Shown: positions 1 to 64,000 of the stretch, one piece after another
Layout of the letters: every line of letters begins with the position of its first letter
How positions within the stretch are numbered: the stretch's first letter is position 1
Assembly (NCBI GenBank): GCA_017405965.1
Contig: JAFQZK010000022.1
Location: 185,869-249,868, forward strand
Direction: 5' to 3'
DNA length: 64,000 bases
Origin: Muribaculaceae bacterium
GTDB lineage: Bacteria > Bacteroidota > Bacteroidia > Bacteroidales > Muribaculaceae
The notes under the pieces: model-generated
Database searches by the model: none
What the model was told of the DNA's origin: nothing
Seen by the model: only the letters and a program-made list of their open reading frames with translations
Translations under genes and position numbers: made by a program

Positions 1-1053
1 CGTATTATGGCTGCGGGAATAGTTGCGGCTGTAACCCAGCGAGACGTTGCCCGACAGCTTGTTATACTTGCCGTCAATCGTCAGAATCGTGGCATTGGAC
101 ACCTTGTGCTTGAAGTCCACGATGTCGGTAAGACTGGCGCCCAGGTGGTTCTTGATGGAGCTGTGGGTGTATAACTTGATGACCGCATCGGCAGTGGAGG
201 CATATTGTGCATCGGGGTCGCGGATGACCTCAATGCGCTTGATGTCTTGGGAACTCAAAGCCCTGAGTTCAGACCTGTCGGTTATCTTTCGGTCATTGAT
301 ATAGACTTCGGCGGAACTGCGCCCGATGACCGAGATACCGTCACCTGCATCAACCATGATACCCGGCGCCCAGCGCAATAGGTCCAGCGCATTACCCGCA
401 TTACCCATGATGGTGCCGCCAAGGCTGTAGATGGTATAATTGGTCCCGTCGCGAGCTACCTGCATCCTGGGGGCGGTGACAAAGGTTTCCTGGAGCCTGA
501 TAATCTCGGGTTCCATCTTGATGGTGCCGATTCTCATCGTCTTACAAGGCTTGTACACTGTCTTGTAACCCACATGACTGATACGCGCAATGACCTTTTC
601 ACGCTCAACGGGAATGACAAAGATACCGCTGGCGTTGCTCACGCCGTGGGTGAGCAGAGTGGAATCCCGAGGGTCCATCACGATGATGTTGGCATACTCC
701 AGCGGCTGTCCCTTCTCGTCAATGAGGCGACCGATGAGACGGCGGTCGGTCTTGTGGGTACATTCCACATAGATCTCATGCTTGTCGTTGACGGTCATGG
801 CGATGGGATAGAAACCGATGAGTTGACGAATGGCGGCGGGGACGCTTTTGCCTCTCACGTCGGCAGTGACACTGAAGTCCTCGAGTTCGTTGAAGATGAA
901 CACGATGCGGTAACGGTCGGTTTGGCCTTGCAGATACTTCAGCGCCTCGCTCATCGATACCCGATTGAAACGATGCGTGATCTGTTGTGCATCCACGCTC
1001 ATAGCCATGGCACAACAGATGAGGAATAATATCAAAACCCGCAATCTCATCAT
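1..1053 (-). CDS. TonB-dependent receptor with STN domain (partial, N-terminal part)
   Basis: Outer-membrane receptor whose N-terminal signalling domain probably talks to the anti-sigma factor encoded just upstream. About 350 codons are visible before the gene leaves the window at base 1. Reading the minus strand from the ATG at 1053 gives a signal peptide (about residues 1-23, ending SVDAQQ), an STN/secretin-like domain (about 25-95), a carboxypeptidase-like regulatory domain (about 105-170) and the start of a plug domain. The start codon overlaps the anti-sigma stop in an ATGA, so the two are translationally coupled. With the sigma and anti-sigma genes this forms a FecIRA-like cell-surface signalling cassette. 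The ligand cannot be told, and the barrel lies outside the window. Confidence 0.85.
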   Translation of the reverse strand, partial: MMRLRVLILFLICCAMAMSVDAQQITHRFNRVSMSEALKYLQGQTDRYRIVFIFNELEDFSVTADVRGKSVPAAIRQLIGFYPIAMTVNDKHEIYVECTHKTDRRLIGRLIDEKGQPLEYANIIVMDPRDSTLLTHGVSNASGIFVIPVEREKVIARISHVGYKTVYKPCKTMRIGTIKMEPEIIRLQETFVTAPRMQVARDGTNYTIYSLGGTIMGNAGNALDLLRWAPGIMVDAGDGISVIGRSSAEVYINDRKITDRSELRALSSQDIKRIEVIRDPDAQYASTADAVIKLYTHSSIKNHLGASLTDIVDFKHKVSNATILTIDGKYNKLSGNVSLGYSRNYSRSHNT

Positions 1054-1712
1054 TGATTGGCCATCATGTTGTTCCCGGTAATCACCAGTTGATCACCATC
1101 GAGCTTGACACTGAATGCCTCGAAATTGTTGAGCATCTCAACGACCTCGTCAAGGGTGAAATCGGGTTCCCACTTATAGTATAACCGCAGCGAGCGCACC
1201 TCGTTGCCATTCCATTGGGGCTGGACGTTGTAGTGTGCGGCCAGGTCATTGATGATCTGCTCTAGCGGCACGTTATCATACAGGTGCGCCTGAGGTTTGT
1301 CCGACTCAACATCGATGGCGCTGGCAGTTCTGTCGGCCTCTTGCGGTTTTACGTTGGGAGCGGTGTTTTCCACGGTTTCGGTTTGGGGAGTATGTGCGAA
1401 ATGGGAATAAATGGCAGCGGCAGCGAGCCCGAAGACCGCCAGGACGACAACAGCGGCAGCGATTTTTCGCCAAACAAAAGGCTTGACGGTGCGAGCCTGA
1501 TGGGCAGCAGCAAAGCGTTCCCATTCCCGGTCAACTATCTCGGCCGTGAATTCCTGATCGACCTGCTCTGCGTCAAGGGCACTGCGCGTCTTGCACATCA
1601 TCTCATAGAGCGATGCACATTCACTGTCGGCGAGAATCTCCCGCCATTGTTCATCGGTATATTGTCCCGGATCGTCCATCATTCGGAACAGTAAATCGGT
1701 CTTTTCCATCAT
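1050..1712 (-). CDS. FecR-like anti-sigma factor, short form
   Basis: Inner-membrane anti-sigma factor of 220 residues, predicted to hold the ECF sigma factor encoded upstream. The cytoplasmic N-terminus (about 1-80) is acidic, one membrane segment lies at about 84-104, and the periplasmic C-terminus (about 150-215) resembles the DUF4974 domain found at the end of FecR proteins, with a LEQII...LSLDEVVEML-like pattern. It is shorter than typical 300-380 residue FecR proteins, and the central FecR domain seems missing or reduced. It sits between the sigma gene (163-bp gap holding a long hairpin) and the TonB receptor (4-bp overlap). The assignment rests on DUF4974 similarity plus position. Confidence 0.8.
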   Translation of the reverse strand: MMEKTDLLFRMMDDPGQYTDEQWREILADSECASLYEMMCKTRSALDAEQVDQEFTAEIVDREWERFAAAHQARTVKPFVWRKIAAAVVVLAVFGLAAAAIYSHFAHTPQTETVENTAPNVKPQEADRTASAIDVESDKPQAHLYDNVPLEQIINDLAAHYNVQPQWNGNEVRSLRLYYKWEPDFTLDEVVEMLNNFEAFSVKLDGDQLVITGNNMMANQ

Positions 1713-1777
1713 CCCAAAGATTTTGAGGGACTCCTATAAATTAGCTTGAGTTGGATTTTGAATGATTTTTGAGCAGA

Positions 1778-1834
1778 TTTTGTCTTAGCTTCGCAGGAGC
1801 ATAGCAAACTATGCTCCAAGAAGATAAGGCAAAA
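1778..1834 (-). repeat. Long imperfect palindrome between sigma and anti-sigma genes
   Basis: A perfect 9-bp stem (GGAGCATAG, loop CAAA, CTATGCTCC, 1796-1817) sits inside a longer imperfect inverted repeat running from 1778 to 1834. It lies in the 163-bp gap of the sigma/anti-sigma operon. It could slow or attenuate transcription, stabilise part of the mRNA, or be a repeated palindromic element. There is no clear T-tract on the minus strand. Confidence 0.6.
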
Positions 1835-1875
1835 GATGCCAAAAAGCAGCAAAATACAGCCAACACAAATCATAA

Positions 1876-2382
1876 TCATTTCGATAATTTATAGGTGTCC
1901 CGTAAAGTTAAACGTAATTGATTGAGCGCGTTGCGCAGATGCTTGTAGACTGTCGTCTCGCTCACGCCCAGCCGTTTGGCGATTTGCTTGAACGTCAATC
2001 CACACCTGTAGTGGAGCATGATGATTTCACGGCAAACGGGCGGAGTGAGGCTGCTGATGCCGTTCTGCAACGCCTTAATCTCGCGTTCAAACGCCTCGCT
2101 GTCATCTGGGGCCTCGTCGTCTATCGGAAAGTCGCGCATGGCACGCTCACGGGAGTCCTGAGAGCGTATCACATTCAGGCAAGCGTTGCGCACGCATGAT
2201 GACAAGAATGCTCCCGCCTTGCCGCTGTCGAAGCGGATGTCGCCGTCCAGTAACCGGGCAAAGACATCATGCACAATATCCCTGCTCTCCTCCTTGTCAT
2301 GCAACATCATGAATGCTAGGCGATACATCGCCTGGTAATGCTGTTTGAACAACGATTCGATATGTCGTGTCTTGTCCTTCAT
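1876..2382 (-). CDS. ECF RNA polymerase sigma factor (FecI-like)
   Basis: A 168-residue sigma-70 family protein of the extracytoplasmic-function type. Region 2 lies at about 12-76 (LFKQHYQAMYRLAFMML followed by ESRDIVHDVFARL) and region 4 at about 110-160, with a helix-turn-helix around LTFKQIAKRLGVSETTVYKH. It heads an operon with a FecR-like anti-sigma factor and an STN-type TonB receptor, so it should drive receptor and uptake genes when the receptor senses its ligand. The ATG at 2382 is preceded by a good housekeeping promoter about 65 bp upstream. Confidence 0.92.
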   Translation of the reverse strand: MKDKTRHIESLFKQHYQAMYRLAFMMLHDKEESRDIVHDVFARLLDGDIRFDSGKAGAFLSSCVRNACLNVIRSQDSRERAMRDFPIDDEAPDDSEAFEREIKALQNGISSLTPPVCREIIMLHYRCGLTFKQIAKRLGVSETTVYKHLRNALNQLRLTLRDTYKLSK

Positions 2383-2448
2383 TCACTATATAGAAACGCG
2401 AGGGACGATTTACTAAACCCTTTTCCGCAACATTTTTTAATCACGCGA

Positions 2449-2479
2449 CAAAATTACCCATCAATCCCGACACCCGCAA
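2449..2479 (-). promoter_or_regulatory. Bacteroidota promoter for the sigma/anti-sigma/receptor operon
   Basis: On the minus strand the -7 element TAATTTTG (2449-2456) is preceded, with a 20-bp spacer, by a -33 TTG (2477-2479). The predicted start lies about 60 bp upstream of the ECF sigma ATG. Confidence 0.65.
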
Positions 2480-3039
2480 CCCCAAAGTACTATTCATCCT
2501 CCCGGATGCGTTTTGTTTGCATCAAGGAGGATGAATCCATGTGATTACCGGAGGCCGAGTGCGACAGGCAGCTCTTCTCGTCGTTCAAACCCGATTTTTC
2601 TCTTTTTTCTCCTATTTATTCTGTGCGTGTAGGGCCTCGCCTTGGCGTGGCCGGTAGGTCGTATGCCGATTTATCTTTTTTTTGCGGCATGAACACGCAT
2701 GCAGAGAAAAAGGAGAAAAAAAATAATTTTCTGTTACTCGCCATTGCTGCGGTAGTAAATATTTAATTTCCTTGTGTTAGTACTTGCGATAACACAAGTA
2801 TAATAGATATATATTATTTTTCTCTATTTTATCCTTAACTATATAAAAAGATAAAAAAGAGAAAAATGGTAAAGGAAGAAATTGTCATAGTCGTGGGTCA
2901 ATTACACTTGATAGACGTTTCAGGCCAAGAAAATGTAAACCCGTTTCCATTGTTTTTTTACAAAGGTATCAAAGAATCACCAAACTCCAAGAATTGATGT
3001 TTAATCTGACCTCTCTATAATTAACTCAAAACTAAAAAA

Positions 3040-3070
3040 ACTAGGGACTAGAAACTAGGGACTAGAAACT
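3040..3070. repeat. Short tandem array, 7-bp units
   Basis: Four and a half 7-bp units alternating ACTAGGG and ACTAGAA. The array lies 8 bp before the -7 element of the downstream gene. The ACTAGGG unit recurs in the array at 42480. Confidence 0.85.
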
Positions 3071-3077
3071 ATTTTAC

Positions 3078-3085
3078 TATTTTTG
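3078..3085 (+). promoter_or_regulatory. -7 promoter element very close to the start codon
   Basis: TATTTTTG matches the TAnnTTTG consensus and ends only four bases before the ATG at 3090. Transcription from it would give an almost leaderless mRNA. No TTG sits at the -33 distance because that space is filled by the tandem array. Confidence 0.45.
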
Positions 3086-3089
3086 CAGC

Positions 3090-4919
3090 ATGAAAGGTTT
3101 TTGGCAACTGTTGAAGCGGTTTGTACCGCCCTACAAGAAATACATCGCGTTGAACATCCTGTTCAACCTGCTGGCCGCGTTCCTGACGCTGTTCTCGTTC
3201 GCCCTGATCATCCCCATCCTGGAGATGCTGTTCGGACTGAACACCAACCACTATGAGTTCATGGCCCTGGGCTCAGGCAGCCTGCAGGACGTGGTGGTCA
3301 ACGACTTCTACTACTATGTGCAGTGCATCATCGAGCGTTACGGTCAATCGACCGCGCTGGCCTGCATCGCCGCCGCACTAGTGTTCATGACGGGCTTGAA
3401 GACAGGTAGCAGCTACCTGAGTTTCTTCTACATGATTCCCATCCGCACCGGCGTGGTGCGCGACATCCGCAACCAGATTTACCAAAAAATCACCTCACTG
3501 CCCATCGGGTTCTTTTCCAACGAGCGCAAGGGCGACGTGATGGCCCGCATGAGCGGTGACGTGACCGAGGTCGAGAACTCCATCATGACCTCGCTCGACA
3601 TGCTGTTCAAGAACCCCATCATGATCATCGCCTGCCTGGTGATGATGATCGTCATCAGCTGGCAGCTGACGCTGTTCGTGCTCGTGCTGCTGCCCGTCGC
3701 GGGGTGGATCATGGGCCGTGTGGGCAAGCGCCTGAAGCGCGTCTCGCTCGAGGGACAGAACCAGTGGGGTGTGCTGCTGAGCAACATCGAGGAGACCATC
3801 GGCGGCCTGCGCATCGTCAAGGCTTTTAACGCCGAGGACAAGGTGAACCGCCGCTTTGAGGGCGAAAACGAGAAATTCCGCTCCATCCAGACGCGCATGA
3901 ACCGCCGCTACGTCCTCGCCCACCCTATGAGCGAGTTCTTGGGCACCCTGACCATCGCCATCGTGCTGTGGTTCGGCGGCACGCTTATCCTGGGCGGCCA
4001 TGGCGGTAGCCTCACCGCGCCCAAGTTCATCTATTACATGGTGATTTTCTACAACATCATCAACCCCGCCAAGGACCTGTCCAAGGCCGCCTACTCGATC
4101 CAGCGCGGTCTCGCCTCGATGGAGCGCATTGACAAAATCCTGAGCGCCGACAACCCCATCAAGAGCCCGGAGCACCCCGTGCCCCTGACACAGATGGCCG
4201 AGGGAATCCAATATAAAAATGTGCGGTTCCGCTACGGCGACGCTTGGGTCATCGACGACGTGTCGCTCGACATCAAGCGGGGTCAGACCGTCGCCCTCGT
4301 GGGCCAGAGCGGCAGCGGCAAGACGACCATGGCCGACCTGTTACCGCGCTTCTACGACGTGCAGGAGGGCTCGATCAGCATCGACGGCACCGACATCCGC
4401 CAGTTCGACATCACCGACCTGCGCGCCCTGATGGGTAACGTCAACCAGGAGGCCATCCTGTTCAACGACACGTTCTACAACAACATCACCTTCGGCGTGG
4501 AGAGCGCCACCCAGGAGCAGGTCGAGGAAGCGGCCCGCATCGCCAATGCCTACGACTTCATCATGGCCAGCGAACAGGGTTTCGACACCAACATCGGCGA
4601 CCGCGGCTGCAAACTCTCGGGCGGCCAGCGCCAGCGCATCAGCATCGCCCGCGCGATATTAAAGAATCCTCCCATCCTCATCCTCGACGAGGCCACCAGT
4701 GCCCTCGACACCGAGAGCGAGCACCTTGTGCAGGACGCGCTCGACAAACTCATGCGCAACCGCACCACCCTGGTGATTGCCCACCGCTTGAGCACCATCA
4801 AGAATGCCGACCTGATTTGCGTGATGCAGGACGGCCGCATCATCGAGCGGGGCACCCATGACCAGCTCATCGCCCGCGAAGGCGCCTACAAGCACCTCGT
4901 GGACATGCAGTCGTTCTAG
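3090..4919 (+). CDS. ABC exporter, MsbA-like (fused membrane and ATPase domains)
   Basis: A 609-residue half-transporter expected to act as a homodimer in the inner membrane. The N-terminal 330 residues hold about six membrane helices. The ATPase domain shows Walker A GQSGSGKT (405-412), signature LSGGQ (509-513), Walker B ILILDE (529-534) and the H-loop His565. Length and layout fit lipid A flippase MsbA or a closely related lipid or peptide exporter. In Bacteroidota several paralogs exist, so the substrate stays open. It appears monocistronic, and the next gene is an ECF sigma factor with its own promoter motif. Confidence 0.88.
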   Translation: MKGFWQLLKRFVPPYKKYIALNILFNLLAAFLTLFSFALIIPILEMLFGLNTNHYEFMALGSGSLQDVVVNDFYYYVQCIIERYGQSTALACIAAALVFMTGLKTGSSYLSFFYMIPIRTGVVRDIRNQIYQKITSLPIGFFSNERKGDVMARMSGDVTEVENSIMTSLDMLFKNPIMIIACLVMMIVISWQLTLFVLVLLPVAGWIMGRVGKRLKRVSLEGQNQWGVLLSNIEETIGGLRIVKAFNAEDKVNRRFEGENEKFRSIQTRMNRRYVLAHPMSEFLGTLTIAIVLWFGGTLILGGHGGSLTAPKFIYYMVIFYNIINPAKDLSKAAYSIQRGLASMERIDKILSADNPIKSPEHPVPLTQMAEGIQYKNVRFRYGDAWVIDDVSLDIKRGQTVALVGQSGSGKTTMADLLPRFYDVQEGSISIDGTDIRQFDITDLRALMGNVNQEAILFNDTFYNNITFGVESATQEQVEEAARIANAYDFIMASEQGFDTNIGDRGCKLSGGQRQRISIARAILKNPPILILDEATSALDTESEHLVQDALDKLMRNRTTLVIAHRLSTIKNADLICVMQDGRIIERGTHDQLIAREGAYKHLVDMQSF

Positions 4920-4930
4920 CAACTCCGGGA

Positions 4931-4957
4931 TATCCAGATTCTCTGGATCATCTGGAT
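4931..4957. repeat. Short tandem array, 9-bp period
   Basis: Three 9-bp units ending in CAGAT or TGGAT, the first being a near complement of the others, so 4932-4948 also folds as a 7-bp hairpin with a 3-base loop. It lies just after the ABC transporter stop codon. Confidence 0.55.
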
Positions 4958-4987
4958 GAATAGAAAAAAGAAAAAAAAGAGAAAATT

Positions 4988-5018
4988 GTGTAGTTTTTTA
5001 GTTGCCCCCTGCGTCTAA
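4988..5018 (+). promoter_or_regulatory. Candidate ECF-sigma promoter (motif copy 1)
   Basis: GTGTAGTTTTT (4988-4998), then 11 bases, then TGCGTCTAA (5010-5018), 20 bp before the sigma ATG. The same two blocks at the same spacing occur at 6768-6798. The CGTC core resembles -10 elements of ECF promoters, suggesting autoregulation by the sigma factor encoded here. Confidence 0.6.
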
Positions 5019-5038
5019 GGGGCAAAATGGTTTAATCA

Positions 5039-5512
5039 ATGGAACTGAACGAAGCTGAATTCGGGCGCATCATCCGCGAGAACAAGGGCACCATCTACAC
5101 GGTGTGCTACATGTTCTCCAAGGACAAGGACGAGGTCGATGACCTCTTCCAGGAGGCGCTCATCAAATTGTGGCAAGGGCTGTCCTCCTTCAAGGGGAAC
5201 AGCGACTTGAAGACATGGATTTACAAGGTGACACTGAACTCTTGTATCTCCATCGACCGCAAGAAGAAGAGCCACATGACCCAACCGCTGATGGAAGGCA
5301 TCAACCTGTTTGACAAGAACGATGCCGACAACCGCCAGACCGACATGCTGCACGCCCGCATCCAGCGTCTTCAGCCCTTTGACCGCGCCATTGTACTGCT
5401 GTGGCTCGAGAACATGAGCTATCAGGAGATTGCCCAGATTGTGGGCATCGAGGTCAAAAACGTGTCGGTGCGCCTCTATCGCATCAAGGAACAACTCAAA
5501 CAAATGAACTAA
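5039..5512 (+). CDS. ECF-type RNA polymerase sigma factor
   Basis: A 157-residue sigma-70 family protein. Region 2 runs about 10-75 (FSKDKDEVDDLFQEALIKLW, then LKTWIYKVTLNS) and region 4 about 105-155, with the helix-turn-helix MSYQEIAQIVGIEVKNVSVR. No FecR gene is adjacent. The next gene, 16 bp downstream, encodes a four-helix membrane protein that may be its anti-sigma factor or membrane sensor. A bipartite motif that also precedes the membrane gene at 6828 lies just upstream, suggesting a small autoregulated envelope-stress regulon. Confidence 0.9.
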   Translation: MELNEAEFGRIIRENKGTIYTVCYMFSKDKDEVDDLFQEALIKLWQGLSSFKGNSDLKTWIYKVTLNSCISIDRKKKSHMTQPLMEGINLFDKNDADNRQTDMLHARIQRLQPFDRAIVLLWLENMSYQEIAQIVGIEVKNVSVRLYRIKEQLKQMN

Positions 5513-5528
5513 AAAACGCACAATCAAT

Positions 5529-6137
5529 ATGGATAATCAGAACTACAATCCCAACGACTTCAACGAGCTTGATGACCTGCGCCAGCAGATCAACGCGATC
5601 AAGAACAAGGTTGACGAGCAGGGATACCTTAACGAGGAACTGGTCAAGAAGACCATCCAGGGCAAGATGAAAGGCGTGCACCGCACCCTCATGTTGCTTG
5701 CCGTCGCCGTCATCTTCTGCATCCCGCTCTACATCTGGATGAAATATGAGGAAAACCTGTCTTGGCCCCTGATCATCTTCACCATCATTATCATGATCGG
5801 CTCGCTCATCAGCGACTACTTCATCAACCGTATCAATATCAGCCACATGGGCGATGACCTGGTGGAAACGGCACGCAAACTCACCAAGATGAAGAAAGAC
5901 CGAAACCTGGGGCGCACAATCGGCATGAGTGTTGCCACAGTGTGGCTCGTGTGGTTCATCTATGAATTCTACCACAGTCACCTCGCCCATGGAGAAACCG
6001 AGGCTTGGCTTTCCATCATCCCACTTCTCGTGGGCGCCGGCATCGGATTGGTGGTGGGCCTGCGCATCTTCAGCAAGATGCAGCGCGCCAACGACGACAT
6101 GATCGAGCAGATCAACGACCTCACCCGCGGTCAATAA
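5529..6137 (+). CDS. Four-helix membrane protein, putative partner of the ECF sigma factor
   Basis: 202 residues: a soluble N-terminus rich in charged residues (1-48, probably helical), then four hydrophobic segments at about 51-70, 80-100, 133-150 and 162-180, and a short soluble tail. It follows the sigma gene by 16 bp and is closed by a strong terminator, so the two form an operon. By position it could be an anti-sigma factor that binds sigma through the cytoplasmic N-terminus, but I recognise no anti-sigma domain. Orientation and function are inferred. Confidence 0.65.
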   Translation: MDNQNYNPNDFNELDDLRQQINAIKNKVDEQGYLNEELVKKTIQGKMKGVHRTLMLLAVAVIFCIPLYIWMKYEENLSWPLIIFTIIIMIGSLISDYFINRINISHMGDDLVETARKLTKMKKDRNLGRTIGMSVATVWLVWFIYEFYHSHLAHGETEAWLSIIPLLVGAGIGLVVGLRIFSKMQRANDDMIEQINDLTRGQ

Positions 6138-6159
6138 TCATCAACACGATACAGTAAGC

Positions 6160-6199
6160 GGTGGACCGGCGAAAAAAGCCTGGTCCACCCTCTTGTTTT
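6160..6199 (+). terminator. Rho-independent terminator
   Basis: Stem GGTGGACC (6160-6167) with GGTCCACC (6182-6189), followed by a T-rich tract. It closes the sigma/membrane-protein operon. Confidence 0.8.
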
Positions 6200-6285
6200 A
6201 AACCCTTGAAGCACACGACTGTCAAAGAATTAGACAACAAAGCGTAAAAAAATTAGACAATTGCACCATTTCAAGCCCAGAACGC

Positions 6286-6316
6286 TTGACAAGCCGCCAG
6301 GCCGACAGTAAATTTG
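6286..6316 (+). promoter_or_regulatory. Bacteroidota promoter
   Basis: -33 TTG (6286-6288), 20-bp spacer, -7 TAAATTTG (6309-6316), about 50 bp before the small membrane protein gene at 6369. Confidence 0.65.
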
Positions 6317-6368
6317 CATCACAGCGACAACAAGTGCCTGATTATTCACTATCTAAACATTTCTAGCA

Positions 6369-6629
6369 ATGGATACCGATAAAAACAAAAAAGCCTTAGG
6401 GCTCAGAATCACTGCGACAGCGGTCAGCCTCGCCGTTTTCACCGTCGGCAGCATGCTGGTGAGCCTGTTCGGCCGGCAGCATGTCACCCTCCTGGCCATC
6501 CTGATGACGGGAGCCATCGTGAGCCTGGCCGTAGGCGGCGCCCTCTTCATCAAGGCCACCTGGACCCGAATCGACGAGAACCGCGACAAGAAACACTGGG
6601 CCCTCCTGGACTCCAGACTGCTGAATTAG
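6369..6629 (+). CDS. Small two-helix membrane protein
   Basis: 86 residues with a short basic N-terminus and two hydrophobic segments (about 12-31 and 36-60), ending in a charged tail. Not recognised. It has its own good promoter and is followed by an inverted-repeat element, so it is a single-gene unit between the two copies of the ECF motif. Coding character (third-position GC) matches the neighbours. Confidence 0.55.
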   Translation: MDTDKNKKALGLRITATAVSLAVFTVGSMLVSLFGRQHVTLLAILMTGAIVSLAVGGALFIKATWTRIDENRDKKHWALLDSRLLN

Positions 6630-6662
6630 CCCCGTAACATTTTATAAACGTAATCTCTGGTA

Positions 6663-6749
6663 GAGGCTGTGCCATCATTCTTGCCTAGCAGTTTTTGATT
6701 GCGCATTGCGCGAGAAATCAAAAAAAGCATTCTTTGATGACACAGCCTC
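6663..6749. repeat. 87-bp inverted-repeat element (MITE-like or terminator)
   Basis: Ends are 15-bp inverted repeats with one mismatch (GAGGCTGTGCCATCA at 6663-6677; TGATGACACAGCCTC at 6735-6749). A second nested stem (TTTTTGATT with AATCAAAAA) lies inside. It is followed by a run of seven Ts, so it may act as a terminator for 6369. The end sequence GAGGCTGTGTCA resembles the ends of the element at 21614. Confidence 0.6.
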
Positions 6750-6767
6750 ATTTTTTTGTGACAGTTC

Positions 6768-6798
6768 GTGTAGTTTTTGAGCGTGGTATTGCGTCTAA
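6768..6798 (+). promoter_or_regulatory. Candidate ECF-sigma promoter (motif copy 2)
   Basis: GTGTAGTTTTT (6768-6778) and TGCGTCTAA (6790-6798), spaced exactly as in the copy before the ECF sigma gene at 5039. It lies 29 bp before the membrane gene at 6828. Confidence 0.6.
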
Positions 6799-6827
6799 TG
6801 GACAAAAAACATTAAAACGATAAGATT

Positions 6828-7253
6828 ATGATGACCGAAAAAACTAAAGATATCCTGTTCAAGACACTGTTGTCCCTTGGGATTGTATTATTATTTTGCG
6901 CTTTCATCTGCGTATTAATCAGTGATTTTTCAGACGCGCTGCCCAAGAGTGACCTGTGCTTTACAACCATGTTACTGGGCTGGGGTATCGCCTGGATCGG
7001 CAGCTATATCCTGCCTATTTCTGCTAAAGAGTTGGAAAACGGTCCAGGCTGTTTTTTGACCTTAAATATTCTTCTTCTCTTTATTCTCCCCATAGGGTGG
7101 ATTCATAACATCGAGCATTTTACGACTCCCGTTGTCATCATGCTGGCCATCAGCGCTGTCCTGTTTATTGTTGCGGCAGTCCTGATATACAAGAAATCGA
7201 GACAGATCAAAGCACTTGCTCATGAAGACAAGAAGGAGAAAAATCAAGAGTAA
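6828..7253 (+). CDS. Four-helix membrane protein, likely ECF regulon member
   Basis: 141 residues with four hydrophobic segments at about 12-33, 45-62, 74-90 and 98-120 and a lysine-rich C-terminal tail. Family not recognised. Its upstream region carries the same bipartite motif, at the same spacing, as the ECF sigma gene 1.8 kb upstream, so it is probably under that sigma factor. The frame starts MMTEK; either of the two ATGs may be used. Confidence 0.6.
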   Translation: MMTEKTKDILFKTLLSLGIVLLFCAFICVLISDFSDALPKSDLCFTTMLLGWGIAWIGSYILPISAKELENGPGCFLTLNILLLFILPIGWIHNIEHFTTPVVIMLAISAVLFIVAAVLIYKKSRQIKALAHEDKKEKNQE

Positions 7254-7278
7254 AATGCTCATATTGCAAAAAATAGAC

Positions 7279-7286
7279 TATCTTTG
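7279..7286 (+). promoter_or_regulatory. -7 promoter element for the M16 protease gene
   Basis: TATCTTTG matches TAnnTTTG and implies an untranslated leader of about 115 bases before 7404. No TTG is seen at the right -33 distance. Confidence 0.45.
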
Positions 7287-7403
7287 TCATTTGGTTTGAA
7301 ACTTCTACCACACGAAGTTGCAACATGACCAGTGTTCGAGAACGTAGATAAGAAACTAGAAAGCAACTATTTATAACGTTATAAAACCAATTCATTTAAC
7401 CAC

Positions 7404-10238
7404 ATGAAGATGAAAAAATTCTTTGTTGTAATGCTGTTGATGATAATGGCATTCAGCACCAGCGCCCTTAAGGCGCAGTCAATGGGCCCGATGCCCATCG
7501 ACGACAAAGTGCGCATCGGCAAGTTGGATTGCGGACTGACTTACTACATCCGCCACAACAACTATCCCGAGAAGCGCGTGAACTTCTACATCGCTCAGCG
7601 CGTGGGCTCTATCCAGGAGGAGGAGAGTCAGCGCGGTCTGGCCCACTTCCTGGAGCACATGGCCTTTAACGGCAGTGAGCACTTCAACGGTGAGGGCAAG
7701 GGCATCATCGATTACACCCGCTCACTGGGTGTGGCCTTCGGTAAGGACTTGAACGCCTACACCATGATCACCGAGACCGTTTACAACATCAATGATGTGC
7801 CCAGCGCCCGCCAGAGCGCCATCGACTCCTGCTTGCTGATTCTCAAGGACTGGAGCGGTGGTCTGCTGCTCACCGACGAGGAGATCGACAAGGAGCGTGG
7901 TGTGATTCATGAGGAGTGGCGCCTGCGCCGCGATGCCCAGCAGCGCATGCTCGAGAACCAGCTCGAGGCCCTGTACCCGGGCTCAAAGTATGGCCGCCGC
8001 ATGCCCATCGGCTTGATGGATGTGGTTGACAACTTCAAGTACGACGAATTGCGCAACTACTACCACAAGTGGTATCGTCCCGACAACCAGGCCCTGGTCA
8101 TCGTGGGTGATGTCGATGTTGACCACATCGAAGCCCAGATCAAGGAGTTGTTCAAGGGCGTTCCCGCTCCTGGCCCCGATGCAGCCCAGGTGGTTGAGGA
8201 ACCCGTCCCCGACAACGAGGAGCCCATCGTGGTTGTTGACAAGGACAAGGAGCAGCCCTATAGCCTGGTTTACACGATGTTCAAGCGCGATGCTTTCCCC
8301 AAGGAGATAAAGAACGACCAGTCCTATCTGATACTTGATTTCGCCATTCGAATGATTGGTGACATGCTCAATAATCGCCTTAAGGAGAAATCCAAAGAAG
8401 CCGATTGTCCTTACATTCAAGCATTCGCAATGGACGGTGGCTACCTGTTGGCCAATAATGTGAGAGCATTTAATCTGATTAATGTTCCCAAGGAAGGCAT
8501 GACCGAAGCCGCCACCCAGACAGTCCTGACCGAGGCCTTGCGTGCCGCCGAGTATGGTTTCACCGCCACCGAGTTTGACCGTGCCAAGGAAGAGTACTTG
8601 AGCAAGCTCGAGAAGAGATACAACGAGCGCGACAACATCACCAATGAGGACTATGGCCGCCAATACTGCCGCCATTACCTTGACAATGACCCCATCCCCT
8701 CGATTGAAGACAAGTACAAGCTCATGAGTATGTACGTTCCTCAAATCCCCGTGGATGTCGTTAACCAGTTCCTCCCTGCCCTTATCACCTCGGGCGGAGA
8801 GAACCTCGTGGTGATGAACTTCAACCCCGAGAAGGACGGTGCCGTTTATCCCACCCCCGAGACCCTGTTGGCTGCCGTCAACGCTGCCGAGAATGCCGAA
8901 CTCGAGCCCTATGTTGATGACGTGAAGCAGGAGCCCCTGATCAGCACCCTGCCCAAGCCTGGCAAAATCAATAAGGAGAAATACAACAGCCAGTTTGACT
9001 ACAAGGAGCTTGAACTGAGCAACGGCGCTCGCGTCATCCTCAAGAAGACCGACTTCAACAACAACGAGATCAAGATGAGGGCTATCGCCCGTGGCGGCCA
9101 GTCGCTGTACGGCGAGAAAGACTGGGAAAACATCAATATGTCACCCATCATCTCGATGGTGAGCGGTTTGGGTAACTTCTCGGTTACCGAGCTCCAAAAG
9201 GCTATGGCCGGCAAACGTGCCGAGTTGAATTTTGGAATGGACACCTACACCGATGAATTTGAAGGCGAGAGCACTGTCAAGGATCTGGAAACCTTGTTAC
9301 AGCTCACCTACCTCAAGTTTACCGACGTACGTAAAGACGAGAAGAGCTATAACCAGTTCATGACCCTTATCAAGAATTCACTCAAGGATCAAGAGCTCGA
9401 CCCCGAGAAGGTATTCAGCGACTCGGTTGATTACATCCTTGGCAACCACAACTGGCGCAACAAGCCCTTCCATGCCGATGATATTGACAATGTGAACTAT
9501 GACCGCGCACTCCAGATTCTCAAGGAGCGCACTGCCAATGCCGCCAACTACACCTTCTATTTTGTAGGCAACTTTGATGAGCAAGTGATTCGTCCCCTCA
9601 TTGAGCAGTACATCGCTTCGCTGCCTGGCAAGAAAGGCAAGTTGTCGAACTGGGTAAACGTTGAAACTCACCCCGTAGGTGAGACCGTCGCCCACTTCAC
9701 CCGCAAGATGGAGACTCCCAAGGCCAATGCCCGTATGTACTGGTATGACACCAAGACGCCTTACAGCCTGGAGAACAGCATTAAGGCCGAAATCCTGGGC
9801 AAGGTACTCGACAAGATTTACTTGCAGAAGATTCGCGAGGATGCCGGTGCTGCTTATTCGGCAGGTGCATCAGGCCTGGCCCTCATCGACGGTGACTCTC
9901 CCTGGACCCGCATCATGGCTGCCTGCCCTGTCAAGCCCGAGATGGCCGACATGGCTCTCAAGATCATGAAGGATGAGATGGTGAATGCATGCAACACCAT
10001 CGATGCCACCACCTTGAAGGAAATCAAGGAGCTCTTGATCAAGGAGTACAACACCGAAATCAAGAAGAACAATTACTGGATGGATGTCATCACCACCTAT
10101 GTGACTCGCGGTATCGACGATCACACGGGCTATGAGCAGATTGTCAATGCACAGACTCCCGAGACCATCGCTGCCTTCGCACGCCAGATGCTGGCTACCG
10201 GCAACAGGTTAGAGGTTGTCATGCTCCCCGAGGAGTAA
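7404..10238 (+). CDS. M16 family zinc metalloprotease (exported)
   Basis: 944-residue two-halved M16 peptidase with a signal peptide (about 1-25, ending LKAQS), so probably periplasmic. The zinc motif HFLEH lies at 81-85, and the third ligand should be a glutamate in ERGVIHEE (164-171). The C-terminal half (about 510-944) is the inactive partner domain. Length and layout resemble PqqL/FusC-type bacterial M16B proteases rather than the 420-residue processing peptidases. A paralog is encoded at 27851 inside a TonB receptor operon. This copy stands alone, with its own promoter and a strong terminator. The substrate is unknown. Confidence 0.9.
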   Translation: MKMKKFFVVMLLMIMAFSTSALKAQSMGPMPIDDKVRIGKLDCGLTYYIRHNNYPEKRVNFYIAQRVGSIQEEESQRGLAHFLEHMAFNGSEHFNGEGKGIIDYTRSLGVAFGKDLNAYTMITETVYNINDVPSARQSAIDSCLLILKDWSGGLLLTDEEIDKERGVIHEEWRLRRDAQQRMLENQLEALYPGSKYGRRMPIGLMDVVDNFKYDELRNYYHKWYRPDNQALVIVGDVDVDHIEAQIKELFKGVPAPGPDAAQVVEEPVPDNEEPIVVVDKDKEQPYSLVYTMFKRDAFPKEIKNDQSYLILDFAIRMIGDMLNNRLKEKSKEADCPYIQAFAMDGGYLLANNVRAFNLINVPKEGMTEAATQTVLTEALRAAEYGFTATEFDRAKEEYLSKLEKRYNERDNITNEDYGRQYCRHYLDNDPIPSIEDKYKLMSMYVPQIPVDVVNQFLPALITSGGENLVVMNFNPEKDGAVYPTPETLLAAVNAAENAELEPYVDDVKQEPLISTLPKPGKINKEKYNSQFDYKELELSNGARVILKKTDFNNNEIKMRAIARGGQSLYGEKDWENINMSPIISMVSGLGNFSVTELQKAMAGKRAELNFGMDTYTDEFEGESTVKDLETLLQLTYLKFTDVRKDEKSYNQFMTLIKNSLKDQELDPEKVFSDSVDYILGNHNWRNKPFHADDIDNVNYDRALQILKERTANAANYTFYFVGNFDEQVIRPLIEQYIASLPGKKGKLSNWVNVETHPVGETVAHFTRKMETPKANARMYWYDTKTPYSLENSIKAEILGKVLDKIYLQKIREDAGAAYSAGASGLALIDGDSPWTRIMAACPVKPEMADMALKIMKDEMVNACNTIDATTLKEIKELLIKEYNTEIKKNNYWMDVITTYVTRGIDDHTGYEQIVNAQTPETIAAFARQMLATGNRLEVVMLPEE

Positions 10239-10281
10239 TCCACCCATTCGATAGCGCCAAACAACGGCGCCAATGATTCAA

Positions 10282-10326
10282 GGAACCGAGGATAGCCTTG
10301 CCGGCCAATCCTCGGTTCCACTTTTT
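10282..10326 (+). terminator. Rho-independent terminator
   Basis: Perfect 12-bp stem GGAACCGAGGAT (10282-10293) with ATCCTCGGTTCC (10308-10319), then a T-rich tract. It ends the M16 protease unit. Confidence 0.85.
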
Positions 10327-10329
10327 ACC

Positions 10330-10380
10330 ACTAGGGCATCTAGAGTATCTAGATAGTCTAGAACATCTAGAATGCCTAGA
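10330..10380. repeat. Short tandem array, 9-bp period, TCTAGA core
   Basis: TCTAGA recurs exactly every nine bases (10339, 10348, 10357, 10366, then CCTAGA at 10375), with three variable bases between copies. It lies between the protease terminator and the rbfA promoter. Confidence 0.85.
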
Positions 10381-10406
10381 ATAACCCGAGTTTGTAGAAA
10401 AAGTTG

Positions 10407-10414
10407 TACCTTTG
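10407..10414 (+). promoter_or_regulatory. -7 promoter element for rbfA
   Basis: TACCTTTG matches TAnnTTTG, 28 bp before the rbfA start. Confidence 0.5.
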
Positions 10415-10442
10415 CAGCCACAAACTATAGACAATCAAATCA

Positions 10443-10823
10443 ATGGATACTACTAGACAACAGAAAATCAGCCGCCTGGTGCAGAAGGAATTGAGCGAGA
10501 TCTTCCGTCGCGAGACCGCCAAGACGCGCGGCACGCTCGTGACGGTGAGCAGCGTACGCGTATCGCCCGACCTGAGCGTGGCCAACGTGCGCCTGAGCAT
10601 CTTCCCCAGCGAGAATGCCCAGACCATCATCGATAACATCAACCGTAACGAGCGCGGCATCCGCCACCAGCTCGCCCAGCAGGTGCGCTACCAGCTGCGC
10701 CGCTGCCCCGAACTGAAGTTCCACATCGACGACTCGCTCGACTATATCGACCACATCGACCAGCTCCTGGCCAAGGATAAGAAATCCGAGAACCCCGAGA
10801 GCTCTGAGAACTCCGAGAATTGA
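10443..10823 (+). CDS. rbfA: Ribosome-binding factor A
   Basis: 126 residues of the RbfA family, needed for late maturation of the 30S subunit (16S 5' end). The KH-like fold spans about 5-110, beginning RQQKISRLVQKELSEIF and carrying the family motif VTVSSVRVSPDLSVANVRL. A Ser/Glu/Asn-rich tail follows. The ABC permease gene starts 3 bp after its stop. The rbfA-permease pair is, to my knowledge, common in Bacteroidota. Confidence 0.93.
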   Translation: MDTTRQQKISRLVQKELSEIFRRETAKTRGTLVTVSSVRVSPDLSVANVRLSIFPSENAQTIIDNINRNERGIRHQLAQQVRYQLRRCPELKFHIDDSLDYIDHIDQLLAKDKKSENPESSENSEN

Positions 10824-10825
10824 CC

Positions 10826-12061
10826 ATGTCCCTGCCGTTGAAGATAGCGTGGCGCTACCTGATGTCCAAGAAAGGTCATCAGGCGGTGAACATCATCTCG
10901 ATTGTCGCTGTGTGCGGCGTCGTGGTGGCCACTGCTGCACTCATCTGCGTGTTGAGCGTGTTCAACGGTTTTCGCGGTCTCATCATGGGCAAGCTGGCAA
11001 TGCTTGACCCGCAAGTCGCCATCACGGCCACCATGGGTAAAACCGTCAATGACGCAGACAGTGTCATCGATGCCGTGAGCGCCATTCCCGGTGTGGAGCG
11101 CGCCGTGCCCGTCATCGAGGACCAGGCACTGGCCATCTATGCCCAATTCCAGATGCCCGTGCGTCTCAAGGGTGTGCCCGACGACTACAACAAGATGAAC
11201 GACATGGACTCGGTCATCATCGACGGCGAGTGGAAACTGCGTGACCAGGTGTCACTGTATGCCGTGGCGGGCGCAGGGCCTGCGATTCGGTTGTGTGTAA
11301 GGCCCGAGTTCCTGGGAATGGTGAGGCTGTATGCGCCACAACGCCAGGGCCGTGTCAACATAGCCAACCCGATGGGAGCCTTCAGGCAGGACTCACTGTT
11401 CTTGTCGGGCATCTTCCAGTTGCAGCAGAACAGCTATGACGCCGACCTGATCTACGTGCCGCTCGACATGGCACGCAACCTGTTCGACTACGAGACCCAG
11501 GCGACTCAAATCGAAGTGAAACTTGCTCCCGGTGCCAGCGAGTCACAGGTGATGAATGCCATCGGCAAGGTGCTGGGCAAGTCTTATCAGGTCAAGAACC
11601 GCCTCATGCAGCAGCAAGAAGCCTATCGCCTGGTCAATATCGAGAAATGGATGGCCTTCCTGCTGCTGGCCTTTATCCTGGTCATCGCCACCTTTAACGT
11701 CATCAGCACCTTGTCCCTACTCATCATCGAGAAGGACGAGAGCATCGCCACACTGCGAGCCCTGGGTGCCGACGACCGCCAGATCTCGCGCATCTTTGTC
11801 CTCCAAGGCTGGCTCATCACGCTGGCCGGAGCCGTGACAGGTATTGTCATCGGACTCATCTTGTGCCTGTGCCAGCAGCAATTCGGCTGGCTGCGCCTCA
11901 GCGGTGACCCCGCCAACATGATCATCAGTGCCTACCCCGTCGAAGTGGAGGGCATGGATGTCATCATCACCCTGGCGCTTGTCGCTGCCGTGGGTCTGCT
12001 CACGAGTATGGTCACCGCCCTGATAATGCGCCGCCGCTTGAACTCCAATTCCAGACTCTAA
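10826..12061 (+). CDS. ABC transporter permease, LolC/LolE-like (FtsX family)
   Basis: 411-residue inner-membrane protein: an N-terminal helix at about 24-46, a periplasmic MacB-like core domain (about 47-260), then three helices in an FtsX domain (about 270-400). This is the LolC/LolE topology of lipoprotein release. I start at the ATG 10826 (MSLPLKIAWRYL); a TTG six bases earlier is less likely. The ATPase partner is not encoded nearby. The gene follows rbfA with 2 bp between, so the two share a transcript. Confidence 0.85.
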   Translation: MSLPLKIAWRYLMSKKGHQAVNIISIVAVCGVVVATAALICVLSVFNGFRGLIMGKLAMLDPQVAITATMGKTVNDADSVIDAVSAIPGVERAVPVIEDQALAIYAQFQMPVRLKGVPDDYNKMNDMDSVIIDGEWKLRDQVSLYAVAGAGPAIRLCVRPEFLGMVRLYAPQRQGRVNIANPMGAFRQDSLFLSGIFQLQQNSYDADLIYVPLDMARNLFDYETQATQIEVKLAPGASESQVMNAIGKVLGKSYQVKNRLMQQQEAYRLVNIEKWMAFLLLAFILVIATFNVISTLSLLIIEKDESIATLRALGADDRQISRIFVLQGWLITLAGAVTGIVIGLILCLCQQQFGWLRLSGDPANMIISAYPVEVEGMDVIITLALVAAVGLLTSMVTALIMRRRLNSNSRL

Positions 12062-12080
12062 ACACCAAACTATTTAAGAT

Positions 12081-12542
12081 ATGCTTATAATCAATTCTTA
12101 CGAAGAATTTGCCGCCCATCTGGGCGAGGAACTCGGTGCCAGCGAATGGCTCACCGTGGACCAGGACCGTATCAACATGTTTGCCGACGCCACGCTCGAC
12201 CACCAGTGGATTCACGTTGACGTGGAGCGCGCCAAGGCCGAGAGCGCCTATCACAGCACCATCGCCCACGGTTACCTCACCATGTCGCTGATTCCCCACC
12301 TGTGGAACCAGATCATCGAGGTGAACAACCTGGAGATGCAAGTGAACTACGGTATGGACAAGATGCGCTTCGGACAGCCCGTCATCACCGGCAGTCGCGT
12401 GCGCCTGGTGACCAAGTTGGCCAACATCGCCGACCTGCGCGGCATCTGCAAGGCCGAGATCGACTTCAAGATGGAGATCGAAGGCCAGCGCAAGCCCGCT
12501 CTGCAAGGAATCGCCTCATTCCTGTACTATTTCAAGAAATAA
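12081..12542 (+). CDS. MaoC-like dehydratase
   Basis: 153-residue hotdog-fold protein of the MaoC/NodN group, (R)-specific enoyl-CoA hydratase-like. The active-site signature is visible as DATLDHQWIHVD (about 35-46) and STIAHGYLTMSL (about 58-69), giving the Asp-His pair expected for hydration of trans-enoyl thioesters. It lies 19 bp after the permease gene and 1 bp before aroQ, so it is probably co-transcribed. The physiological substrate is unknown. Confidence 0.85.
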   Translation: MLIINSYEEFAAHLGEELGASEWLTVDQDRINMFADATLDHQWIHVDVERAKAESAYHSTIAHGYLTMSLIPHLWNQIIEVNNLEMQVNYGMDKMRFGQPVITGSRVRLVTKLANIADLRGICKAEIDFKMEIEGQRKPALQGIASFLYYFKK

Positions 12543-12543
12543 G

Positions 12544-12969
12544 ATGGTCATCCACATCATCAACGGCCCCAACCTGAACCTCGTGGGTCTGCGCGAGCCC
12601 GAGGTGTATGGCAACCGCTCGCTCGACCAGTACCTGCAGGAACTGATTGAGCAATTCCCGCAACACACGATCGACGTCTATCAGAGCAACATCGAGGGCG
12701 AAATCGTGGACCGCCTGCAGCAGGTGGGCTTCGACGACTGCGGCATCATTCTCAACGCTGGCGGCTACACCCACACGTCGGTCGCCATTGCCGATGCCGT
12801 GGCCGCCATCACCGCACCCGTGGTCGAGGTTCACATCAGCAACATCTACGCGCGTGAACCTTTCCGCCACAAGTCACTGTTGTCTCCCGTCAGCAAGGGC
12901 ATCATCGCCGGCTTCGGCCTCGACAGCTACCGCCTCGCCCTCCTCTCCTTAACCACCAAACAACCATAG
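12544..12969 (+). CDS. aroQ: 3-dehydroquinate dehydratase, type II
   Basis: 141-residue type II dehydroquinase of the shikimate pathway (third step: 3-dehydroquinate to 3-dehydroshikimate). Family landmarks are INGPNLNLVGLREPEVYG near the N-terminus with the lid Arg/Tyr, ILNAGGYTHTSVAI, and EVHISNIYAREPFRHKS with the catalytic His. Length is normal for the dodecameric enzyme. The stop codon is followed after two bases by the left arm of the inverted repeat around the next gene. Confidence 0.95.
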   Translation: MVIHIINGPNLNLVGLREPEVYGNRSLDQYLQELIEQFPQHTIDVYQSNIEGEIVDRLQQVGFDDCGIILNAGGYTHTSVAIADAVAAITAPVVEVHISNIYAREPFRHKSLLSPVSKGIIAGFGLDSYRLALLSLTTKQP

Positions 12970-12971
12970 GT

Positions 12972-13012
12972 TTTTCAAACAACTTGAACAACGTTGAACA
13001 ACAAAAACAACT
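12972..13012. repeat. Left arm of 41-bp inverted repeat flanking the GxxExxY gene
   Basis: Composed of about 10-bp units with the core AACAAC. Its reverse complement matches 13473-13513 at 35 of 41 positions without gaps. It begins two bases after the aroQ stop codon. Confidence 0.8.
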
Positions 13013-13019
13013 TTCTTTT

Positions 13020-13466
13020 ATGATTGACACAATCCGATTAAAAGATCACATCTATGATGTTGTAGGTGCTGTTCAAACAGTTCACAAGGAATTGGGGCCT
13101 GGCCTGAACGAATCTTGCTATCAAGAAGGGTTGCAGATAGAATTCACCCAAAAGAATATACCATTTCAACGGGAAATATCCTTTCATCCGTCTTATCGGG
13201 GAATCAAAATGAAGGCAACATTCCGCTTGGATTTCTTGTGCAAAAACGACATCATTGTTGAATGTAAATCAGTTCCTAAGTTGACAGCCGATCACCGAGC
13301 GCAATTATTCAATTATTTGAGACTGCTCAAGTTGTCCTGTGGAATCTTGGTGAATTTCTTGCCACAGTATGCTGAAATTGAACGTTACTTCTATGATGAA
13401 GAAAGGCAATTGATTGTTCCCGTCAATCACATGGTTAAAGGACGAAAAACAGAATCAAACAATTAA
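13020..13466 (+). CDS. GxxExxY protein (PD-(D/E)XK nuclease-like)
   Basis: 148 residues from the ATG at 13020 (an upstream TTG at 12984 lies inside the repeat arm and is less likely). The family motif GLNESCY follows HKELGPG. A likely PD-(D/E)XK core is visible in RLDFL, then IIVECKS, then a helix with DHRAQLFNYLRLL, so an endonuclease fold is plausible; activity is inferred. Base composition is clearly lower in GC than aroQ and the methyltransferase on either side, and 41-bp inverted repeats bracket the gene. Together these suggest an inserted cassette. Biological role unknown. Confidence 0.85.
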   Translation: MIDTIRLKDHIYDVVGAVQTVHKELGPGLNESCYQEGLQIEFTQKNIPFQREISFHPSYRGIKMKATFRLDFLCKNDIIVECKSVPKLTADHRAQLFNYLRLLKLSCGILVNFLPQYAEIERYFYDEERQLIVPVNHMVKGRKTESNN

Positions 13467-13472
13467 TATAAG

Positions 13473-13513
13473 AGTTGTTTAAGTTGTTTATAGTTGTTCA
13501 TGTTGTTTGAAAA
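13473..13513. repeat. Right arm of 41-bp inverted repeat flanking the GxxExxY gene
   Basis: Units of about 9-10 bp with the core GTTGTT, an inverted match to 12972-13012 (35 of 41). It begins 6 bp after the GxxExxY stop and runs over the first in-frame ATG (13500) of the methyltransferase frame. Confidence 0.8.
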
Positions 13514-13529
13514 AACGTTGCCGGAGATT

Positions 13530-14192
13530 ATGAATGAGGAGTTAGAGGAGTATATTTTGGGGCATATCGATGAGGAGCCGGAGGCGCTGGCGCGCATCGA
13601 CCACGACACCCATGTGCAGAACTACTACTGGCACATGTGCTCGGGACACCTGCAAGGGCGCCTGATCAAGATGCTCACGCGCATGGTGGCACCGCGTCAC
13701 GTGCTGGAGCTAGGCACCTTCAGCGGCTATTCGGCCCTGTGCCTGGCCGAAGGACTGTCCGATGATGACTGCTGCGTCGATACCATCGAGATCAATGACG
13801 AGCAGGAAGACTTCATCCGTGAGCACCTGGCCTTGTCACCCTACGGGAAACGCGTCAACCTCCACATCGGCGACGCCCGCGACATTGTGCCCTCGCTGGG
13901 CAAGCGTTTTGACCTCGTGTTCATCGACGCCAACAAGCGCCAGTATGTCGAGTACTATGACCTGGTGATGGAATACCTCAACCCCGGCGGCTTCATCATC
14001 GCCGACAACACCTTGTGGGCAGGTAAGGTTGTGGACCCCAAGGCGCAACGCGAGGCCCAGACCCGCGGCATCATTGACTTTAACGACCGTGTGAAGGACG
14101 ACCCGCGCGTGGAGAAAGTCATCATCCCCTTGCGTGACGGCCTCACCCTCATCCACAAGAAGCCAATTTCTCAAACATCACCCATAGGATAA
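13530..14192 (+). CDS. Class I SAM-dependent O-methyltransferase (COMT-like)
   Basis: About 220 residues with the Rossmann methyltransferase landmarks: HVLELGTFSGYSALCLAEGL (motif I, SAM loop), a VDTIEIN acidic loop, LVFIDANKRQYVEYYDL with the metal-binding Asp, and PGGFIIADNTLW. It fits the caffeoyl-CoA/catechol O-methyltransferase family. I prefer the ATG at 13530 because GGAG lies 5 bp upstream and homologs usually begin about here. The ATG at 13500 lies inside the inverted repeat, which may have added ten extra codons. The acceptor is unknown. Confidence 0.85.
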   Translation: MNEELEEYILGHIDEEPEALARIDHDTHVQNYYWHMCSGHLQGRLIKMLTRMVAPRHVLELGTFSGYSALCLAEGLSDDDCCVDTIEINDEQEDFIREHLALSPYGKRVNLHIGDARDIVPSLGKRFDLVFIDANKRQYVEYYDLVMEYLNPGGFIIADNTLWAGKVVDPKAQREAQTRGIIDFNDRVKDDPRVEKVIIPLRDGLTLIHKKPISQTSPIG

Positions 14193-14265
14193 GCAGATTA
14201 CCCAAAAACTCACTTCACAACAAAAATTAGAGGCACAAAGCATCGGTCAAGTCCATTTTTTTGAT

Positions 14266-14273
14266 TATTTTTG
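14266..14273 (+). promoter_or_regulatory. -7 promoter element (copy 1)
   Basis: TATTTTTG, 44 bp before the gene at 14318. Repeated exactly at 14859 in the second copy. Confidence 0.5.
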
Positions 14274-14317
14274 CAAATCAGTCAAGAAGTAATCATATAA
14301 ACTAACGTATTCTCATT

Positions 14318-14629
14318 ATGGACCAGTATCAATATCCGAACCAACAGCCCAACGATACGCAAGGTCAGCGTCCCCCGAAGCCTGACAACTATCTCGTCTG
14401 GGCTATCCTGACAACGCTTCTCTGCTGTCTGCCTTTTGGCATAGTATCAATCGTTTATTCTTCCAAGGTTGACACCCTGTACTATGCAGGGGATTACACC
14501 AATGCTCAACAAGCTGCCGACAACGCCAAGAAATGGGCCATGTGGAGTGCTATTGCCTCCTTCATTGTTATTGTACTGGCTCTCGTCGTCGCCTTGATTG
14601 ACGGCATCATGAAAGGCGAATTGTCATAA
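14318..14629 (+). CDS. CD225/dispanin-like small membrane protein, copy 1
   Basis: 103 residues. A Gln/Pro/Asn-rich N-terminus (MDQYQYPNQQPND) precedes a first membrane segment with LVWAILTTLLCCLPFGIVSIVYSSKVD and a second one at about 73-93. The cysteine pair, LPFG and the AQQAADNAKKWA helix between the two segments fit the CD225 family. Function in bacteria is unknown. The gene is near-identical to the one at 14911; the C-terminus differs (FIVIVLALVVALID instead of CAIGVTLYLMF). Confidence 0.75.
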   Translation: MDQYQYPNQQPNDTQGQRPPKPDNYLVWAILTTLLCCLPFGIVSIVYSSKVDTLYYAGDYTNAQQAADNAKKWAMWSAIASFIVIVLALVVALIDGIMKGELS

Positions 14630-14644
14630 GCCGGCATTTTTTCT

Positions 14645-14785
14645 ATGCTCAGCAAGGTTGACAAGTACATGACCTATGCGTTTCCGGTCATCCTGATTCT
14701 CATAGGGTCGTTTTACTACTTTGCCAATCCCAACAGCGGGCATTTCACCCTACAGTGCCCTTGGCGCGTATGTACCGGGACTTGA
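14645..14785 (+). pseudogene. Truncated DUF2752 gene
   Basis: 46 codons similar to the start of the intact gene at 15226 (LSKVDKYMTYAFPVILILIG against FSRVDKIMTYAFPILLVLIG). It keeps the QCPWRVCTGT stretch and then stops, just before the CPxCG motif that defines the family. The break marks one end of the tandem duplication, so this is the remnant of a second copy. Confidence 0.85.
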
Positions 14786-14858
14786 ACCTACCATCAAAAA
14801 AAACACCTCACAGTTAAAAATCGTAGCACAAAGCATCGGTCAAGTCCATTTTTTTGAT

Positions 14859-14866
14859 TATTTTTG
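14859..14866 (+). promoter_or_regulatory. -7 promoter element (copy 2)
   Basis: TATTTTTG, 44 bp before the gene at 14911, identical in position to copy 1. Confidence 0.5.
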
Positions 14867-14910
14867 CAAATCAGTCAAGAAATAATCATATAGATTAACG
14901 TATTCTCATT

Positions 14911-15210
14911 ATGGACCAGTATCAATATCCGAACCAACAGCCCAACGATGCGCAATATCAGCGTCCCCCCAAGCCTGACAACTATCTCGTCTGGGCTATC
15001 CTGACAACGCTTTTCTGCTGTCTGCCTTTTGGCATAGTATCAATCGTTTACTCTTCCAAGGTTGACACCCTGTACTATGCAGGGGATTACACCAACGCTC
15101 AACAAGCTGCCGACAAAGCCAAGAAATGGGCCATGTGGAGTGCTATTGCCTGTGCCATCGGCGTTACTCTGTATCTTATGTTTATACTGATTCTCGCTGC
15201 AACAAAATAA
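14911..15210 (+). CDS. CD225/dispanin-like small membrane protein, copy 2
   Basis: 99 residues, nearly identical to the 14318 gene through residue 80, then a different last membrane segment. The DUF2752 gene follows after 15 bp, so the two are co-transcribed. CD225-like and DUF2752 proteins often sit together in Bacteroidota, which hints at a joint membrane function, but none is established here. Confidence 0.75.
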   Translation: MDQYQYPNQQPNDAQYQRPPKPDNYLVWAILTTLFCCLPFGIVSIVYSSKVDTLYYAGDYTNAQQAADKAKKWAMWSAIACAIGVTLYLMFILILAATK

Positions 15211-15225
15211 CCCGACTGTAGTTTC

Positions 15226-15615
15226 ATGTTCAGCAGAGTTGACAAGATAATGACTTATGCCTTCCCGATTCTTCTGGTACTCATAGGTCTATTCTATTAC
15301 TTTGCCAATCCCGACACCCAGCATTTCCCCATACAGTGTCCGTGGCGCTTGTGCACGGGCACTTTGTGTCCTGCATGTGGTTTTCAGCGTGCCCTTCATG
15401 CACTCATCCACGGCGATATCGGCCAAGCCCTGAGCTACAACTATTTCTTTGTCCTCTCCATCCCCTATGCCCTCGCTGCAGTACTAGTGAGTTGGTACAA
15501 CTTCGGTCATCGTCTCGACGGCCTCAAGCGCATCGTTTTTCATCCCGCCGTCCTCAAGGCCTATGTCTTTCTCTTCATCGCCTGGTGGATAGCCCGCAAC
15601 TTGCTCAATCTATAA
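15226..15615 (+). CDS. DUF2752 membrane protein
   Basis: 129 residues with membrane segments at about 12-28, 68-88 and 105-122. The DUF2752 signature CPACGFQRA (48-56) follows the first segment, with a further Cys pair (QCPWRLC) just before it. The cysteines suggest metal binding or redox, but the function of the family is unknown. Ends at a strong bidirectional terminator. Confidence 0.85.
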   Translation: MFSRVDKIMTYAFPILLVLIGLFYYFANPDTQHFPIQCPWRLCTGTLCPACGFQRALHALIHGDIGQALSYNYFFVLSIPYALAAVLVSWYNFGHRLDGLKRIVFHPAVLKAYVFLFIAWWIARNLLNL

Positions 15616-15622
15616 AATCAAA

Positions 15623-15660
15623 CAATCCCGTGAGCTCAATAGCCCGCGGGACTGCTTTTT
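15623..15660. terminator. Bidirectional terminator hairpin
   Basis: 14-bp stem with a few G-T pairs (15623-15636 with 15641-15654), 4-base loop, then CTTTTT. It lies between the convergent DUF2752 and lipocalin-like genes. Confidence 0.75.
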
Positions 15661-15676
15661 ACGTTTAACAAATGAA

Positions 15677-16195
15677 TTAGTTCTGGATGGTGGCGAAGCG
15701 CACGAAGTTCAACGTTTGCTCTCCGTCATTCATCTCCAGCGAAGACTCACTCACCTTAACGGTTTGGGTTTCTACCTCACCGAAATGTCCCTTGAAATCG
15801 GGGCTCTTGAACATACTCTTGATTTGAGATGAAATCATGGGATTGTCGGTTACCTGACCGTTCATCGAGATACTCAACAGATCAGCTTTATAGGTATCCA
15901 TGTTAGGCGTCATGGTCAACTTGTCACCCTCAAGGGTGTAGGTGCCCTTAATTGCGATGCTGGTTGCTATCTCCAGCGCCATGGTCGGAGCGGGCTCAGA
16001 TGACATTGTGAGCTCGTCAACAAAGGAGTAGGAACCATCCTCGTTAAAGGTGTAGGTGAGGTTCTGAATCATCAATGAACCATCCGCCATGGTTTCTACA
16101 ATAGGTTGCATGCTGCGCCAGGTTGCGCAAATCGACTGTGCCTGTACGGTCATGACCGCCATCAGGGCAATAAGTGAGAACAAAACTTTCTTCAT
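15677..16195 (-). CDS. Secreted lipocalin-like protein
   Basis: 172 residues from the ATG at 16195 (MKKVLFSLIALMAVMTVQAQS, a clear signal peptide); codons upstream of it fall in the promoter region. The mature part is predicted beta-rich and keeps a G/A-T-W start, an FNEDGSYSF strand and a GTYTLEGDKLTMTPN hairpin, typical of lipocalin-like domains in Bacteroidota. A paralog lies 270 bp upstream, so the pair arose by tandem duplication. Ligand unknown. Confidence 0.65.
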   Translation of the reverse strand: MKKVLFSLIALMAVMTVQAQSICATWRSMQPIVETMADGSLMIQNLTYTFNEDGSYSFVDELTMSSEPAPTMALEIATSIAIKGTYTLEGDKLTMTPNMDTYKADLLSISMNGQVTDNPMISSQIKSMFKSPDFKGHFGEVETQTVKVSESSLEMNDGEQTLNFVRFATIQN

Positions 16196-16221
16196 AATCA
16201 TTTTTTTTCTAGTTATCGTCG

Positions 16222-16229
16222 CAAAGGTA
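16222..16229 (-). promoter_or_regulatory. -7 promoter element
   Basis: Minus-strand TACCTTTG, about 27 bp before the lipocalin-like gene start at 16195. Confidence 0.5.
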
Positions 16230-16400
16230 ATAACAATTTCCATGCCAACACACTTTTAGACATCATTTTTATAGGTGTTCGGGATGACCAGGGCCTTAAA
16301 CGACACCCGTTCTATCTTAATGCCCTCCTATCATCAGTCCGGGATGCTGACCTTACTTGTTACTTCATTTCGTGCCTGGAACCGACGTCATTTATACCGC

Positions 16401-16434
16401 AAAAAAATCCCGCATGCCATCAAATGGGTGCGGG
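16401..16434 (-). terminator. Rho-independent terminator
   Basis: Stem CCCGCA/TGCGGG (16409-16434), followed on the minus strand by seven Ts. Ends the lipocalin-like gene at 16463. Confidence 0.7.
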
Positions 16435-16462
16435 AAATGGTTTCTTGTGAGATGAAGTGACG

Positions 16463-16993
16463 TTAGTGCCTCATGAGAGCCATGCGCATCAGTCTTACCA
16501 CTGTTCCATCCTTTTTAGTCAATTCAAGCATCTGGCCGCCAGCTGTCACGTTCACGGTATAGGTTTCATTATTGATCTGCTCAGCGAGTTTTGCCTTAGC
16601 CTCCTTGTTGAGCATGCTTTTCAAATTAGACTTGAGTTTACTGTCATAAATCACCTTGCCGTTTTCAGACAAGCTAACCAGATCCAGATTTAATGTATTG
16701 ACGTTGGCATACATCTTCAGTTGGTCACCCTCAAGCGTATAGGTGCCCCTAACGGTGCCCGACAAGGCAACTTCTCTTGCTTTGGTCTGGGCCGGCTTGG
16801 ACGAATAAGTAATATCGGCATCCGAGAAGAACGTGCCGTCTTCATTAAAGGTGTGGATGTAGGTAATCATCACATAACCGTCACCGTCATTCTGAACAAA
16901 AGGCTGCATGAGCTGCCAAGATCCGCAAATGGATTGTGCCTGGACGGTCATGACCGCCATCAAGGCAAAGAGTAAAAATAGGACTTTCTTCAT
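16463..16993 (-). CDS. Secreted lipocalin-like protein, paralog
   Basis: 176 residues with the same signal peptide type (MKKVLFLLFALMAVMTVQA) and the same mature layout as the gene at 15677: SICGSWQLMQPFVQ, then HTFNEDGTFF and RGTYTLEGDQLKMY. It has its own promoter and terminator, so the two paralogs are separate units. The C-terminal half is more divergent. Function unknown. Confidence 0.65.
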   Translation of the reverse strand: MKKVLFLLFALMAVMTVQAQSICGSWQLMQPFVQNDGDGYVMITYIHTFNEDGTFFSDADITYSSKPAQTKAREVALSGTVRGTYTLEGDQLKMYANVNTLNLDLVSLSENGKVIYDSKLKSNLKSMLNKEAKAKLAEQINNETYTVNVTAGGQMLELTKKDGTVVRLMRMALMRH

Positions 16994-17017
16994 AACTTGT
17001 AAGATTTGGTTTCACTG

Positions 17018-17025
17018 CAAAGATA
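17018..17025 (-). promoter_or_regulatory. -7 promoter element
   Basis: Minus-strand TATCTTTG, 24 bp before the start at 16993. Confidence 0.5.
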
Positions 17026-17240
17026 AGCATTATTTTTCATTTCAACGGATTTCTTGATGACTTTTTTAATGAAATCCTCCACATCTTTATTCCGTTTTCA
17101 CAGTTTAGGAGATTCCAAGATACTCACCGAAAGCTAAATTCCCACATCAACAAAACAAGGAAAAACACTGAAAAAGACCACAATAATTGCCACACAGTGG
17201 CTGTTCACAATGGCAACGGCATCGACTTTTTAATGCGGTC

Positions 17241-18134
17241 CTATTTCCCGAGGTACTGGCTGGGTGTGAGACCTGTCACTTTCTTGAACAGGCGGGTGAA
17301 ATGGTGGGGATAATCGAAGCCGAGGAGGTGGGCGGTCTCGGTGATGTTATGGCCGTGCATCAGCAGGCTCTTGGCCTGGTTGATGATGTAGGCGTGGATG
17401 TAGCCGATGGCAGTGCCGCCGGTGGCCTTGTGGATGATGTCACCGAAGTAGTGAGGAGAATAGGCCAGTTCCGAAGCGCAATAGGTGACGGAGGGAAGTC
17501 CCTGTGACAGTTGATGCCCCTCGCTGAAGTACTGTTGCAGCAAACGATGAAAGCGTTTCAGCAGGTCGCTGCCGCCTAAATCTTCCTGTGAGAGTTGACG
17601 CTGGTAGATGCGGTTACAGTATTCCAATATCAGACGCAGGTAAGCAATCAGGATGCTACGGAGCATAGGCGAGTCATCATGCTCGGTGAGTTCCTGACGC
17701 ATCTGGCTCAAGAGATTAGTGATACTGAGCCACTCGTCGGGCTCCATCCGCAGGGAATCGGCATAGAAATAGGAGAAAAACTGATACTGGTCCATGTGGT
17801 GTTCCAGTTCTGAGCCATGCAGCAACTCGGGAGACCACAGCAACACCCACCCGCTCAACGTGATGCGCTCACCGTTATCCTCCAGGCCGCCGAGCTGCCC
17901 TGGAGCGACGGCAATAATCGAGGCATCGTTCAGCTGGACGGTTTTCATGCCGTAAGACAGACTCTTGGGAAACTGGCGCTGAATGAAGAGCCCATATACC
18001 CCATAGCTGTTCAAGCTATGCCTGAAAGGTGACACTTCATCATAGTGGATGATGCTCACCAGCGGATGCAGTTCGGGTGCCTCCACAAAGCGAGCATAAT
18101 CGTTGGGACTGTCAACTTTCAGAATCTTTTTCAT
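17241..18134 (-). CDS. AraC family transcriptional regulator
   Basis: 297 residues. The N-terminal two thirds are a cupin-like sensor region (VAPGQLGGLE, GWVLLWSPELLHGS). The C-terminal 100 residues carry two helix-turn-helix motifs ending FDYPHHFTRLFKKVTGLTPSQYL, the AraC signature. It is transcribed divergently from the acetyltransferase/flavodoxin/hydrolase/CMD-cupin operon, and the two promoters share a 220-bp spacer. This arrangement suggests that it controls that operon, as is usual for the family. Inducer unknown. Confidence 0.9.
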   Translation of the reverse strand: MKKILKVDSPNDYARFVEAPELHPLVSIIHYDEVSPFRHSLNSYGVYGLFIQRQFPKSLSYGMKTVQLNDASIIAVAPGQLGGLEDNGERITLSGWVLLWSPELLHGSELEHHMDQYQFFSYFYADSLRMEPDEWLSITNLLSQMRQELTEHDDSPMLRSILIAYLRLILEYCNRIYQRQLSQEDLGGSDLLKRFHRLLQQYFSEGHQLSQGLPSVTYCASELAYSPHYFGDIIHKATGGTAIGYIHAYIINQAKSLLMHGHNITETAHLLGFDYPHHFTRLFKKVTGLTPSQYLGK

Positions 18135-18165
18135 CGCGATAGTGAGTGTTCAGAAACAGTTGCTG

Positions 18166-18173
18166 CAAAGATA
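18166..18173 (-). promoter_or_regulatory. -7 promoter element for the AraC gene
   Basis: Minus-strand TATCTTTG, 31 bp before the AraC start at 18134. Confidence 0.5.
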
Positions 18174-18289
18174 TAAAAACATGGAGAATAAGCCAAAAAT
18201 GGTATCATTTTTTGTTGTTGATATTCATTTTCGGCGAAATTGGTATATTATCAGCTAATATGTGTAATACCGCGACCAAATAGTTTGAT

Positions 18290-18297
18290 TAATTTTG
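18290..18297 (+). promoter_or_regulatory. -7 promoter element for the acetyltransferase operon
   Basis: TAATTTTG about 60 bp before 18358. There is no good -33 TTG, which fits an activator-dependent promoter. The AT-rich stretch 18180-18275 between the divergent promoters is where AraC sites would be expected. Confidence 0.5.
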
Positions 18298-18357
18298 CAC
18301 TGCATTCAAGATGCGACGCTAAGGATTATCATCAACCATCGAAAAATAAGTGCTTTC

Positions 18358-18927
18358 ATGACGATACAAGAGTTCAGGGACCACATGGCATCAGGCAAGC
18401 CTGTTGAGGGCGGGTCTGAGACACACATGATGTTTCACAAGCTGTCTCAAGAGGCTTTGCAAATCACGGCCGAAATCAACGGCAAGTATCATACACCCGA
18501 AGAGCTGCACAACTTGCTTGAGAAGCTCTGGGGACGAGAAGTACCGCAGAGTGTCGGAATGTTCCCGCCGTTCTATACCGATTGCGGCAAGAACACCGTC
18601 ATCGGCGAGCGCGTGTTCATCAACATGGGCTGCAAGTTCCAGGACCAGGGTGGCATCACCATCGACGAGGGAGCGCTCATCGGCCACAATGTCGTGCTGG
18701 CGACACTCAACCACATGATTGATCCGAGCAAGCGTGCCGGAATGACCTACGCACCCATCCACATCGGCAAGAACGTGTGGATCGGAGCCAATGCCACGGT
18801 ACTTCCCGGCGTCACCATCGGCGATGGTGCCATCGTTGCTGCCGGTGCAGTCGTCACTGGAGACGTAGCACCCAACACGGTGGTTGGCGGCATCCCTGCC
18901 AAAGTCATCAAGAAAATTGAAGTATAA
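18358..18927 (+). CDS. Sugar O-acetyltransferase (maltose/galactoside acetyltransferase family)
   Basis: 189 residues. The N-terminal helical Mac domain (about 1-50, [14 protein letters not shown]) precedes a left-handed beta-helix of hexapeptide repeats such as [24 protein letters not shown] and [25 protein letters not shown], the acetyl-CoA-dependent trimer fold. NHMIDP carries the catalytic His. I start at 18358; upstream in-frame codons overlap the promoter. It is first in a four-gene operon controlled by the divergent AraC gene. Confidence 0.9.
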
Positions 18928-18945
18928 CACTTAAACAATCATAAT

Positions 18946-19485
18946 ATGATGAAAAGAGTAATTGTCATTTCCACGAGCCTGCGACATGGCTCAAACAGCG
19001 ACATGCTCGCCGATAAGTTTATTGAAGGCGCTCAAGTTGCCGGACACGAGGTAGAGAAGATTTCCCTCGTGGGCAAGAACATTCAGTTCTGCAAAGGCTG
19101 TCTAGCCTGCCAGAAGTTGGGCCGCTGCGTCATCAATGATGATGTGAACGACATCATGGCCAAGGTGTTGAAAGCCGACGTCGTGGTATGGGCAACGCCC
19201 ATCTATTATTACGAGATGAGCGGCCAGATGAAGACGCTCATCGACCGCTTGAACGCCATGTATCCGCTGGACTACCAGTTCCGCGATGTCTATCTGCTGA
19301 CCACAGCGGCCGAAGAAGAGGAGACGACTCCCAAGCGGGCCGAGGCAGGCCTGACCGGATGGATTGACTGCTACCCCAAGAGCCGCCTGGCAGGCACCCT
19401 GTTTTGCGGCGGAGTGAACCAGTCTCGCGAAATCGACGGTAATCCTAAATTGCAAGAAGCATTTGAATTAGGTAAAAACATCTGA
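18946..19485 (+). CDS. Flavodoxin-like NAD(P)H-dependent FMN reductase
   Basis: 179 residues of the flavodoxin-fold FMN reductase family: a phosphate-binding start VISTSLRHGSNSDMLAD, a cysteine-rich CKGCLACQKLGRC segment (about 50-62), and WATPIYYYEMSGQMKTLIDR. The three or four cysteines resemble iron-sulfur flavoprotein relatives but are too few to assign a cluster. The gene lies 18 bp after the acetyltransferase and 5 bp before the hydrolase. Probably a cytoplasmic electron donor or quinone/nitro reductase. Confidence 0.88.
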   Translation: MMKRVIVISTSLRHGSNSDMLADKFIEGAQVAGHEVEKISLVGKNIQFCKGCLACQKLGRCVINDDVNDIMAKVLKADVVVWATPIYYYEMSGQMKTLIDRLNAMYPLDYQFRDVYLLTTAAEEEETTPKRAEAGLTGWIDCYPKSRLAGTLFCGGVNQSREIDGNPKLQEAFELGKNI

Positions 19486-19490
19486 TCACA

Positions 19491-20582
19491 ATGAAGAAGA
19501 TTCTATTGGCCGCAGTACTGTTAGTCGGAATGCTTATGGGCTGCACAAACTCAGAACAAACTAAAACCGAAGATAACATGACAACACTGCAACTGACTCA
19601 GGAATGGGACAAGACATTCCCCAAGAGTGACAAGGTGGACCACAAGAAGGTCACATTCAAGAACCGTTACGGCATCGAACTTGCTGCCGACATGTATACG
19701 CCCAAGGGCGCTACAGGAAAACTTCCCGCCATTGCAGTTTCAGGGCCGTTTGGTGCCGTGAAGGAGCAGAGCAGCGGACTGTATGCCCAGCACATGGCCG
19801 AGCGCGGTTTCCTGACCATCGCCTTCGACCCCTCGTTCACCGGTGAGAGCGGTGGTGAACCGCGTCGCATGGCATCGCCCGACATCAACACCGAGGATTT
19901 CCTCGCTGCCGTCGATTTCCTCAGCGTGCAGGACAATGTGGATACTGAGCGCATCGGCATCATCGGCATCTGTGGTTTCGGTGGCATGGCAATCAATGCC
20001 GCAGCCCTCGACCCGCGCATCAAGGCCACTGTAGCCTCGACGATGTATGACATGAGCAAGGTGAACGTGGAAGGTTATTTCAAGAGCGAGGATACTAAGG
20101 AGCAGCGCATGGAAAAACGCCGTGCTATCGCCGCCCAACGCACCGAGGACTACAAGAGCGGCACTTACAAGCGTGCCGGCGGTGTCGTTGACCCGCTGCC
20201 CGAGGATGCTCCGTTCTTTGTGAAGGACTACTACGACTACTACAAGACCAAGCGCGGCTATCACGAGCGTAGCGGCAACTCCAACGACGGTTGGAACGTC
20301 ATCGGCTGCCAGTCGTTCATGAACCAGCCCCTGCTGGCCTGGGCCCACGAGATCGAGACTCCCGTGCTGCTCATCCACGGCGAGAAGGCCCACTCGCGCT
20401 ACTTCAGCGAGTATGCCTTCGAGAAGATGACGGGCAAGCACGTCGAGGGACAAAGTGCTGTCGTCGGCAACAAGGAACTGCTCATCATCCCCGGAGCAGT
20501 GCACACCGACCTCTATGACGACAAGAACGAGAGGATTCCCTACGACAAGATGGAACAATTCTTCAAGGAGAATCTGAAGTAA
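19491..20582 (+). CDS. Alpha/beta-hydrolase lipoprotein with Cys nucleophile
   Basis: 363 residues with a lipoprotein signal (lipobox LMGC, Cys18). Alpha/beta-hydrolase fold: the nucleophile elbow is GICGFGG, with Cys161 in place of the usual Ser, as in dienelactone hydrolase; the acid/His part is near VLLIHGEKAHSRYFSE and IPGAVHTDLYD. The oxyanion side has SGPFGAVKEQSSG. It is part of the AraC-controlled operon. Substrate unknown; an ester or lactone is plausible. Confidence 0.85.
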   Translation: MKKILLAAVLLVGMLMGCTNSEQTKTEDNMTTLQLTQEWDKTFPKSDKVDHKKVTFKNRYGIELAADMYTPKGATGKLPAIAVSGPFGAVKEQSSGLYAQHMAERGFLTIAFDPSFTGESGGEPRRMASPDINTEDFLAAVDFLSVQDNVDTERIGIIGICGFGGMAINAAALDPRIKATVASTMYDMSKVNVEGYFKSEDTKEQRMEKRRAIAAQRTEDYKSGTYKRAGGVVDPLPEDAPFFVKDYYDYYKTKRGYHERSGNSNDGWNVIGCQSFMNQPLLAWAHEIETPVLLIHGEKAHSRYFSEYAFEKMTGKHVEGQSAVVGNKELLIIPGAVHTDLYDDKNERIPYDKMEQFFKENLK

Positions 20583-20593
20583 AACACAAGATA

Positions 20594-21601
20594 ATGAGAA
20601 GCACCATACTTTTAATCATAGCACTATTGACGATGGCAACAGTAAACAGTCAGACGCTGACCGAGCGTCAGCAGGGATTGGCATCATGTGCCTGCCTGAT
20701 GGCACAGGGTGACCTGGAACGGTTGGAACCGGCGGTGCGACAAGCACTGGATGGCGGCGTAACCGTCAACGAGTTGAAAGAGGCTTTCTCGCAACTGTAT
20801 GCCTACACGGGATTTCCGCGCTCGCTGAATGCCCTGGGCGTGCTGAGCAAAGTTTTGGAAAACAGGAATCCTGCCTGGCAGGAGGGTAAACCCTGGACTC
20901 GCCCCGCCGAGTGGGACGATGCCCGCAAGGCCTACGAACTGGGCACGAAGAACCAGACGCAACTCTCGGGGCGCCCGTTCGACTACACTTTCTGCCCTCA
21001 AGACGACTACTACCTGAAGTCGCACCTTTTCGGTGACATCTTCGCCGGTGACCAACTGACTGCCGCCGACCGCGAAATCGTTACCGTGGCTGCACTGAGC
21101 GGCCTCGTGGGTGTCGCACCGCAGCTGGCGGCACACAAGCAGGGTGCCGTGAATATGGGCAACACGCCGGAACTGGTGGACGAACTGTGCGCCTGGCTTG
21201 ACAAGCAGGGATACACCTTGCGAAGCGATTGGCCCAAAGGCGAACCGAACTCGGCTTATGCCCAGTTTTTCATCGGCAACAGCTACTTGGCCGATATGGG
21301 CAGCGGCGTGTTCAACGTCACCTTCGAGCCTCGCTGCCGCAACAACTGGCACATCCACCACAAGCAGGTGCAGATGCTCATCTGCGTCGCCGGCCGTGGC
21401 TGGTATCAGGAGTGGGGCAAGGAGCCGATAGCCATGACGCCCGGCACCGTCATCGCCATCCCTGCCGAGGTGAAACACTGGCACGGAGCAGCCAAGGACA
21501 GCTGGTTCCAGCACTTGACCTACCATACCAACGTGCAGGAAGGCGCCTCGAATGAATGGCTGGAGCCCGTGACCGACGATGTCTATAACCAACTGCAATA
21601 G
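20594..21601 (+). CDS. Exported carboxymuconolactone decarboxylase-cupin fusion
   Basis: 335 residues: signal peptide (1-19), two CMD/AhpD-like helical domains (about 25-95 and 110-205), then a cupin (about 225-325) whose metal motif reads HIHH (253-256) with His295 and His297. CMD-cupin fusions are seen with flavin reductases and hydrolases in Bacteroidota. Here the last gene of the operon carries a signal peptide, which implies periplasmic action. The CxxC typical of AhpD peroxidases is absent; the first domain has SCAC (31-34). The reaction is unknown. Confidence 0.85.
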   Translation: MRSTILLIIALLTMATVNSQTLTERQQGLASCACLMAQGDLERLEPAVRQALDGGVTVNELKEAFSQLYAYTGFPRSLNALGVLSKVLENRNPAWQEGKPWTRPAEWDDARKAYELGTKNQTQLSGRPFDYTFCPQDDYYLKSHLFGDIFAGDQLTAADREIVTVAALSGLVGVAPQLAAHKQGAVNMGNTPELVDELCAWLDKQGYTLRSDWPKGEPNSAYAQFFIGNSYLADMGSGVFNVTFEPRCRNNWHIHHKQVQMLICVAGRGWYQEWGKEPIAMTPGTVIAIPAEVKHWHGAAKDSWFQHLTYHTNVQEGASNEWLEPVTDDVYNQLQ

Positions 21602-21613
21602 ACCATCGCTGAA

Positions 21614-21773
21614 TGAGCCTGTGTCATAATTCATCTACTGGAGTTACGACCTCCTTTCGGGCGGGAAATTATTCAAATTATTATTAATATATGATTAATT
21701 TTAATTGACAATTTGTTTAATCTCCCGTGTGTGAGCAAGGTCACTGAACCAAGTCATATTTTTGACACAGCCT
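21614..21773. repeat. Inverted-repeat element with GAGGCTGTGTCA ends
   Basis: About 160 bp bounded by GAGCCTGTGTCATA and, inverted, GAGGCTGTGTCAAA. AT-rich inside and without an open frame. The end sequence matches the 6663-6749 element, which suggests miniature transposon remnants. No target-site duplication is clear. Confidence 0.45.
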
Positions 21774-21826
21774 CGAGCGCTCCCGATGTACTGAAACATT
21801 ACATACATACTCACTTCTTTTGGACA

Positions 21827-21860
21827 GTAGAGACGCAAAACAATGCGTCTCTGCTTTTTT
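21827..21860 (+). terminator. Terminator of the AGAGACGCA palindrome family
   Basis: AGAGACGCA (21829-21837) pairs with TGCGTCTCT (21844-21852), followed by GCTTTTTTT. The same palindrome occurs at 31810-31848 and, degenerate, near 42382. It closes the AraC-controlled operon. Confidence 0.75.
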
Positions 21861-21961
21861 TACTATGGAAAAAGTATAAGAAATCACAGTGAATTCACCT
21901 CATTTTTAGGTATTGTGCGGCTCGGCGATCAGGAGTAATTTTATACTCCAAAATCAATGAA

Positions 21962-24691
21962 ATGCAACTGATTAAATCGATTATATTGGTCCTTGCGGCC
22001 TTAACCATACAAATCGCTGATGCTCAAGCCCTCGTGAATGGCACCGTGCTTGATGCCGAGACGCTGGAGCCCGTCATCGGTGCCACTGTGCTCGACGCCA
22101 AGCGGGGCAAAGCACTCACTGTGACTCAAACCGACGGCACCTTCAGCATACCTAAAAATAATGAGGTTACACTCAAGATCACCTCGGTGGGCTACAAACC
22201 GTTGGTCACTGCCCTCACGCCCGACGGGCGTTACCTGCTGCAAGCCGAGGTGAGCCAACTGGGCGAGGTAGTAGTGACAGCCCAGGAGAACCGTGGACTG
22301 ACAACCTCGTCAAGAATCGAAAAACACGCGATGGAGCACTTGCAGCCCTCGAGTTTCGCCGACCTGCTGGAACTGCTACCCGGTGGCCGCAGCCATGACC
22401 CGTCGCTGAGCGCCCCCAACAACATCCACATCCGCGAGATTGCCTCTGGCAGCAGCAATTATGCCACTTCGTCGCTCGGCACCAGTTTCATTATCGATGG
22501 CGCCCCCATTTCGACCAATGCCAACATGCAGTATCTGGCCGGAGCCTGGGACCTCATGGCTACCACCCGCGACAACACCAATGCGGGCGTGGATATGCGC
22601 GGCATCTCGACCGATGACATCGAGCGTGTGGAAATTGTCCGCGGCATCCCGTCGGTGGAATATGGCGACTTGACCAGCGGATTGGTGAAAATCGAACGTC
22701 GTCGCGGCGGACACGACATGAAGTTCCGCCTGAAAGCCGACATGGGCTCCAAGCTTTTCTATGCCGCCAAGGACCTGGAATGGGAACGACACAAGTTGAC
22801 CCTGAACCTGAGTGCCGACTACCTTGACGCCAAGGCCGACCCGCGAAACCGCCTGGAGAACTACAAGCGCATGACTCTCTCGGCCCGACTGCAAAAACGC
22901 TGGGAAAAGGAAGATTATCATCTCACCCTGTCATCAAACATCGATTTTTCCCGATCACTGGACAACGACAAACAGGATATCGACCAGACCTACAGCGCCG
23001 AGGATGCCTACAAGTCGAGCTACAACCGCTGGGCCATGCTCGTCGCCTTGCGGCTCCAGACCATGCGCCACATGTGGCTCAAATCGGCTGAACTGACCGT
23101 TTCGACATCGCTCGAGAAGGACCTGATCGAGCGCACCCGCTTGATGCAACTGTCAAGGATGACGGTAGCGCCCCTGTCAAAAGAAGAAGGAGAAAATGAC
23201 GCCTATATCCTTCCTTTTAAATACATAGGGCACCACGAGGTGGACGGCAACCCCATGAATGCCTTCATCAAACTCAATGCCCGCCTTCAGATTCCCAGCA
23301 ATATCGTGTCCAACACCCTGCTCGTCGGTACCGACTGGAACCTCGACAAGAACCTGGGTCGCGGACAGGTATTCGACCCGCTGACGCCCGTCTATACCGG
23401 CATTTCGTCACGCCAGCGTTCACTTAAAGAGATTCCTGCCAACCACCGCCTGTCGGCCTACGCCGAGGAAAGCTTGAAATGGCCCACCGTCATCGGCACG
23501 CTGGAGATGACGGCAGGCATCCGTGCCACCACTTTGCTGAACCTGGAGCGCTCCTACGTGATGCATGGTAAATTCTATTGGGACCCGCGTGCCAATATCG
23601 GTTACACCCTGCCCCGACTGACGGTGTTCGGCAAACCGACCTTCATCCGCATTGCAGCCGGCATCGGCCAGCACACCAAGATGCCCACCATGGAGCAACT
23701 CTTCCCTGACCTGATGTACATCGATTTCATCCAGCTGAACTACTATCACGACAATCCCGACTACCGTCGCATCAACTTGATGACCTACATCGTCAATCCT
23801 CGCAACACGGCCCTTGAGCCGGCCCGCAACCTCAAGAAAGAGGTAACCATCGACATCAACATCGGCGCCAACCGATTGGCAGTCACGGCCTTCAAGGAGA
23901 AGATGACATCGGGGTTCCGCACGCAATCCTACTACCAGACATTCCAATACAAGCAGTATGATCCCAGCGGCATCGATGCCGCAAGCCTGACAGCGCAGCC
24001 CAATCTCGCTGATTTGCCCTACACGGTCATCAACGAACTGGCCGGTTACGGCAATTACACCAATGGCAGCATGACACTCAAGGAGGGCATCGAGTACACC
24101 CTCGAGACCAAGCGTTTTCCCGTCGTCTTGACACGTCTGACCATCAACGGTGCCTACTTCCGTACCACCTACAACAACTCGATTGTGGACTCCTACCGCC
24201 CCAGTCAGGTGATTGATAACCGTCAGATTCAATACGTCGGCCTGTATGCCAACGACGACGGCTCGGTGAGGGAGTCTTTCAACACCAATTTCACGCTCGA
24301 CACCGACGTTCCCCGCCTCAAACTGGGATTCTCCATCTCGGCCCAGTGTCTGTGGTTCACCACCTCGCAACGTAAGGAAGTCAGCAACTACCCCGTCCAG
24401 TACATTGCTCCCGACGGCAGCATTCACGACTGGCAAGAGAGCGATGCCGACGATCTGTACCTACGCTGGCTCGTGCGCGACTACACCTCGTCACAGTTCG
24501 AGAAAGACCGCGTGCCCTTTGCCATGAACGTGAACATGAAGGTAACCAAGAAACTCTTTGACGACCGGCTCCACATCGCCATGTTCTGCAACAAACTATG
24601 GGACTATACCCCCGACTACGACAGCCGTGGCACGACCATCCGTCGCCATGTCACCCCCTATTTCGGACTCGAAATGAACATCAAGCTATGA
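21962..24691 (+). CDS. TonB-dependent outer-membrane receptor
   Basis: 909 residues: signal peptide (1-22), CarboxypepD-regulatory-like domain (about 24-105), plug (about 112-235, with SSLGTSFIIDGAPIS and RVEIVRGIPSVEYG) and a 22-strand-type barrel to the C-terminus, ending in the aromatic-rich YFGLEMNIKL. No STN domain, so probably not a sigma-signalling receptor. There is no SusD partner; instead it is coupled (ATGA overlap) to a small lipoprotein and followed by a DUF6850 barrel, a DUF4876 lipoprotein and an M16 protease. This looks like an import system for a peptide, protein or metal complex rather than a glycan. Confidence 0.92.
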   Translation: MQLIKSIILVLAALTIQIADAQALVNGTVLDAETLEPVIGATVLDAKRGKALTVTQTDGTFSIPKNNEVTLKITSVGYKPLVTALTPDGRYLLQAEVSQLGEVVVTAQENRGLTTSSRIEKHAMEHLQPSSFADLLELLPGGRSHDPSLSAPNNIHIREIASGSSNYATSSLGTSFIIDGAPISTNANMQYLAGAWDLMATTRDNTNAGVDMRGISTDDIERVEIVRGIPSVEYGDLTSGLVKIERRRGGHDMKFRLKADMGSKLFYAAKDLEWERHKLTLNLSADYLDAKADPRNRLENYKRMTLSARLQKRWEKEDYHLTLSSNIDFSRSLDNDKQDIDQTYSAEDAYKSSYNRWAMLVALRLQTMRHMWLKSAELTVSTSLEKDLIERTRLMQLSRMTVAPLSKEEGENDAYILPFKYIGHHEVDGNPMNAFIKLNARLQIPSNIVSNTLLVGTDWNLDKNLGRGQVFDPLTPVYTGISSRQRSLKEIPANHRLSAYAEESLKWPTVIGTLEMTAGIRATTLLNLERSYVMHGKFYWDPRANIGYTLPRLTVFGKPTFIRIAAGIGQHTKMPTMEQLFPDLMYIDFIQLNYYHDNPDYRRINLMTYIVNPRNTALEPARNLKKEVTIDINIGANRLAVTAFKEKMTSGFRTQSYYQTFQYKQYDPSGIDAASLTAQPNLADLPYTVINELAGYGNYTNGSMTLKEGIEYTLETKRFPVVLTRLTINGAYFRTTYNNSIVDSYRPSQVIDNRQIQYVGLYANDDGSVRESFNTNFTLDTDVPRLKLGFSISAQCLWFTTSQRKEVSNYPVQYIAPDGSIHDWQESDADDLYLRWLVRDYTSSQFEKDRVPFAMNVNMKVTKKLFDDRLHIAMFCNKLWDYTPDYDSRGTTIRRHVTPYFGLEMNIKL

Positions 24692-25071
24692 AACAGATAC
24701 TCCATTTCATCATAACGTTGGCACTGACCATGGTCATCACAGCCTGTGCTCCCGTGGAGGACGACATCTTCACCACGGCCCGCATCACAGTAACGGCCGG
24801 CGATGAGTTGATCATCACCCGCGTTCAGGCACAGGTGCAGTTGACCAACGTGAACACCCGCCAGGTAACCACAGTTGCCGACTTTGAAGGTTCCAGCGCC
24901 ACGGTCGAGGTGTTGCGCGGTGCCTATCAGATTGGCATCGAGGGCGTTGCCACCTGCCAGATGTCTGACGGCACCACACGCATGCGACAATTCCGCAGCC
25001 AGAGCGATTATGCCGAGTTCATCAGTAAAGAGCAGAACGACATCACACTTAACATGATTTTCCTGGACTGA
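24688..25071 (+). CDS. Small lipoprotein with DUF4876-type N-terminal domain
   Basis: 127 residues from the ATG that overlaps the receptor stop (ATGA). Lipoprotein signal with lipobox ITAC (Cys20). The mature part (about 35-100) reads like the first domain of the DUF4876 protein at 26616: QVQLTNVNTRQVTTVADF here against KATLTNVETKQVTTIEAS there, followed by the GxYQIGIEG / GNYNVIVNG strand. Probably a surface or periplasmic accessory of the receptor. Confidence 0.75.
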   Translation: MKQILHFIITLALTMVITACAPVEDDIFTTARITVTAGDELIITRVQAQVQLTNVNTRQVTTVADFEGSSATVEVLRGAYQIGIEGVATCQMSDGTTRMRQFRSQSDYAEFISKEQNDITLNMIFLD

Positions 25072-25072
25072 T

Positions 25073-26566
25073 ATGAGACGACTCTTCTTATCCATTCTTA
25101 TCTTCATAACCACCGGAGCGGCGATGGCATCCAACGCCGACTCGGCCCTCGTCGAGCACATATCGCTGGAGAAACTCACAGTGCAGGAGTCGCTGCATAA
25201 CCCCGCATTGCACGGGATCGGTTATCAACAGTCGTTTTCGCAACTGGCTCTGGGCATCGACCTCCAGCGCCAGTCCACCGCTTTCATCCCAGAGAAAGGC
25301 AAGGGCTTCACACTGCCCTACATCAAGGTGAATACCTATCATCACCTGAATGGCAGCAGCACCGTCTGGGGCGAAGCCTCCTACACGACGGGCAAGCAAC
25401 ACGACATCAAGTGGAATTCCACCAGCGACTACGACCTGTTGCAGCCCTATATCCTTGCCGACACTGCAGGAGGCAACACACGCCGTGAACGCTACACCAT
25501 TTCGGGCGGCTATGCAGCCCGCATCAACCGCCTCGCCTTGGGCGGAGAAATGCTCGTGCGTGCCGAGCAGGAATACCGTGGGCGTGACCCGCGCATGCGG
25601 GGCATCGTCACCGACTTGACACTGCGCATCGGCAGCGGTTACGATTTTATGCGTTATCGTGTGGGAGCAACCATCGAAACCAACATCTACAAGCAGACCA
25701 ACAGCGTCGCCTTTTATCGTGAGGAGGGCGTCATCCCAGAGTTTCAGATGACAGGTCTGGGCTCCGAATACAGCCGTTTCTCGGGCGACAAGCGCAGCCT
25801 CTATTACGACGGGGGTGGCATGACCTTGCTGCTTCATGCCTCGCCGATTGACCATAGCGGCATCTACTGTGACATCTCGCTTGACGAGCATCGCTATCAC
25901 CGCAAACTCGCCGAATTCAACTCCATGCCGCTCACCGACCTCTACAACGAGCATGCGGGAGTGACGGTGGGCTGGAAACGCGACAAGGGTTATCGCCTCA
26001 CCACACTGGCGCATCTTGACTATACGAGGCGCACAGGAAACGAGCATGTGGGCGGCACCTCCGATGCCCGCTATTTTCCCGTTATCGCTTGCTTGACGAT
26101 GTACAAAGGTCAGATGCTGGACAGCTATCTGGGCGCGCTATACGGGCGAAATCATTGGAATATCGTCTTGACTGCCGGATACAAATCTCAAAGCGAGGAA
26201 TATGTCTATCCGCACCGTGAGATGAAGGCCAGCCACGTCTACGGCAAGCTACAGGGGCAATGTTTCCTGCGTCCCGGCAACAAAATACTGCTGACCGTGG
26301 ATGCCCATGCATCCTATCTCGCCAAGGTAAGCGACAAGTTGCAGATGCCCTTTGCCAACATGGGAGAAGACATCACCCGAATGATTCAGCACAAGCACAA
26401 GTTCGCTACAGCCAATTATACCGACCTGGGCGCCAAAGTGCGCGCCGACTATGCCTGGAAGCAGACACGTTACGGCATTTTTGCTGAGTTGGGCGGCGGC
26501 TTGACCTTGTGTTCGGCCAGCGAACACCAGACGCAGTTTCACAGTTCAATAGGTATAACATTTTGA
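25073..26566 (+). CDS. DUF6850-family outer-membrane beta-barrel protein
   Basis: 497 residues with a signal peptide (about 1-20, ending AMAS). The mature part is a long run of alternating amphipathic strands with aromatic girdles (LGIDLQRQSTAFIPEKG, TVWGEASYTTGKQHD, RYRVGATIETNIYK), ending in FHSSIGITF, a typical outer-membrane C-terminal signal. I recall such proteins beside TonB receptors and DUF4876 proteins in Bacteroidota. It begins 1 bp after the small lipoprotein stop. Role unknown; maybe an outer-membrane partner or exporter. Confidence 0.75.
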   Translation: MRRLFLSILIFITTGAAMASNADSALVEHISLEKLTVQESLHNPALHGIGYQQSFSQLALGIDLQRQSTAFIPEKGKGFTLPYIKVNTYHHLNGSSTVWGEASYTTGKQHDIKWNSTSDYDLLQPYILADTAGGNTRRERYTISGGYAARINRLALGGEMLVRAEQEYRGRDPRMRGIVTDLTLRIGSGYDFMRYRVGATIETNIYKQTNSVAFYREEGVIPEFQMTGLGSEYSRFSGDKRSLYYDGGGMTLLLHASPIDHSGIYCDISLDEHRYHRKLAEFNSMPLTDLYNEHAGVTVGWKRDKGYRLTTLAHLDYTRRTGNEHVGGTSDARYFPVIACLTMYKGQMLDSYLGALYGRNHWNIVLTAGYKSQSEEYVYPHREMKASHVYGKLQGQCFLRPGNKILLTVDAHASYLAKVSDKLQMPFANMGEDITRMIQHKHKFATANYTDLGAKVRADYAWKQTRYGIFAELGGGLTLCSASEHQTQFHSSIGITF

Positions 26567-26615
26567 AAACAAAATATTAATTATCAACCAATTAAATTAA
26601 ACAAAACAAAAACAA

Positions 26616-27854
26616 ATGAAAAAATCAATCTTGAACAGCATCATCATGATGCTTGCCGCAATCTTGTGTTTATCCTCTTGCAGTGGTGATGACCCCATAC
26701 CCGTCATCCCCACTACAGTGGTGAATCTTGAAGTTCCCGCCAATCTCCAGAACGTAGTCCTGACAAGCGCAAAAGCCACGCTGACCAACGTTGAGACGAA
26801 ACAGGTCACCACCATCGAGGCCTCACAGTTCATCAAGGACGAGAACGGTTACAAGATCATGTGCAACAACATTCAGGCAGGCAACTACAACGTCATCGTC
26901 AACGGTCACCTCGAGTTCACCCTGAACGGTGTCGCCGGCCAAAAGGACTTTGAGGTAAAATCGGACAACGTGGCCATTTCCGAGACGTCACACGACCTGA
27001 AGATGACCGTCTCCACCTTCACGGCCCAGGGCGGTTTTGTCATCAGCGAGATTTTCTTCACCGGCACCTCGACTTCCGAGGGTAAATCCTATAGCGGTGA
27101 CCAGTACATCATCATCACCAACAACTCTGACGTCACGCTGTATGCCGACAGCATCGCCGTGCTTGAGTCTGCCTTCCTGACGACCATTAAGGAGGACTAC
27201 ACCCCTGACATCATGTCCACTCACTTCTCGGTGCAGGCTTGCTACATGATTCCCGGCAACGGCAAGAGCGTTCCCGTTGAGCCCGGCCAGAGCCTCACGC
27301 TGGCTGTCAATGCCATCAACCACACGACCGAGCAGCCCAACTCCATCGACCTGAGCAAGGCCGACTTTGAGTTCTATGACGAGACCTCCAACCCCAATTT
27401 CACCGACCCCGACGGCTCGGCTCCCAATCTGGACAAATGGTACTGCTACACCGCCACCATCTACCAGTTCCACAGCCGCGGCTACAACTCGATGGCCATC
27501 GCCAAGATGCAGACCAGCAAGGAAGACTGGCTGGAGAATTATGTCTATGACGCCACCTACCTGTTTGTGTTCGGTGACTTCTCCAAGGAAATGACCAAGA
27601 GCGGCATCTATAAAGTGCCCAACAGCTGGATTCTTGACGGTGTGAACCTGAGCGTGGAATCGGTGCGTGAGTGGAACGTGCTTGATGCATCGATCGACGC
27701 CGGTTGGACCTACTGCGGCAAGGTGGACCGCGACGACACCCGCTTCGACAAGTCGGTGATCCGCAAGCAGGATGCCAACGGCAAGTACATCGACACCAAC
27801 AATTCAACCAACGATTTCATCCCCGAGGCTCCCGCTTCGCTGCTCAACAGATGA
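26616..27854 (+). CDS. DUF4876 lipoprotein
   Basis: 412 residues. Lipobox LSSC (Cys22) after the signal peptide. The N-terminal domain (about 35-125) resembles the small lipoprotein at 24688. The larger C-terminal domain begins FVISEIFFTGTS, contains GDQYIIITNNSDVTLYAD (resembling lamin-tail-like beta sandwiches) and FVFGDFSKEMTKSG. Likely surface-exposed or facing the periplasm, and part of the TonB receptor system. It ends in an ATGA overlap with the protease gene. Confidence 0.8.
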   Translation: MKKSILNSIIMMLAAILCLSSCSGDDPIPVIPTTVVNLEVPANLQNVVLTSAKATLTNVETKQVTTIEASQFIKDENGYKIMCNNIQAGNYNVIVNGHLEFTLNGVAGQKDFEVKSDNVAISETSHDLKMTVSTFTAQGGFVISEIFFTGTSTSEGKSYSGDQYIIITNNSDVTLYADSIAVLESAFLTTIKEDYTPDIMSTHFSVQACYMIPGNGKSVPVEPGQSLTLAVNAINHTTEQPNSIDLSKADFEFYDETSNPNFTDPDGSAPNLDKWYCYTATIYQFHSRGYNSMAIAKMQTSKEDWLENYVYDATYLFVFGDFSKEMTKSGIYKVPNSWILDGVNLSVESVREWNVLDASIDAGWTYCGKVDRDDTRFDKSVIRKQDANGKYIDTNNSTNDFIPEAPASLLNR

Positions 27855-30667
27855 GAACGATGAAACGTCACTTGCTTTATCTTTTTGCACTGGTGCTGCT
27901 GCCCTTGTGGGCGGCAGCCCAGTTGCCTCAGGACCCAGCCGTGCGCACCGGCAAACTCAAGAACGGCATGACCTACTACATCCGCCACAATGCAAAAGAG
28001 GCGGGTTTGGCCGATTTTTACATCGCGCAGCGCGTGGGCTCGATTCTTGAGGAACCTCGCCAGCGAGGACTGGCGCACTTCCTGGAGCACATGGCCTTCA
28101 ACGGCACCAAGAACTTCCCGGGCAAGAACGGGAGACCCGGCATTGTCCCCTGGTGTGAAAGCATCGGCGTGAAGTTCGGTGCCAACCTCAATGCCTACAC
28201 CTCGATAGACCAGACGGTTTATCACATCGGTTCGGCTCCTCTCGTGCGCGACGGCATCATCGATTCGTGTCTGCTGGTACTCCACGACTGGAGTCATTAC
28301 CTGCTGCTCGAGGACCAGGAAATCGACAAGGAGCGCGGCGTCATCCACGAGGATTGGCGCACCCGCCGTGCCGGCATGGCCGTGCAACGTATGCAGGAAC
28401 TGGTCATGCCACGAATCTACCAGGGCACGAAATACGAGGATTGCATGCCCATCGGCTCAATGGACATCGTCGATAACTTCCCCTATCAAGACCTGCGGGA
28501 CTATTACCAGAAGTGGTATCGCCCCGATCTGCAGGCCATCGTGGTCGTGGGTGACTTTGATGTGGATAAGATGGAGAAAAAAATCAAAAAGACCTTCTCG
28601 TCCATCCCCATGCCCAAGAAAGCCGCCGAGCGCATCTACTATCCCGTGAGCGATAATGACAAGATGATTGTTGCCATCGAGAAGGATGCCGAGCAACCCA
28701 TTGTGCTCTGCCATCTGTATCAGAAGCGCGATGCGACCCCCGATAGCGAGAAAAACAGTCTTGCCTACCTGCGCAGTGACTACATCGACAACCTCATCGG
28801 CACGATGCTGAATGACCGTTTTGCCGAATTGCGCCAGCAACCCGGTTCGCCCATCCAGAGCGCCACCGGACGCGCATCCACATTCTTCATCAGCCGCACC
28901 AAAGACGCGTTCTCCATCAGCGTCAGCTGCAAGCAGGACAACATCCTGGGCGGCATCATCGCTGCCGTCGGCGTTGCCGAGCAGGCGCGTCAACATGGTT
29001 TCACCCAGGGAGAACTTGACCGCGCCAAGAGCCTCTACCTCAATGCCGCCGAGCGCCGCTACAAGATGAGCAACGACTACCGCAATTCGCATTATGTCAA
29101 CCAGTGCGTGAGCAACTTCCTCACGGGCGAACCGCTCATTTCGACCGAATTTGAAATGAACAATACCCGCAACCTGAACAAGGAGGTGACGCTTGACGAG
29201 GTGAATGCCGCGGTCAAGGAACTGATCACCGACAAGAATCAGGTCGTTGTCATGTATGCCCCCGACAAAGAAGAAGTCGTTCTTCCCACCGAGGGCCAGA
29301 TCGAGCAGGTCATCCTTGCCGCCCAGCAGCTGCCCTACGCCCCCTATTGTGAGCAGCAGTTGGCCGAACACCTGATCAGCCAGCTCCCGCAACCCGGCTC
29401 GATCGTGAGTGAGAAGCCTTATAAGCATGGCTTCACCGAAATCACACTGTCCAACGGCATGAAAGTCTATACCCGCAAGACTGATTTCAGCGCCGATGTC
29501 ATCTCATTGGAGATGAAGGGTGATGGCGGCACTTCGCTCTACGGCGATGAGGACATCCCGAACTTCAGCGTCATTTCAAGCAGTGTGAGTGAGGCCGGTG
29601 TCGGCGACTTCGACGCCCTCACGTTGCGCAAAATGCTCATGGGCAAGTCGGTCCGTGTCAGCCCGTCAGTCGGCTCCAAGGGCCAGAGTATCAATGGCAC
29701 ATCCTCGATCAAAGACATGAAAACCATGTTCGAACTGGCACATCTGTACTCCACCTCGCCACGACGCGACACAACGGCCTTCAACGAGTTCATCAGCCGC
29801 AACCGTTCATTCTTGACGAACCGCAACGCCTCGCCCAAGGTTGATTACAATGACTCCATCAAGGCTATCCTGTACGGACATCATCCCCGCATGGAGCCTG
29901 TCGTGCAATCGACACTTGACCAGGTGAATTATGACCGCATCTTGGACATCTACCGCAACTGTTTCAGCGACGCCTCCAATTTCAAGACGGTCATCATCGG
30001 CAACTATGATGAACAAGAGTTGCGCCAGCTGCTTTGCCAATACTTGGCGACACTGCCCACGACAGGCAAGCACGAGCAGACCAACTACAGCAACGTTCCT
30101 CAGATCGTGGGAGGACAGGCGGTGCACAAATTCACCAAAAAGATGGCAACGCCACTGGCAAACGTCAGCATCTACTATACCGCCGACGTGCCTTTCACCG
30201 CACAAAGTGACCTGGAACTGGATTTCCTGAAGCGCTGTCTCGCCATCGCCTATACCGACTCGGTGCGTGAGGAGAAAGGCGGCACCTACGGTGTGAGTGT
30301 GGACTTTGACTTGGCACGGGATGACCAGCCCAATGCCACCTTCAAGATCTCTTACAATGCCGACCCCGACCGTTACGATGAACTCAACCCGATCATCTAT
30401 CAGCAGCTGCAGCACATCGCCGATAACGGGCCCCTCGAGTCCAGCATGGCCAAGGTCAAGCAATACCTGACCAAGCAATATGCCCAGATGGCCATCACCA
30501 ACGACTATTGGAGCTACGTCATCTGGCATGAACTGGATGACGATACCGACTTCGACATCAACTACTGCAAGATGGTCGAGAATATGACCGCACGCGACGT
30601 GCAGCTGATGGCTCAGCGCCTGATTGCTGCTAAACGCTGCATCGAGGTCACCATGCTTTCGGAATAA
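27851..30667 (+). CDS. M16 family zinc metalloprotease in the TonB operon
   Basis: 938 residues from ATG 27851 (overlapping the previous stop; ATG 27860 is a close alternative). Signal peptide to about residue 23 (LPLWAAAQ). Zinc motif HFLEH at 76-80, third ligand in ERGVIHED. The C-terminal half has the second M16 fold. Paralog of the 7404 gene, with which it shares YIAQRVGSI and RGLAHFLEHMAFNG. In the Fus system of plant pathogens and in PqqL, an M16 protease of this size cleaves proteins imported by a TonB receptor; the operon here makes the same role plausible. Confidence 0.92.
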   Translation: MRTMKRHLLYLFALVLLPLWAAAQLPQDPAVRTGKLKNGMTYYIRHNAKEAGLADFYIAQRVGSILEEPRQRGLAHFLEHMAFNGTKNFPGKNGRPGIVPWCESIGVKFGANLNAYTSIDQTVYHIGSAPLVRDGIIDSCLLVLHDWSHYLLLEDQEIDKERGVIHEDWRTRRAGMAVQRMQELVMPRIYQGTKYEDCMPIGSMDIVDNFPYQDLRDYYQKWYRPDLQAIVVVGDFDVDKMEKKIKKTFSSIPMPKKAAERIYYPVSDNDKMIVAIEKDAEQPIVLCHLYQKRDATPDSEKNSLAYLRSDYIDNLIGTMLNDRFAELRQQPGSPIQSATGRASTFFISRTKDAFSISVSCKQDNILGGIIAAVGVAEQARQHGFTQGELDRAKSLYLNAAERRYKMSNDYRNSHYVNQCVSNFLTGEPLISTEFEMNNTRNLNKEVTLDEVNAAVKELITDKNQVVVMYAPDKEEVVLPTEGQIEQVILAAQQLPYAPYCEQQLAEHLISQLPQPGSIVSEKPYKHGFTEITLSNGMKVYTRKTDFSADVISLEMKGDGGTSLYGDEDIPNFSVISSSVSEAGVGDFDALTLRKMLMGKSVRVSPSVGSKGQSINGTSSIKDMKTMFELAHLYSTSPRRDTTAFNEFISRNRSFLTNRNASPKVDYNDSIKAILYGHHPRMEPVVQSTLDQVNYDRILDIYRNCFSDASNFKTVIIGNYDEQELRQLLCQYLATLPTTGKHEQTNYSNVPQIVGGQAVHKFTKKMATPLANVSIYYTADVPFTAQSDLELDFLKRCLAIAYTDSVREEKGGTYGVSVDFDLARDDQPNATFKISYNADPDRYDELNPIIYQQLQHIADNGPLESSMAKVKQYLTKQYAQMAITNDYWSYVIWHELDDDTDFDINYCKMVENMTARDVQLMAQRLIAAKRCIEVTMLSE

Positions 30668-30697
30668 CCTGTGTGAGTTACGCTTTTATCTCTGTGT

Positions 30698-30733
30698 CCC
30701 CAATCGTTATGATAACTTTTGGGGGCATTTTTT
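30698..30733 (+). terminator. Probable terminator
   Basis: CCCCAA (30698-30703) pairs with TTGGGG (30719-30724), then ATTTTTT. Ends the TonB/DUF4876/M16 operon. Confidence 0.55.
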
Positions 30734-30757
30734 GACACAAATACCAACAAATGAGGA

Positions 30758-30788
30758 TTGCGCAGCATAGCGCTGATTCCTAATTTTG
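30758..30788 (+). promoter_or_regulatory. Bacteroidota promoter
   Basis: -33 TTG (30758-30760), 20-bp spacer, -7 TAATTTTG (30781-30788), 14 bp before the regulator ATG at 30803. Confidence 0.65.
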
Positions 30789-30802
30789 CATCGTAGATTA
30801 TC

Positions 30803-31762
30803 ATGAAAGAGCAGAAGATATATGAGGCCGAAGACAAGATGATATCGCTCATCGGCGATAACTACAACCTGTTGCAGGCACTGGGCAGTTTCGGCATCAG
30901 CCTCGGTTTTGGCGACAAGACCGTGAGGGAGACCTGTGAGTACAACGGCGTGGACACCCACACCTTCCTCACGGTGGTCAACTATGCCATCAACGGCATC
31001 GGGGTCGCCGAGGATGATGAGCGCATCTCGGTATCCACCCTCTTGCATTACCTGGAAGCCAGTCATGCCTATTTCATTGATTTCCAGCTGCCCTACATTC
31101 GCCGTGAGTTGGAAGAATCGCTCAACGAGGACAACTCGCTGGCGAAGCTCATCATGAAGCTGTATGACGAATATGCCCACGAGATACGCCGCCACATGAA
31201 CTATGAGCAACAAACGTTGTTCCCCTATGTGAAATCGCTGATCGAAGGCAAGCCGGGCAGCGACTACAATGTGGAAACCTTTTCCAAGCACCATGGCACC
31301 GCCGACCACCAGTTACGCGAATTGAAAATCCTCATCATCAAGTATCTGCCCCAAGACGGGTTGCACAACAATCAGCTCACTGCAACGTTGCACGACATCT
31401 ATGAGAATGAAGAATGGCTAGCCCAGCACGCCATGATCGAGGACCACATTTTCGTTCCCGCCATCCGCCGCCTGGAAAGGGTCATCAAGCACGGAGACGT
31501 GACACTGAACATCACCAACATGGTCTTCAAGGATGGTGCACAAAACGCCGAGACGCTCTCCAACCGCGAGAAAGACGTCATCATCGCCCTTGTGCAGGGA
31601 ATGGCCAACAAGGAAATCGCCAGCCATCTGAACATCTCGATCAACACGGTCATCACCCACCGACGCAACATCGCCCGCAAACTCCAGATCCACAGTCCAG
31701 CCGGACTGACAATCTATGCCATCGTCAACGGGCTCATTGACATCAACGCCGTGAAACTGTGA
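30803..31762 (+). CDS. DUF542/hemerythrin protein fused to a LuxR-type DNA-binding domain
   Basis: 319 residues. The N-terminus (about 10-70) resembles the ScdA/DUF542 domain, with Cys45 in RETCEYNGVD. A hemerythrin-like four-helix domain (about 80-230) offers di-iron ligands: His88, His126, His131, Glu135, His163/164, His169, His209, Glu213 and His215. A LuxR helix-turn-helix closes it (251-310, TLSNREKDVIIALVQGMANK and NTVITHRRNI). Ric/ScdA proteins repair iron-sulfur clusters after nitric oxide or oxidative damage. Fused to a DNA-binding domain this is probably a sensor of oxygen, NO or redox state. Regulon unknown. Confidence 0.88.
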   Translation: MKEQKIYEAEDKMISLIGDNYNLLQALGSFGISLGFGDKTVRETCEYNGVDTHTFLTVVNYAINGIGVAEDDERISVSTLLHYLEASHAYFIDFQLPYIRRELEESLNEDNSLAKLIMKLYDEYAHEIRRHMNYEQQTLFPYVKSLIEGKPGSDYNVETFSKHHGTADHQLRELKILIIKYLPQDGLHNNQLTATLHDIYENEEWLAQHAMIEDHIFVPAIRRLERVIKHGDVTLNITNMVFKDGAQNAETLSNREKDVIIALVQGMANKEIASHLNISINTVITHRRNIARKLQIHSPAGLTIYAIVNGLIDINAVKL

Positions 31763-31809
31763 GGCCGCACAGATGATGCCACCCTATTGATAACGAACCA
31801 TTGGCACAT

Positions 31810-31852
31810 AAAGCAGTAGAGACGCAAAATTTGCGTCTCTACTGCTTTAATA
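31810..31852. terminator. Perfect 19-bp palindrome, bidirectional terminator
   Basis: AAAGCAGTAGAGACGCAAA (31810-31828) and its exact inverse (31830-31848), one base between. It lies between convergent genes (regulator and enolase). Same family as the terminator at 21827. Confidence 0.75.
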
Positions 31853-31903
31853 CTCAATTTGTTCAGCCTATAATGTGAGGCTGACCGTACTGATGTTCAG
31901 TGA

Positions 31904-33223
<1,320 letters not shown>

Positions 33224-33262
33224 TTATAAATAAAAACGTTGATATCATTTAGTTTATCGGCG

Positions 33263-33294
33263 CAAAGATAGTCAAAAATAAAAGTTTTACAAAA
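33263..33294 (-). promoter_or_regulatory. Strong promoter of eno
   Basis: Minus strand: -33 TTTTG (33290-33294), 19-bp spacer, -7 TATCTTTG (33263-33270). The leader is about 45 bases. Confidence 0.7.
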
Positions 33295-33416
33295 TATATC
33301 TGCCACTTTTGTGATTCGGTGATTCATGCAACCGATTGCTCCCTCACTTAAAACGGTAATCAAAAAAATGCTCCGCACTGATTTGTCTATGAAAATACCC
33401 TGTTTGTATAATATTT

Positions 33417-33448
33417 TTGTCGTTTCGTTATAATAAGGAGTACTTTTG
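33417..33448 (+). promoter_or_regulatory. Promoter of an orphan transcription unit
   Basis: -33 TTG (33417-33419), 21-bp spacer, -7 TACTTTTG (33441-33448). No open reading frame follows; a terminator does, 105 bp later. Confidence 0.55.
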
Positions 33449-33452
33449 TGCA

Positions 33453-33594
33453 GCCTGAAAAAGGGTGCAGGCCCCGTCAGGCCAGCGATTACAAGGAGTA
33501 CATCAGTTACATTTTCATAACCACAAGTTTATAGTTTTTACTGGAACACACGATGATCCGTCACCTGAAGTCTGTAGGTGACGGATCAGTTTTT
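33453..33594 (+). ncRNA. Candidate small non-coding RNA
   Basis: About 140 bases between a complete promoter (33417-33448) and a strong terminator (13-bp perfect stem 33554-33566/33576-33588, then GTTTTT). No sizeable open frame lies inside. The 5' part is GC-rich and can pair internally (GCCTGAA... with ...TCAGGC), the middle is AT-rich. A separate promoter for the L,D-transpeptidase lies just after the terminator. I recognise no known family (signal-recognition-particle, 6S and tRNA signatures do not fit). It could also be an attenuated leader. Confidence 0.5.
33554..33594 (+). terminator. Rho-independent terminator of the orphan unit
   Basis: Perfect 13-bp stem, 9-base loop, then GTTTTT. 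No gene precedes it on this strand within 1.7 kb. Confidence 0.85.
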
Positions 33595-33597
33595 GTA

Positions 33598-33628
33598 TTG
33601 CACAGTTGAAGTCTTTGTAGTAATTTTG
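33598..33628 (+). promoter_or_regulatory. Promoter of the L,D-transpeptidase gene
   Basis: -33 TTG (33598-33600), 20-bp spacer, -7 TAATTTTG (33621-33628), about 21 bp before the ATG at 33650. Confidence 0.65.
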
Positions 33629-33649
33629 CCGTGTAAATAATGATAATAT

Positions 33650-34309
33650 ATGCTCAATAAATTCATCATCACCATCGCTTTGCTCATGCCCGTCTGTGCA
33701 ACGGCATGTTCACATAAAGCCGACCAAGCTCAAACTGCCGACAACATTGAACAGAGCCGCGACACCGTCTCGACCGTTGCGACGCTGCAACTGCCGCCCT
33801 TGCCCGACAAACCCAGCGGCACGGCATTTATCGTTGTCTCGAAGCACGGCATGACGTTGAGCGTGTATGACCGCAATGCAGCGGGCGACACCGTCATCGT
33901 GGCCCAGTTCCCCTGCTGCATGGGCAAGAACAAGGGCAACAAGCAACGGCGCGGTGACATGCGCACCCCCGAGTCCCGGACAGGCAAGCCCTTCAAAATC
34001 ACCATGATTCAGGATGCCTCGACATGGAAGCACGACTTCAAGGACGGACGTGGCAACATCTTGGCTTACGGACACTGGTTCTTGCGCCTCGAGACACCCG
34101 GCCACAAGGGTATCGGCATCCACGGCAGCACCAACAACGAGCACACCGTCCCCGGCCGTGCCAGTGAGGGTTGCATCCGCCTGCTTGACAAGGATATCAT
34201 CACGCTCAAGGAGCATTTCGCCTACGTTGGCATGCCCGTGACTGTCCAGCACGAGGACCAGACCCCGTTCGACTGGGAGTTGCGCGCCCGCTGGGCAAGA
34301 ACCAAGTAA
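33650..34309 (+). CDS. L,D-transpeptidase (YkuD domain) lipoprotein
   Basis: 219 residues. N-terminal export signal with a possible lipobox ATAC (Cys20). YkuD catalytic domain about 55-205, with the signature IHGS (His158) and SEGCIRL (Cys175 nucleophile). It probably cross-links peptidoglycan or attaches proteins to it in the periplasm. The short non-catalytic part resembles the ErfK/YbiS group. Convergent with the response regulator gene, which ends 3 bp away. Confidence 0.88.
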   Translation: MLNKFIITIALLMPVCATACSHKADQAQTADNIEQSRDTVSTVATLQLPPLPDKPSGTAFIVVSKHGMTLSVYDRNAAGDTVIVAQFPCCMGKNKGNKQRRGDMRTPESRTGKPFKITMIQDASTWKHDFKDGRGNILAYGHWFLRLETPGHKGIGIHGSTNNEHTVPGRASEGCIRLLDKDIITLKEHFAYVGMPVTVQHEDQTPFDWELRARWARTK

Positions 34310-34312
34310 ACT

Positions 34313-35020
34313 TCAGTTTCCGTTAATCAATTTGTAGCCCACACCGCGCACGTTGACGATGCGCAGGCTATGGTCTTGCGCGAGGCGGTGCCGCAGTTTG
34401 GTGATGAACACATGCAGACTCTTGTTGTTGAAAAAACTGTCGTCGCCCCACAGTTCCAGCAGGAGCGACTGAGACATCACCACCTCGCCGGGATGCAGGC
34501 ACAAGTGCCTCAGAATCTCACTCTCACGATAGGAAAGTTCGGCACGGTTGCCTGTCGGCACATGTGTCAAACGCTGAATGACTGAGTCAAAAAGATATTG
34601 GCCGATGGTGAATCGTGTGGCCTGTTCGGGTTGAGGCGCTACCGTGCACGCCCTTCCCAGCAACGCCTTGATGCGGACGATGAGTTCCTGCATGCCGAAA
34701 GGTTTCTTCAAGTAATCGTTGGCTCCCATCTCGAAGCCATGCACCACATCGTTCACCGCCGAGCGCGCCGTCAGAAAGATGACCGGCGTCTGCTGGTCGT
34801 GCTTGCGGATGCGCCTCACCAGTTCAAAACCGTCGAGCCGCGGCATCATCACATCAGCCACGAGCACATCGGGCTTAGCGGCCGCATAGAGTCTCAACGC
34901 CTCCTCACCGTCACCAGCCACGGTAACATGGAATTCCTGACCATCCAGCGTGTCCTTGATGATCATGGCCAGCGTGCGCTCGTCCTCGGCAAGCAGTATG
35001 TTGATGATCTTCTCGCTCAT
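34313..35020 (-). CDS. OmpR-family response regulator (orphan)
   Basis: 235 residues. Receiver domain about 6-120 with acidic pocket Glu12/Asp13, phospho-acceptor Asp56 (VADVMMPRLDG), Thr84 and Lys105/106. Winged-helix DNA-binding domain about 140-233, ending RIVNVRGVGYKLI. Its ATG overlaps (ATGA) the stop codon of a kinase fragment, so it once followed a full histidine kinase gene. The kinase is now missing and an LRR/dockerin gene stands there. It may be expressed by read-through or respond to another kinase. Confidence 0.92.
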   Translation of the reverse strand: MSEKIINILLAEDERTLAMIIKDTLDGQEFHVTVAGDGEEALRLYAAAKPDVLVADVMMPRLDGFELVRRIRKHDQQTPVIFLTARSAVNDVVHGFEMGANDYLKKPFGMQELIVRIKALLGRACTVAPQPEQATRFTIGQYLFDSVIQRLTHVPTGNRAELSYRESEILRHLCLHPGEVVMSQSLLLELWGDDSFFNNKSLHVFITKLRHRLAQDHSLRIVNVRGVGYKLINGN

Positions 35021-35055
35021 ATCAATAGGATTGTAAAAGTTGTCCCTTCCCCTTT
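35017..35055 (-). pseudogene. C-terminal remnant of a sensor histidine kinase
   Basis: The minus strand reads KGEGTTFTILLI-stop, the classic last strand (G2 box) of a HisKA/HATPase kinase, and its TGA overlaps the response regulator ATG. In the same frame upstream, stop codons appear by 35098. The rest of the kinase is absent; an LRR/dockerin gene ends 48 bp away. Confidence 0.7.
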
Positions 35056-35103
35056 AGTGCTTGTGCATGAGGGATATGGCTTGACTTTGTTGAAGGGTTA
35101 ATT

Positions 35104-37872
35104 CTAGGTGTTGCTCATCAGATAGGTGATTAAGGACGTCACATCGCTGATGTTCGTTGTACCATCGCTGTTGAAATCGGCAGCAGCGGGCAGTTCGCCA
35201 CCGCTGAGCAACAGGTTGAGCAGCAGCGTCACGTCGCTGATGTTCACGTTGCCGTCGCCGTTCACGTCGCCGCGCAAGAAGGCACCACCCTTCTCGCTGA
35301 AGTAGCCCGGGTTGCTCGTGCCGCCGTCGATGCGGGCGTAAAGACGGTTCGTGTGGCTGGCGTTGTAGGTCGTGCCCTGGCCACCCCTGATCTTGGTGCA
35401 TTCGCGGAACATGCCATCAGAATTGCTGTCGGTTGTGGCCGCTGTGCTCCAGCCATTGCCGGCATAGATTGTTGTGAGTTCACTGCAGCTAGAGAACATC
35501 CACCTCATGTCGGTCACCTTGGATGTGTTGAAACTGCTCAGGTCGAGGCTCGTCAATGACGTACAATAATCAAACATGGAGTACATGGTGGTCACCTTGG
35601 CTGTATTGAAACTGCTCAGGTCAACGCTTGTCAATGCATTACATTCATGGAACATGTTATTCATGTTAGTCACATTGGACGTGTTCCAGTTGCTCAGGTC
35701 TAGGCTCACCAGAATGTAATCTTCATTAAACATGCCTTCCATGGTGGTTACCTTAGACGTGTTGAAGTTGCTCAGGTCTAGGCTCGTCAAGTTATAGCAG
35801 AAAGCGAACATCTCGAGCATATTTGTCACCTCGGACGTGTTCCAATCGCTCACAATAATGCTCGTGAATTCACTGTTTGCAAACATGCTTTCCATCGTTT
35901 TCACATTTGAGGTATTCAGGAAGTTCGCGTTCAGATTCGGCATCATAGCGCCAGCGCCGGCGAACATTAAACACATGTTCGTCACCTGGGAAGTGTTGAA
36001 ATACTGTGTGCCTGTGATGGACTGGAGCTTGGCCATATCGCCAAACCAGTAATACGTCGTTGTGGGACGGGCACTGGCAAATGACGAGTTAAAGACCACC
36101 TTGGTCACGTTGCTATAGGTGCCGTCGGTGTACCAGCCGGGATCGTTGCTGCCTGAGTTCAGGTCGTAGGTCGTGCCAGGGCGGGAGGAGCGCTGGTTGT
36201 CGTAGTAGAACGTCAGCGTCGTGTTCGAGGACGTGTAGCAGGCATAGGCCTCGGCAGCAGCGGCGCCGGTATAGGGTATCCAAGTCGAATTACTCCAACT
36301 ATAGTGGTAGGGAACCCAATGCTTTGCGCTGGCTTGGTTGATAAGGGCGTCAGTGATGACATTCCCATCGGTGGCACCAGTATTGGGATTGGGGTCAACG
36401 AAAACATATGCCATCCCCGCATCACCGCTGCTGCATGTAGGCAGCCCGGCAATCAGATTTCCCATCGCGTTACCCGTGAGCTGGTTGTAATAAATACTCA
36501 GGTTTTTAAGATTCGGGCAATTGCTCACATTCATGCTCGCAATCTGGTTGGAGTGAGCACTTATTAATTCAAGGCTGGTACAACCACTCACGTCGAGGCT
36601 TGTTAAATTGTTGTATTGACACCACAGTTCCTCAAGATTGGTGTGGTGAGCGATATCAAGGCTGGAAATCTGGCAGCGCATGCAGTCGAGAAAGGTCAGG
36701 GCGGTACAGTCACTCAGGCCAGTGATTTCAGTAAGGCTGGGGTTTGACTCGCACGTGAGCCACGACAATCGGCTGCAACCGGTCACATTAAGACTGACCA
36801 GTTCGTCATTGTAGGCACATTCGAGGCTCGTGAGCTGTGAATTGTCATCCACCCACAGTTGCACCAGACTGGGCATATTGTTAAGCGATAACGAGGCCAG
36901 GTTGTTGGCAGAGCAAACAACGACCCTCAAATACTGCAGGCCTTGTAAATCATCGAGGCTGGTCAAGGCGCAGCAATAACAGCTCAGATTCTCCAGCGCC
37001 GGGCATTCATCCAAACCGCTAATCGCCGAAAGATCGTAATTGTCATTGCAAGACAGTTGTTTCAATGCGCTACAGCCCCACACATTAAGATACTGCAAGA
37101 CGCAACCATTGCACTTCAGTTCGGTCAACTCCTGGTTTTCAGACACCCTGAGGTTTTTCAGTTTTCTTAATCCCGAAACGTCGAGTGACGACAGATTGTT
37201 GTTGCGGGCATACAGGGATTCCAAATTAGGCATGCTCATGACCGCGCTCAAGTCGCCAATCTTGCAGTCCTCACAGTCCAGATAGGTGATGGCCGTACAG
37301 CTCCCCAAACCGTTAATATATGATAGATTAGGGTTACTGTTACAGTTGAAATAGGTCATCGCAGTACAATTATAGACATCCAGATTGGTCAACGCGTTGC
37401 TATAACACGTTAATGACTTCAAGTTCAGGTTGTTATTCACCCATAAGGTTTTCAAGGCGCTGTGATTGACGACATAGACCGAGGTGAGGTAGTTACTCTG
37501 CAGATACAGTTGCTGCAGAAGCGTGTTATTATTCACATTAATAGAGTACAACTGGTTCTTACCCAGATTCAGGTAAGTCAACTTGGTGAGGGCGCTCACG
37601 TCGATTGAAGTGAGTCTATTGTTGTAGAAACTCAACTTTGTCAACTGGGTAAAGTACTCGACGCCCTTGGCGTCATAGATGTACTTGCTCTCCACCACGA
37701 GCTCGGTGCGGGCATTGAGTTGCGCCGTGGTGATGGTACCGCTGGGATACTCGCTCAACAGATAGTTGCGGAAGTTCGCGTCAGGGAAGTTCGTGCTGTT
37801 GATGGTCACATCGGCGTGGACTGCGAGTGCAGCCATCAGTGCAGCCAATGAAAAAAGTAATAGCTTCTTCAT
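35104..37872 (-). CDS. Secreted LRR/DUF285 (BspA-like) protein with dockerin
   Basis: 922 residues from the MKK start (ATG 37872; another ATG two codons earlier). Signal peptide to about residue 20. About 50-480 are SDS22-type leucine-rich repeats with many cysteines (NLESLYARNNNLSSLDVSGL). A linker region follows, then about 620-800 hold BspA/DUF285 repeats of the SLDLSNFNTSKVTTMEGMF type. The C-terminus is a dockerin-like EF-hand pair (GDVNGDGNVNISDVTLLL and ADFNSDGTTNISDVTSLI). Likely a surface adhesin or binding protein. The dockerin implies a cohesin partner, none of which is in this window. Confidence 0.9.
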   Translation of the reverse strand: MKKLLLFSLAALMAALAVHADVTINSTNFPDANFRNYLLSEYPSGTITTAQLNARTELVVESKYIYDAKGVEYFTQLTKLSFYNNRLTSIDVSALTKLTYLNLGKNQLYSINVNNNTLLQQLYLQSNYLTSVYVVNHSALKTLWVNNNLNLKSLTCYSNALTNLDVYNCTAMTYFNCNSNPNLSYINGLGSCTAITYLDCEDCKIGDLSAVMSMPNLESLYARNNNLSSLDVSGLRKLKNLRVSENQELTELKCNGCVLQYLNVWGCSALKQLSCNDNYDLSAISGLDECPALENLSCYCCALTSLDDLQGLQYLRVVVCSANNLASLSLNNMPSLVQLWVDDNSQLTSLECAYNDELVSLNVTGCSRLSWLTCESNPSLTEITGLSDCTALTFLDCMRCQISSLDIAHHTNLEELWCQYNNLTSLDVSGCTSLELISAHSNQIASMNVSNCPNLKNLSIYYNQLTGNAMGNLIAGLPTCSSGDAGMAYVFVDPNPNTGATDGNVITDALINQASAKHWVPYHYSWSNSTWIPYTGAAAAEAYACYTSSNTTLTFYYDNQRSSRPGTTYDLNSGSNDPGWYTDGTYSNVTKVVFNSSFASARPTTTYYWFGDMAKLQSITGTQYFNTSQVTNMCLMFAGAGAMMPNLNANFLNTSNVKTMESMFANSEFTSIIVSDWNTSEVTNMLEMFAFCYNLTSLDLSNFNTSKVTTMEGMFNEDYILVSLDLSNWNTSNVTNMNNMFHECNALTSVDLSSFNTAKVTTMYSMFDYCTSLTSLDLSSFNTSKVTDMRWMFSSCSELTTIYAGNGWSTAATTDSNSDGMFRECTKIRGGQGTTYNASHTNRLYARIDGGTSNPGYFSEKGGAFLRGDVNGDGNVNISDVTLLLNLLLSGGELPAAADFNSDGTTNISDVTSLITYLMSNT

Positions 37873-37923
37873 AATCATTATCGTTTGTTAGTAAATATGT
37901 ATTCCAATTATTCAGTAATGCCG

Positions 37924-37954
37924 CAAATATAATAATTATTTTTCACTTATCCAA
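37924..37954 (-). promoter_or_regulatory. Promoter of the LRR/dockerin gene
   Basis: Minus strand: -33 TTG (37952-37954), 20-bp spacer, -7 TATATTTG (37924-37931). Confidence 0.65.
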
Positions 37955-38245
37955 TAAAAATTCCGCCAAACTTTTACTTTCTCTTGCAATTTTGACCGTA
38001 GATTGGAAAATTCCCCCATGTATGCCCCACCGTTTGAATTGACAGGTAAACATTGAAACAGCAAAAACGTATAGTCAAATCACAGACACCTTACCTGTTG
38101 GCTATGTTCAAGCGATTGCGCAAAATTTTTTGAAAAAAGTGGTGATTGACGATTATCAGTAAATATATCAGTAAACAGATTTCATTCGCCTTCTCGTTCC
38201 AACTTGATCGAACGGACGAACTAATGACAATATCAGTATTTCTAG

Positions 38246-38305
38246 ACAAAAAAACGGCCGGCTGTGCGGGCAGTCGGTCGTTTCGTGTTATTGATGTGGT
38301 ACCTC
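38246..38305 (-). repeat. Duplicated tRNA-Phe 3' flank (distal copy) with terminator hairpin
   Basis: 60 bp, 52 of them identical to 40421-40480, including the last 8 bases of the tRNA gene (GGTACCTC read on plus). The six-base block around the hairpin loop differs, while the stem is kept. It sits just downstream of the dockerin gene at 38321 and probably terminates it. The rest of 37955-38245 holds no gene that I can see. Confidence 0.75.
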
Positions 38306-38320
38306 AGGTCTCGTTGCGGA

Positions 38321-39991
38321 TCAGTTCAGGATGATGTCGATTAGGGCGTTGATGTCGGAGATGTTGATTTCGCCATCACCGTTCACGTCGGCTGCACTAG
38401 AGCTAGTATTTCCGCGCAGAATCATGTCAATGACGGCGTTCACATCAGATATATTGACCTCAAGGTCACGATTCACGTCGCCCAGGTATATATCTTCCAC
38501 AATCCGTCCGAAACAGGGATACCAGTTCGCGTCAGCCCGATAGGCATCAGCCATCCCCTGCAGCACATGAAGCGTACGGCCAGGGGAATAGTAATCACCG
38601 AATTGTTCATAACCGCTCGATACTCTCGAGAGGTCAGCAATGTAGCTATACACATCCGTCAGCCCTGTGCACCAGGCGAACGCCTCGTCACCGATTGAAG
38701 TTACCGAGTTGGGGATGTCGATGCTGGTCAGCCCTTTGCAGTTGTAGAACGCAAAGTCACCGATATAAGTTACCGAGTTGGGGATGTCGACGCTGGCCAG
38801 CTCTTCGCAGCCATGGAACGCCCCACCAACAATTCCTAATGTTCCTTCTTTGAAAGTCATATTCGTTCCGCTTGGCATCGTGCCTTTATAGTCATAAGCG
38901 AACATGCCGACATAGACCAATCCGTCTGGCTGGTTATTGTACCATGCTGTACTATCGAACGCATAGCCACCGACATAAGTTAACGATTCGGGAATGGTGA
39001 AGCTTGTCAGTCCAGTGCAGTCAGCGAACGCCTCGTCACCGATTGAAGTCACCGAGTTGGGGATATCGATGCTGGTCAGCCCAGTGCAGGCTTCGAACGC
39101 ATAGTCGCCGATCTTAGTTACCGAGTTGGGGATGTCGATGCCGGTCAGCCCAGTGCACCAGGCGAACGCCCCATAACCGATTTCAGTTACCGAGTTGGGG
39201 ATAATCGTGTTTTTGCAGCCAGCAATTAGCGTATTAGAGGCGGTCTCTATAATTGCATTGCAGTTGCTGCGCGAATCATATCTTGGATTGCCACTTTCTA
39301 CCACGAGGCTGGTTAGCGCAGGGCAACCCATGAACGCCATGACACCGACCTCTTTTACCGTGTTGGGGATGACGATGCTGGTCAGTCCTGTGCACTCCAT
39401 GAACGCACAGATAGCTATGCCTAATGTTCCTTCTTTTAAAGTCATATTCGTTCCGCTTGGCATCGTGCCTTTATACCTATAAGCGACCATGCCGGCATAG
39501 ACCAATCCGTCAGGCTGGTTATTGTACCATGCTGTATTATCGAACGCGTAGGAACTGATAGCCGTTACCGAGTTGGGGATGTCGATGCTGGTCAGCCCAG
39601 TGCAGTCCATGAACGCCTGGCGACCGATCTTAGTTACCGAGTTGGGGATGACGATGCTGGTCAGACCAGTGCATTCCTCGAACGCATAGTCACCGATCTT
39701 AGTTACCGAGTTGGGGATGACGACGCTGGTCAGCCTAGGGCATCTTAAGAACGCCCATTCACCGATAGAAGTTACCGAGTAGGTAGTTCCATCGTAGGTG
39801 ACGGCGGCTGGGATAATCACCGCGCCGTGGTATTGATACCGATGGTCAAAAATTAGCCCATAGGTTACTTCGACTTCATTGTCATTGATTCTGTTGTAAT
39901 AGATACTATCGACCTTGAAGTCGGCAGCCGAAGCAAGCGCGGGCAACAGGATGGCCAGCAACAGGATGGTCGTTTTGATGAGTTGTTTCAT
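38321..39991 (-). CDS. Secreted LRR_5 (BspA-like) protein with dockerin
   Basis: 556 residues from ATG 39991 (MKQLIKTTILLLAILLPALASA signal peptide; upstream codons precede the signal). About ten LRR_5 repeats of 23 residues follow the pattern CTGLTSIDIPNSVTKIGDYAF. A duplicated block carries NNQPDGLVYxGMxAYxYKGTMPSGTNMT twice (about 150 and 355). The C-terminal dockerin has LGDVNRDLEVNISDVNAV and ADVNGDGEINISDINALIDIIL; the first loop is degenerate. Same surface-protein class as 35104 and 43959. Confidence 0.9.
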   Translation of the reverse strand: MKQLIKTTILLLAILLPALASAADFKVDSIYYNRINDNEVEVTYGLIFDHRYQYHGAVIIPAAVTYDGTTYSVTSIGEWAFLRCPRLTSVVIPNSVTKIGDYAFEECTGLTSIVIPNSVTKIGRQAFMDCTGLTSIDIPNSVTAISSYAFDNTAWYNNQPDGLVYAGMVAYRYKGTMPSGTNMTLKEGTLGIAICAFMECTGLTSIVIPNTVKEVGVMAFMGCPALTSLVVESGNPRYDSRSNCNAIIETASNTLIAGCKNTIIPNSVTEIGYGAFAWCTGLTGIDIPNSVTKIGDYAFEACTGLTSIDIPNSVTSIGDEAFADCTGLTSFTIPESLTYVGGYAFDSTAWYNNQPDGLVYVGMFAYDYKGTMPSGTNMTFKEGTLGIVGGAFHGCEELASVDIPNSVTYIGDFAFYNCKGLTSIDIPNSVTSIGDEAFAWCTGLTDVYSYIADLSRVSSGYEQFGDYYSPGRTLHVLQGMADAYRADANWYPCFGRIVEDIYLGDVNRDLEVNISDVNAVIDMILRGNTSSSAADVNGDGEINISDINALIDIILN

Positions 39992-40053
39992 AATCAAAAT
40001 GTTTAGAAAATAAATAACGGTTAATAAAATCATTGATTAAAAGGTATCGTCCA

Positions 40054-40061
40054 CAAAGGTA
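40054..40061 (-). promoter_or_regulatory. -7 promoter element
   Basis: Minus-strand TACCTTTG, about 62 bp before the dockerin gene start at 39991. Confidence 0.45.
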
Positions 40062-40156
40062 ATAATGATTTTTCAATTTTCATCATAACCATGCATATTT
40101 TCCATAAATCCAAAAGAAAAACGAAAAAGTGCCAAAAAATCAGATAGAACAACCCT

Positions 40157-40266
40157 GTTCGTTCGTCCGTTCATTCATGCATGCGTGAGAAAGTGAGAAA
40201 CAAGTCAGATTTATATTGCCATCACACACCCATCTGTACGAACGGATGAACGAACAAGCGAATGAA
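40157..40266. repeat. Tetranucleotide-period repeats (GTTC/GAAC)
   Basis: 40157-40188 runs in 4-base steps (GTTC GTTC GTCC GTTC ATTC ATGC). 40235-40266 carries the inverted version (GAAC GGAT GAAC GAAC). Together with 40341-40400 they form a cluster of related palindromic repeats in a 480-bp gene-free region. Confidence 0.6.
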
Positions 40267-40340
40267 AACCGATGTGTTGAGAGAGATTATATATGACTAG
40301 AATAGGTTTGTGTCAAAACTTACGATGACACAACCTTTCT

Positions 40341-40400
40341 ATCCGTTCATCCGTTCGTTCATATTTATATATATAATAGCGAACGAACGGATGAACGGAT
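40341..40400. repeat. Perfect 20-bp inverted repeat with AT spacer
   Basis: ATCCGTTCATCCGTTCGTTC (40341-40360), a 20-base A/T-rich spacer, then the exact inverse (40381-40400). It would form a long hairpin or cruciform about 70 bp downstream of tRNA-Phe. Confidence 0.8.
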
Positions 40401-40420
40401 GAAAAGGCCTGCAATACTTA

Positions 40421-40480
40421 ACAAAAAAACGGCCGGCTGATTTCTCAGTCGGTCGCTTCGTGTTTTTGATGTGGTACCTC
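40421..40480 (-). repeat. tRNA-Phe 3' flank (proximal copy) with terminator hairpin
   Basis: Stem GGCCGGCTGA/TCAGTCGGTC with loop TTTC, then on the minus strand seven Ts. It is the likely terminator of tRNA-Phe. Duplicated at 38246-38305. Confidence 0.7.
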
Positions 40481-40543
40481 CGGGGATCGAACCAGGGACA
40501 CGCGGATTTTCAGTCCACTGCTCTACCACTGAGCTAAGGTACC
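40472..40543 (-). tRNA. tRNA-Phe (GAA)
   Basis: Minus-strand cloverleaf of 72 bases: acceptor GGTACCT/AGGTACC, D arm GCTC-AGTGGTA-GAGC, anticodon arm GTGGA-CTGAAAA-TCCGC with anticodon GAA, T arm CCTGG-TTCGATC-CCCGG, discriminator A. CCA is not encoded. Confidence 0.97.
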
Positions 40544-40558
40544 TTTCAAAAGCGAGTG

Positions 40559-40589
40559 CAAAGATATGGCGACTTTTTGACGTGACCAA
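40559..40589 (-). promoter_or_regulatory. Promoter of tRNA-Phe
   Basis: Minus strand: -33 TTG (40587-40589), 20-bp spacer, -7 TATCTTTG (40559-40566), 15 bp before the tRNA. Confidence 0.7.
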
Positions 40590-40654
40590 ATTTTTTGGCA
40601 GAAAAAATTGATTTTTCTTTTCCAAGCCTTGAATAGTCAACCCATAACACTCTA

Positions 40655-42355
40655 TTACTCAACGCAATACAATGCAAACCATTCATTCTGCCAAACGATG
40701 CGGTAGCCAATGGCAGCCATCCACCGCTTGAGAACATCCATCTTTTCCTGCTGCAGGAACTTGTCATCGGGCATGGTGTAGGCCTCAAGATACCCGTCGG
40801 TCGCCTCGCTCCAGTAGGGACCCAGGTTGTTGAACTTCTGCCGCAGGATGGCAGGGCGGCTGACGCCCATCTGATGCAGACGCTCGCCGAGGGCGTCGGC
40901 ACTGAGCAGCTCGGGCCACGAGCAACCGATGGCGGGCACGGTGCGCGTCAAGTGGTTCATCATGGGGATGCTGCCATAGCACAGCAGGGTGTCACCCTCA
41001 TGGACGTAGGGTTTCAGTCCTGCCAAGGTTTCGTTGATGATATGGGCCCGCTCGGGAGTGGTGTGGATGAGGGTAGCACGGCTGTCGTTGACAATTGCCG
41101 TCTTGTGCCACAGGGCACCGCCGTCGAAGTAGGCGGCAACTGTCAGCGTCTGGATCAAGCCCACGACGATGAATGCCAACGGGAAGATGACGTTTTCGCG
41201 TCGTTGCCACAGCAGCGCAGCCACGGGTGCCGCCATCCAGGCGATGATGCCGCCGTTGTTGGTGGCGCCGTCGCTGCCCAGCGGGAACACCAGCAGCATG
41301 AACAGGCCCAGCCATGCCGCCACAGCGCGACTGCCGCCCTTATAGATGACCCACACGAGCCCTGCCACACACATCACCCACAACGGATGCATGATGTGAG
41401 ACTGATGCCACATGAAGTAAACCGTGGCGACGGTCACAAGGCCCCAAGCGCAATAGCGCAGCAGCCGATGGCCCACATATTTCCTGACGAGCCACAACAC
41501 GGCCCACAGCGCCAGCATCTTGGCACCCACGAGCAGACACTGCCAATAGAAGCCCAGCATCTCCATCACCAGCCCTCCGGCGTTGTGGCTGGCTTCGCCA
41601 CTGCTGCCGGTGGCCACACCCAGCAGGTCGGTCATGTTCTGCTTGAAGATGCCCCAATGCCCTAATGCCATCATCAGGCCGATGACCACAGCCGTGCCAG
41701 CAACGATTCCCAGCAACATCACGCCACATTGGCGCCAGCATTCGCGCCAGGGACGCTTATTATAGAAATGAGTGACAAACGGCATCACTGCCAAGCCCAC
41801 GGCCAGCACGTTAGGGATGCGGGTGAACATGTTCATGCCCACGATGATGCCTGCCAGAAGCAAGTGCACCCAGCGTCCTCTGGTCAAGCCCTTGTAGGTC
41901 AGCGCCAAGGCGGCGACCCACAGTAGGGCGCTCATCAAGTCATTATTGAAAGTATAGGGGAACTGCACCAGCGACGCCACCACCATCAGCATGCCCAGGA
42001 TGACTGCTGTGGCAGGCAGGATGCGTCGCAACGCCCATGCCAGCAAGGCCATAATGCCCACGTTGCACAGCACGCCCGCGACACGCATCGCCAGCCACTT
42101 GCCGCCCTCGGGCAGCAGCCCATTGAGCACACCGCCAAGCACGCCGCTCAGATAGTACATGAAGTTGTACTCCACGCTCTCGGGCGCCTTGAAGATGTTG
42201 TCAAAGAAGGTGAGGTAATAACCCGTGTCGCACAGGTCCACGCCGAACATGGCAATCAACATCTGCCACAGCGAGAGCAGGGCAATCGCCCACCCCACCG
42301 AGGTGCCATAGCGGCTATCAACCCTTTGCTTGATATGTTGCACACGCTGCATCAT
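40655..42355 (-). CDS. Polytopic membrane protein, glycosyltransferase 39/PMT-like
   Basis: About 566 residues from ATG 42355 (or 42352). Some 10-12 membrane helices and a soluble C-terminal domain of about 150 residues. The first loop has GVDLCDTGYYLTFF, resembling the acidic D..Y loop of GT-C lipid-linked sugar transferases, so a glycosyltransferase or a membrane O-mannosyltransferase relative is plausible but unproven. A longer in-frame start is ruled out because the promoter (42364-42394) lies inside it. The mRNA would begin within a few bases of the ATG. Confidence 0.65.
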   Translation of the reverse strand: MMQRVQHIKQRVDSRYGTSVGWAIALLSLWQMLIAMFGVDLCDTGYYLTFFDNIFKAPESVEYNFMYYLSGVLGGVLNGLLPEGGKWLAMRVAGVLCNVGIMALLAWALRRILPATAVILGMLMVVASLVQFPYTFNNDLMSALLWVAALALTYKGLTRGRWVHLLLAGIIVGMNMFTRIPNVLAVGLAVMPFVTHFYNKRPWRECWRQCGVMLLGIVAGTAVVIGLMMALGHWGIFKQNMTDLLGVATGSSGEASHNAGGLVMEMLGFYWQCLLVGAKMLALWAVLWLVRKYVGHRLLRYCAWGLVTVATVYFMWHQSHIMHPLWVMCVAGLVWVIYKGGSRAVAAWLGLFMLLVFPLGSDGATNNGGIIAWMAAPVAALLWQRRENVIFPLAFIVVGLIQTLTVAAYFDGGALWHKTAIVNDSRATLIHTTPERAHIINETLAGLKPYVHEGDTLLCYGSIPMMNHLTRTVPAIGCSWPELLSADALGERLHQMGVSRPAILRQKFNNLGPYWSEATDGYLEAYTMPDDKFLQQEKMDVLKRWMAAIGYRIVWQNEWFALYCVE

Positions 42356-42363
42356 GATGCACG

Positions 42364-42394
42364 CAAAGGTAGTGAAACTATTGTAGAGACGCAA
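42364..42394 (-). promoter_or_regulatory. Promoter giving an almost leaderless mRNA
   Basis: Minus strand: -33 TTG (42392-42394), 20-bp spacer, -7 TACCTTTG (42364-42371), eight bases before the ATG. The -33 lies in a degenerate copy of the GTAGAGACGCAAAA palindrome. Confidence 0.65.
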
Positions 42395-42479
42395 AATCTT
42401 GCCTCTCATATCTCAAAAAATTAGCGCTTTTGCATCCATGGTTACTGAAAAAGCAGTAAATTCGCTCGTTAAATCAAAA

Positions 42480-42522
42480 CTAAGGACTAAGGACTAAGGA
42501 CTAAGGACTAAGGACTAGGGAC
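42480..42522. repeat. Heptamer array (TAAGGAC)5 TAGGGAC
   Basis: Five perfect 7-bp units plus one variant directly before the DUF2851 start codon (last unit ends 4 bp before ATG 42527). It includes the purine-rich stretch where a ribosome-binding site would lie. Same unit family as the array at 3040. Confidence 0.95.
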
Positions 42523-42526
42523 TGAG

Positions 42527-43816
42527 ATGGAACGACTGCTGCAATACATCTGGCAACACAGGCTGTGGCTCAGCGAGGACATGGTGACCAACGACGGCCG
42601 CCGCATCCGCGTCATCGACCCCGGCTTGCTCAATACCGATGCCGGTCCCGACTTCTTCAACGCCAAGGTTGAGATTGACGGACACCTGTGGGTGGGCAAC
42701 GTCGAGATCCACGTGCGCGCCAGCGACTGGAAGCGGCACCACCATGACGAGGACCCGGCCTACGACAGCGTCATCCTGCATGTCGTCGAGAAAGACGACG
42801 CCCCTGTCTCCCGCATCAACGGCGAACTCATCCCCCAGGTGGAGTTACAGGTGTCGCCGCGCTTCAACGAGTGCTATGACCGCCTGGTCAACGCCAAGGT
42901 GGAACTGCCCTGCGCCGCACGCCTCCAGGAAGTGCCACCGCTTACTGTCACCGAGTGGATCGAGGCGTTGGCCTTCGAGCGGCTGCACGGTAAGGTGGAC
43001 CGTGTGCGGGAGCTCTACGACCGCTTCAACGGCAGCTGGGAGGACATCTGCTATGTGATGCTGGCCCGCACCCTGGGCTTCGGCATCAACAACGACGCCT
43101 TTGAGCGTTTGGCTCGAGTTACCCCCTTGCGCCTGTTGCACAAACACAGCGACTCCATCCTCCAGGTCGAAGCACTGCTGTTCGGCCAAGCGGGGCTGCT
43201 GAACGGGGCACACAGCGAGGAGTCCTATTACCAGCAGCTGATGCGCGAGTATGCCTTCCTGGCCAACAAATTCTCGCTGCGCCCCATCGAGGGCACGGCA
43301 TGGAAACTCTTCCGCAGCCGTCCACAGAACTTCCCCTACCGCCGCATCGCCCTGCTGGCGCAGTTCGTCCACGGCGGTTTCAACCTGATGAACGACATCC
43401 TCAATGCCGCCGACACCAAGGCGCTGCGCCAGCTGTTCGACATCGAGTTGAGCGGTTACTGGACAACACATTACTCCTTTGGCAAACCTTCACCGAGCGC
43501 AGGTCGCGCCCTGAGCAATAGCAGCATCGACATCGTGTTGATCAACACCGTCGCCCCACTCTACTACGCCCGCGGCGAAATGACCGACGACTATGAGATG
43601 ACCGACCGCGCCATCGCCCTGCTCGAGGACATCCGCCCCGAGCAGAACAGCATCGTCACCATGTTCCGCAATGCCGGCATCAAGTGCGACGACGCCCTCA
43701 CCAGCCAGGCCCTCATCCAGCTGCGACGCAACTACTGCGAAGCCCGCAAGTGCATCTACTGCCGCCTGGGCCACCGCCTCCTCGCCACCGACGCCCACAC
43801 CCCATCAACCACCTAG
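42527..43816 (+). CDS. DUF2851 family protein
   Basis: 429 residues. Recognised by the N-terminal block RLLQYIWQHRLW, VIDPGLLNTDAGPDFFNAKVEIDG, LWVGNVEIHVRASDW (about 3-70) and the C-terminal CEARKCIYCRLGHRLL. Found widely in Bacteroidota and of unknown function. The D-GP-D-FF-N-A-K and VEIH blocks look like a nuclease-type acidic core, but that is only an impression. The start is preceded by a heptamer array that overlaps the ribosome-binding region. Confidence 0.85.
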   Translation: MERLLQYIWQHRLWLSEDMVTNDGRRIRVIDPGLLNTDAGPDFFNAKVEIDGHLWVGNVEIHVRASDWKRHHHDEDPAYDSVILHVVEKDDAPVSRINGELIPQVELQVSPRFNECYDRLVNAKVELPCAARLQEVPPLTVTEWIEALAFERLHGKVDRVRELYDRFNGSWEDICYVMLARTLGFGINNDAFERLARVTPLRLLHKHSDSILQVEALLFGQAGLLNGAHSEESYYQQLMREYAFLANKFSLRPIEGTAWKLFRSRPQNFPYRRIALLAQFVHGGFNLMNDILNAADTKALRQLFDIELSGYWTTHYSFGKPSPSAGRALSNSSIDIVLINTVAPLYYARGEMTDDYEMTDRAIALLEDIRPEQNSIVTMFRNAGIKCDDALTSQALIQLRRNYCEARKCIYCRLGHRLLATDAHTPSTT

Positions 43817-43840
43817 CAAAAAGAAAGACAGGGAAAAGGA

Positions 43841-43873
43841 TATAGTAACTATACTATCTATAGTAACTATACC
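43841..43873. repeat. Short tandem array, 9-bp period, TATAGTAAC unit
   Basis: TATAGTAAC, TATACTATC, TATAGTAAC and a partial unit. It shares the 15-mer TCTATAGTAACTATA with the array at 63121. Confidence 0.8.
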
Positions 43874-43891
43874 ATTCCTCAATTAAATGGC

Positions 43892-43931
43892 ACTGCGTGC
43901 GATGACAAGACATTCTGTCATCGCACGCAGT
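43892..43931. terminator. Bidirectional terminator hairpin
   Basis: Perfect 16-bp stem (43892-43907 with 43916-43931) and an 8-base loop between the convergent DUF2851 and dockerin genes. Confidence 0.75.
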
Positions 43932-43958
43932 TTGTACTTGGTTATGAGGCGCTCTGCC

Positions 43959-45692
43959 CTACTTACTGGCCGCATTCATCAACATGTTGATGAGCATGGT
44001 CACGTCGTTGATGTTGACGGCACCGTCGCCGTTCACATCACAGTAGGCGGGAACATCATCCACTGCATTGATCAGGAGATTAATGATACCTGTCACATCA
44101 CCCACATTGAGACTTCCGTCGCCATTGATGTCACCGGGCTCTGCACCAAGATAGGGCACAATCTTGTAGAACCAGCTCCACTCCGGGTGGTCGTGATAGG
44201 CCTGCAGCGCCTCGTTGGGAACAAACAGCGTTGCATTCTCGTAGATATACATGGACATACCTTCTTCATGATTGATGAAGGCCCCATCCGTCTCGGGCGG
44301 AACTGTTCCTCGGCAAGTAATCTTAGCCAAGTTCACGCAGCCCCTGAAAGCGACACCGCCTATCCAAGTGACTGATGCGGGAATTTCAATCTCAGTCAGA
44401 TTCATGCAATCACCGAAGGCTCCGACACCGATCCATTCAAGCCCCTCGGACAGCGCAACACTAGCCAGGTTATCACATCTGGCAAAAGCGGCATCACCAA
44501 TGGAATCACAAGACGCGGGAATCGTCACCTCGGTCAACATATCACAAAAAGCAAATGCACCGTCACCGATTGACGTGAGACTTTCGGGGATAGTCAGATT
44601 GGGGATATTGGCCATATAGAAAGCGCATTTTCCTATCGAGGTCAACGTGCTGGGCAACTGCAGACTAGGCAAATCGCTAGACATGAAAGCATAATCCTTG
44701 ATTGCCGTTACGGTATAGGTGTTGCCCTTGTATTGAACAGTTTCAGGAACGACCACAGCATCGTAATAAGAGAAATCAAAGCCTGAAATCTGCATCCCAT
44801 CACTCTGATACCAATCGGGATCAGAGCTGACGAGCGAACCACTAAAAGCGTCGAAATCAAGAGTCTGGTCCACTGTGTGCCTCGACACGGCAACCGTCGA
44901 TTCATCGAGGATAGTATAATATACCCCGTCAACAATGAAGTCATAATAACGCTGGTAATGCGCTGACGGATAGCAATTAAAATAGAATTCATGCCTTACG
45001 GTATTGCTGGGTTCCTTGTTTTCGGCCACCGCGTAGGCCTCCACCCAGCCATGGGCCGACTCATGGAGCACCAAGTCGGGATCGACGACCACGCCCGGCG
45101 AGGGCAAATAGGGACTTACAGTACTTTTCCAATCTGACTCAATCACAGTACCATCCCATTCATTAGTATAATGATACCTGTAGTAAACGGTGGCAACCTC
45201 GTCATTGCCATTTGCGAACGTAATGGAGAACGAGTCGTAATACATAAGGTTCTCGGGCATGTTCCAAACAGGGTCAGGCTCGTAACGTTCGCCTATCACC
45301 GGCGGGGCTGTCTGCCCTGATGCCTGCTGCGGGGCAATGGTGTAAGTGATTTCGAGATACTCCGAGCGTTCCTTTCCATAGGTCCAGGACTGGGCCTGCA
45401 GCATAATCTCTTGCGTCTCTTGAGTGCGCTCGACGGTATAAATGCAGGTCGGCCCGTCCATGCCTTCTGACCAAGGATAAAGGCCACCGACATTGCCGAC
45501 ATACTGATTATTCATGTAAACATACACGTTCAGTTCATCGACATACTCCTCGCTGGTAAAAACAAAGTCCACATAGGTGTCATACTCAATGACTTGGCAG
45601 GCGGGTCTCGGAGTTACCTCCATATAATCCTGCGCCGCCAGGTTGGCGCCTGCCAACAAGCCCACAATCAGGGTGAATAGTAATTTTTTCAT
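43959..45692 (-). CDS. Secreted LRR_5 (BspA-like) protein with dockerin
   Basis: 577 residues from ATG 45692 (MKKLLFTLIVGLLAGANLAAQ signal peptide). About 25-240 form beta-rich domains (CQVIEYDTYVDFVFTSEEY and EPDPVWNMPENLMYYDSFS), perhaps Ig-like. About 250-320 precede six to seven LRR_5 repeats (LTSIGDGAFAFCDMLTEVTIP). The dockerin has GDINGDGSLNVGDVTGIINLL and CDVNGDGAVNINDVTMLINML, both calcium loops intact. It is the third dockerin surface protein within 11 kb, all on the minus strand. Confidence 0.9.
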   Translation of the reverse strand: MKKLLFTLIVGLLAGANLAAQDYMEVTPRPACQVIEYDTYVDFVFTSEEYVDELNVYVYMNNQYVGNVGGLYPWSEGMDGPTCIYTVERTQETQEIMLQAQSWTYGKERSEYLEITYTIAPQQASGQTAPPVIGERYEPDPVWNMPENLMYYDSFSITFANGNDEVATVYYRYHYTNEWDGTVIESDWKSTVSPYLPSPGVVVDPDLVLHESAHGWVEAYAVAENKEPSNTVRHEFYFNCYPSAHYQRYYDFIVDGVYYTILDESTVAVSRHTVDQTLDFDAFSGSLVSSDPDWYQSDGMQISGFDFSYYDAVVVPETVQYKGNTYTVTAIKDYAFMSSDLPSLQLPSTLTSIGKCAFYMANIPNLTIPESLTSIGDGAFAFCDMLTEVTIPASCDSIGDAAFARCDNLASVALSEGLEWIGVGAFGDCMNLTEIEIPASVTWIGGVAFRGCVNLAKITCRGTVPPETDGAFINHEEGMSMYIYENATLFVPNEALQAYHDHPEWSWFYKIVPYLGAEPGDINGDGSLNVGDVTGIINLLINAVDDVPAYCDVNGDGAVNINDVTMLINMLMNAASK

Positions 45693-45852
45693 CATTCTGC
45701 AGATTTTTATATCGTTAAACATATCATTCAGCAAAAACAAAACTCAATCAAGGGCAGTGGAATCTTTATTATCATCCCACAATGCATTATCCATCCTCTT
45801 CTCTCAGGTCAATGTTTCTGGCCCCAGGCAAACCCAATCAGGTTAACGCATT

Positions 45853-45884
45853 CAAAATTAATACTATAACAAACATTTGGCCAA
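45853..45884 (-). promoter_or_regulatory. Promoter of the dockerin gene
   Basis: Minus strand: -33 TTG (45882-45884), 21-bp spacer, -7 TAATTTTG (45853-45860). The leader would be about 155 bases. I see no other feature between it and 45692. Confidence 0.5.
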
Positions 45885-45979
45885 CACTTTGGGCATAAAA
45901 AATGCCGACTGCCCATTTTTTTACACTAAAATGTCAATTTATTTTACACTGTCAGCCGCAAGGGGGGCAGCAATCGCAC

Positions 45980-46020
45980 AAAAGAAACCCTGTGCAGGCA
46001 AACCAATGGCCAGCACAGGG
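45980..46020 (-). terminator. Rho-independent terminator of the PBP gene
   Basis: CCCTGTGC (45988-45995) pairs with GCACAGGG (46013-46020). On the minus strand TTTCTTTTG follows. Confidence 0.65.
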
Positions 46021-46050
46021 CATGTTTTTCAATTTCAGCGACGGGAGCCG

Positions 46051-48480
46051 CTATACCGAGTCGGGGACGGCGGCGGGTTCCTCGAGTTTCTCGTCGGGAT
46101 TGATGTCGTCGGTCAACGGGATGGCCAGGCTGTCCTCGTCAAAGCCGAGCATCGTGGAGTCAAACTCCTCGACAGGAGCGATGGAGGAGCAACCCGAATA
46201 CAAGTCGGGATTGATGGGCTCCTTGGCTGGCAGGAAGCGCTTGTGATAACGCTGGAACTGCGGGTCACTCAGCACTAGCTGCAGGAATCGGCCACAGATG
46301 GGCAAGGCCGTTCGGCTACCCTGGCCCAAAGCGCCCCAGCGGAAGTGAATCTGGCGGTACTCACCACCCACCCATGAGCCGCACACCAGTCCGGGCGATA
46401 CAGCGACGAACCAAGCGTCGGCATGGCGGTTGCTCGTACCGGTCTTGCCGCCCAGGTCCACGTCATAGAGCGGTCGCGTGATGTAACCGTTCAGCGCCAT
46501 CGCCGTTCCGCCGGCATCGGTGCGGCACGCCATGAGCATCTGCTGCATGAGCCATGCCGAGCGATAGGACATCGCCTGTCGCTGGTGATCGGGAGCCCGA
46601 TAAATCTCCTTGCCGTCGCGATCCACAATGCGGGTGACAATGACCGGGTCGTGCATCCTGCCGTCGTTGACCACGGTGCAGTAGGCATTGACAAGTTCCA
46701 TCAGGTCCACATCGCTGGCACCTAACGAGAGGGCCGGCTTGGGTTCCATCGGCGACTTGATGCCCATGTCACGAGCCAGCTGGGCGATTTCGCTGAAGCC
46801 CACCTCACGGGCGACACGCACGGTAACACTGTTGATACTCTGGGCAAAGGCACTGCGCAAGGTCATATCCGAGCCGCTGAAGGTGCCGTTGGCGTTAGTC
46901 GGCCTCCAGTGCTCCATCTCTTGCTTTTCCTCGTTATAGACCAGGGTGTCGATATACTCGTCGAGGCGGCGGTCACAGGGCACGAGGCCGCGTTCCATCG
47001 CCATAGCATAGACAAAGAGTTTGAACGTGGAACCGGGCTGGTGCTTGGCGCGCACCTTGTCATACTTCCACGTGTTGAAGTCCACATCACCCACCCAGGC
47101 CTTGACGTGGCCGTTACCGGGCTCCATGGCGATGAAGCCGCAGTGCATGAAGTGGAGCATATAGCGCACCGAGTCCATCGAACTCATCTCCATGTACAGG
47201 GAGTCGTTCTCGTAGTCGAACAGGTGCACCATGTGGGGCTGGTTCATATAGTAGTTGACCGAGTCCAGGTCGTTGGGATAACGCGCCAGCAGCTCGTGGT
47301 AGATGGGCGTGTTGCGGGCCTTGTCCTCGACAAAGTTAGCGATGAGCTGATTGTTGTCGTCAAGCCAGCAGTCCTGATTGCCCCAATGGCTCTTGAAGCT
47401 CTGCTGCACCACCTTCATCTTCTCGCTCACGGCCTGCTCGGCATACTCCTGCATCTTGGAGTCAAGCGTGGTGTAGATCTTGACACCGTCACGCTCCAGA
47501 TCCAGCTTGAAGCCGTGTTCCTTAGCAATCTCCTCGATCTCGCGGGCCACCGCCTCACGGAAGTAAGGAGCCACACCGTCGTAGTTGCTCTCGATCGTGT
47601 ACTTCAGGTCGATGGGCAACGAGGAAATGGAGTCATACTGCGCCTGGGTGAGGTCACCGCGCGTCACCATGTTCTTCAACACCTGATTGCGACGGCGCAG
47701 GCTGTTCTTGGGATTGATGCGGGGATTATAGGTGCTGGTGGCCTTAAGCAGACCGACAAGCACAGCGCTCTCCTCGATCTTGAGGTCACGAGGCGTGGTC
47801 TTGAAATAGGTGTTTGCAGCGGTCTTGATGCCGAAAGCGTTGCTGCCGAAGTCCACCGTGTTGGCATACATCTCGAGGATTTCCTGCTTGCTGTAGAACA
47901 TCTCCAACTTGGTGGCGATGATCCACTCCTTGCTCTTCATGATGAGCATCTTCACACCGGGGATATAGCCCAGCAGACCCGTGGAGTAGTCGCTGCGGGT
48001 GCGGAACATGTTCTTCACCAGCTGCTGCGTGATGGTGCTCGCGCCACGAGGACGCCCGTGGAGCACCATATCCTTGACTGCGGCACCCAATCCGCCGAAG
48101 TCAATACCGTGATGGAGGTAGAAACGCTCGTCCTCGGTATCGATGAGCACCTTGAAGAACTGCGGATTGATCTCGTCATAGGTCACCGGGGTGCGGTTCT
48201 CGTCATAGTACTTGCCGATGGTCTTTCCGTCGGCGCTGTACAGGTAACTCGCCTCGGGGTTGCGAGGATGCATGATGCTGTAGGTGCTGGGCGACTTGCC
48301 GAAGAGCCACAGCAGGTTGATATCGACTGCAATGAGGTAAAGCAGGAACAAGACGATAAAAGTTCCTATGGCAGCCAGCGTCTTGGCCCACCAGGGACGG
48401 CCGCGGTACAAACCCTTGTACCAGCTCTTGAAACGTCGCCAATTGCGGACGATGATATTGCCTGATTTCTTATCGTTCAT
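46051..48480 (-). CDS. Penicillin-binding protein 1A, bifunctional transglycosylase/transpeptidase
   Basis: 809 residues. Cytoplasmic tail and one membrane helix (about 34-55). GT51 domain about 75-255 with the catalytic Glu116 in TEDERFYLHHGIDFGG and GASTITQQLVKNMF (147-159). Transpeptidase domain about 440-720 with SxxK STFK (Ser484), SxN SIN (548-550) and KTG (679-681). It polymerises and cross-links peptidoglycan in the periplasm. It lies 54 bp after a glycosyltransferase gene, with which it probably shares a transcript. Confidence 0.95.
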   Translation of the reverse strand: MNDKKSGNIIVRNWRRFKSWYKGLYRGRPWWAKTLAAIGTFIVLFLLYLIAVDINLLWLFGKSPSTYSIMHPRNPEASYLYSADGKTIGKYYDENRTPVTYDEINPQFFKVLIDTEDERFYLHHGIDFGGLGAAVKDMVLHGRPRGASTITQQLVKNMFRTRSDYSTGLLGYIPGVKMLIMKSKEWIIATKLEMFYSKQEILEMYANTVDFGSNAFGIKTAANTYFKTTPRDLKIEESAVLVGLLKATSTYNPRINPKNSLRRRNQVLKNMVTRGDLTQAQYDSISSLPIDLKYTIESNYDGVAPYFREAVAREIEEIAKEHGFKLDLERDGVKIYTTLDSKMQEYAEQAVSEKMKVVQQSFKSHWGNQDCWLDDNNQLIANFVEDKARNTPIYHELLARYPNDLDSVNYYMNQPHMVHLFDYENDSLYMEMSSMDSVRYMLHFMHCGFIAMEPGNGHVKAWVGDVDFNTWKYDKVRAKHQPGSTFKLFVYAMAMERGLVPCDRRLDEYIDTLVYNEEKQEMEHWRPTNANGTFSGSDMTLRSAFAQSINSVTVRVAREVGFSEIAQLARDMGIKSPMEPKPALSLGASDVDLMELVNAYCTVVNDGRMHDPVIVTRIVDRDGKEIYRAPDHQRQAMSYRSAWLMQQMLMACRTDAGGTAMALNGYITRPLYDVDLGGKTGTSNRHADAWFVAVSPGLVCGSWVGGEYRQIHFRWGALGQGSRTALPICGRFLQLVLSDPQFQRYHKRFLPAKEPINPDLYSGCSSIAPVEEFDSTMLGFDEDSLAIPLTDDINPDEKLEEPAAVPDSV

Positions 48481-48534
48481 GTATCGTATCGTGGTTAATT
48501 AGTCCGTAATAATAAGGTCATGAATGGCCGCTCG

Positions 48535-49290
48535 TCACTGGCGGTTGGCGCTGCCGCTCAGGCGGCGCTTCAGGTAACGGGGGATGAAGCTCAGATGAGC
48601 CAGCGTGGCGCGCATCGTGCCGTAGTGCTTGCACATGATGCGGTAGCGTTCCCAGAGCGAGGCTCGGTGATGACGCGTTGTCATGCCGTCGGCCAGATAG
48701 CTGATAATGGGCTTGTGACCGGCATAGGCATTGGCAGGAGACTGCTTCAATACCCTGATGCACCAGTCATAATCAGCGCTCAACCGGTAACTCATGTCAT
48801 AGTCGGGCACCAGGTCACGTCGTGCTACAAAAGCTTGATGACACACCATCATACCATTGAGGAAGCTGTTTACAGTCAGTCGCTTGGGCGCTCTCAGGTG
48901 ACGCTCTCCCACCACGTCACGATCGGCATCCACCAGCTGGGTCTGCCCATAGATGACCCCAGGATTGTCGACGGTGAGCAGCGTCAGACGCGCCAGCACC
49001 GTATCGTCGGCAAAGGCATCGCCGGCATTGAGGAAAATCAGGTAACGACCACACGCCCGCGAGATGCCCTTGTTCATCGCGTCATACAAGCCCTTGTCGG
49101 GTTCGCTGAAAACACGCAACGAGGCAATGGACGCCCCTCTCACGATGTCGAGCGTCCTGTCGGTCGACGCACCATCAATGATCAGCATCTCATAGTCACT
49201 GCTCGTCTGTCGCCTCACACTCTCCAGTGTCGGGGCGATGACGTCAGAGGCATTCCACGTGACAGTTATGATGGAAAAAAGCGGTCCCAT
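48535..49290 (-). CDS. Family 2 glycosyltransferase
   Basis: 251 residues with the GT-A start FSIITVTWNASDVIAPTLES, the nucleotide-binding DGASTDRTLDIV, a likely DxD-equivalent at LNAGDAF, and SADYDWCIRVL. Similar to WcaA/WbbD-like enzymes acting on cell-surface glycans. It is first in an operon with the PBP1A gene, behind a good promoter. Donor and acceptor unknown. Confidence 0.9.
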   Translation of the reverse strand: MGPLFSIITVTWNASDVIAPTLESVRRQTSSDYEMLIIDGASTDRTLDIVRGASIASLRVFSEPDKGLYDAMNKGISRACGRYLIFLNAGDAFADDTVLARLTLLTVDNPGVIYGQTQLVDADRDVVGERHLRAPKRLTVNSFLNGMMVCHQAFVARRDLVPDYDMSYRLSADYDWCIRVLKQSPANAYAGHKPIISYLADGMTTRHHRASLWERYRIMCKHYGTMRATLAHLSFIPRYLKRRLSGSANRQ

Positions 49291-49383
49291 GCCTAAATAA
49301 TGGTTATAAGTCTAAGTCACGCAAGCAGTTAACCTGATTTTACATCGTCAAGCCTAATACATGCGGGACTTGTTTTGTGGATG

Positions 49384-49414
49384 CAAAATTACAGTTTTCT
49401 GGGAACTTTTACAA
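49384..49414 (-). promoter_or_regulatory. Promoter of the glycosyltransferase-PBP1A operon
   Basis: Minus strand: -33 TTG (49412-49414), 20-bp spacer, -7 TAATTTTG (49384-49391). Confidence 0.65.
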
Positions 49415-49450
49415 TCAAATGACCATTTTTTACGTTAATAAGATAAAATA

Positions 49451-49954
49451 ATGAAACAGAAAATGAGATTTTCCAAGATACTGACAGCTTTTACAGCTCT
49501 GATGGCGCTGGTGATGTTCAGCGCGTGTGACCACATCGACAACAAGACGGTGCCGCGCTTCATGGTGCGCATCGACCTGGGCAATTATGCCATGTGGGGT
49601 GTCTATGGCGTGTACGGCATGGGCGATTACCGCATCTTCAACCGTGAGAAGCGCCTGCCCTCCAATTTCCCGTACAATGTCAACACCTACACCGGCTATG
49701 GCGGGGTGCTCCTGATGATGGGCATCGATGGCCCGATGGCCTATGACCTGTCCTGCCCTGTCGAGAGCAGTCCGGAAATCATCCTGTCGATCAGTCCCGA
49801 GAACTATGACGCCGTATGCCCCCGCTGCGGCTCGCACTTCAATCCGCTGACCGGCGACGGTGGCCCATTGAGCGGTGTAGCCATTACCAACAAGGTGGGA
49901 ATGCGCCAGTACCGAGTCCTGCCCAGCAACGGCGGCTACTTCATCACCAACTAG
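49451..49954 (+). CDS. Rieske-like lipoprotein without the usual histidines
   Basis: 167 residues. Lipobox FSAC (Cys26). The C-terminal part follows the Bacteroidota Rieske-like pattern: GYGGVLLMMG, DLSCPVES (Cys102), CPRCGSHFNPLTGDGGPLSG (Cys123, Cys126) and RQYRVLPSNGGYFITN. A true 2Fe-2S Rieske site needs Cys-x-His twice; here the first His is Val104 and the second motif is CxxC, so it more likely binds zinc or nothing. Function unknown. Confidence 0.65.
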   Translation: MKQKMRFSKILTAFTALMALVMFSACDHIDNKTVPRFMVRIDLGNYAMWGVYGVYGMGDYRIFNREKRLPSNFPYNVNTYTGYGGVLLMMGIDGPMAYDLSCPVESSPEIILSISPENYDAVCPRCGSHFNPLTGDGGPLSGVAITNKVGMRQYRVLPSNGGYFITN

Positions 49955-50337
49955 CCGTCAGCCATCGCTTCCGACCCGTTCACAACGTCCAAAGTCACCC
50001 GGGGCAAAAAAACGCTATTGTTCCACGGGTTGAAGGAGGGTTTCACAGGGGCGTTTTGGGGCGATTTATCCGTTTTTTGATAAAACGTGCCTTTCCTGTT
50101 GCATTTTGCAATTCGGGAAGGCATTTTGTTTAAGTTGAGAACCATTTTTGGTAGCAAAAATCCAAAAAATAAATCTTATAGGATGCCATTTATTGTTAAA
50201 AAGTGTAAACTTTTTCATTTTTCATTTCCAAAAATTAAACATTCGGACATGCCGTGAGGCCCTATTATCAGTGGATTTGCGTGGAACAATTTGTTAAAAA
50301 CGCGATTTTTGCCAAATGTTTACAAGTGTTTAAGATG
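49955..50337. other. Intergenic region without a recognisable gene
   Basis: Holds a likely terminator for the Rieske-like gene at 50089 and an AT-rich stretch (50130-50290). A short hairpin CGTTTT/AAAACG sits at 50071-50087. Open frames across it are not coding-like. Confidence 0.55.
50089..50130 (+). terminator. Probable terminator
   Basis: GCCTTTCC (50089-50096) pairs imperfectly with GGGAAGGC (50115-50122), followed by ATTTTGTTT. Confidence 0.45.
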
Positions 50338-50369
50338 TTTGGTCGGGTTGGCAGGTTGGAGTACCTTTG
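50338..50369 (+). promoter_or_regulatory. Promoter of the NlpC/P60 gene
   Basis: -33 TTTG (50338-50341), 20-bp spacer, -7 TACCTTTG (50362-50369). The leader is about 95 bases. Confidence 0.65.
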
Positions 50370-50467
50370 CAACATCAAACCAGGGCGCACGGCATTGCTT
50401 CGTTCTCAATGCCCTTAACGAAAAGGCCGCCGATGAGCGGATTTTCCAGTCCACTAAATTATTAATT

Positions 50468-51001
50468 ATGAGTTTTATTAACAGTAAAATAAGTTTATCG
50501 GCATTATTCATCATCATTGCTATCACCTTTACAGGTTTTTCGGCCCAGGCTCAGCGTTTGGAAACGCGTAAGCAGGGCACCGTTCTCGAACAGTTAGAAC
50601 AAAACAGCCGCAACAACATCGTTGACCAAGTCATCAATTACGCCTACCGTTTCCGCGGTACGCCTTATCGTTATGGTGCCATGTCACCTCGCGGTTTTGA
50701 CTGCTCGGGTTTCACCAGCTACGTGTTCAAGCGTTTCGGCATCGAGTTGGACCGTTCCTCTCGCGGCCAGATTTTTGACGGTGTACGCGTCAAGAAGAAC
50801 GACCTGCAACCCGGTGACCTCGTGTTCTTCCAGGGCCGTTCGGGCCGTGGCGGCGTGGGTCATGTGGGCATCGTCACCAAGGTGAACGAGGACAACACGT
50901 TCCACTTCATCCACTCGGCCTGCAGCAGCGGTGTGACCGAGAGCAAGAACACCGAGTCCTACTACAGCCGCCGCTATGTGGGCGCCTGCAGGGTACTTTA
51001 A
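50468..51001 (+). CDS. NlpC/P60 (C40) peptidoglycan endopeptidase
   Basis: 177 residues from ATG 50468; the longer frame upstream would cross the promoter. Signal peptide to about residue 28 (FSAQAQ). C40 domain about 50-175 with catalytic Cys79 (DCSGF), His132 (GHVGIV) and His149 (FIHS). It cleaves stem-peptide bonds in peptidoglycan (gamma-D-Glu-diamino acid). No SH3 domain is attached, as in the short Spr-like enzymes. Own promoter and terminator. Confidence 0.92.
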   Translation: MSFINSKISLSALFIIIAITFTGFSAQAQRLETRKQGTVLEQLEQNSRNNIVDQVINYAYRFRGTPYRYGAMSPRGFDCSGFTSYVFKRFGIELDRSSRGQIFDGVRVKKNDLQPGDLVFFQGRSGRGGVGHVGIVTKVNEDNTFHFIHSACSSGVTESKNTESYYSRRYVGACRVL

Positions 51002-51031
51002 GAAAAACAAATCATTCAAGATAACTGAATC

Positions 51032-51069
51032 AACGTGCGTTCCCATCGCGGGGCGCACGTTTCTTTTTC
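51032..51069 (+). terminator. Rho-independent terminator
   Basis: AACGTGCG (51032-51039) pairs with CGCACGTT (51054-51061), then TTCTTTTT. Confidence 0.8.
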
Positions 51070-51115
51070 ACTGACCGAGATGCCACGCTAATAATATTTA
51101 ATATAGTGACATGAT

Positions 51116-51146
51116 TTGCAATTCTGCCCGATTTATTATAGTTTTG
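51116..51146 (+). promoter_or_regulatory. Promoter of the esterase gene
   Basis: -33 TTG (51116-51118), 20-bp spacer, -7 TAGTTTTG (51139-51146), 22 bp before the ATG. Confidence 0.65.
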
Positions 51147-51168
51147 CGCCAAACAAAATGCAAGAGAC

Positions 51169-52491
51169 ATGAACACTAGACGATTTACATGGTTAATGAT
51201 ATTGGCCACCCTGGCACTCAGGGCTGTTGCAGGCCACACGATGCTCGACGGCAAGCTGGAGAGTTCCACCATTTACCCGGGCACGGTTCACACCTTCCAG
51301 GTCTATATCCCCGACAGCTATGACGGCAAGCGGCCCGCCGCACTGTATGTGGGTCTCGACGGCGTGTTGTGCAACGCCCCGCAGGTCATGGACTCGCTCA
51401 TCGACGTGGGCAAGATGCCTTGCACCATCGGCGTGTTTGTGCAACCGGGCGTCATCAAGGATGCCGAGGGGACCGTACTGCGCTATAACCGTTGCTACGA
51501 GTTCGACAGCACGACCGACCTGTTTGCACGTTTCCTCGAGACCGAAGTGCTGCCTGTTGTCGAGCAGATGACTACCTCCAAGAAAAAGCCCATCCGCTTG
51601 TCTCGCCAGCCTCAGGACCGAATGATCTTCGGGCTGAGCAGCGGCGGCATCGCGGCCTTCAATGCCGCGTGGCATCGACCCGACCTGTTCGGCAAGGTGT
51701 TCACGGGCGTGGGCACCTTTGTGGCGATGCGAGGCGGCAACGACCTGCAGGCACTGGTGCGCAAGACCGAACCCCTGCCCCTGCGCATCTTCATCCAGGA
51801 CGGCACAGCCGATGTCTGGAACCCGCTGTTCGGCCACTGGTACGAAGGCAACCAGATGATGGCCAGTGCACTGGAATTCGCCGGCTATGACGTGCTGACG
51901 GACTGGAGCGACAGCGGCCATAACGTGAATCGTGCCACCGAGATTTTTTCCCGAGTGATGCAATGGATGTGGCGAGACTGGCCCGCAGCACCCGTTGTGG
52001 GTGAGACTCAAAACGATTTCCTTACCACCCTCATCACCGACGAGGACAAGGGATGGGAAAAGGTGGGCAACGGCACCGAAGGCAATCCCGTGACCCGCAT
52101 CATCTTCCCCGACTTGACCAATATCGCCATGATTCCCACCACCCCGGGCAACACCGTGTGGCAATACCTGCTGGTCGACGGCAAGCCCTCCTATGGCGAG
52201 CCTTTCTACTGGCTGCACAACGACGACAGCCGACCGCTGGACATCCAGACCATCACCTTTGACGGCGACGGCAACCTGTGGGCCGTCACCAACCTGGGCA
52301 TCCAAATCTGTGACCAGAACGGCCGCGTGCGCGCTATCCTGCGTCTGCCGCAAGGCATCGACGCGGCCAACGAAATAGCCATCAAGCAGGGCTACGTCTG
52401 GCTCCACACCCCCACCAGCAACTGGCGTCGCCACCTGAACGTCACCTCGCCCGCCCTCGGCGTCCGTCCCCCCAGCCAAGGCCAAGGCTGA
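51169..52491 (+). CDS. Exported esterase, CE1/enterochelin-esterase-like, with C-terminal extension
   Basis: 440 residues with a signal peptide (about 1-21). Alpha/beta-hydrolase of the Fes/CE1 kind: YIPDSYDGKRPAALYVGLDG, nucleophile elbow GLSSGG (about 154-159), acid in FIQDGTADVW, His in SDSGHNV. About 290-430 is a different beta-rich part (DIQTITFDGDGNLWAVTNLGIQI) like one or two blades of an SMP-30/gluconolactonase propeller. Carbohydrate-ester or siderophore-ester hydrolysis is plausible; no PUL genes are adjacent. Confidence 0.8.
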   Translation: MNTRRFTWLMILATLALRAVAGHTMLDGKLESSTIYPGTVHTFQVYIPDSYDGKRPAALYVGLDGVLCNAPQVMDSLIDVGKMPCTIGVFVQPGVIKDAEGTVLRYNRCYEFDSTTDLFARFLETEVLPVVEQMTTSKKKPIRLSRQPQDRMIFGLSSGGIAAFNAAWHRPDLFGKVFTGVGTFVAMRGGNDLQALVRKTEPLPLRIFIQDGTADVWNPLFGHWYEGNQMMASALEFAGYDVLTDWSDSGHNVNRATEIFSRVMQWMWRDWPAAPVVGETQNDFLTTLITDEDKGWEKVGNGTEGNPVTRIIFPDLTNIAMIPTTPGNTVWQYLLVDGKPSYGEPFYWLHNDDSRPLDIQTITFDGDGNLWAVTNLGIQICDQNGRVRAILRLPQGIDAANEIAIKQGYVWLHTPTSNWRRHLNVTSPALGVRPPSQGQG

Positions 52492-52522
52492 CATCAGGGT
52501 TCATCAACACGACACCACACAT

Positions 52523-52557
52523 CTGACGTCTAAAATCTAACGTCTTACATCCGATTT
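52523..52557. repeat. Short tandem array, 7-bp period
   Basis: Degenerate heptamers TCTGACG, TCTAAAA, TCTAACG, TCTTACA and TCCGATT, just upstream of the rel promoter. Confidence 0.7.
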
Positions 52558-52570
52558 CAAAAACTTTTAC

Positions 52571-52578
52571 TACTTTTG
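52571..52578 (+). promoter_or_regulatory. -7 promoter element for the Rel/SpoT gene
   Basis: TACTTTTG, 26 bp before the ATG at 52605. No TTG at -33; the tandem array occupies that side. Confidence 0.45.
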
Positions 52579-52604
52579 TAGTTTAAACAAAATGCTTGTG
52601 ATCC

Positions 52605-54824
52605 ATGATGCAGAACAACAACATAACACCCGAGATGGAAGACCAGATGATCAATCAGGCCTACCAAAACCTGCTAAACATCTATCTGTCAAGTAATCAT
52701 CGCAAGAAAGTTGAGATCATCGAGAAAGCTTTCAAGTTTGCGCGTGACGCCCACAAGGGCATCAGGCGTCGCTCGGGCGAGCCCTACATCATGCACCCTA
52801 TCGCTGTAGCCACCATCGTGATTCAGGAGATTGGACTGGGATCGACAAGCATCAGTGCCGCCCTGCTGCACGACGTGGTCGAGGACACCGACTACACCGT
52901 CGAGGACATCGAGGCACAATTCGGCAAGAAAATCGCGCGCATCGTTGACGGACTGACCAAGATCTCGGGCGGTATCTTCGGCGACCAGGCTTCGCTGCAA
53001 GCCGAGAACTTCCGCAAGCTGCTGCTCACCATGGGCGAGGACATACGTGTGGTGCTCATCAAGATGGCCGACCGCCTGCACAACATGCGCACCTTGTCGT
53101 CGATGCCCGCCAACAAGCAATACAAAATCGCCGGCGAGACGCTCTACGTCTATGCCCCGCTGGCTCATCGCCTGGGCCTGTATGCCATCAAGACCGAGCT
53201 CGAGGACCTGAGCTTCAAGTATAACCATCCCAGCGAGTATCAGCGCATCAAGGACCAGATCTGTGCCAGCGAGGAAGAGCGCAACGAGCTGTTCGCCCGC
53301 TTCTCGGCCCCCATCCGTGAGCGCCTCGACAACATGGGGCTCACTTACGAGTTCAACACGCGCGTCAAGTCGTGCTACTCGATCTGGAACAAGATGCAGA
53401 CCAAGCACATCCCCTTCCATGAGGTTTATGACCTGTATGCCGCCCGCATCATCTTTGAGTGCGACGACGAGAGCGCCGAGAAACGCATCTGCTGGAACAT
53501 CTACAACGAGATTACCGAGGTCTATACCAAGCATCCTGACCGCGTGCGCGACTGGCTCACCACGCCCAAGGTGAACAAGTACCGTGCCCTGCACGTCACC
53601 GTCATGGGTCCCGACGGCAACTGGGTAGAGGTGCAGATACGCAGCCGCAAGATGGACGACATCGCCGAGCGCGGTTTTGCCGCCCACTGGAAATACAAGA
53701 TCGGCGAGGGCGAGGAGGAGGAAGAACTCACCACCTGGCTGAGCACCCTCAACGACATCCTCAAGGACCCGCAGCCCAATGCCATCGACTTCATGGACAC
53801 GATCAAACTCAACCTGTTCTCGAGCGAGATTGTCGTGTTCACGCCCAAGGGCGAGACCATCACGCTGCCCAAGGGGGCCTCGGTGCTTGACCTGGCGTTC
53901 ACCCTGCACACCGACCTGGGCACCCATTGCATCGCCGGCACCGTGAACCACAAACTCAAGCCCCTGTCCTACAAACTCGTCAGCGGTGACCAAGTGGAAA
54001 TCATCACCAGCAACTCAGGGTCACCCAAGCCCGAATGGGAGAAATTTGTCGTCACCGCCAAGGGCAGGACGCGCCTGCGCGCCGCCCTGCGCCACCAGCG
54101 ACGTCTCGTCGTCGAGGAGGGCGAGCGACGCTTCATGGAATTCCTCAAAGAGCATCACATCGAGTTCAGCAACGAGGTCCTCTCGCTGGCCATCAGCAGG
54201 CAATTCGTCGCTAATAAGGAAGAACTGTTCTACATGATCGGCAACAACGAGATCACCCTCAACGAGGATATGGTCAAGAAAGAGCCGACCGGGCGCCGCA
54301 ACTGGTGGCGCAACCCGTTCAAGGGCAAGGAAGAACCCAAACAGACCACCCGCGAAGCGAGCAAGGCCATCGACACCAAAGCCATCTACAGCCTCATTAC
54401 CCGCGACGGCGTGAGCAACTACAAGATTGCAGGATGCTGTCATCCCATTCCGGGCGATGATGTCGTGGGCTATGTCAACGAGGCCGGTGTGGTGATTGTC
54501 CACAAGATAGACTGCAGCACCCTGGCTCGTCTTAAGGTGAGCTACGGCTCACGCTTGCTGCAAACGCGCTGGGAAGGCCACAGCGACCGTTTCCTGGCCA
54601 CCATTCACATCGAGGGCATTGACCAGCAAGGCATCTTGCAGACCATCGTCAACATCATCTCCACCAACATGTCCATCAACATGAAGCAGATGAATGTCAC
54701 AGCCGACGACGGCGTGTTCAACTGCGACCTCCAGGTTCTCGTGAGCAACGCCGACGTCGTGACCAGCCTGTGCCGCGAGATCAAGAAAGTGAAAGGCGTC
54801 AACACTGCGGCAAGAAGGAGTTGA
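52605..54824 (+). CDS. Bifunctional (p)ppGpp synthetase/hydrolase, RelA/SpoT family
   Basis: 739 residues. HD hydrolase domain about 40-200 with intact YIMHPIAVATI, LLHDVVEDTDY and KMADRLHNMRTL, so hydrolysis should be active. Synthetase domain about 250-370 (VKSCYSIWNKM, VYDLYAARIIFE, and the catalytic Glu in VEVQIRS). TGS about 400-465, a zinc-finger-like CC region (AGCCHPIPGDDVVGY) and a C-terminal ACT domain. It controls the stringent response. The next gene, 40 bp on, is a PgpH-like cyclic-di-AMP phosphodiesterase. Confidence 0.96.
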   Translation: MMQNNNITPEMEDQMINQAYQNLLNIYLSSNHRKKVEIIEKAFKFARDAHKGIRRRSGEPYIMHPIAVATIVIQEIGLGSTSISAALLHDVVEDTDYTVEDIEAQFGKKIARIVDGLTKISGGIFGDQASLQAENFRKLLLTMGEDIRVVLIKMADRLHNMRTLSSMPANKQYKIAGETLYVYAPLAHRLGLYAIKTELEDLSFKYNHPSEYQRIKDQICASEEERNELFARFSAPIRERLDNMGLTYEFNTRVKSCYSIWNKMQTKHIPFHEVYDLYAARIIFECDDESAEKRICWNIYNEITEVYTKHPDRVRDWLTTPKVNKYRALHVTVMGPDGNWVEVQIRSRKMDDIAERGFAAHWKYKIGEGEEEEELTTWLSTLNDILKDPQPNAIDFMDTIKLNLFSSEIVVFTPKGETITLPKGASVLDLAFTLHTDLGTHCIAGTVNHKLKPLSYKLVSGDQVEIITSNSGSPKPEWEKFVVTAKGRTRLRAALRHQRRLVVEEGERRFMEFLKEHHIEFSNEVLSLAISRQFVANKEELFYMIGNNEITLNEDMVKKEPTGRRNWWRNPFKGKEEPKQTTREASKAIDTKAIYSLITRDGVSNYKIAGCCHPIPGDDVVGYVNEAGVVIVHKIDCSTLARLKVSYGSRLLQTRWEGHSDRFLATIHIEGIDQQGILQTIVNIISTNMSINMKQMNVTADDGVFNCDLQVLVSNADVVTSLCREIKKVKGVNTAARRS

Positions 54825-54864
54825 CCACCAAATGAATTACCTAACGAAGCGAATATAATTCGAG

Positions 54865-56967
54865 ATGAAATCCAAGAATAACAGCTACATCATCACCGCT
54901 CTGCTGGTACTGTCCATCGGCCTCATCGCCACGGCATTGTTCTTCAGCCGTGAGGTCAACCACACCTACAGCTTTGAGGTGGGCAAGCCCTGGCTCCACC
55001 CGCGCCTGGAGGCCAATTTCCAGTTCGACATCGAGCTTGACGAGGCCACCCGCAAGCACATCACCGACAGTGTGAACCAGAACTTCTCCAAGATCTACAA
55101 CCTCGACCGCAAGAAGGGGGAACAGCAGCAGGCACTCCTGTCCCGCGCCCTGAACGGACGTCCCGGCAGTCAAGCCCTGTTGCAGGCTGTGTACAGGCTC
55201 TACAACGACGGCATCGTTGACAACGACGCCGCCAACGACATCCGTTCCGGCAAACAGCTGCGTTTCCTCGTGGGCAACAACGAACTTCAGGTTGTGGACA
55301 CCCGCAACATGAAGACCGTCAGACAAGCCTACTCGTGGCTCACCGACACCCTGAAGGGCAATGCGGCCATTCAAGAGGCCTTGAAAATGGTTGACATCAG
55401 CAATTACCTGGTGCCCAACATGATGGTCGATGTCGAGGAGAACGAGAAGTGGCTCAGCGAGGACCTGCGCGATGCCCTGCGCTCACCCGGCACCGTCCAA
55501 GCCGGCGAAGCCATCATCACCCGCGGCGAAATCGTCACGCCGCAAAAAGCCGCCGCCATCCAGAGTTACCAGAACGAGACAGGGCGCCGCAACAAGCAGC
55601 GCAACGTCGACGAGACGCTCAACCTGCTGGGCCAGATGCTCATCGTGGCCACCCTGATGCTCGCGTTCTACTTCTTCATGAAGCGCCTGCGCAACCAGGT
55701 GTTCAGGAGCACGCGCAGGATGATATTCCTCATCGGCCTGATCACGGTGTTTGTCATCGCCGTGTTCTTGTGCGTGAAGTACAAGTACACGATGCTGTAT
55801 GTCATTCCGTTTGCCCTCGTGCCCATCATCGTGTCGTCGTTCTTTGACGACCACACCTCGTTCTTTGTCCACATCGTCACGGTGCTCATCTGCTCGCTCG
55901 TGGCGACAAGCCATCAAGCCGAGTTCATCATCATGCAGTTCCTGGCGGGCATCATCGCCATCGCCTCGGTCAAGGAGCTGACCAAGCGAGCCCAGCTGGT
56001 GCAGTGCGCCGCATTCATCTTCCTGGCCTACAGCATCACCTACATCGCCATGACGCTCATCAACGAGGGCGACCTGAACAAGATCGACAAATACAACTTC
56101 GGCTTCTTCCTGGTCAACTGCGTCATCCTCTCGTTTGCCTTCTACATCATCCCCATCGTGGAGAAAGCCTTCGGCTTCACCTCGTCGATGACCCTGCTCG
56201 AACTGGCCGACATCAACAACCCGTTGCTGCGCAAGCTGTCCACCAACTGCCCCGGCACCTTCCAGCACTCGCTGCAGGTGGCCAACCTGGGCGGTGAGGC
56301 CGCCCTGCTCATCGGTGCCAACATGCAGCTCGTGAGGGCCGGCGCCTTGTACCACGACATCGGCAAGACCAAGAATCCTGCCTTTTTCACCGAGAACCAG
56401 ATCGGCGAAAACCCGCATGACCACCTTGTCAGGCCCGAGGACAGCGCCAAAATCGTCATCGGCCATGTGAGCAACGGCATCAAACTTGCCGAGGAGGCCG
56501 ACCTGCCCAAGGTCATCAAGGACCTGATCCTGCAGCACCACGGCAAGGGTGTGACCCGATACTTCTACTACAAGGCCAAGGAAGCCAACCCCGACGTCGA
56601 GATAGACCGCACGCCGTTCACCTACCCCGGTCCCAATCCGCAGACCAAGGAGGCCGCCATCCTAATGATGGCCGACGCCTGTGAGGCCGCCACCAAGAGC
56701 ATGAGCGACCACAGCGAGGAAGCCATCGCTGCGATGGTCAACAAGATCATCGATTCGCAAATCGCCGAAGGCCTCTTGCGCGAGGCCCCCATCAGCTTCC
56801 GCGACGTGGAATCCATCAAGCGGCTCTTTGTCGAGCGGTTGCGCACCGCCTACCATGCCCGCGTCTCCTACCCCGGCGACATCAAGCCTTCAAGCGAGGC
56901 CGCTGCAGCACCCGATAGCAACACGCCGCCGCCCTACAACGGCAAGGACGCCGAGAGCGCGAAATAA
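54865..56967 (+). CDS. 7TM-HD family phosphodiesterase (PgpH-like)
   Basis: 700 residues. One N-terminal helix (about 8-28), an extracytoplasmic 7TMR-HDED domain (about 30-255), seven membrane helices (about 258-465) and a cytoplasmic HD domain (about 480-640) with FQHSLQVANLGGEAA, the HDIGK motif and LILQHHG. In Firmicutes PgpH of this layout hydrolyses cyclic-di-AMP and is inhibited by ppGpp. Placement behind rel makes a functional link likely here. The proline/serine-rich tail is not conserved. Confidence 0.9.
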   Translation: MKSKNNSYIITALLVLSIGLIATALFFSREVNHTYSFEVGKPWLHPRLEANFQFDIELDEATRKHITDSVNQNFSKIYNLDRKKGEQQQALLSRALNGRPGSQALLQAVYRLYNDGIVDNDAANDIRSGKQLRFLVGNNELQVVDTRNMKTVRQAYSWLTDTLKGNAAIQEALKMVDISNYLVPNMMVDVEENEKWLSEDLRDALRSPGTVQAGEAIITRGEIVTPQKAAAIQSYQNETGRRNKQRNVDETLNLLGQMLIVATLMLAFYFFMKRLRNQVFRSTRRMIFLIGLITVFVIAVFLCVKYKYTMLYVIPFALVPIIVSSFFDDHTSFFVHIVTVLICSLVATSHQAEFIIMQFLAGIIAIASVKELTKRAQLVQCAAFIFLAYSITYIAMTLINEGDLNKIDKYNFGFFLVNCVILSFAFYIIPIVEKAFGFTSSMTLLELADINNPLLRKLSTNCPGTFQHSLQVANLGGEAALLIGANMQLVRAGALYHDIGKTKNPAFFTENQIGENPHDHLVRPEDSAKIVIGHVSNGIKLAEEADLPKVIKDLILQHHGKGVTRYFYYKAKEANPDVEIDRTPFTYPGPNPQTKEAAILMMADACEAATKSMSDHSEEAIAAMVNKIIDSQIAEGLLREAPISFRDVESIKRLFVERLRTAYHARVSYPGDIKPSSEAAAAPDSNTPPPYNGKDAESAK

Positions 56968-57042
56968 TTTTGCCCCCGTCGGGCAATAAAACGGCAGTTC
57001 CTCGTGTTTTAAAATATAACAAGAAGTAAGATAAGCCATCCC

Positions 57043-57534
57043 ATGGTACTACACAAGTTTCTACTCATCGCAGGCGCCCTTTGCCTGATTGCCGCTCTGG
57101 TGCTCGTACTGAGGCCCCGTTGGGTCGCAGCAGTGCCTGCGTTCATCGGGCTGCTGCTCATGCACTTGAGCTACTACATTGCAGTTCCCATGGTGACATT
57201 CATCTTCTGGGGCGTGGCGACGCTGATCACGGTAGCGCTGTTCTACCTCTCGCCCAGCGGCGAGCCCGACGGCAACAGTTCCAGCAACCTGTATGTGGGC
57301 TTCACGGCTATGGCAGGCGGCATGCTGGGCATCCTGCTCGCACCACGGCTCATGGTGCTGGGAGTGATACTGGGGGCCGCCATGGGACAGCTCGCCTACA
57401 GCCGCACACCCGCCGGCCGCTGGATGCTCATGCCGTCGACCATGTTCGGGCGCTACTTCCTCGCCAAGTGTCTGCCGGCCATCGTCGCCGTATCGATTGT
57501 GTGCATTGCTGTCATGGGACTGGTCATCGATTAA
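57043..57534 (+). CDS. Polytopic membrane protein, DUF456-like
   Basis: 163 residues with four to five hydrophobic segments (about 5-22, 27-45, 48-68, 86-118, 140-160). The glycine-rich GGMLGILLAPRLMVLGVILGAAMGQLAY block resembles DUF456 proteins, but the match is only by eye. It lies 20 bp before a DUF4919 gene, with which it probably forms a transcript, possibly together with rel and pgpH. Confidence 0.6.
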   Translation: MVLHKFLLIAGALCLIAALVLVLRPRWVAAVPAFIGLLLMHLSYYIAVPMVTFIFWGVATLITVALFYLSPSGEPDGNSSSNLYVGFTAMAGGMLGILLAPRLMVLGVILGAAMGQLAYSRTPAGRWMLMPSTMFGRYFLAKCLPAIVAVSIVCIAVMGLVID

Positions 57535-57554
57535 AAACTGAAAAACCGACTTAC

Positions 57555-58286
57555 ATGAAACGACTGATATATATCCTTACCCTAGCTGTCGCCATCCTCA
57601 CTGCCGCCAGCAGTCAGGCACAGGTCCAGCAGGTACCCGAGCGCATCCCGCCCGGCAAGTTCACCATCAAGAAGGTGGACTTTGACCACGTCAAGAAGGT
57701 CATTTCCGACCCCAACAACAACTATTACTACCCCAAGCTGATGAAGGCTTTCTACAGCAACGACACCACCTTGAGCATCGAGGCATGGAGGAATTTCTAC
57801 TACGGCTATACCTTCCAGGAGGACTACGACCCCTTCCGCGAGAGCGTCTTCAGCAACAAGGTCGAGGAACTCTACTACAAGCAGCCCCACTCGCGTGCCG
57901 AGTGTGACAGCATCGAGAAATATGCCGAGTGGTCGTTGAACGACAACATGTTTGACATGAACCAGATGAACTTCTACATCTACGTCCTCAAGGAGAAGAA
58001 AAAACACGCGCGTGCCGCCGTCTGGCAGTATCGCCTCGACCGTCTCATCGCCGCCATTATGTCGAGCGGCAAGGGCACCAAGGAAGAGCCTTGGGTCGTC
58101 ATTGCTCCTGAACACGAGTACAATATCATCAACTTCCTGGGATTCGTCGCCACCGATCACGAAACCCTGGACGGGGGCATCGACTACATCAAGGTGCAAC
58201 CCGTCGCCGGCAAGAGTGCCGAGGGCTTCTATTTCGACATCTCACGCATGATGACAATCGCCGAACTCAAGTTCCCCGACATCTGA
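57555..58286 (+). CDS. DUF4919 secreted protein
   Basis: 243 residues from ATG 57555 (MKRLIYILTLAVAILTAASSQAQ signal peptide); longer frames upstream overlap the previous gene and are rejected. Contains the family pattern YYYPKLMKAFYSNDTTLSIEAWRNFYYGYTFQEDYDPF (about 55-95) and AEWSLNDNMFDMNQMNFYIYVLKEK. Function unknown; periplasmic or secreted. Ends at a strong terminator. Confidence 0.8.
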   Translation: MKRLIYILTLAVAILTAASSQAQVQQVPERIPPGKFTIKKVDFDHVKKVISDPNNNYYYPKLMKAFYSNDTTLSIEAWRNFYYGYTFQEDYDPFRESVFSNKVEELYYKQPHSRAECDSIEKYAEWSLNDNMFDMNQMNFYIYVLKEKKKHARAAVWQYRLDRLIAAIMSSGKGTKEEPWVVIAPEHEYNIINFLGFVATDHETLDGGIDYIKVQPVAGKSAEGFYFDISRMMTIAELKFPDI

Positions 58287-58309
58287 TACCGGTCCATCAA
58301 AACAACCAC

Positions 58310-58347
58310 AACAACGTTGATCCATCAATATCAACGTTGTTTTTTTG
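58310..58347 (+). terminator. Rho-independent terminator
   Basis: Perfect 12-bp stem AACAACGTTGAT (58310-58321) with ATCAACGTTGTT (58330-58341), then TTTTT. Confidence 0.9.
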
Positions 58348-58355
58348 CCCATTTC

Positions 58356-58386
58356 TTGCAATCAAGCGTGAATCTTCTTACCTTTG
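58356..58386 (+). promoter_or_regulatory. Promoter of the TPR gene
   Basis: -33 TTG (58356-58358), 20-bp spacer, -7 TACCTTTG (58379-58386). Confidence 0.7.
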
Positions 58387-58418
58387 CACATCATGATCAC
58401 TTGATAAACATTCCCGTT

Positions 58419-60770
58419 ATGAAAAGAATAATTTGCCTCTCAATATACTTTTTCATTGTACTATGTAGTGTTTCCCAACCTCAGACGGGATATGTTAAGA
58501 CAAAGGGGCGGCTTATTAACGGAGATCACATTGTCGGACAACCATTAGGTGGGGCTATTGTGCAGATTAATCGCCAAAAAGAAGTTCTCAGCCAGAGAAA
58601 TGGAACATTTTCCTTCATCATTCCCTCCAAAAAGTTCTTTATCAGCAAAGTTCAGAAATCAGGACTCGTCCTAGCAGACCCTGATGTGCTAAACAAGCAT
58701 TACAGTTATTCGACCAATCCGCTGATTCTAGTTATGGAAAACCCCAGTCACAAGGCAGACGATAAATTGGAAACCGAACGCAAATTGCGCAGGACTTTGT
58801 CACGCCAACTGCAACAGCGAGAAGACGAAATCGAGCGACTGAAACAGCAAAACAAGCTAACTGAGGAACAATACCACAACGCTCTTCAACAATTATACTC
58901 TGAACAGGAAAAGAGCCTGAATCTAGTAAGCCAGATGGCGGAGCGATACTCCAGGATTGACTTCGACCAGTTAGATGAATTCAACCGAAATATCAGTGAA
59001 TGTATCATTGAGGGCCGTCTTACAGAAGCTGATTCTCTTATTAAATCCAAAGGCGACCTCAATCAACGCATAAATACCCACAAAAAGCATCACGAGGCCA
59101 ACATGCAAGCCCGCAAAGATCTTGAGGATAGCGAGACAATTGAACTCAAAGACCGTGACGATCTAGCCCAAGACTGCTACAACCAGTTCCTTATCCACAA
59201 GTTACAACACGACCCCGATTCTGCCGCCTATTATATCGAACAACGAGCCCTATTAGACACCGCCAATGTTGATTGGCTTTACGATGCTGCTATCTTTTTA
59301 AAAAATTGTGGTCAATACGAAAAAGCATTATCTCTTTTTTTGACAGCACATCATCAACACGATATCAATAAAGATGCTGATATTCTAAAAAATGCAGCTA
59401 AAGTGTCAGAAAGGCTTCATTTATTTGACAAAGCCATCTCGTTTTATGAGCAAGCTGTAGAGAAATACATAGATTCGAGTGAAGACTCCATAGCGTTAAT
59501 CCTCAATCTCTATGATTGCTATAATGGATTAGTGAATAATCTTTTTATCCGTCCAATTTATAATACTAAAAGCTTATTGTATATCAAATTAAATAATGAC
59601 TTAAGGAACAAAATTGATAGTCTACTTTCTTCTGATGTTATAGATTTAGATCATTATCATTTATTACAAAATCACACTTTTGTCAGTGACAACGCTAAAC
59701 AGTACTATGAGAGAATACTGTTGGCGATGGAAGCTAAATATGGCGAGAAAAGCTTAGACGTTGCTAATCAATACCGTGTACTTGGCTCAGCATACAGATA
59801 TGACGAAATCCCCAAAGCACTAGAGTACTATCAAAAAGCTTGTGATATAATAAATGAAATTGATAGCACTAATCCCTTATTAGGCACGTGTTTTGCTGAT
59901 CTTGCGACTCTTTATCAAATGAAATCAAATCGTACTGCTGAAGATATAATCAAAATCATTGACTATAACGAAAAATACATATCCTCATATATGAACTATT
60001 ATGGTGAATATTATCATGATTTTTACAACACTTATTTAGTGTTATCTGATATGTATCTCAAAATAGAAAATGACACAATGGCACTAAAAAATCTATTTCT
60101 GGCCGTTGAATTAAAAATGAAACTTTATGGTGACAGTTCTGACATTGCATCTGCTTATTCTCAAATTGCATCTATTTATGAACGCCAAAACAAAGATACT
60201 GAAGCATTAAAGTTCCTTCTTTTTGCTTTAGACTGCTCCAAAAAATGGGCAGCAAAAACTACAGAAGCAATAGCCCAAATACGCATTTCCGATTGTGAAG
60301 AAAGAATAGGAGATTTTTATTTTAGCCGCCATAATTATGAATCTGCTTTATCCTTTTATCTGAATTCAAAGACAGAATCAAAACAACTCGGTCAATCAAA
60401 TAATCATGGTTTTATATTATCTCCAGAAAAGATGTATAACGGCAAAATTGGGTTGTGTTATATTGCATTATCAGATACTTGCAAGGGCTTAGAGTATATC
60501 TATAAAGCATTAAAGTCAATTCAGATGAAGATGCTATTCCACCTTCCTCATGACATTAATGAACAAATCAATAAAAGTTCTGAACATATACAGAATGGTC
60601 AGTACTCTGAATCAGTACAATTGATCTTGAACATTCTTCAAAATCTAGATAATATAGATGACCAAAAATGGATTCTTAAAAGCACTTTGAAAAGTACTCA
60701 AAAAGATATTTCATTTTTGAAAAATGGATTATCACAAATCATGCACGAGAATCAACAAACGAAAAAATGA
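58419..60770 (+). CDS. Secreted TPR protein with N-terminal CarboxypepD-like domain (AT-rich gene)
   Basis: 783 residues from ATG 58419; the upstream frame covers the promoter. Signal peptide (about 1-20). A beta-sandwich like a carboxypeptidase regulatory domain (about 22-105, TKGRLINGDHIVGQPLGGAIV), a long charged coiled coil (about 115-195), then TPR-type helical repeats (about 240-700). From 59.2 kb on, the base composition is much more AT-rich than all neighbours and codons are A/T-ended, which suggests recent transfer of at least this part. No enzymatic motif seen. Possibly a scaffold or sensor. Confidence 0.75.
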   Translation: MKRIICLSIYFFIVLCSVSQPQTGYVKTKGRLINGDHIVGQPLGGAIVQINRQKEVLSQRNGTFSFIIPSKKFFISKVQKSGLVLADPDVLNKHYSYSTNPLILVMENPSHKADDKLETERKLRRTLSRQLQQREDEIERLKQQNKLTEEQYHNALQQLYSEQEKSLNLVSQMAERYSRIDFDQLDEFNRNISECIIEGRLTEADSLIKSKGDLNQRINTHKKHHEANMQARKDLEDSETIELKDRDDLAQDCYNQFLIHKLQHDPDSAAYYIEQRALLDTANVDWLYDAAIFLKNCGQYEKALSLFLTAHHQHDINKDADILKNAAKVSERLHLFDKAISFYEQAVEKYIDSSEDSIALILNLYDCYNGLVNNLFIRPIYNTKSLLYIKLNNDLRNKIDSLLSSDVIDLDHYHLLQNHTFVSDNAKQYYERILLAMEAKYGEKSLDVANQYRVLGSAYRYDEIPKALEYYQKACDIINEIDSTNPLLGTCFADLATLYQMKSNRTAEDIIKIIDYNEKYISSYMNYYGEYYHDFYNTYLVLSDMYLKIENDTMALKNLFLAVELKMKLYGDSSDIASAYSQIASIYERQNKDTEALKFLLFALDCSKKWAAKTTEAIAQIRISDCEERIGDFYFSRHNYESALSFYLNSKTESKQLGQSNNHGFILSPEKMYNGKIGLCYIALSDTCKGLEYIYKALKSIQMKMLFHLPHDINEQINKSSEHIQNGQYSESVQLILNILQNLDNIDDQKWILKSTLKSTQKDISFLKNGLSQIMHENQQTKK

Positions 60771-60837
60771 TTATGCCTTGGTTTTTTAATTCTCCAAAAA
60801 ACTGATGTCTGAAAAGTAAGAAGTTAAATCTTTATAT

Positions 60838-60845
60838 TATCTTTG
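60838..60845 (+). promoter_or_regulatory. -7 promoter element for the acyl-CoA synthetase
   Basis: TATCTTTG, 22 bp before the ATG at 60868. No clear -33. Confidence 0.5.
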
Positions 60846-60867
60846 CAGACAAAATCCGTATTGACCT

Positions 60868-62532
60868 ATGATAAAGGAAAACCTGATCAAGATTTATGAG
60901 CGCAGTTTCATCGACAACTGGGAACTGCCTGCATTAACCGACTACAATACCGGCGAGAGTCTCACCTACGGTGACTTTGCGCGCAATATCGCAAAGTTGC
61001 ACATGCTGTTCTCGAACAGCGGCGTCAAGCAGGGCGACCGCATCGCCCTCATCGGCAAAAACATCCCTAACTGGGTAACCGTCTTCATGGGCACCATCAC
61101 CTATGGTGCCGTCATCGTGCCCATCCTTCAGGAATTCAACCCCGCCGATGCCCAGCACATCATCAACCACAGCGAGGCCACGATGCTGTTCATCAGCAAG
61201 AGCATCTGGGAGAACCTGGAGTTTGACAAGATGCCGCGCATGCGTGCCGTCTTCCAGCTCGAGGACAAGAAACTGCTGGCGGTGAAAGACGGAGAAGAAA
61301 TCATCACCAAAGCCAAGGACGGCCTCGAAGACGCCTTCAATAAGAAATATGGCGAGGGTTTCTACCGCAACGACATCCACTATGCCGATGTGCCCAACGA
61401 GGCCCTGGTCGAGATCAACTACACGTCGGGCACAACGGGTTTCAGCAAGGGTGTGATGCTCACCGCCAACAACCTGGCCGGCAACATGGTCTATGGTATC
61501 AACTCGGGCTTGCACTTCAAGGGGTCGCGTGACCTGGCCTTCCTGCCGTTGGCCCATGCCTTCGGCTGCGCTTTCGACATGCTCGTTCCATTAGCCGTGG
61601 GTGGACACATCACACTGTTGGGCCGCATCCCCTCGCCCAAGATCCTTGTCAAGGCCATGGCCGAGGTCAAACCCAACGTGGTCTTCACCGTGCCCCTGGT
61701 GCTGGAGAAGATCTACAGCAAGATGATTGTGCCCATGATCAGCAAGGGCGCCCTGCGCTGGGCATTGGCAGTGCCCTATCTTGACAGGCGCATCTATGGC
61801 CAGATCCGCAATAAGCTGATTGAAGCCTTTGGCGGCGCATTCGAGGAGGTCATCGTGGGCGGTGCTCCCTTCAACGCCGAGGTCGAGGATTTCCTGTATA
61901 AGATCAAATTCCCGTTCACCGTGGGTTACGGCATGACCGAGTGCGGCCCGCTGGTGAGCCACACGCCCTGGCGCGAGTTCGTGCCCCACAGCGCCGGCCG
62001 CATCCTGCCCGGCATCATGGAGTGCAAGATCCTGAGCGATGACCCCGAGAACATCCCGGGCGAAATCTGCGTGCGTGGCGAGAATGTGATGCAAGGCTAC
62101 TTCCACAACAGCGAGGCCACCGATAAGGTGCTGCACGAGGACGGATGGCTGCACACCGGCGACATGGGTACCTTGAATGCCGACGGCACATTATTTATAA
62201 GGGGCCGATTGAAGACCATGCTGCTGAGCTCCAGCGGACAGAACATCTACCCCGAGGAAATCGAGGCCAAGCTGAACAATATGCTTTACGTGAGCGAGAG
62301 CCTCGTCGTGATGCGTGAGGGCAAACTGGTGGCTCTGGTATATCCCGACTATGACGCGATGGACCAGTTGGGCGTGACACGCGACAAGCTGCCCGACCTC
62401 ATGGAGGAAATCCGCGCCGAGCTGAACAAACTGGTAGCCCCCTATGAACGCATCGCCAAAATCCAGTTAATGGCCACAGAATTTGACAAAACACCCAAGC
62501 GCAGCATCAAACGATACCTCTACAGTAACTGA
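60868..62532 (+). CDS. AMP-dependent long-chain acyl-CoA synthetase/ligase
   Basis: 554 residues of the adenylate-forming superfamily. The AMP/ATP loop YTSGTTGFSKGV (about 186-197), FTVGYGMTECGPLVSHT (about 350-366), the Asp in GWLHTGDMG and the hinge/GRLKTMLLSSSGQNIYPEEIE motif are all present, as is the C-terminal Lys in TPKRSIKRYLY. It activates fatty or other carboxylic acids to CoA thioesters through acyl-AMP. Cytoplasmic or peripheral membrane. Monocistronic. Confidence 0.93.
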   Translation: MIKENLIKIYERSFIDNWELPALTDYNTGESLTYGDFARNIAKLHMLFSNSGVKQGDRIALIGKNIPNWVTVFMGTITYGAVIVPILQEFNPADAQHIINHSEATMLFISKSIWENLEFDKMPRMRAVFQLEDKKLLAVKDGEEIITKAKDGLEDAFNKKYGEGFYRNDIHYADVPNEALVEINYTSGTTGFSKGVMLTANNLAGNMVYGINSGLHFKGSRDLAFLPLAHAFGCAFDMLVPLAVGGHITLLGRIPSPKILVKAMAEVKPNVVFTVPLVLEKIYSKMIVPMISKGALRWALAVPYLDRRIYGQIRNKLIEAFGGAFEEVIVGGAPFNAEVEDFLYKIKFPFTVGYGMTECGPLVSHTPWREFVPHSAGRILPGIMECKILSDDPENIPGEICVRGENVMQGYFHNSEATDKVLHEDGWLHTGDMGTLNADGTLFIRGRLKTMLLSSSGQNIYPEEIEAKLNNMLYVSESLVVMREGKLVALVYPDYDAMDQLGVTRDKLPDLMEEIRAELNKLVAPYERIAKIQLMATEFDKTPKRSIKRYLYSN

Positions 62533-62589
62533 TTTCGGAGCCGAAATTGGGAGGTAAAAGAGGTTACCGACCTACGCTTAACAAAATTT

Positions 62590-62625
62590 AACGAACATCC
62601 GAAATCGGGTGTTCGTTGTTTTATT
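62590..62625 (+). terminator. Rho-independent terminator
   Basis: AACGAACATCC (62590-62600) pairs with GGGTGTTCGTT (62607-62617), then GTTTTATTT. Confidence 0.85.
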
Positions 62626-62713
62626 TCGCTGATTATCAGCACTTAAAGAATGACATTTTGCTCGCAATTTTTCTTGAGCCAAAAAAAATAATTAAAAATT
62701 TCTTCAAAAAAGT

Positions 62714-62742
62714 TTGCACGTGAGAAATTTGTTATAATTTTG
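62714..62742 (+). promoter_or_regulatory. Promoter of the small lipoprotein gene
   Basis: -33 TTG (62714-62716), 18-bp spacer, -7 TAATTTTG (62735-62742). AT-rich surroundings suggest strong expression. The leader is about 50 bases. Confidence 0.6.
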
Positions 62743-62798
62743 CACCCGATTTTAACAACAGAAAATTAATTGTTTTATTATTTAAAAGTACAAAGAAA

Positions 62799-63035
62799 AT
62801 GAAGAAGTTAGTTTTAGCTCTTGCTGTTATCGCTAGCGTTAGCATGATTTCGTGCACCAACAACAATGCCGAGCAGGCTGAGGTTGCTGAGGACACCACC
62901 GCCGTTGTTGAGGAGGTTGTTGACACCACCGCTGCTCAGGTTACCGACAGCACCGCCGTTGCTCCCGCTGAGGAGGCTGCTCCCGCCGAGGAGGCTGCTC
63001 CCGCTGAGGCACCCGCTGAGGAGCCCGCTAAGTAA
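62799..63035 (+). CDS. Small Ala/Glu/Pro-rich lipoprotein
   Basis: 78 residues. Signal peptide with lipobox MISC (Cys19). The mature part has low complexity: AEVAEDTTAVVEEVVDTTAA, then tandem APAEEA units encoded by near-identical 18-bp DNA repeats (about 62940-63020). Very acidic, probably an unstructured periplasmic or surface lipoprotein. Similar small lipoproteins with variable repeat number are common in Bacteroidales. Function unknown. Confidence 0.75.
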   Translation: MKKLVLALAVIASVSMISCTNNNAEQAEVAEDTTAVVEEVVDTTAAQVTDSTAVAPAEEAAPAEEAAPAEAPAEEPAK

Positions 63036-63061
63036 GCAAGGCTTTACAACAAGAAAGTTTG

Positions 63062-63100
63062 AAGCTGTTCCCGCCGTTAGGCTCGAGCAGCTTTTTTTTG
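63062..63100 (+). terminator. Rho-independent terminator
   Basis: AAGCTG (63062-63067) pairs with CAGCTT (63088-63093), then a run of Ts. Confidence 0.65.
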
Positions 63101-63120
63101 TGCCCCTTTTACAAAAAAAT

Positions 63121-63160
63121 CCCCCTATAGTGTCTATAGTAACTATAGCAGCTATAGGGG
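63121..63160. repeat. Short tandem array, 9-bp period, CTATAG core
   Basis: CTATAG recurs exactly every nine bases (63125, 63134, 63143, 63152), with three variable bases between. The outer CCCC and GGGG make the whole array a partial palindrome. It lies between convergent units. Confidence 0.9.
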
Positions 63161-63189
63161 AATGATGTTTTATCTGAAACCCGTGCGGT

Positions 63190-63981
63190 TTACAGGTTGT
63201 CCTTCTCGATGTCCTTGAAGTAGCGGTAGGTGCTCACCTTGAGCTCATCGACGGCAGCCTCGTCGGCGATGATGACGGCATGGGGATGCATCTGCAGGGC
63301 ACTCAGGGTGCACATGTGCGATACACCGCCCTCGATGGCCTGCTGCAGGGCGCGCGCCTTGGCATGGCCGTTAACGATAATCATCACCTCGCGGGCATCC
63401 ATCACGGTGCCGACGCCCACGGTGAGGGCCGTCTTGGGCACCTTATTCAGGTCGCCGTCAAAGAAGCGGCTGTTGGCGATGATGGTGTCCTGGGTAAGGG
63501 TCTTCTGGCGTGTGCGTGAAGTAAGCGACGAACCCGGCTCATTGAAGGCGATGTGGCCGTCGGGGCCAACGCCGCCCATGAACAGGTCGATGCCACCGGC
63601 AGCCTGGATGCGAGCCTCGTAGTCGGCGCACTCCTTCACCAGGTCGGGTGCGTTACCGTTGAGGATATTGACATTCTCGGGCTTGATGTCGATGTGCGAG
63701 AAGAAGTTGTTCCACATGAATGAGTGATAGCTCTCCGGGTGCGACTCAGGCAGACCTACATACTCGTCCATGTTGAAGGTTATTACATGACGGAACTACA
63801 CTTTGCCTTCTTTGTTCAGGCGGATAAGGGCGCGGTACATGCCCAGTGGCGACGAACCTGTGGGGAGACCAAGCACAAAAGGATGCTCGGAGGTGGGCTG
63901 AGCTTCGTTGATACGACGGGCGACATAACGTGCAACCCACTCCGACAGGAGCTCATAGTCCGGTTGGATAATTAAGCGCAT
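63190..63981 (-). pseudogene. nagB: Glucosamine-6-phosphate deaminase interrupted by an in-frame TAG
   Basis: The full NagB reading frame (263 codons) runs from ATG 63981 (MRLIIQPDYELLSEWVARYV, GLPTGSSPLGMY) to the stop at 63190, but codon 62 (63796-63798) is TAG. After it the frame continues [16 protein letters not shown], and later [18 protein letters not shown] and the [12 protein letters not shown] block. Homologs usually have Ser at this position, so one base change (TCG to TAG) explains it. The enzyme converts glucosamine-6-P to fructose-6-P. A restart at ATG 63771 would lose the substrate-binding N-terminus. Either a pseudogene or a sequence error. Confidence 0.9.
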
Positions 63982-64000
63982 ATTGGTTGACTTGATTTAG

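Follow-up and report, generated by a model that had tools for sequence, protein, structure and literature searches.

Short genes between inverted tandem-repeat arrays look like an undescribed kind of transposase-less mobile element

Between aroQ and an O-methyltransferase gene of a Muribaculaceae bacterium, a short gene of the GxxExxY family stands between two inverted arrays of short tandem repeats, and the locus raises the question of whether the gene and the arrays belong together and move as a cassette that encodes no transposase, as the original prediction made from the same DNA proposed. The gene family is an ordinary one; the setting is extraordinary. The features of the locus are listed here by their positions in the window, that is, the whole 64,000-nt stretch that was analysed (contig JAFQZK010000022.1, positions 185,869 to 249,868).

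12544..12969, + strand: aroQ (type II dehydroquinase), the upstream neighbour; from ORF and profile matches
12971..13012, + strand: left arm, AACAAC units repeated about every 9-10 bp (TTTTTCAAACAACTTGAACAACGTTGAACAACAAAAACAACT); from inverted-repeat search, Tandem Repeats Finder and alignment
13020..13466, + strand: GxxExxY gene, PD-(D/E)XK superfamily (PF13366, TIGR04256), 148 aa; from ORF and profile matches
13473..13514, + strand: right arm, the same array in inverted orientation (GTTGTT units); from inverted-repeat search, Tandem Repeats Finder and alignment
13530..14192, + strand: O-methyltransferase gene (PF01596), the downstream neighbour, its start at 13530 having a counterpart in most relatives; from ORF, profile match and relatives

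The left arm begins directly 3′ of the aroQ stop codon. The inverted-repeat search gave arms of 42 nt each, 86% complementary and 460 nt apart, and this pair ranked first of the 16 inverted repeats with a spacing of up to 1500 nt in the whole window. Ungapped alignment of one arm with the other matched at 36 of 42 positions, which corresponds to the 35 of 41 given in the original prediction, and the tandem units of about 10 bp described there were recovered by Tandem Repeats Finder as a period of 9-10 in both arms. For comparison between genes, a flank score was used, obtained by local alignment of the sequence upstream of each gene with the reverse complement of that downstream, and a gene with a score of at least 30 was counted as bracketed. 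The window gene scored 57, which none of 1000 dinucleotide shuffles reached (mean 17.9, maximum 32) and which was the second-highest value among the 330 ORFs scored across 464 kb of this genome. Between the arms there is a single ORF of at least 50 aa, which has a match to PF13366 and a weak one to Cas4. Its AT-richness relative to both neighbours, also part of the prediction, was borne out by GC contents of 38.9% for the gene, 60.1% for aroQ and 57.8% for the methyltransferase gene. The Rfam search of positions 12500-14300 returned a single match with an E value of 0.32, far under the gathering score.

The right arm does overlap the first ATG of the methyltransferase frame (13500), as had been noted, but the accompanying suggestion that the insertion supplied a new 5′ end is not supported for the window. 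The insertion need not have supplied this start, because the further in-frame ATG at 13530 (ATGAATGAGGAG...) has a counterpart, judged by eye, in 13 of the 18 gene-bearing loci at the aroQ site. In five relatives (L021, L025, L030, L032 and L037), the methyltransferase start seems by eye to lie inside the arm or an arm remnant, and there the insertion may have provided it. Farther downstream in the window (14204-15364), a gene for a CD225-domain membrane protein is duplicated in tandem together with its upstream region (93%, 300 nt).

The assignment of the window protein to the GxxExxY family stands, with 123.6 bits for TIGR04256 (cut-off 35) and 114.2 bits for PF13366 (cut-off 22). Among 79 aligned GxxExxY proteins, G28, E31, Y34, D71, E81 and Q95 occur in all 79, K83 in 78 and Y99 in 77, and the window protein carries all eight residues. 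The conserved D, ExK and QxxxY, which we take to be the motif of the RecB/Cas4 type, read in this alignment as a complete nuclease site of that type. Matches to Cas4 itself are weak (E value 9.7e-4 in Pfam and 3.1e-4 in PADLOC; 11 of the 79 aligned proteins at E ≤0.01), and the window protein lies under the Pfam Cas4 cut-off (19.7 against 22.7 bits). A defence role was rejected as a candidate, the weak Cas4 match, obtained for two of the four proteins searched, being the sole outcome in PADLOC. Solved structures searched by sequence for a GxxExxY relative gave a best E value of 0.34, to an unrelated protein. A search of phages with one GxxExxY protein (L002) found no match, and a pattern-based scan of viral contigs found four confirmed relatives, so there is little sign of viral cargo. 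The name GxxExxY appears in the accessible text of PMC8934634 and PMC12085832, in one of them as a label beside an RT gene.

Arms of this kind were found at other GxxExxY genes; the bracketing is specific to the family and no coincidence. Scores of at least 30 were reached by 30 of 33 PF13366 loci against 0 of 53 neighbouring ORFs and, in a second family, IVP (PF05635), by 23 of 30 loci against 0 of 46; short or cut loci were excluded, which left 33 of 36 PF13366 and 30 of 33 PF05635 loci for this comparison. IVP is a four-helix protein unrelated to GxxExxY that occurs in the same type of bracket and matches the solved chains 2gsc (XCC0516) and 2rld in a sequence search. The window genome contains seven PF13366 matches, and five of its 330 ORFs (464 kb) exceed a score of 35, namely the window gene, two four-helix IVP genes and two others, one of which is placed between two gene-less hairpins. 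A larger genus set of 120 loci, sampled from the listed matches (60 taken in list order with omissions, plus others), included six loci without the gene; the other 114 gave 115 genes or pieces, 114 of them with both flanks, and 101 of these 114 were bracketed (98 of 111 distinct proteins, three proteins occurring twice). Several of the 13 misses are fragments or have wrong starts (L021, L025 twice, L048, L146) and were kept as misses, and the 101 rows merge to 100 loci lying at 40 sites, many of them orthologous.

Among the best 80 GTDB matches, a sample that for this very reason leans to close relatives, 57 of 75 loci reached at least 30 and 18 did not (49 of 66 reached it without nine proteins repeating the genus set); five loci with cut flanks were dropped, including L231, L242 and L256 from outside Bacteroidota. 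The same threshold was reached by 12 of 202 neighbouring ORFs and by 271 of 5550 cross-locus pairs taken from these 80 matches, and the direct orientation also reached it in 17 of the 75 loci and in 18 of the 114 genus loci. Bracketed loci among these best 80 matches include Verrucomicrobia, Spirochaetes, Planctomycetes, Neomarinimicrobiota, Lentisphaeria and Nevskia, and six further loci outside Bacteroidota (L222, L250, L252, L253, L258 and L262) scored below 30. In the Nevskia locus L263 (2420-2920), a 46-bp inverted repeat with one mismatch extends into the 3′-terminal codons of the gene upstream. For IVP in the wider phylum, the feature was weaker (13 of 29 loci, controls 2 of 41), and one of two GxxExxY loci on plasmids was bracketed (L334, score 45; L333, 22). 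When the other ORFs of the loci were scanned, 48 of the 59 bracketed ORFs listed proved by eye to be GxxExxY or four-helix genes, in loci mostly chosen for such genes, and the remaining 11 belong to the host; several of these adjoin arrays of this kind or lie between them. The controls used were thus neighbouring ORFs, the 330-ORF background, the direct orientation and the GTDB cross-locus pairs; another cross-locus control was discarded, since orthologous sites share arms. We regard the bracket as almost certainly a real, family-specific feature. Additionally, two loci of the window genome (L014 and L015) encode a longer four-helix family of 186-190 aa with weak PF05635 matches, bracketed by CTCGGAGAT and GTCCGACCTT arrays, which may represent a third type of protein encoded by such elements.

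The arms differ between the two families in period. Self-matching of GxxExxY arms peaked at lag 9 (z 16.8 in the genus set and 22.4 in the set of best 80 GTDB matches), with a weaker signal at 10, and that of IVP arms at lags 7 (z 35.7) and 14 (z 28.8), the period of 7 being given for the wider-phylum set too. The array units themselves are diverse (GAATTACAC, CGCTAAG, GATTAATCT, AACAAC, AAGACAAGA and CACAGAGA). For 4719 pairs of GxxExxY loci scoring at least 30, located at different sites and with no flanking gene in common, arm similarity correlated with protein similarity (r 0.58), a value reached by none of 1000 permutations in a test that ignores relatedness. Arm similarity was at least 0.5 in 72% of pairs with protein similarity of at least 0.7 and in 0-1% of those with protein similarity below 0.4. 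The same pairing is visible at one site: the gene is present at the aroQ site in 18 of 24 close relatives (in L025 as two pieces), with arms of the AACAAC type in eight, of AAGACAAGA in five, of GACAAC in four and mixed in one, and by eye the three types pair with three protein groups. Fewer mismatches between left and right arms at positions that recur inside an arm were also considered and set aside as confounded, a decayed base being both unrepeated and mismatched.

The likeness of the two arms could be a mutational one without function if they arose from templated inverted duplication during DNA repair near AT-rich genes. Arrays do gain or lose units, as in L330 and L335, the left arms of which differ by 14 bases in this way, and the Nevskia repeat mentioned above, running into coding sequence, would also suit such an origin. 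Concentration on two protein families, with family-specific periods and in several phyla, makes it very improbable.

Several lines of evidence bear on movement. Two elements at separate sites of the window genome, L005 and L006, align at 74.6% identity along 500 bp that include the left arm and most of the gene; their outer flanks are unlike, and the right arms, beyond the aligned 500 bp, look alike. No very recent copy was seen, since the best pair of different loci reaches just 83.7% identity. Gene-less hairpins number 16 in 464 kb of this genome, outnumbering gene-bearing copies there, and for 12 of the 16 the match to a gene-bearing element of this genome exceeds that of 100 shuffles, in a test that sets a pair of observed arms against shuffles of a single arm and so slightly favours the observed value; the hairpin at L121 near 4860 matches the window element. 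A 79-bp gene-less family has 70 matches in the genome, both strands counted. These hairpins have the properties by which MITEs are recognised, being non-coding and multi-copy, with inverted repeat ends that are common with a coding element. The window also holds a pair of gene-less inverted arrays with an 8-bp unit (ATCCGTTC / GAACGGAT) at 40130-40410, with a second pair close by, and the arms of the eleven resident elements L001-L011 gave no match to the arrays at 40130-40410. Solo heptamer arrays (ACTAAGG; AAACTAGGGACTAG) at 42479-42523 and 3038-3083 of the window, alongside which no IVP gene was noticed, are of the type that brackets IVP genes in the same genome.

The occupancy of individual sites turns over as well. 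One intergenic gap, compared by eye in 30 loci with the same upstream gene, is occupied by a GxxExxY element in nine loci (two arm types; L360 included), by a hairpin of a single gene-less type in seven, by one of a heptamer type in another seven, and by some other remnant or hairpin in five; it is empty in two. At the murQ site, the element is present in the window genome and absent from its nearest relative, in which the murQ fragment is 99% identical; the anchor of this site is present in 9 of 30 loci, and the gene in one of the nine. At the aroQ site, L040 is near-empty and L033 has a different neighbour. Arrays or a hairpin scar without the gene, which the original prediction had linked, together with a lack of arms at other GxxExxY genes, to a coincidental bracket, are indeed kept there by four relatives (L019, L026, L036 and L039), and we read these as decayed or gene-less elements. 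A target duplication was sought for GxxExxY at the serine-dehydratase and murQ sites, and none was obtained, the empty-site flanks being too diverged. The left arm starts at most 40 nt from the near end of the upstream ORF, on either strand, in 78 of 100 loci, a count made without a control.

A clean empty site was found for the related IVP element. Nine of nine IVP genes examined on cyanobacterial plasmids, out of 29 plasmid records matching, lie between inverted heptamer arrays with scores of 38-63. One such element is present in Trichormus variabilis plasmid C and in a Scytonema plasmid and absent from four plasmids that are 97.3-97.8% identical. The empty site reads AAAAAGTAATTAACAAATAA and the occupied one AAAAAGTAA-element-GTAATTAACAAATAA, in which GTAA is a 4-bp duplication; when the element and one GTAA are taken out, all 50 bases compared agree with the empty plasmid L337. 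The target is the stop codon of the upstream gene, which is preserved. A second site (L331 versus L349) has TCTA repeated, with one base missing at the join; at sites B, C and 2 no clean junction was obtained. Related IVP copies occur at other sites, and gene-less two-arm versions exist (L413). Taken together, the association of arm and protein types across sites, the derivatives without a gene, the variable occupancy of individual sites and this empty site speak for the transposase-less mobile cassette that had been proposed. We consider the GxxExxY and IVP cassettes very probably mobile; for GxxExxY in particular, the comparison of loci suggests mobility.

These observations also bear on the reading of the arrays as host regulatory or protein-binding sites, such as a GxxExxY operator or terminators, around genes that are ordinary residents, with nothing moving. 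The arms do lie at promoter or terminator distance and might serve as binding sites through which the encoded protein represses its own gene, and, according to the accessible text of PMC4679880, the 7-bp direct TAACTGA arrays of Beggiatoaceae lie mostly upstream of start codons and are possibly regulatory. With the arms inverted and on both sides of the gene, an empty site with a target duplication, turnover at the same sites and gene-less copies elsewhere, a purely regulatory role is quite improbable.

Two plasmid loci deserve separate mention. In L345 (1349-1588), an IVP reading frame stops prematurely at the start of another array of the same AGTCAG type, a layout that resembles insertion of an element into the gene. 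On two cyanobacterial plasmids (L326 1501-1869 and L328 1504-1863), cas6 and cas4 are separated by an IVP gene that has heptamer arms. The 23S rRNA IVP is named in a figure legend on adaptation-module associations in a CRISPR survey, in the part available of PMC10910872; because armed IVP elements sit between cas6 and cas4, insertion may explain part of this association, and the reported link would need rechecking.

A further explanation takes the element as an IVS-like RNA, the arms of which pair in the transcript, so that RNase III cuts the insert out and any movement proceeds via RNA. IVP belongs to the 23S rRNA IVS protein family, and the Coxiella IVS is processed by RNase III in vitro, as stated in the accessible part of PMC4990558. 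The window element folds with a z of -3.23 (1 of 100 shuffles equally good), its arms pairing, and mismatches in IVP arms lean, without significance, towards G-U (30 versus 18 A-C, p 0.11). Sense-strand mismatches in GxxExxY arms have no excess of G-U over A-C (111 versus 101 in the genus set; 43 versus 63 among the best 80 GTDB matches), the copies examined sit between protein genes, and nucleases of the PD-(D/E)XK superfamily mostly act on DNA, all of which renders the RNA route unlikely.

We return to movement at the DNA level, for which the following mechanism may be envisaged. The inverted short-motif arrays would be terminal recognition sites to which the encoded protein is matched; GxxExxY, as a RecB/Cas4-like nuclease, would bind the repeated motif in both arms and cut at or near the ends, its cutting being deduced from the active-site residues. 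Insertion would take place between genes, often just 3′ of a stop codon, where little damage would result, and strand joining would presumably be left to a host function. Gene-less hairpins with the same arms would be non-autonomous copies moved in trans, and IVP genes with their 7-bp arrays a parallel version, independently encoded. To our knowledge, a lone PD-(D/E)XK nuclease has no strand-joining activity, and we know of no nuclease or other catalytic domain in IVP, so a single mechanism for both families is not obvious.

That gene and two arms form one mobile element of about 0.5 kb, the ends of which are read by its own matched protein, a probable nuclease cutting there, seems to us rather probable; whether the encoded protein is the enzyme we consider evenly balanced. 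The elements might instead be moved by an unrelated recombinase or transposase encoded elsewhere in the genome, with GxxExxY and IVP as passengers or regulators. Such an arrangement would suit a protein like IVP without a known catalytic domain, gene-less hairpins that outnumber gene-bearing copies in the 464 kb, and the general opinion, found in the available text of PMC2229807, that bacterial MITEs move in trans. A third-party enzyme is not expected to yield such arrays, because their period and sequence track the family and clade of the encoded protein, and we judge its involvement unlikely.

If the mechanism with a matched protein is true, GxxExxY and IVP, two widespread families of unassigned function, would acquire a common role, an origin would be at hand for a large set of so far unexplained short tandem repeats, and a class of mobile elements would end in repeat arrays instead of fixed inverted repeats. 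The rule that the protein family sets the repeat period and the protein clade the repeat sequence is open to direct testing by binding assays. In its widest form, the proposal is of a transposase-less class in which a small protein reads its own array (9-bp for GxxExxY, 7-bp for IVP), gene-less arrays, including the heptamers of cyanobacteria and Xanthomonas, are moved or relict ends, and the 23S rRNA IVSs are a special case that landed in rRNA; we put this forward tentatively, at slightly less than even chances.

No description of the array bracket was found in the literature searched, which mostly excluded subscription journals and bioRxiv, and the bracketed genes look like an undescribed kind of transposase-less mobile element. 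Among known systems, Cas4/RecB-like nucleases resemble GxxExxY in the weak Cas4 matches and the conserved D, ExK and QxxxY; the window protein differs in falling below the Pfam cut-off and in having aroQ and a methyltransferase gene as neighbours. RAYTs are HUH Y1 transposases associated with GTAG palindromes, and REP/RAYT systems likewise consist of a single gene between inverted short repeats that recur without the gene, whereas GxxExxY is of the PD-(D/E)XK type, IVP is a four-helix bundle, and the window protein had no Y1 HUH match in Pfam. Insertion sequences and MITEs share with the present elements terminal inverted repeats, gene-bearing and gene-less members and, in one IVP case, a short target duplication; there is no transposase in the window element, the only sizeable ORF of which matches PF13366, and the ends here are iterated 7- or 9-bp motifs. 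The MITEs treated in the accessible parts of PMC4596501 and PMC2229807 are of other kinds.

The heptameric short tandem repeats called STRRs are similar 7-bp intergenic arrays to those around the cyanobacterial plasmid IVP genes, and we infer that the arrays of cyanobacteria and Xanthomonas are of the same kind. The accessible text of PMC4692102 describes such arrays between genes in Xanthomonas and Nostoc (GGGAATC, GGGGATT), with an unsettled role and without a mobile gene; in Xanthomonas they often form convergent pairs (70 and 75 cases), and loci near them are reported to be more stable. According to the same text, few of the repeats in Nostoc PCC 7120 are paired, none are on plasmids, and there is generally no association with mobile elements. 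The IVP arrays differ in lying on plasmids and in pairs, and extension of the proposal to the Xanthomonas and Nostoc repeats is weakened by the raised stability, the few Nostoc PCC 7120 pairs and their absence from plasmids. The 23S rRNA IVSs with an IVP/S23 ORF (PF05635) are also small, with one ORF and stem-forming terminal inverted repeats; that of Coxiella, as given in the available part of PMC4990558, measures 428 nt, contains an S23 ORF and has a terminal stem of 28 bp, and IVSs have already been suggested there to be mobile. The window element differs from them in that its ORF matches PF13366 and not PF05635, that it lies between aroQ and an O-methyltransferase gene, outside any 23S rRNA helix, and that its ends are short-tandem arrays.
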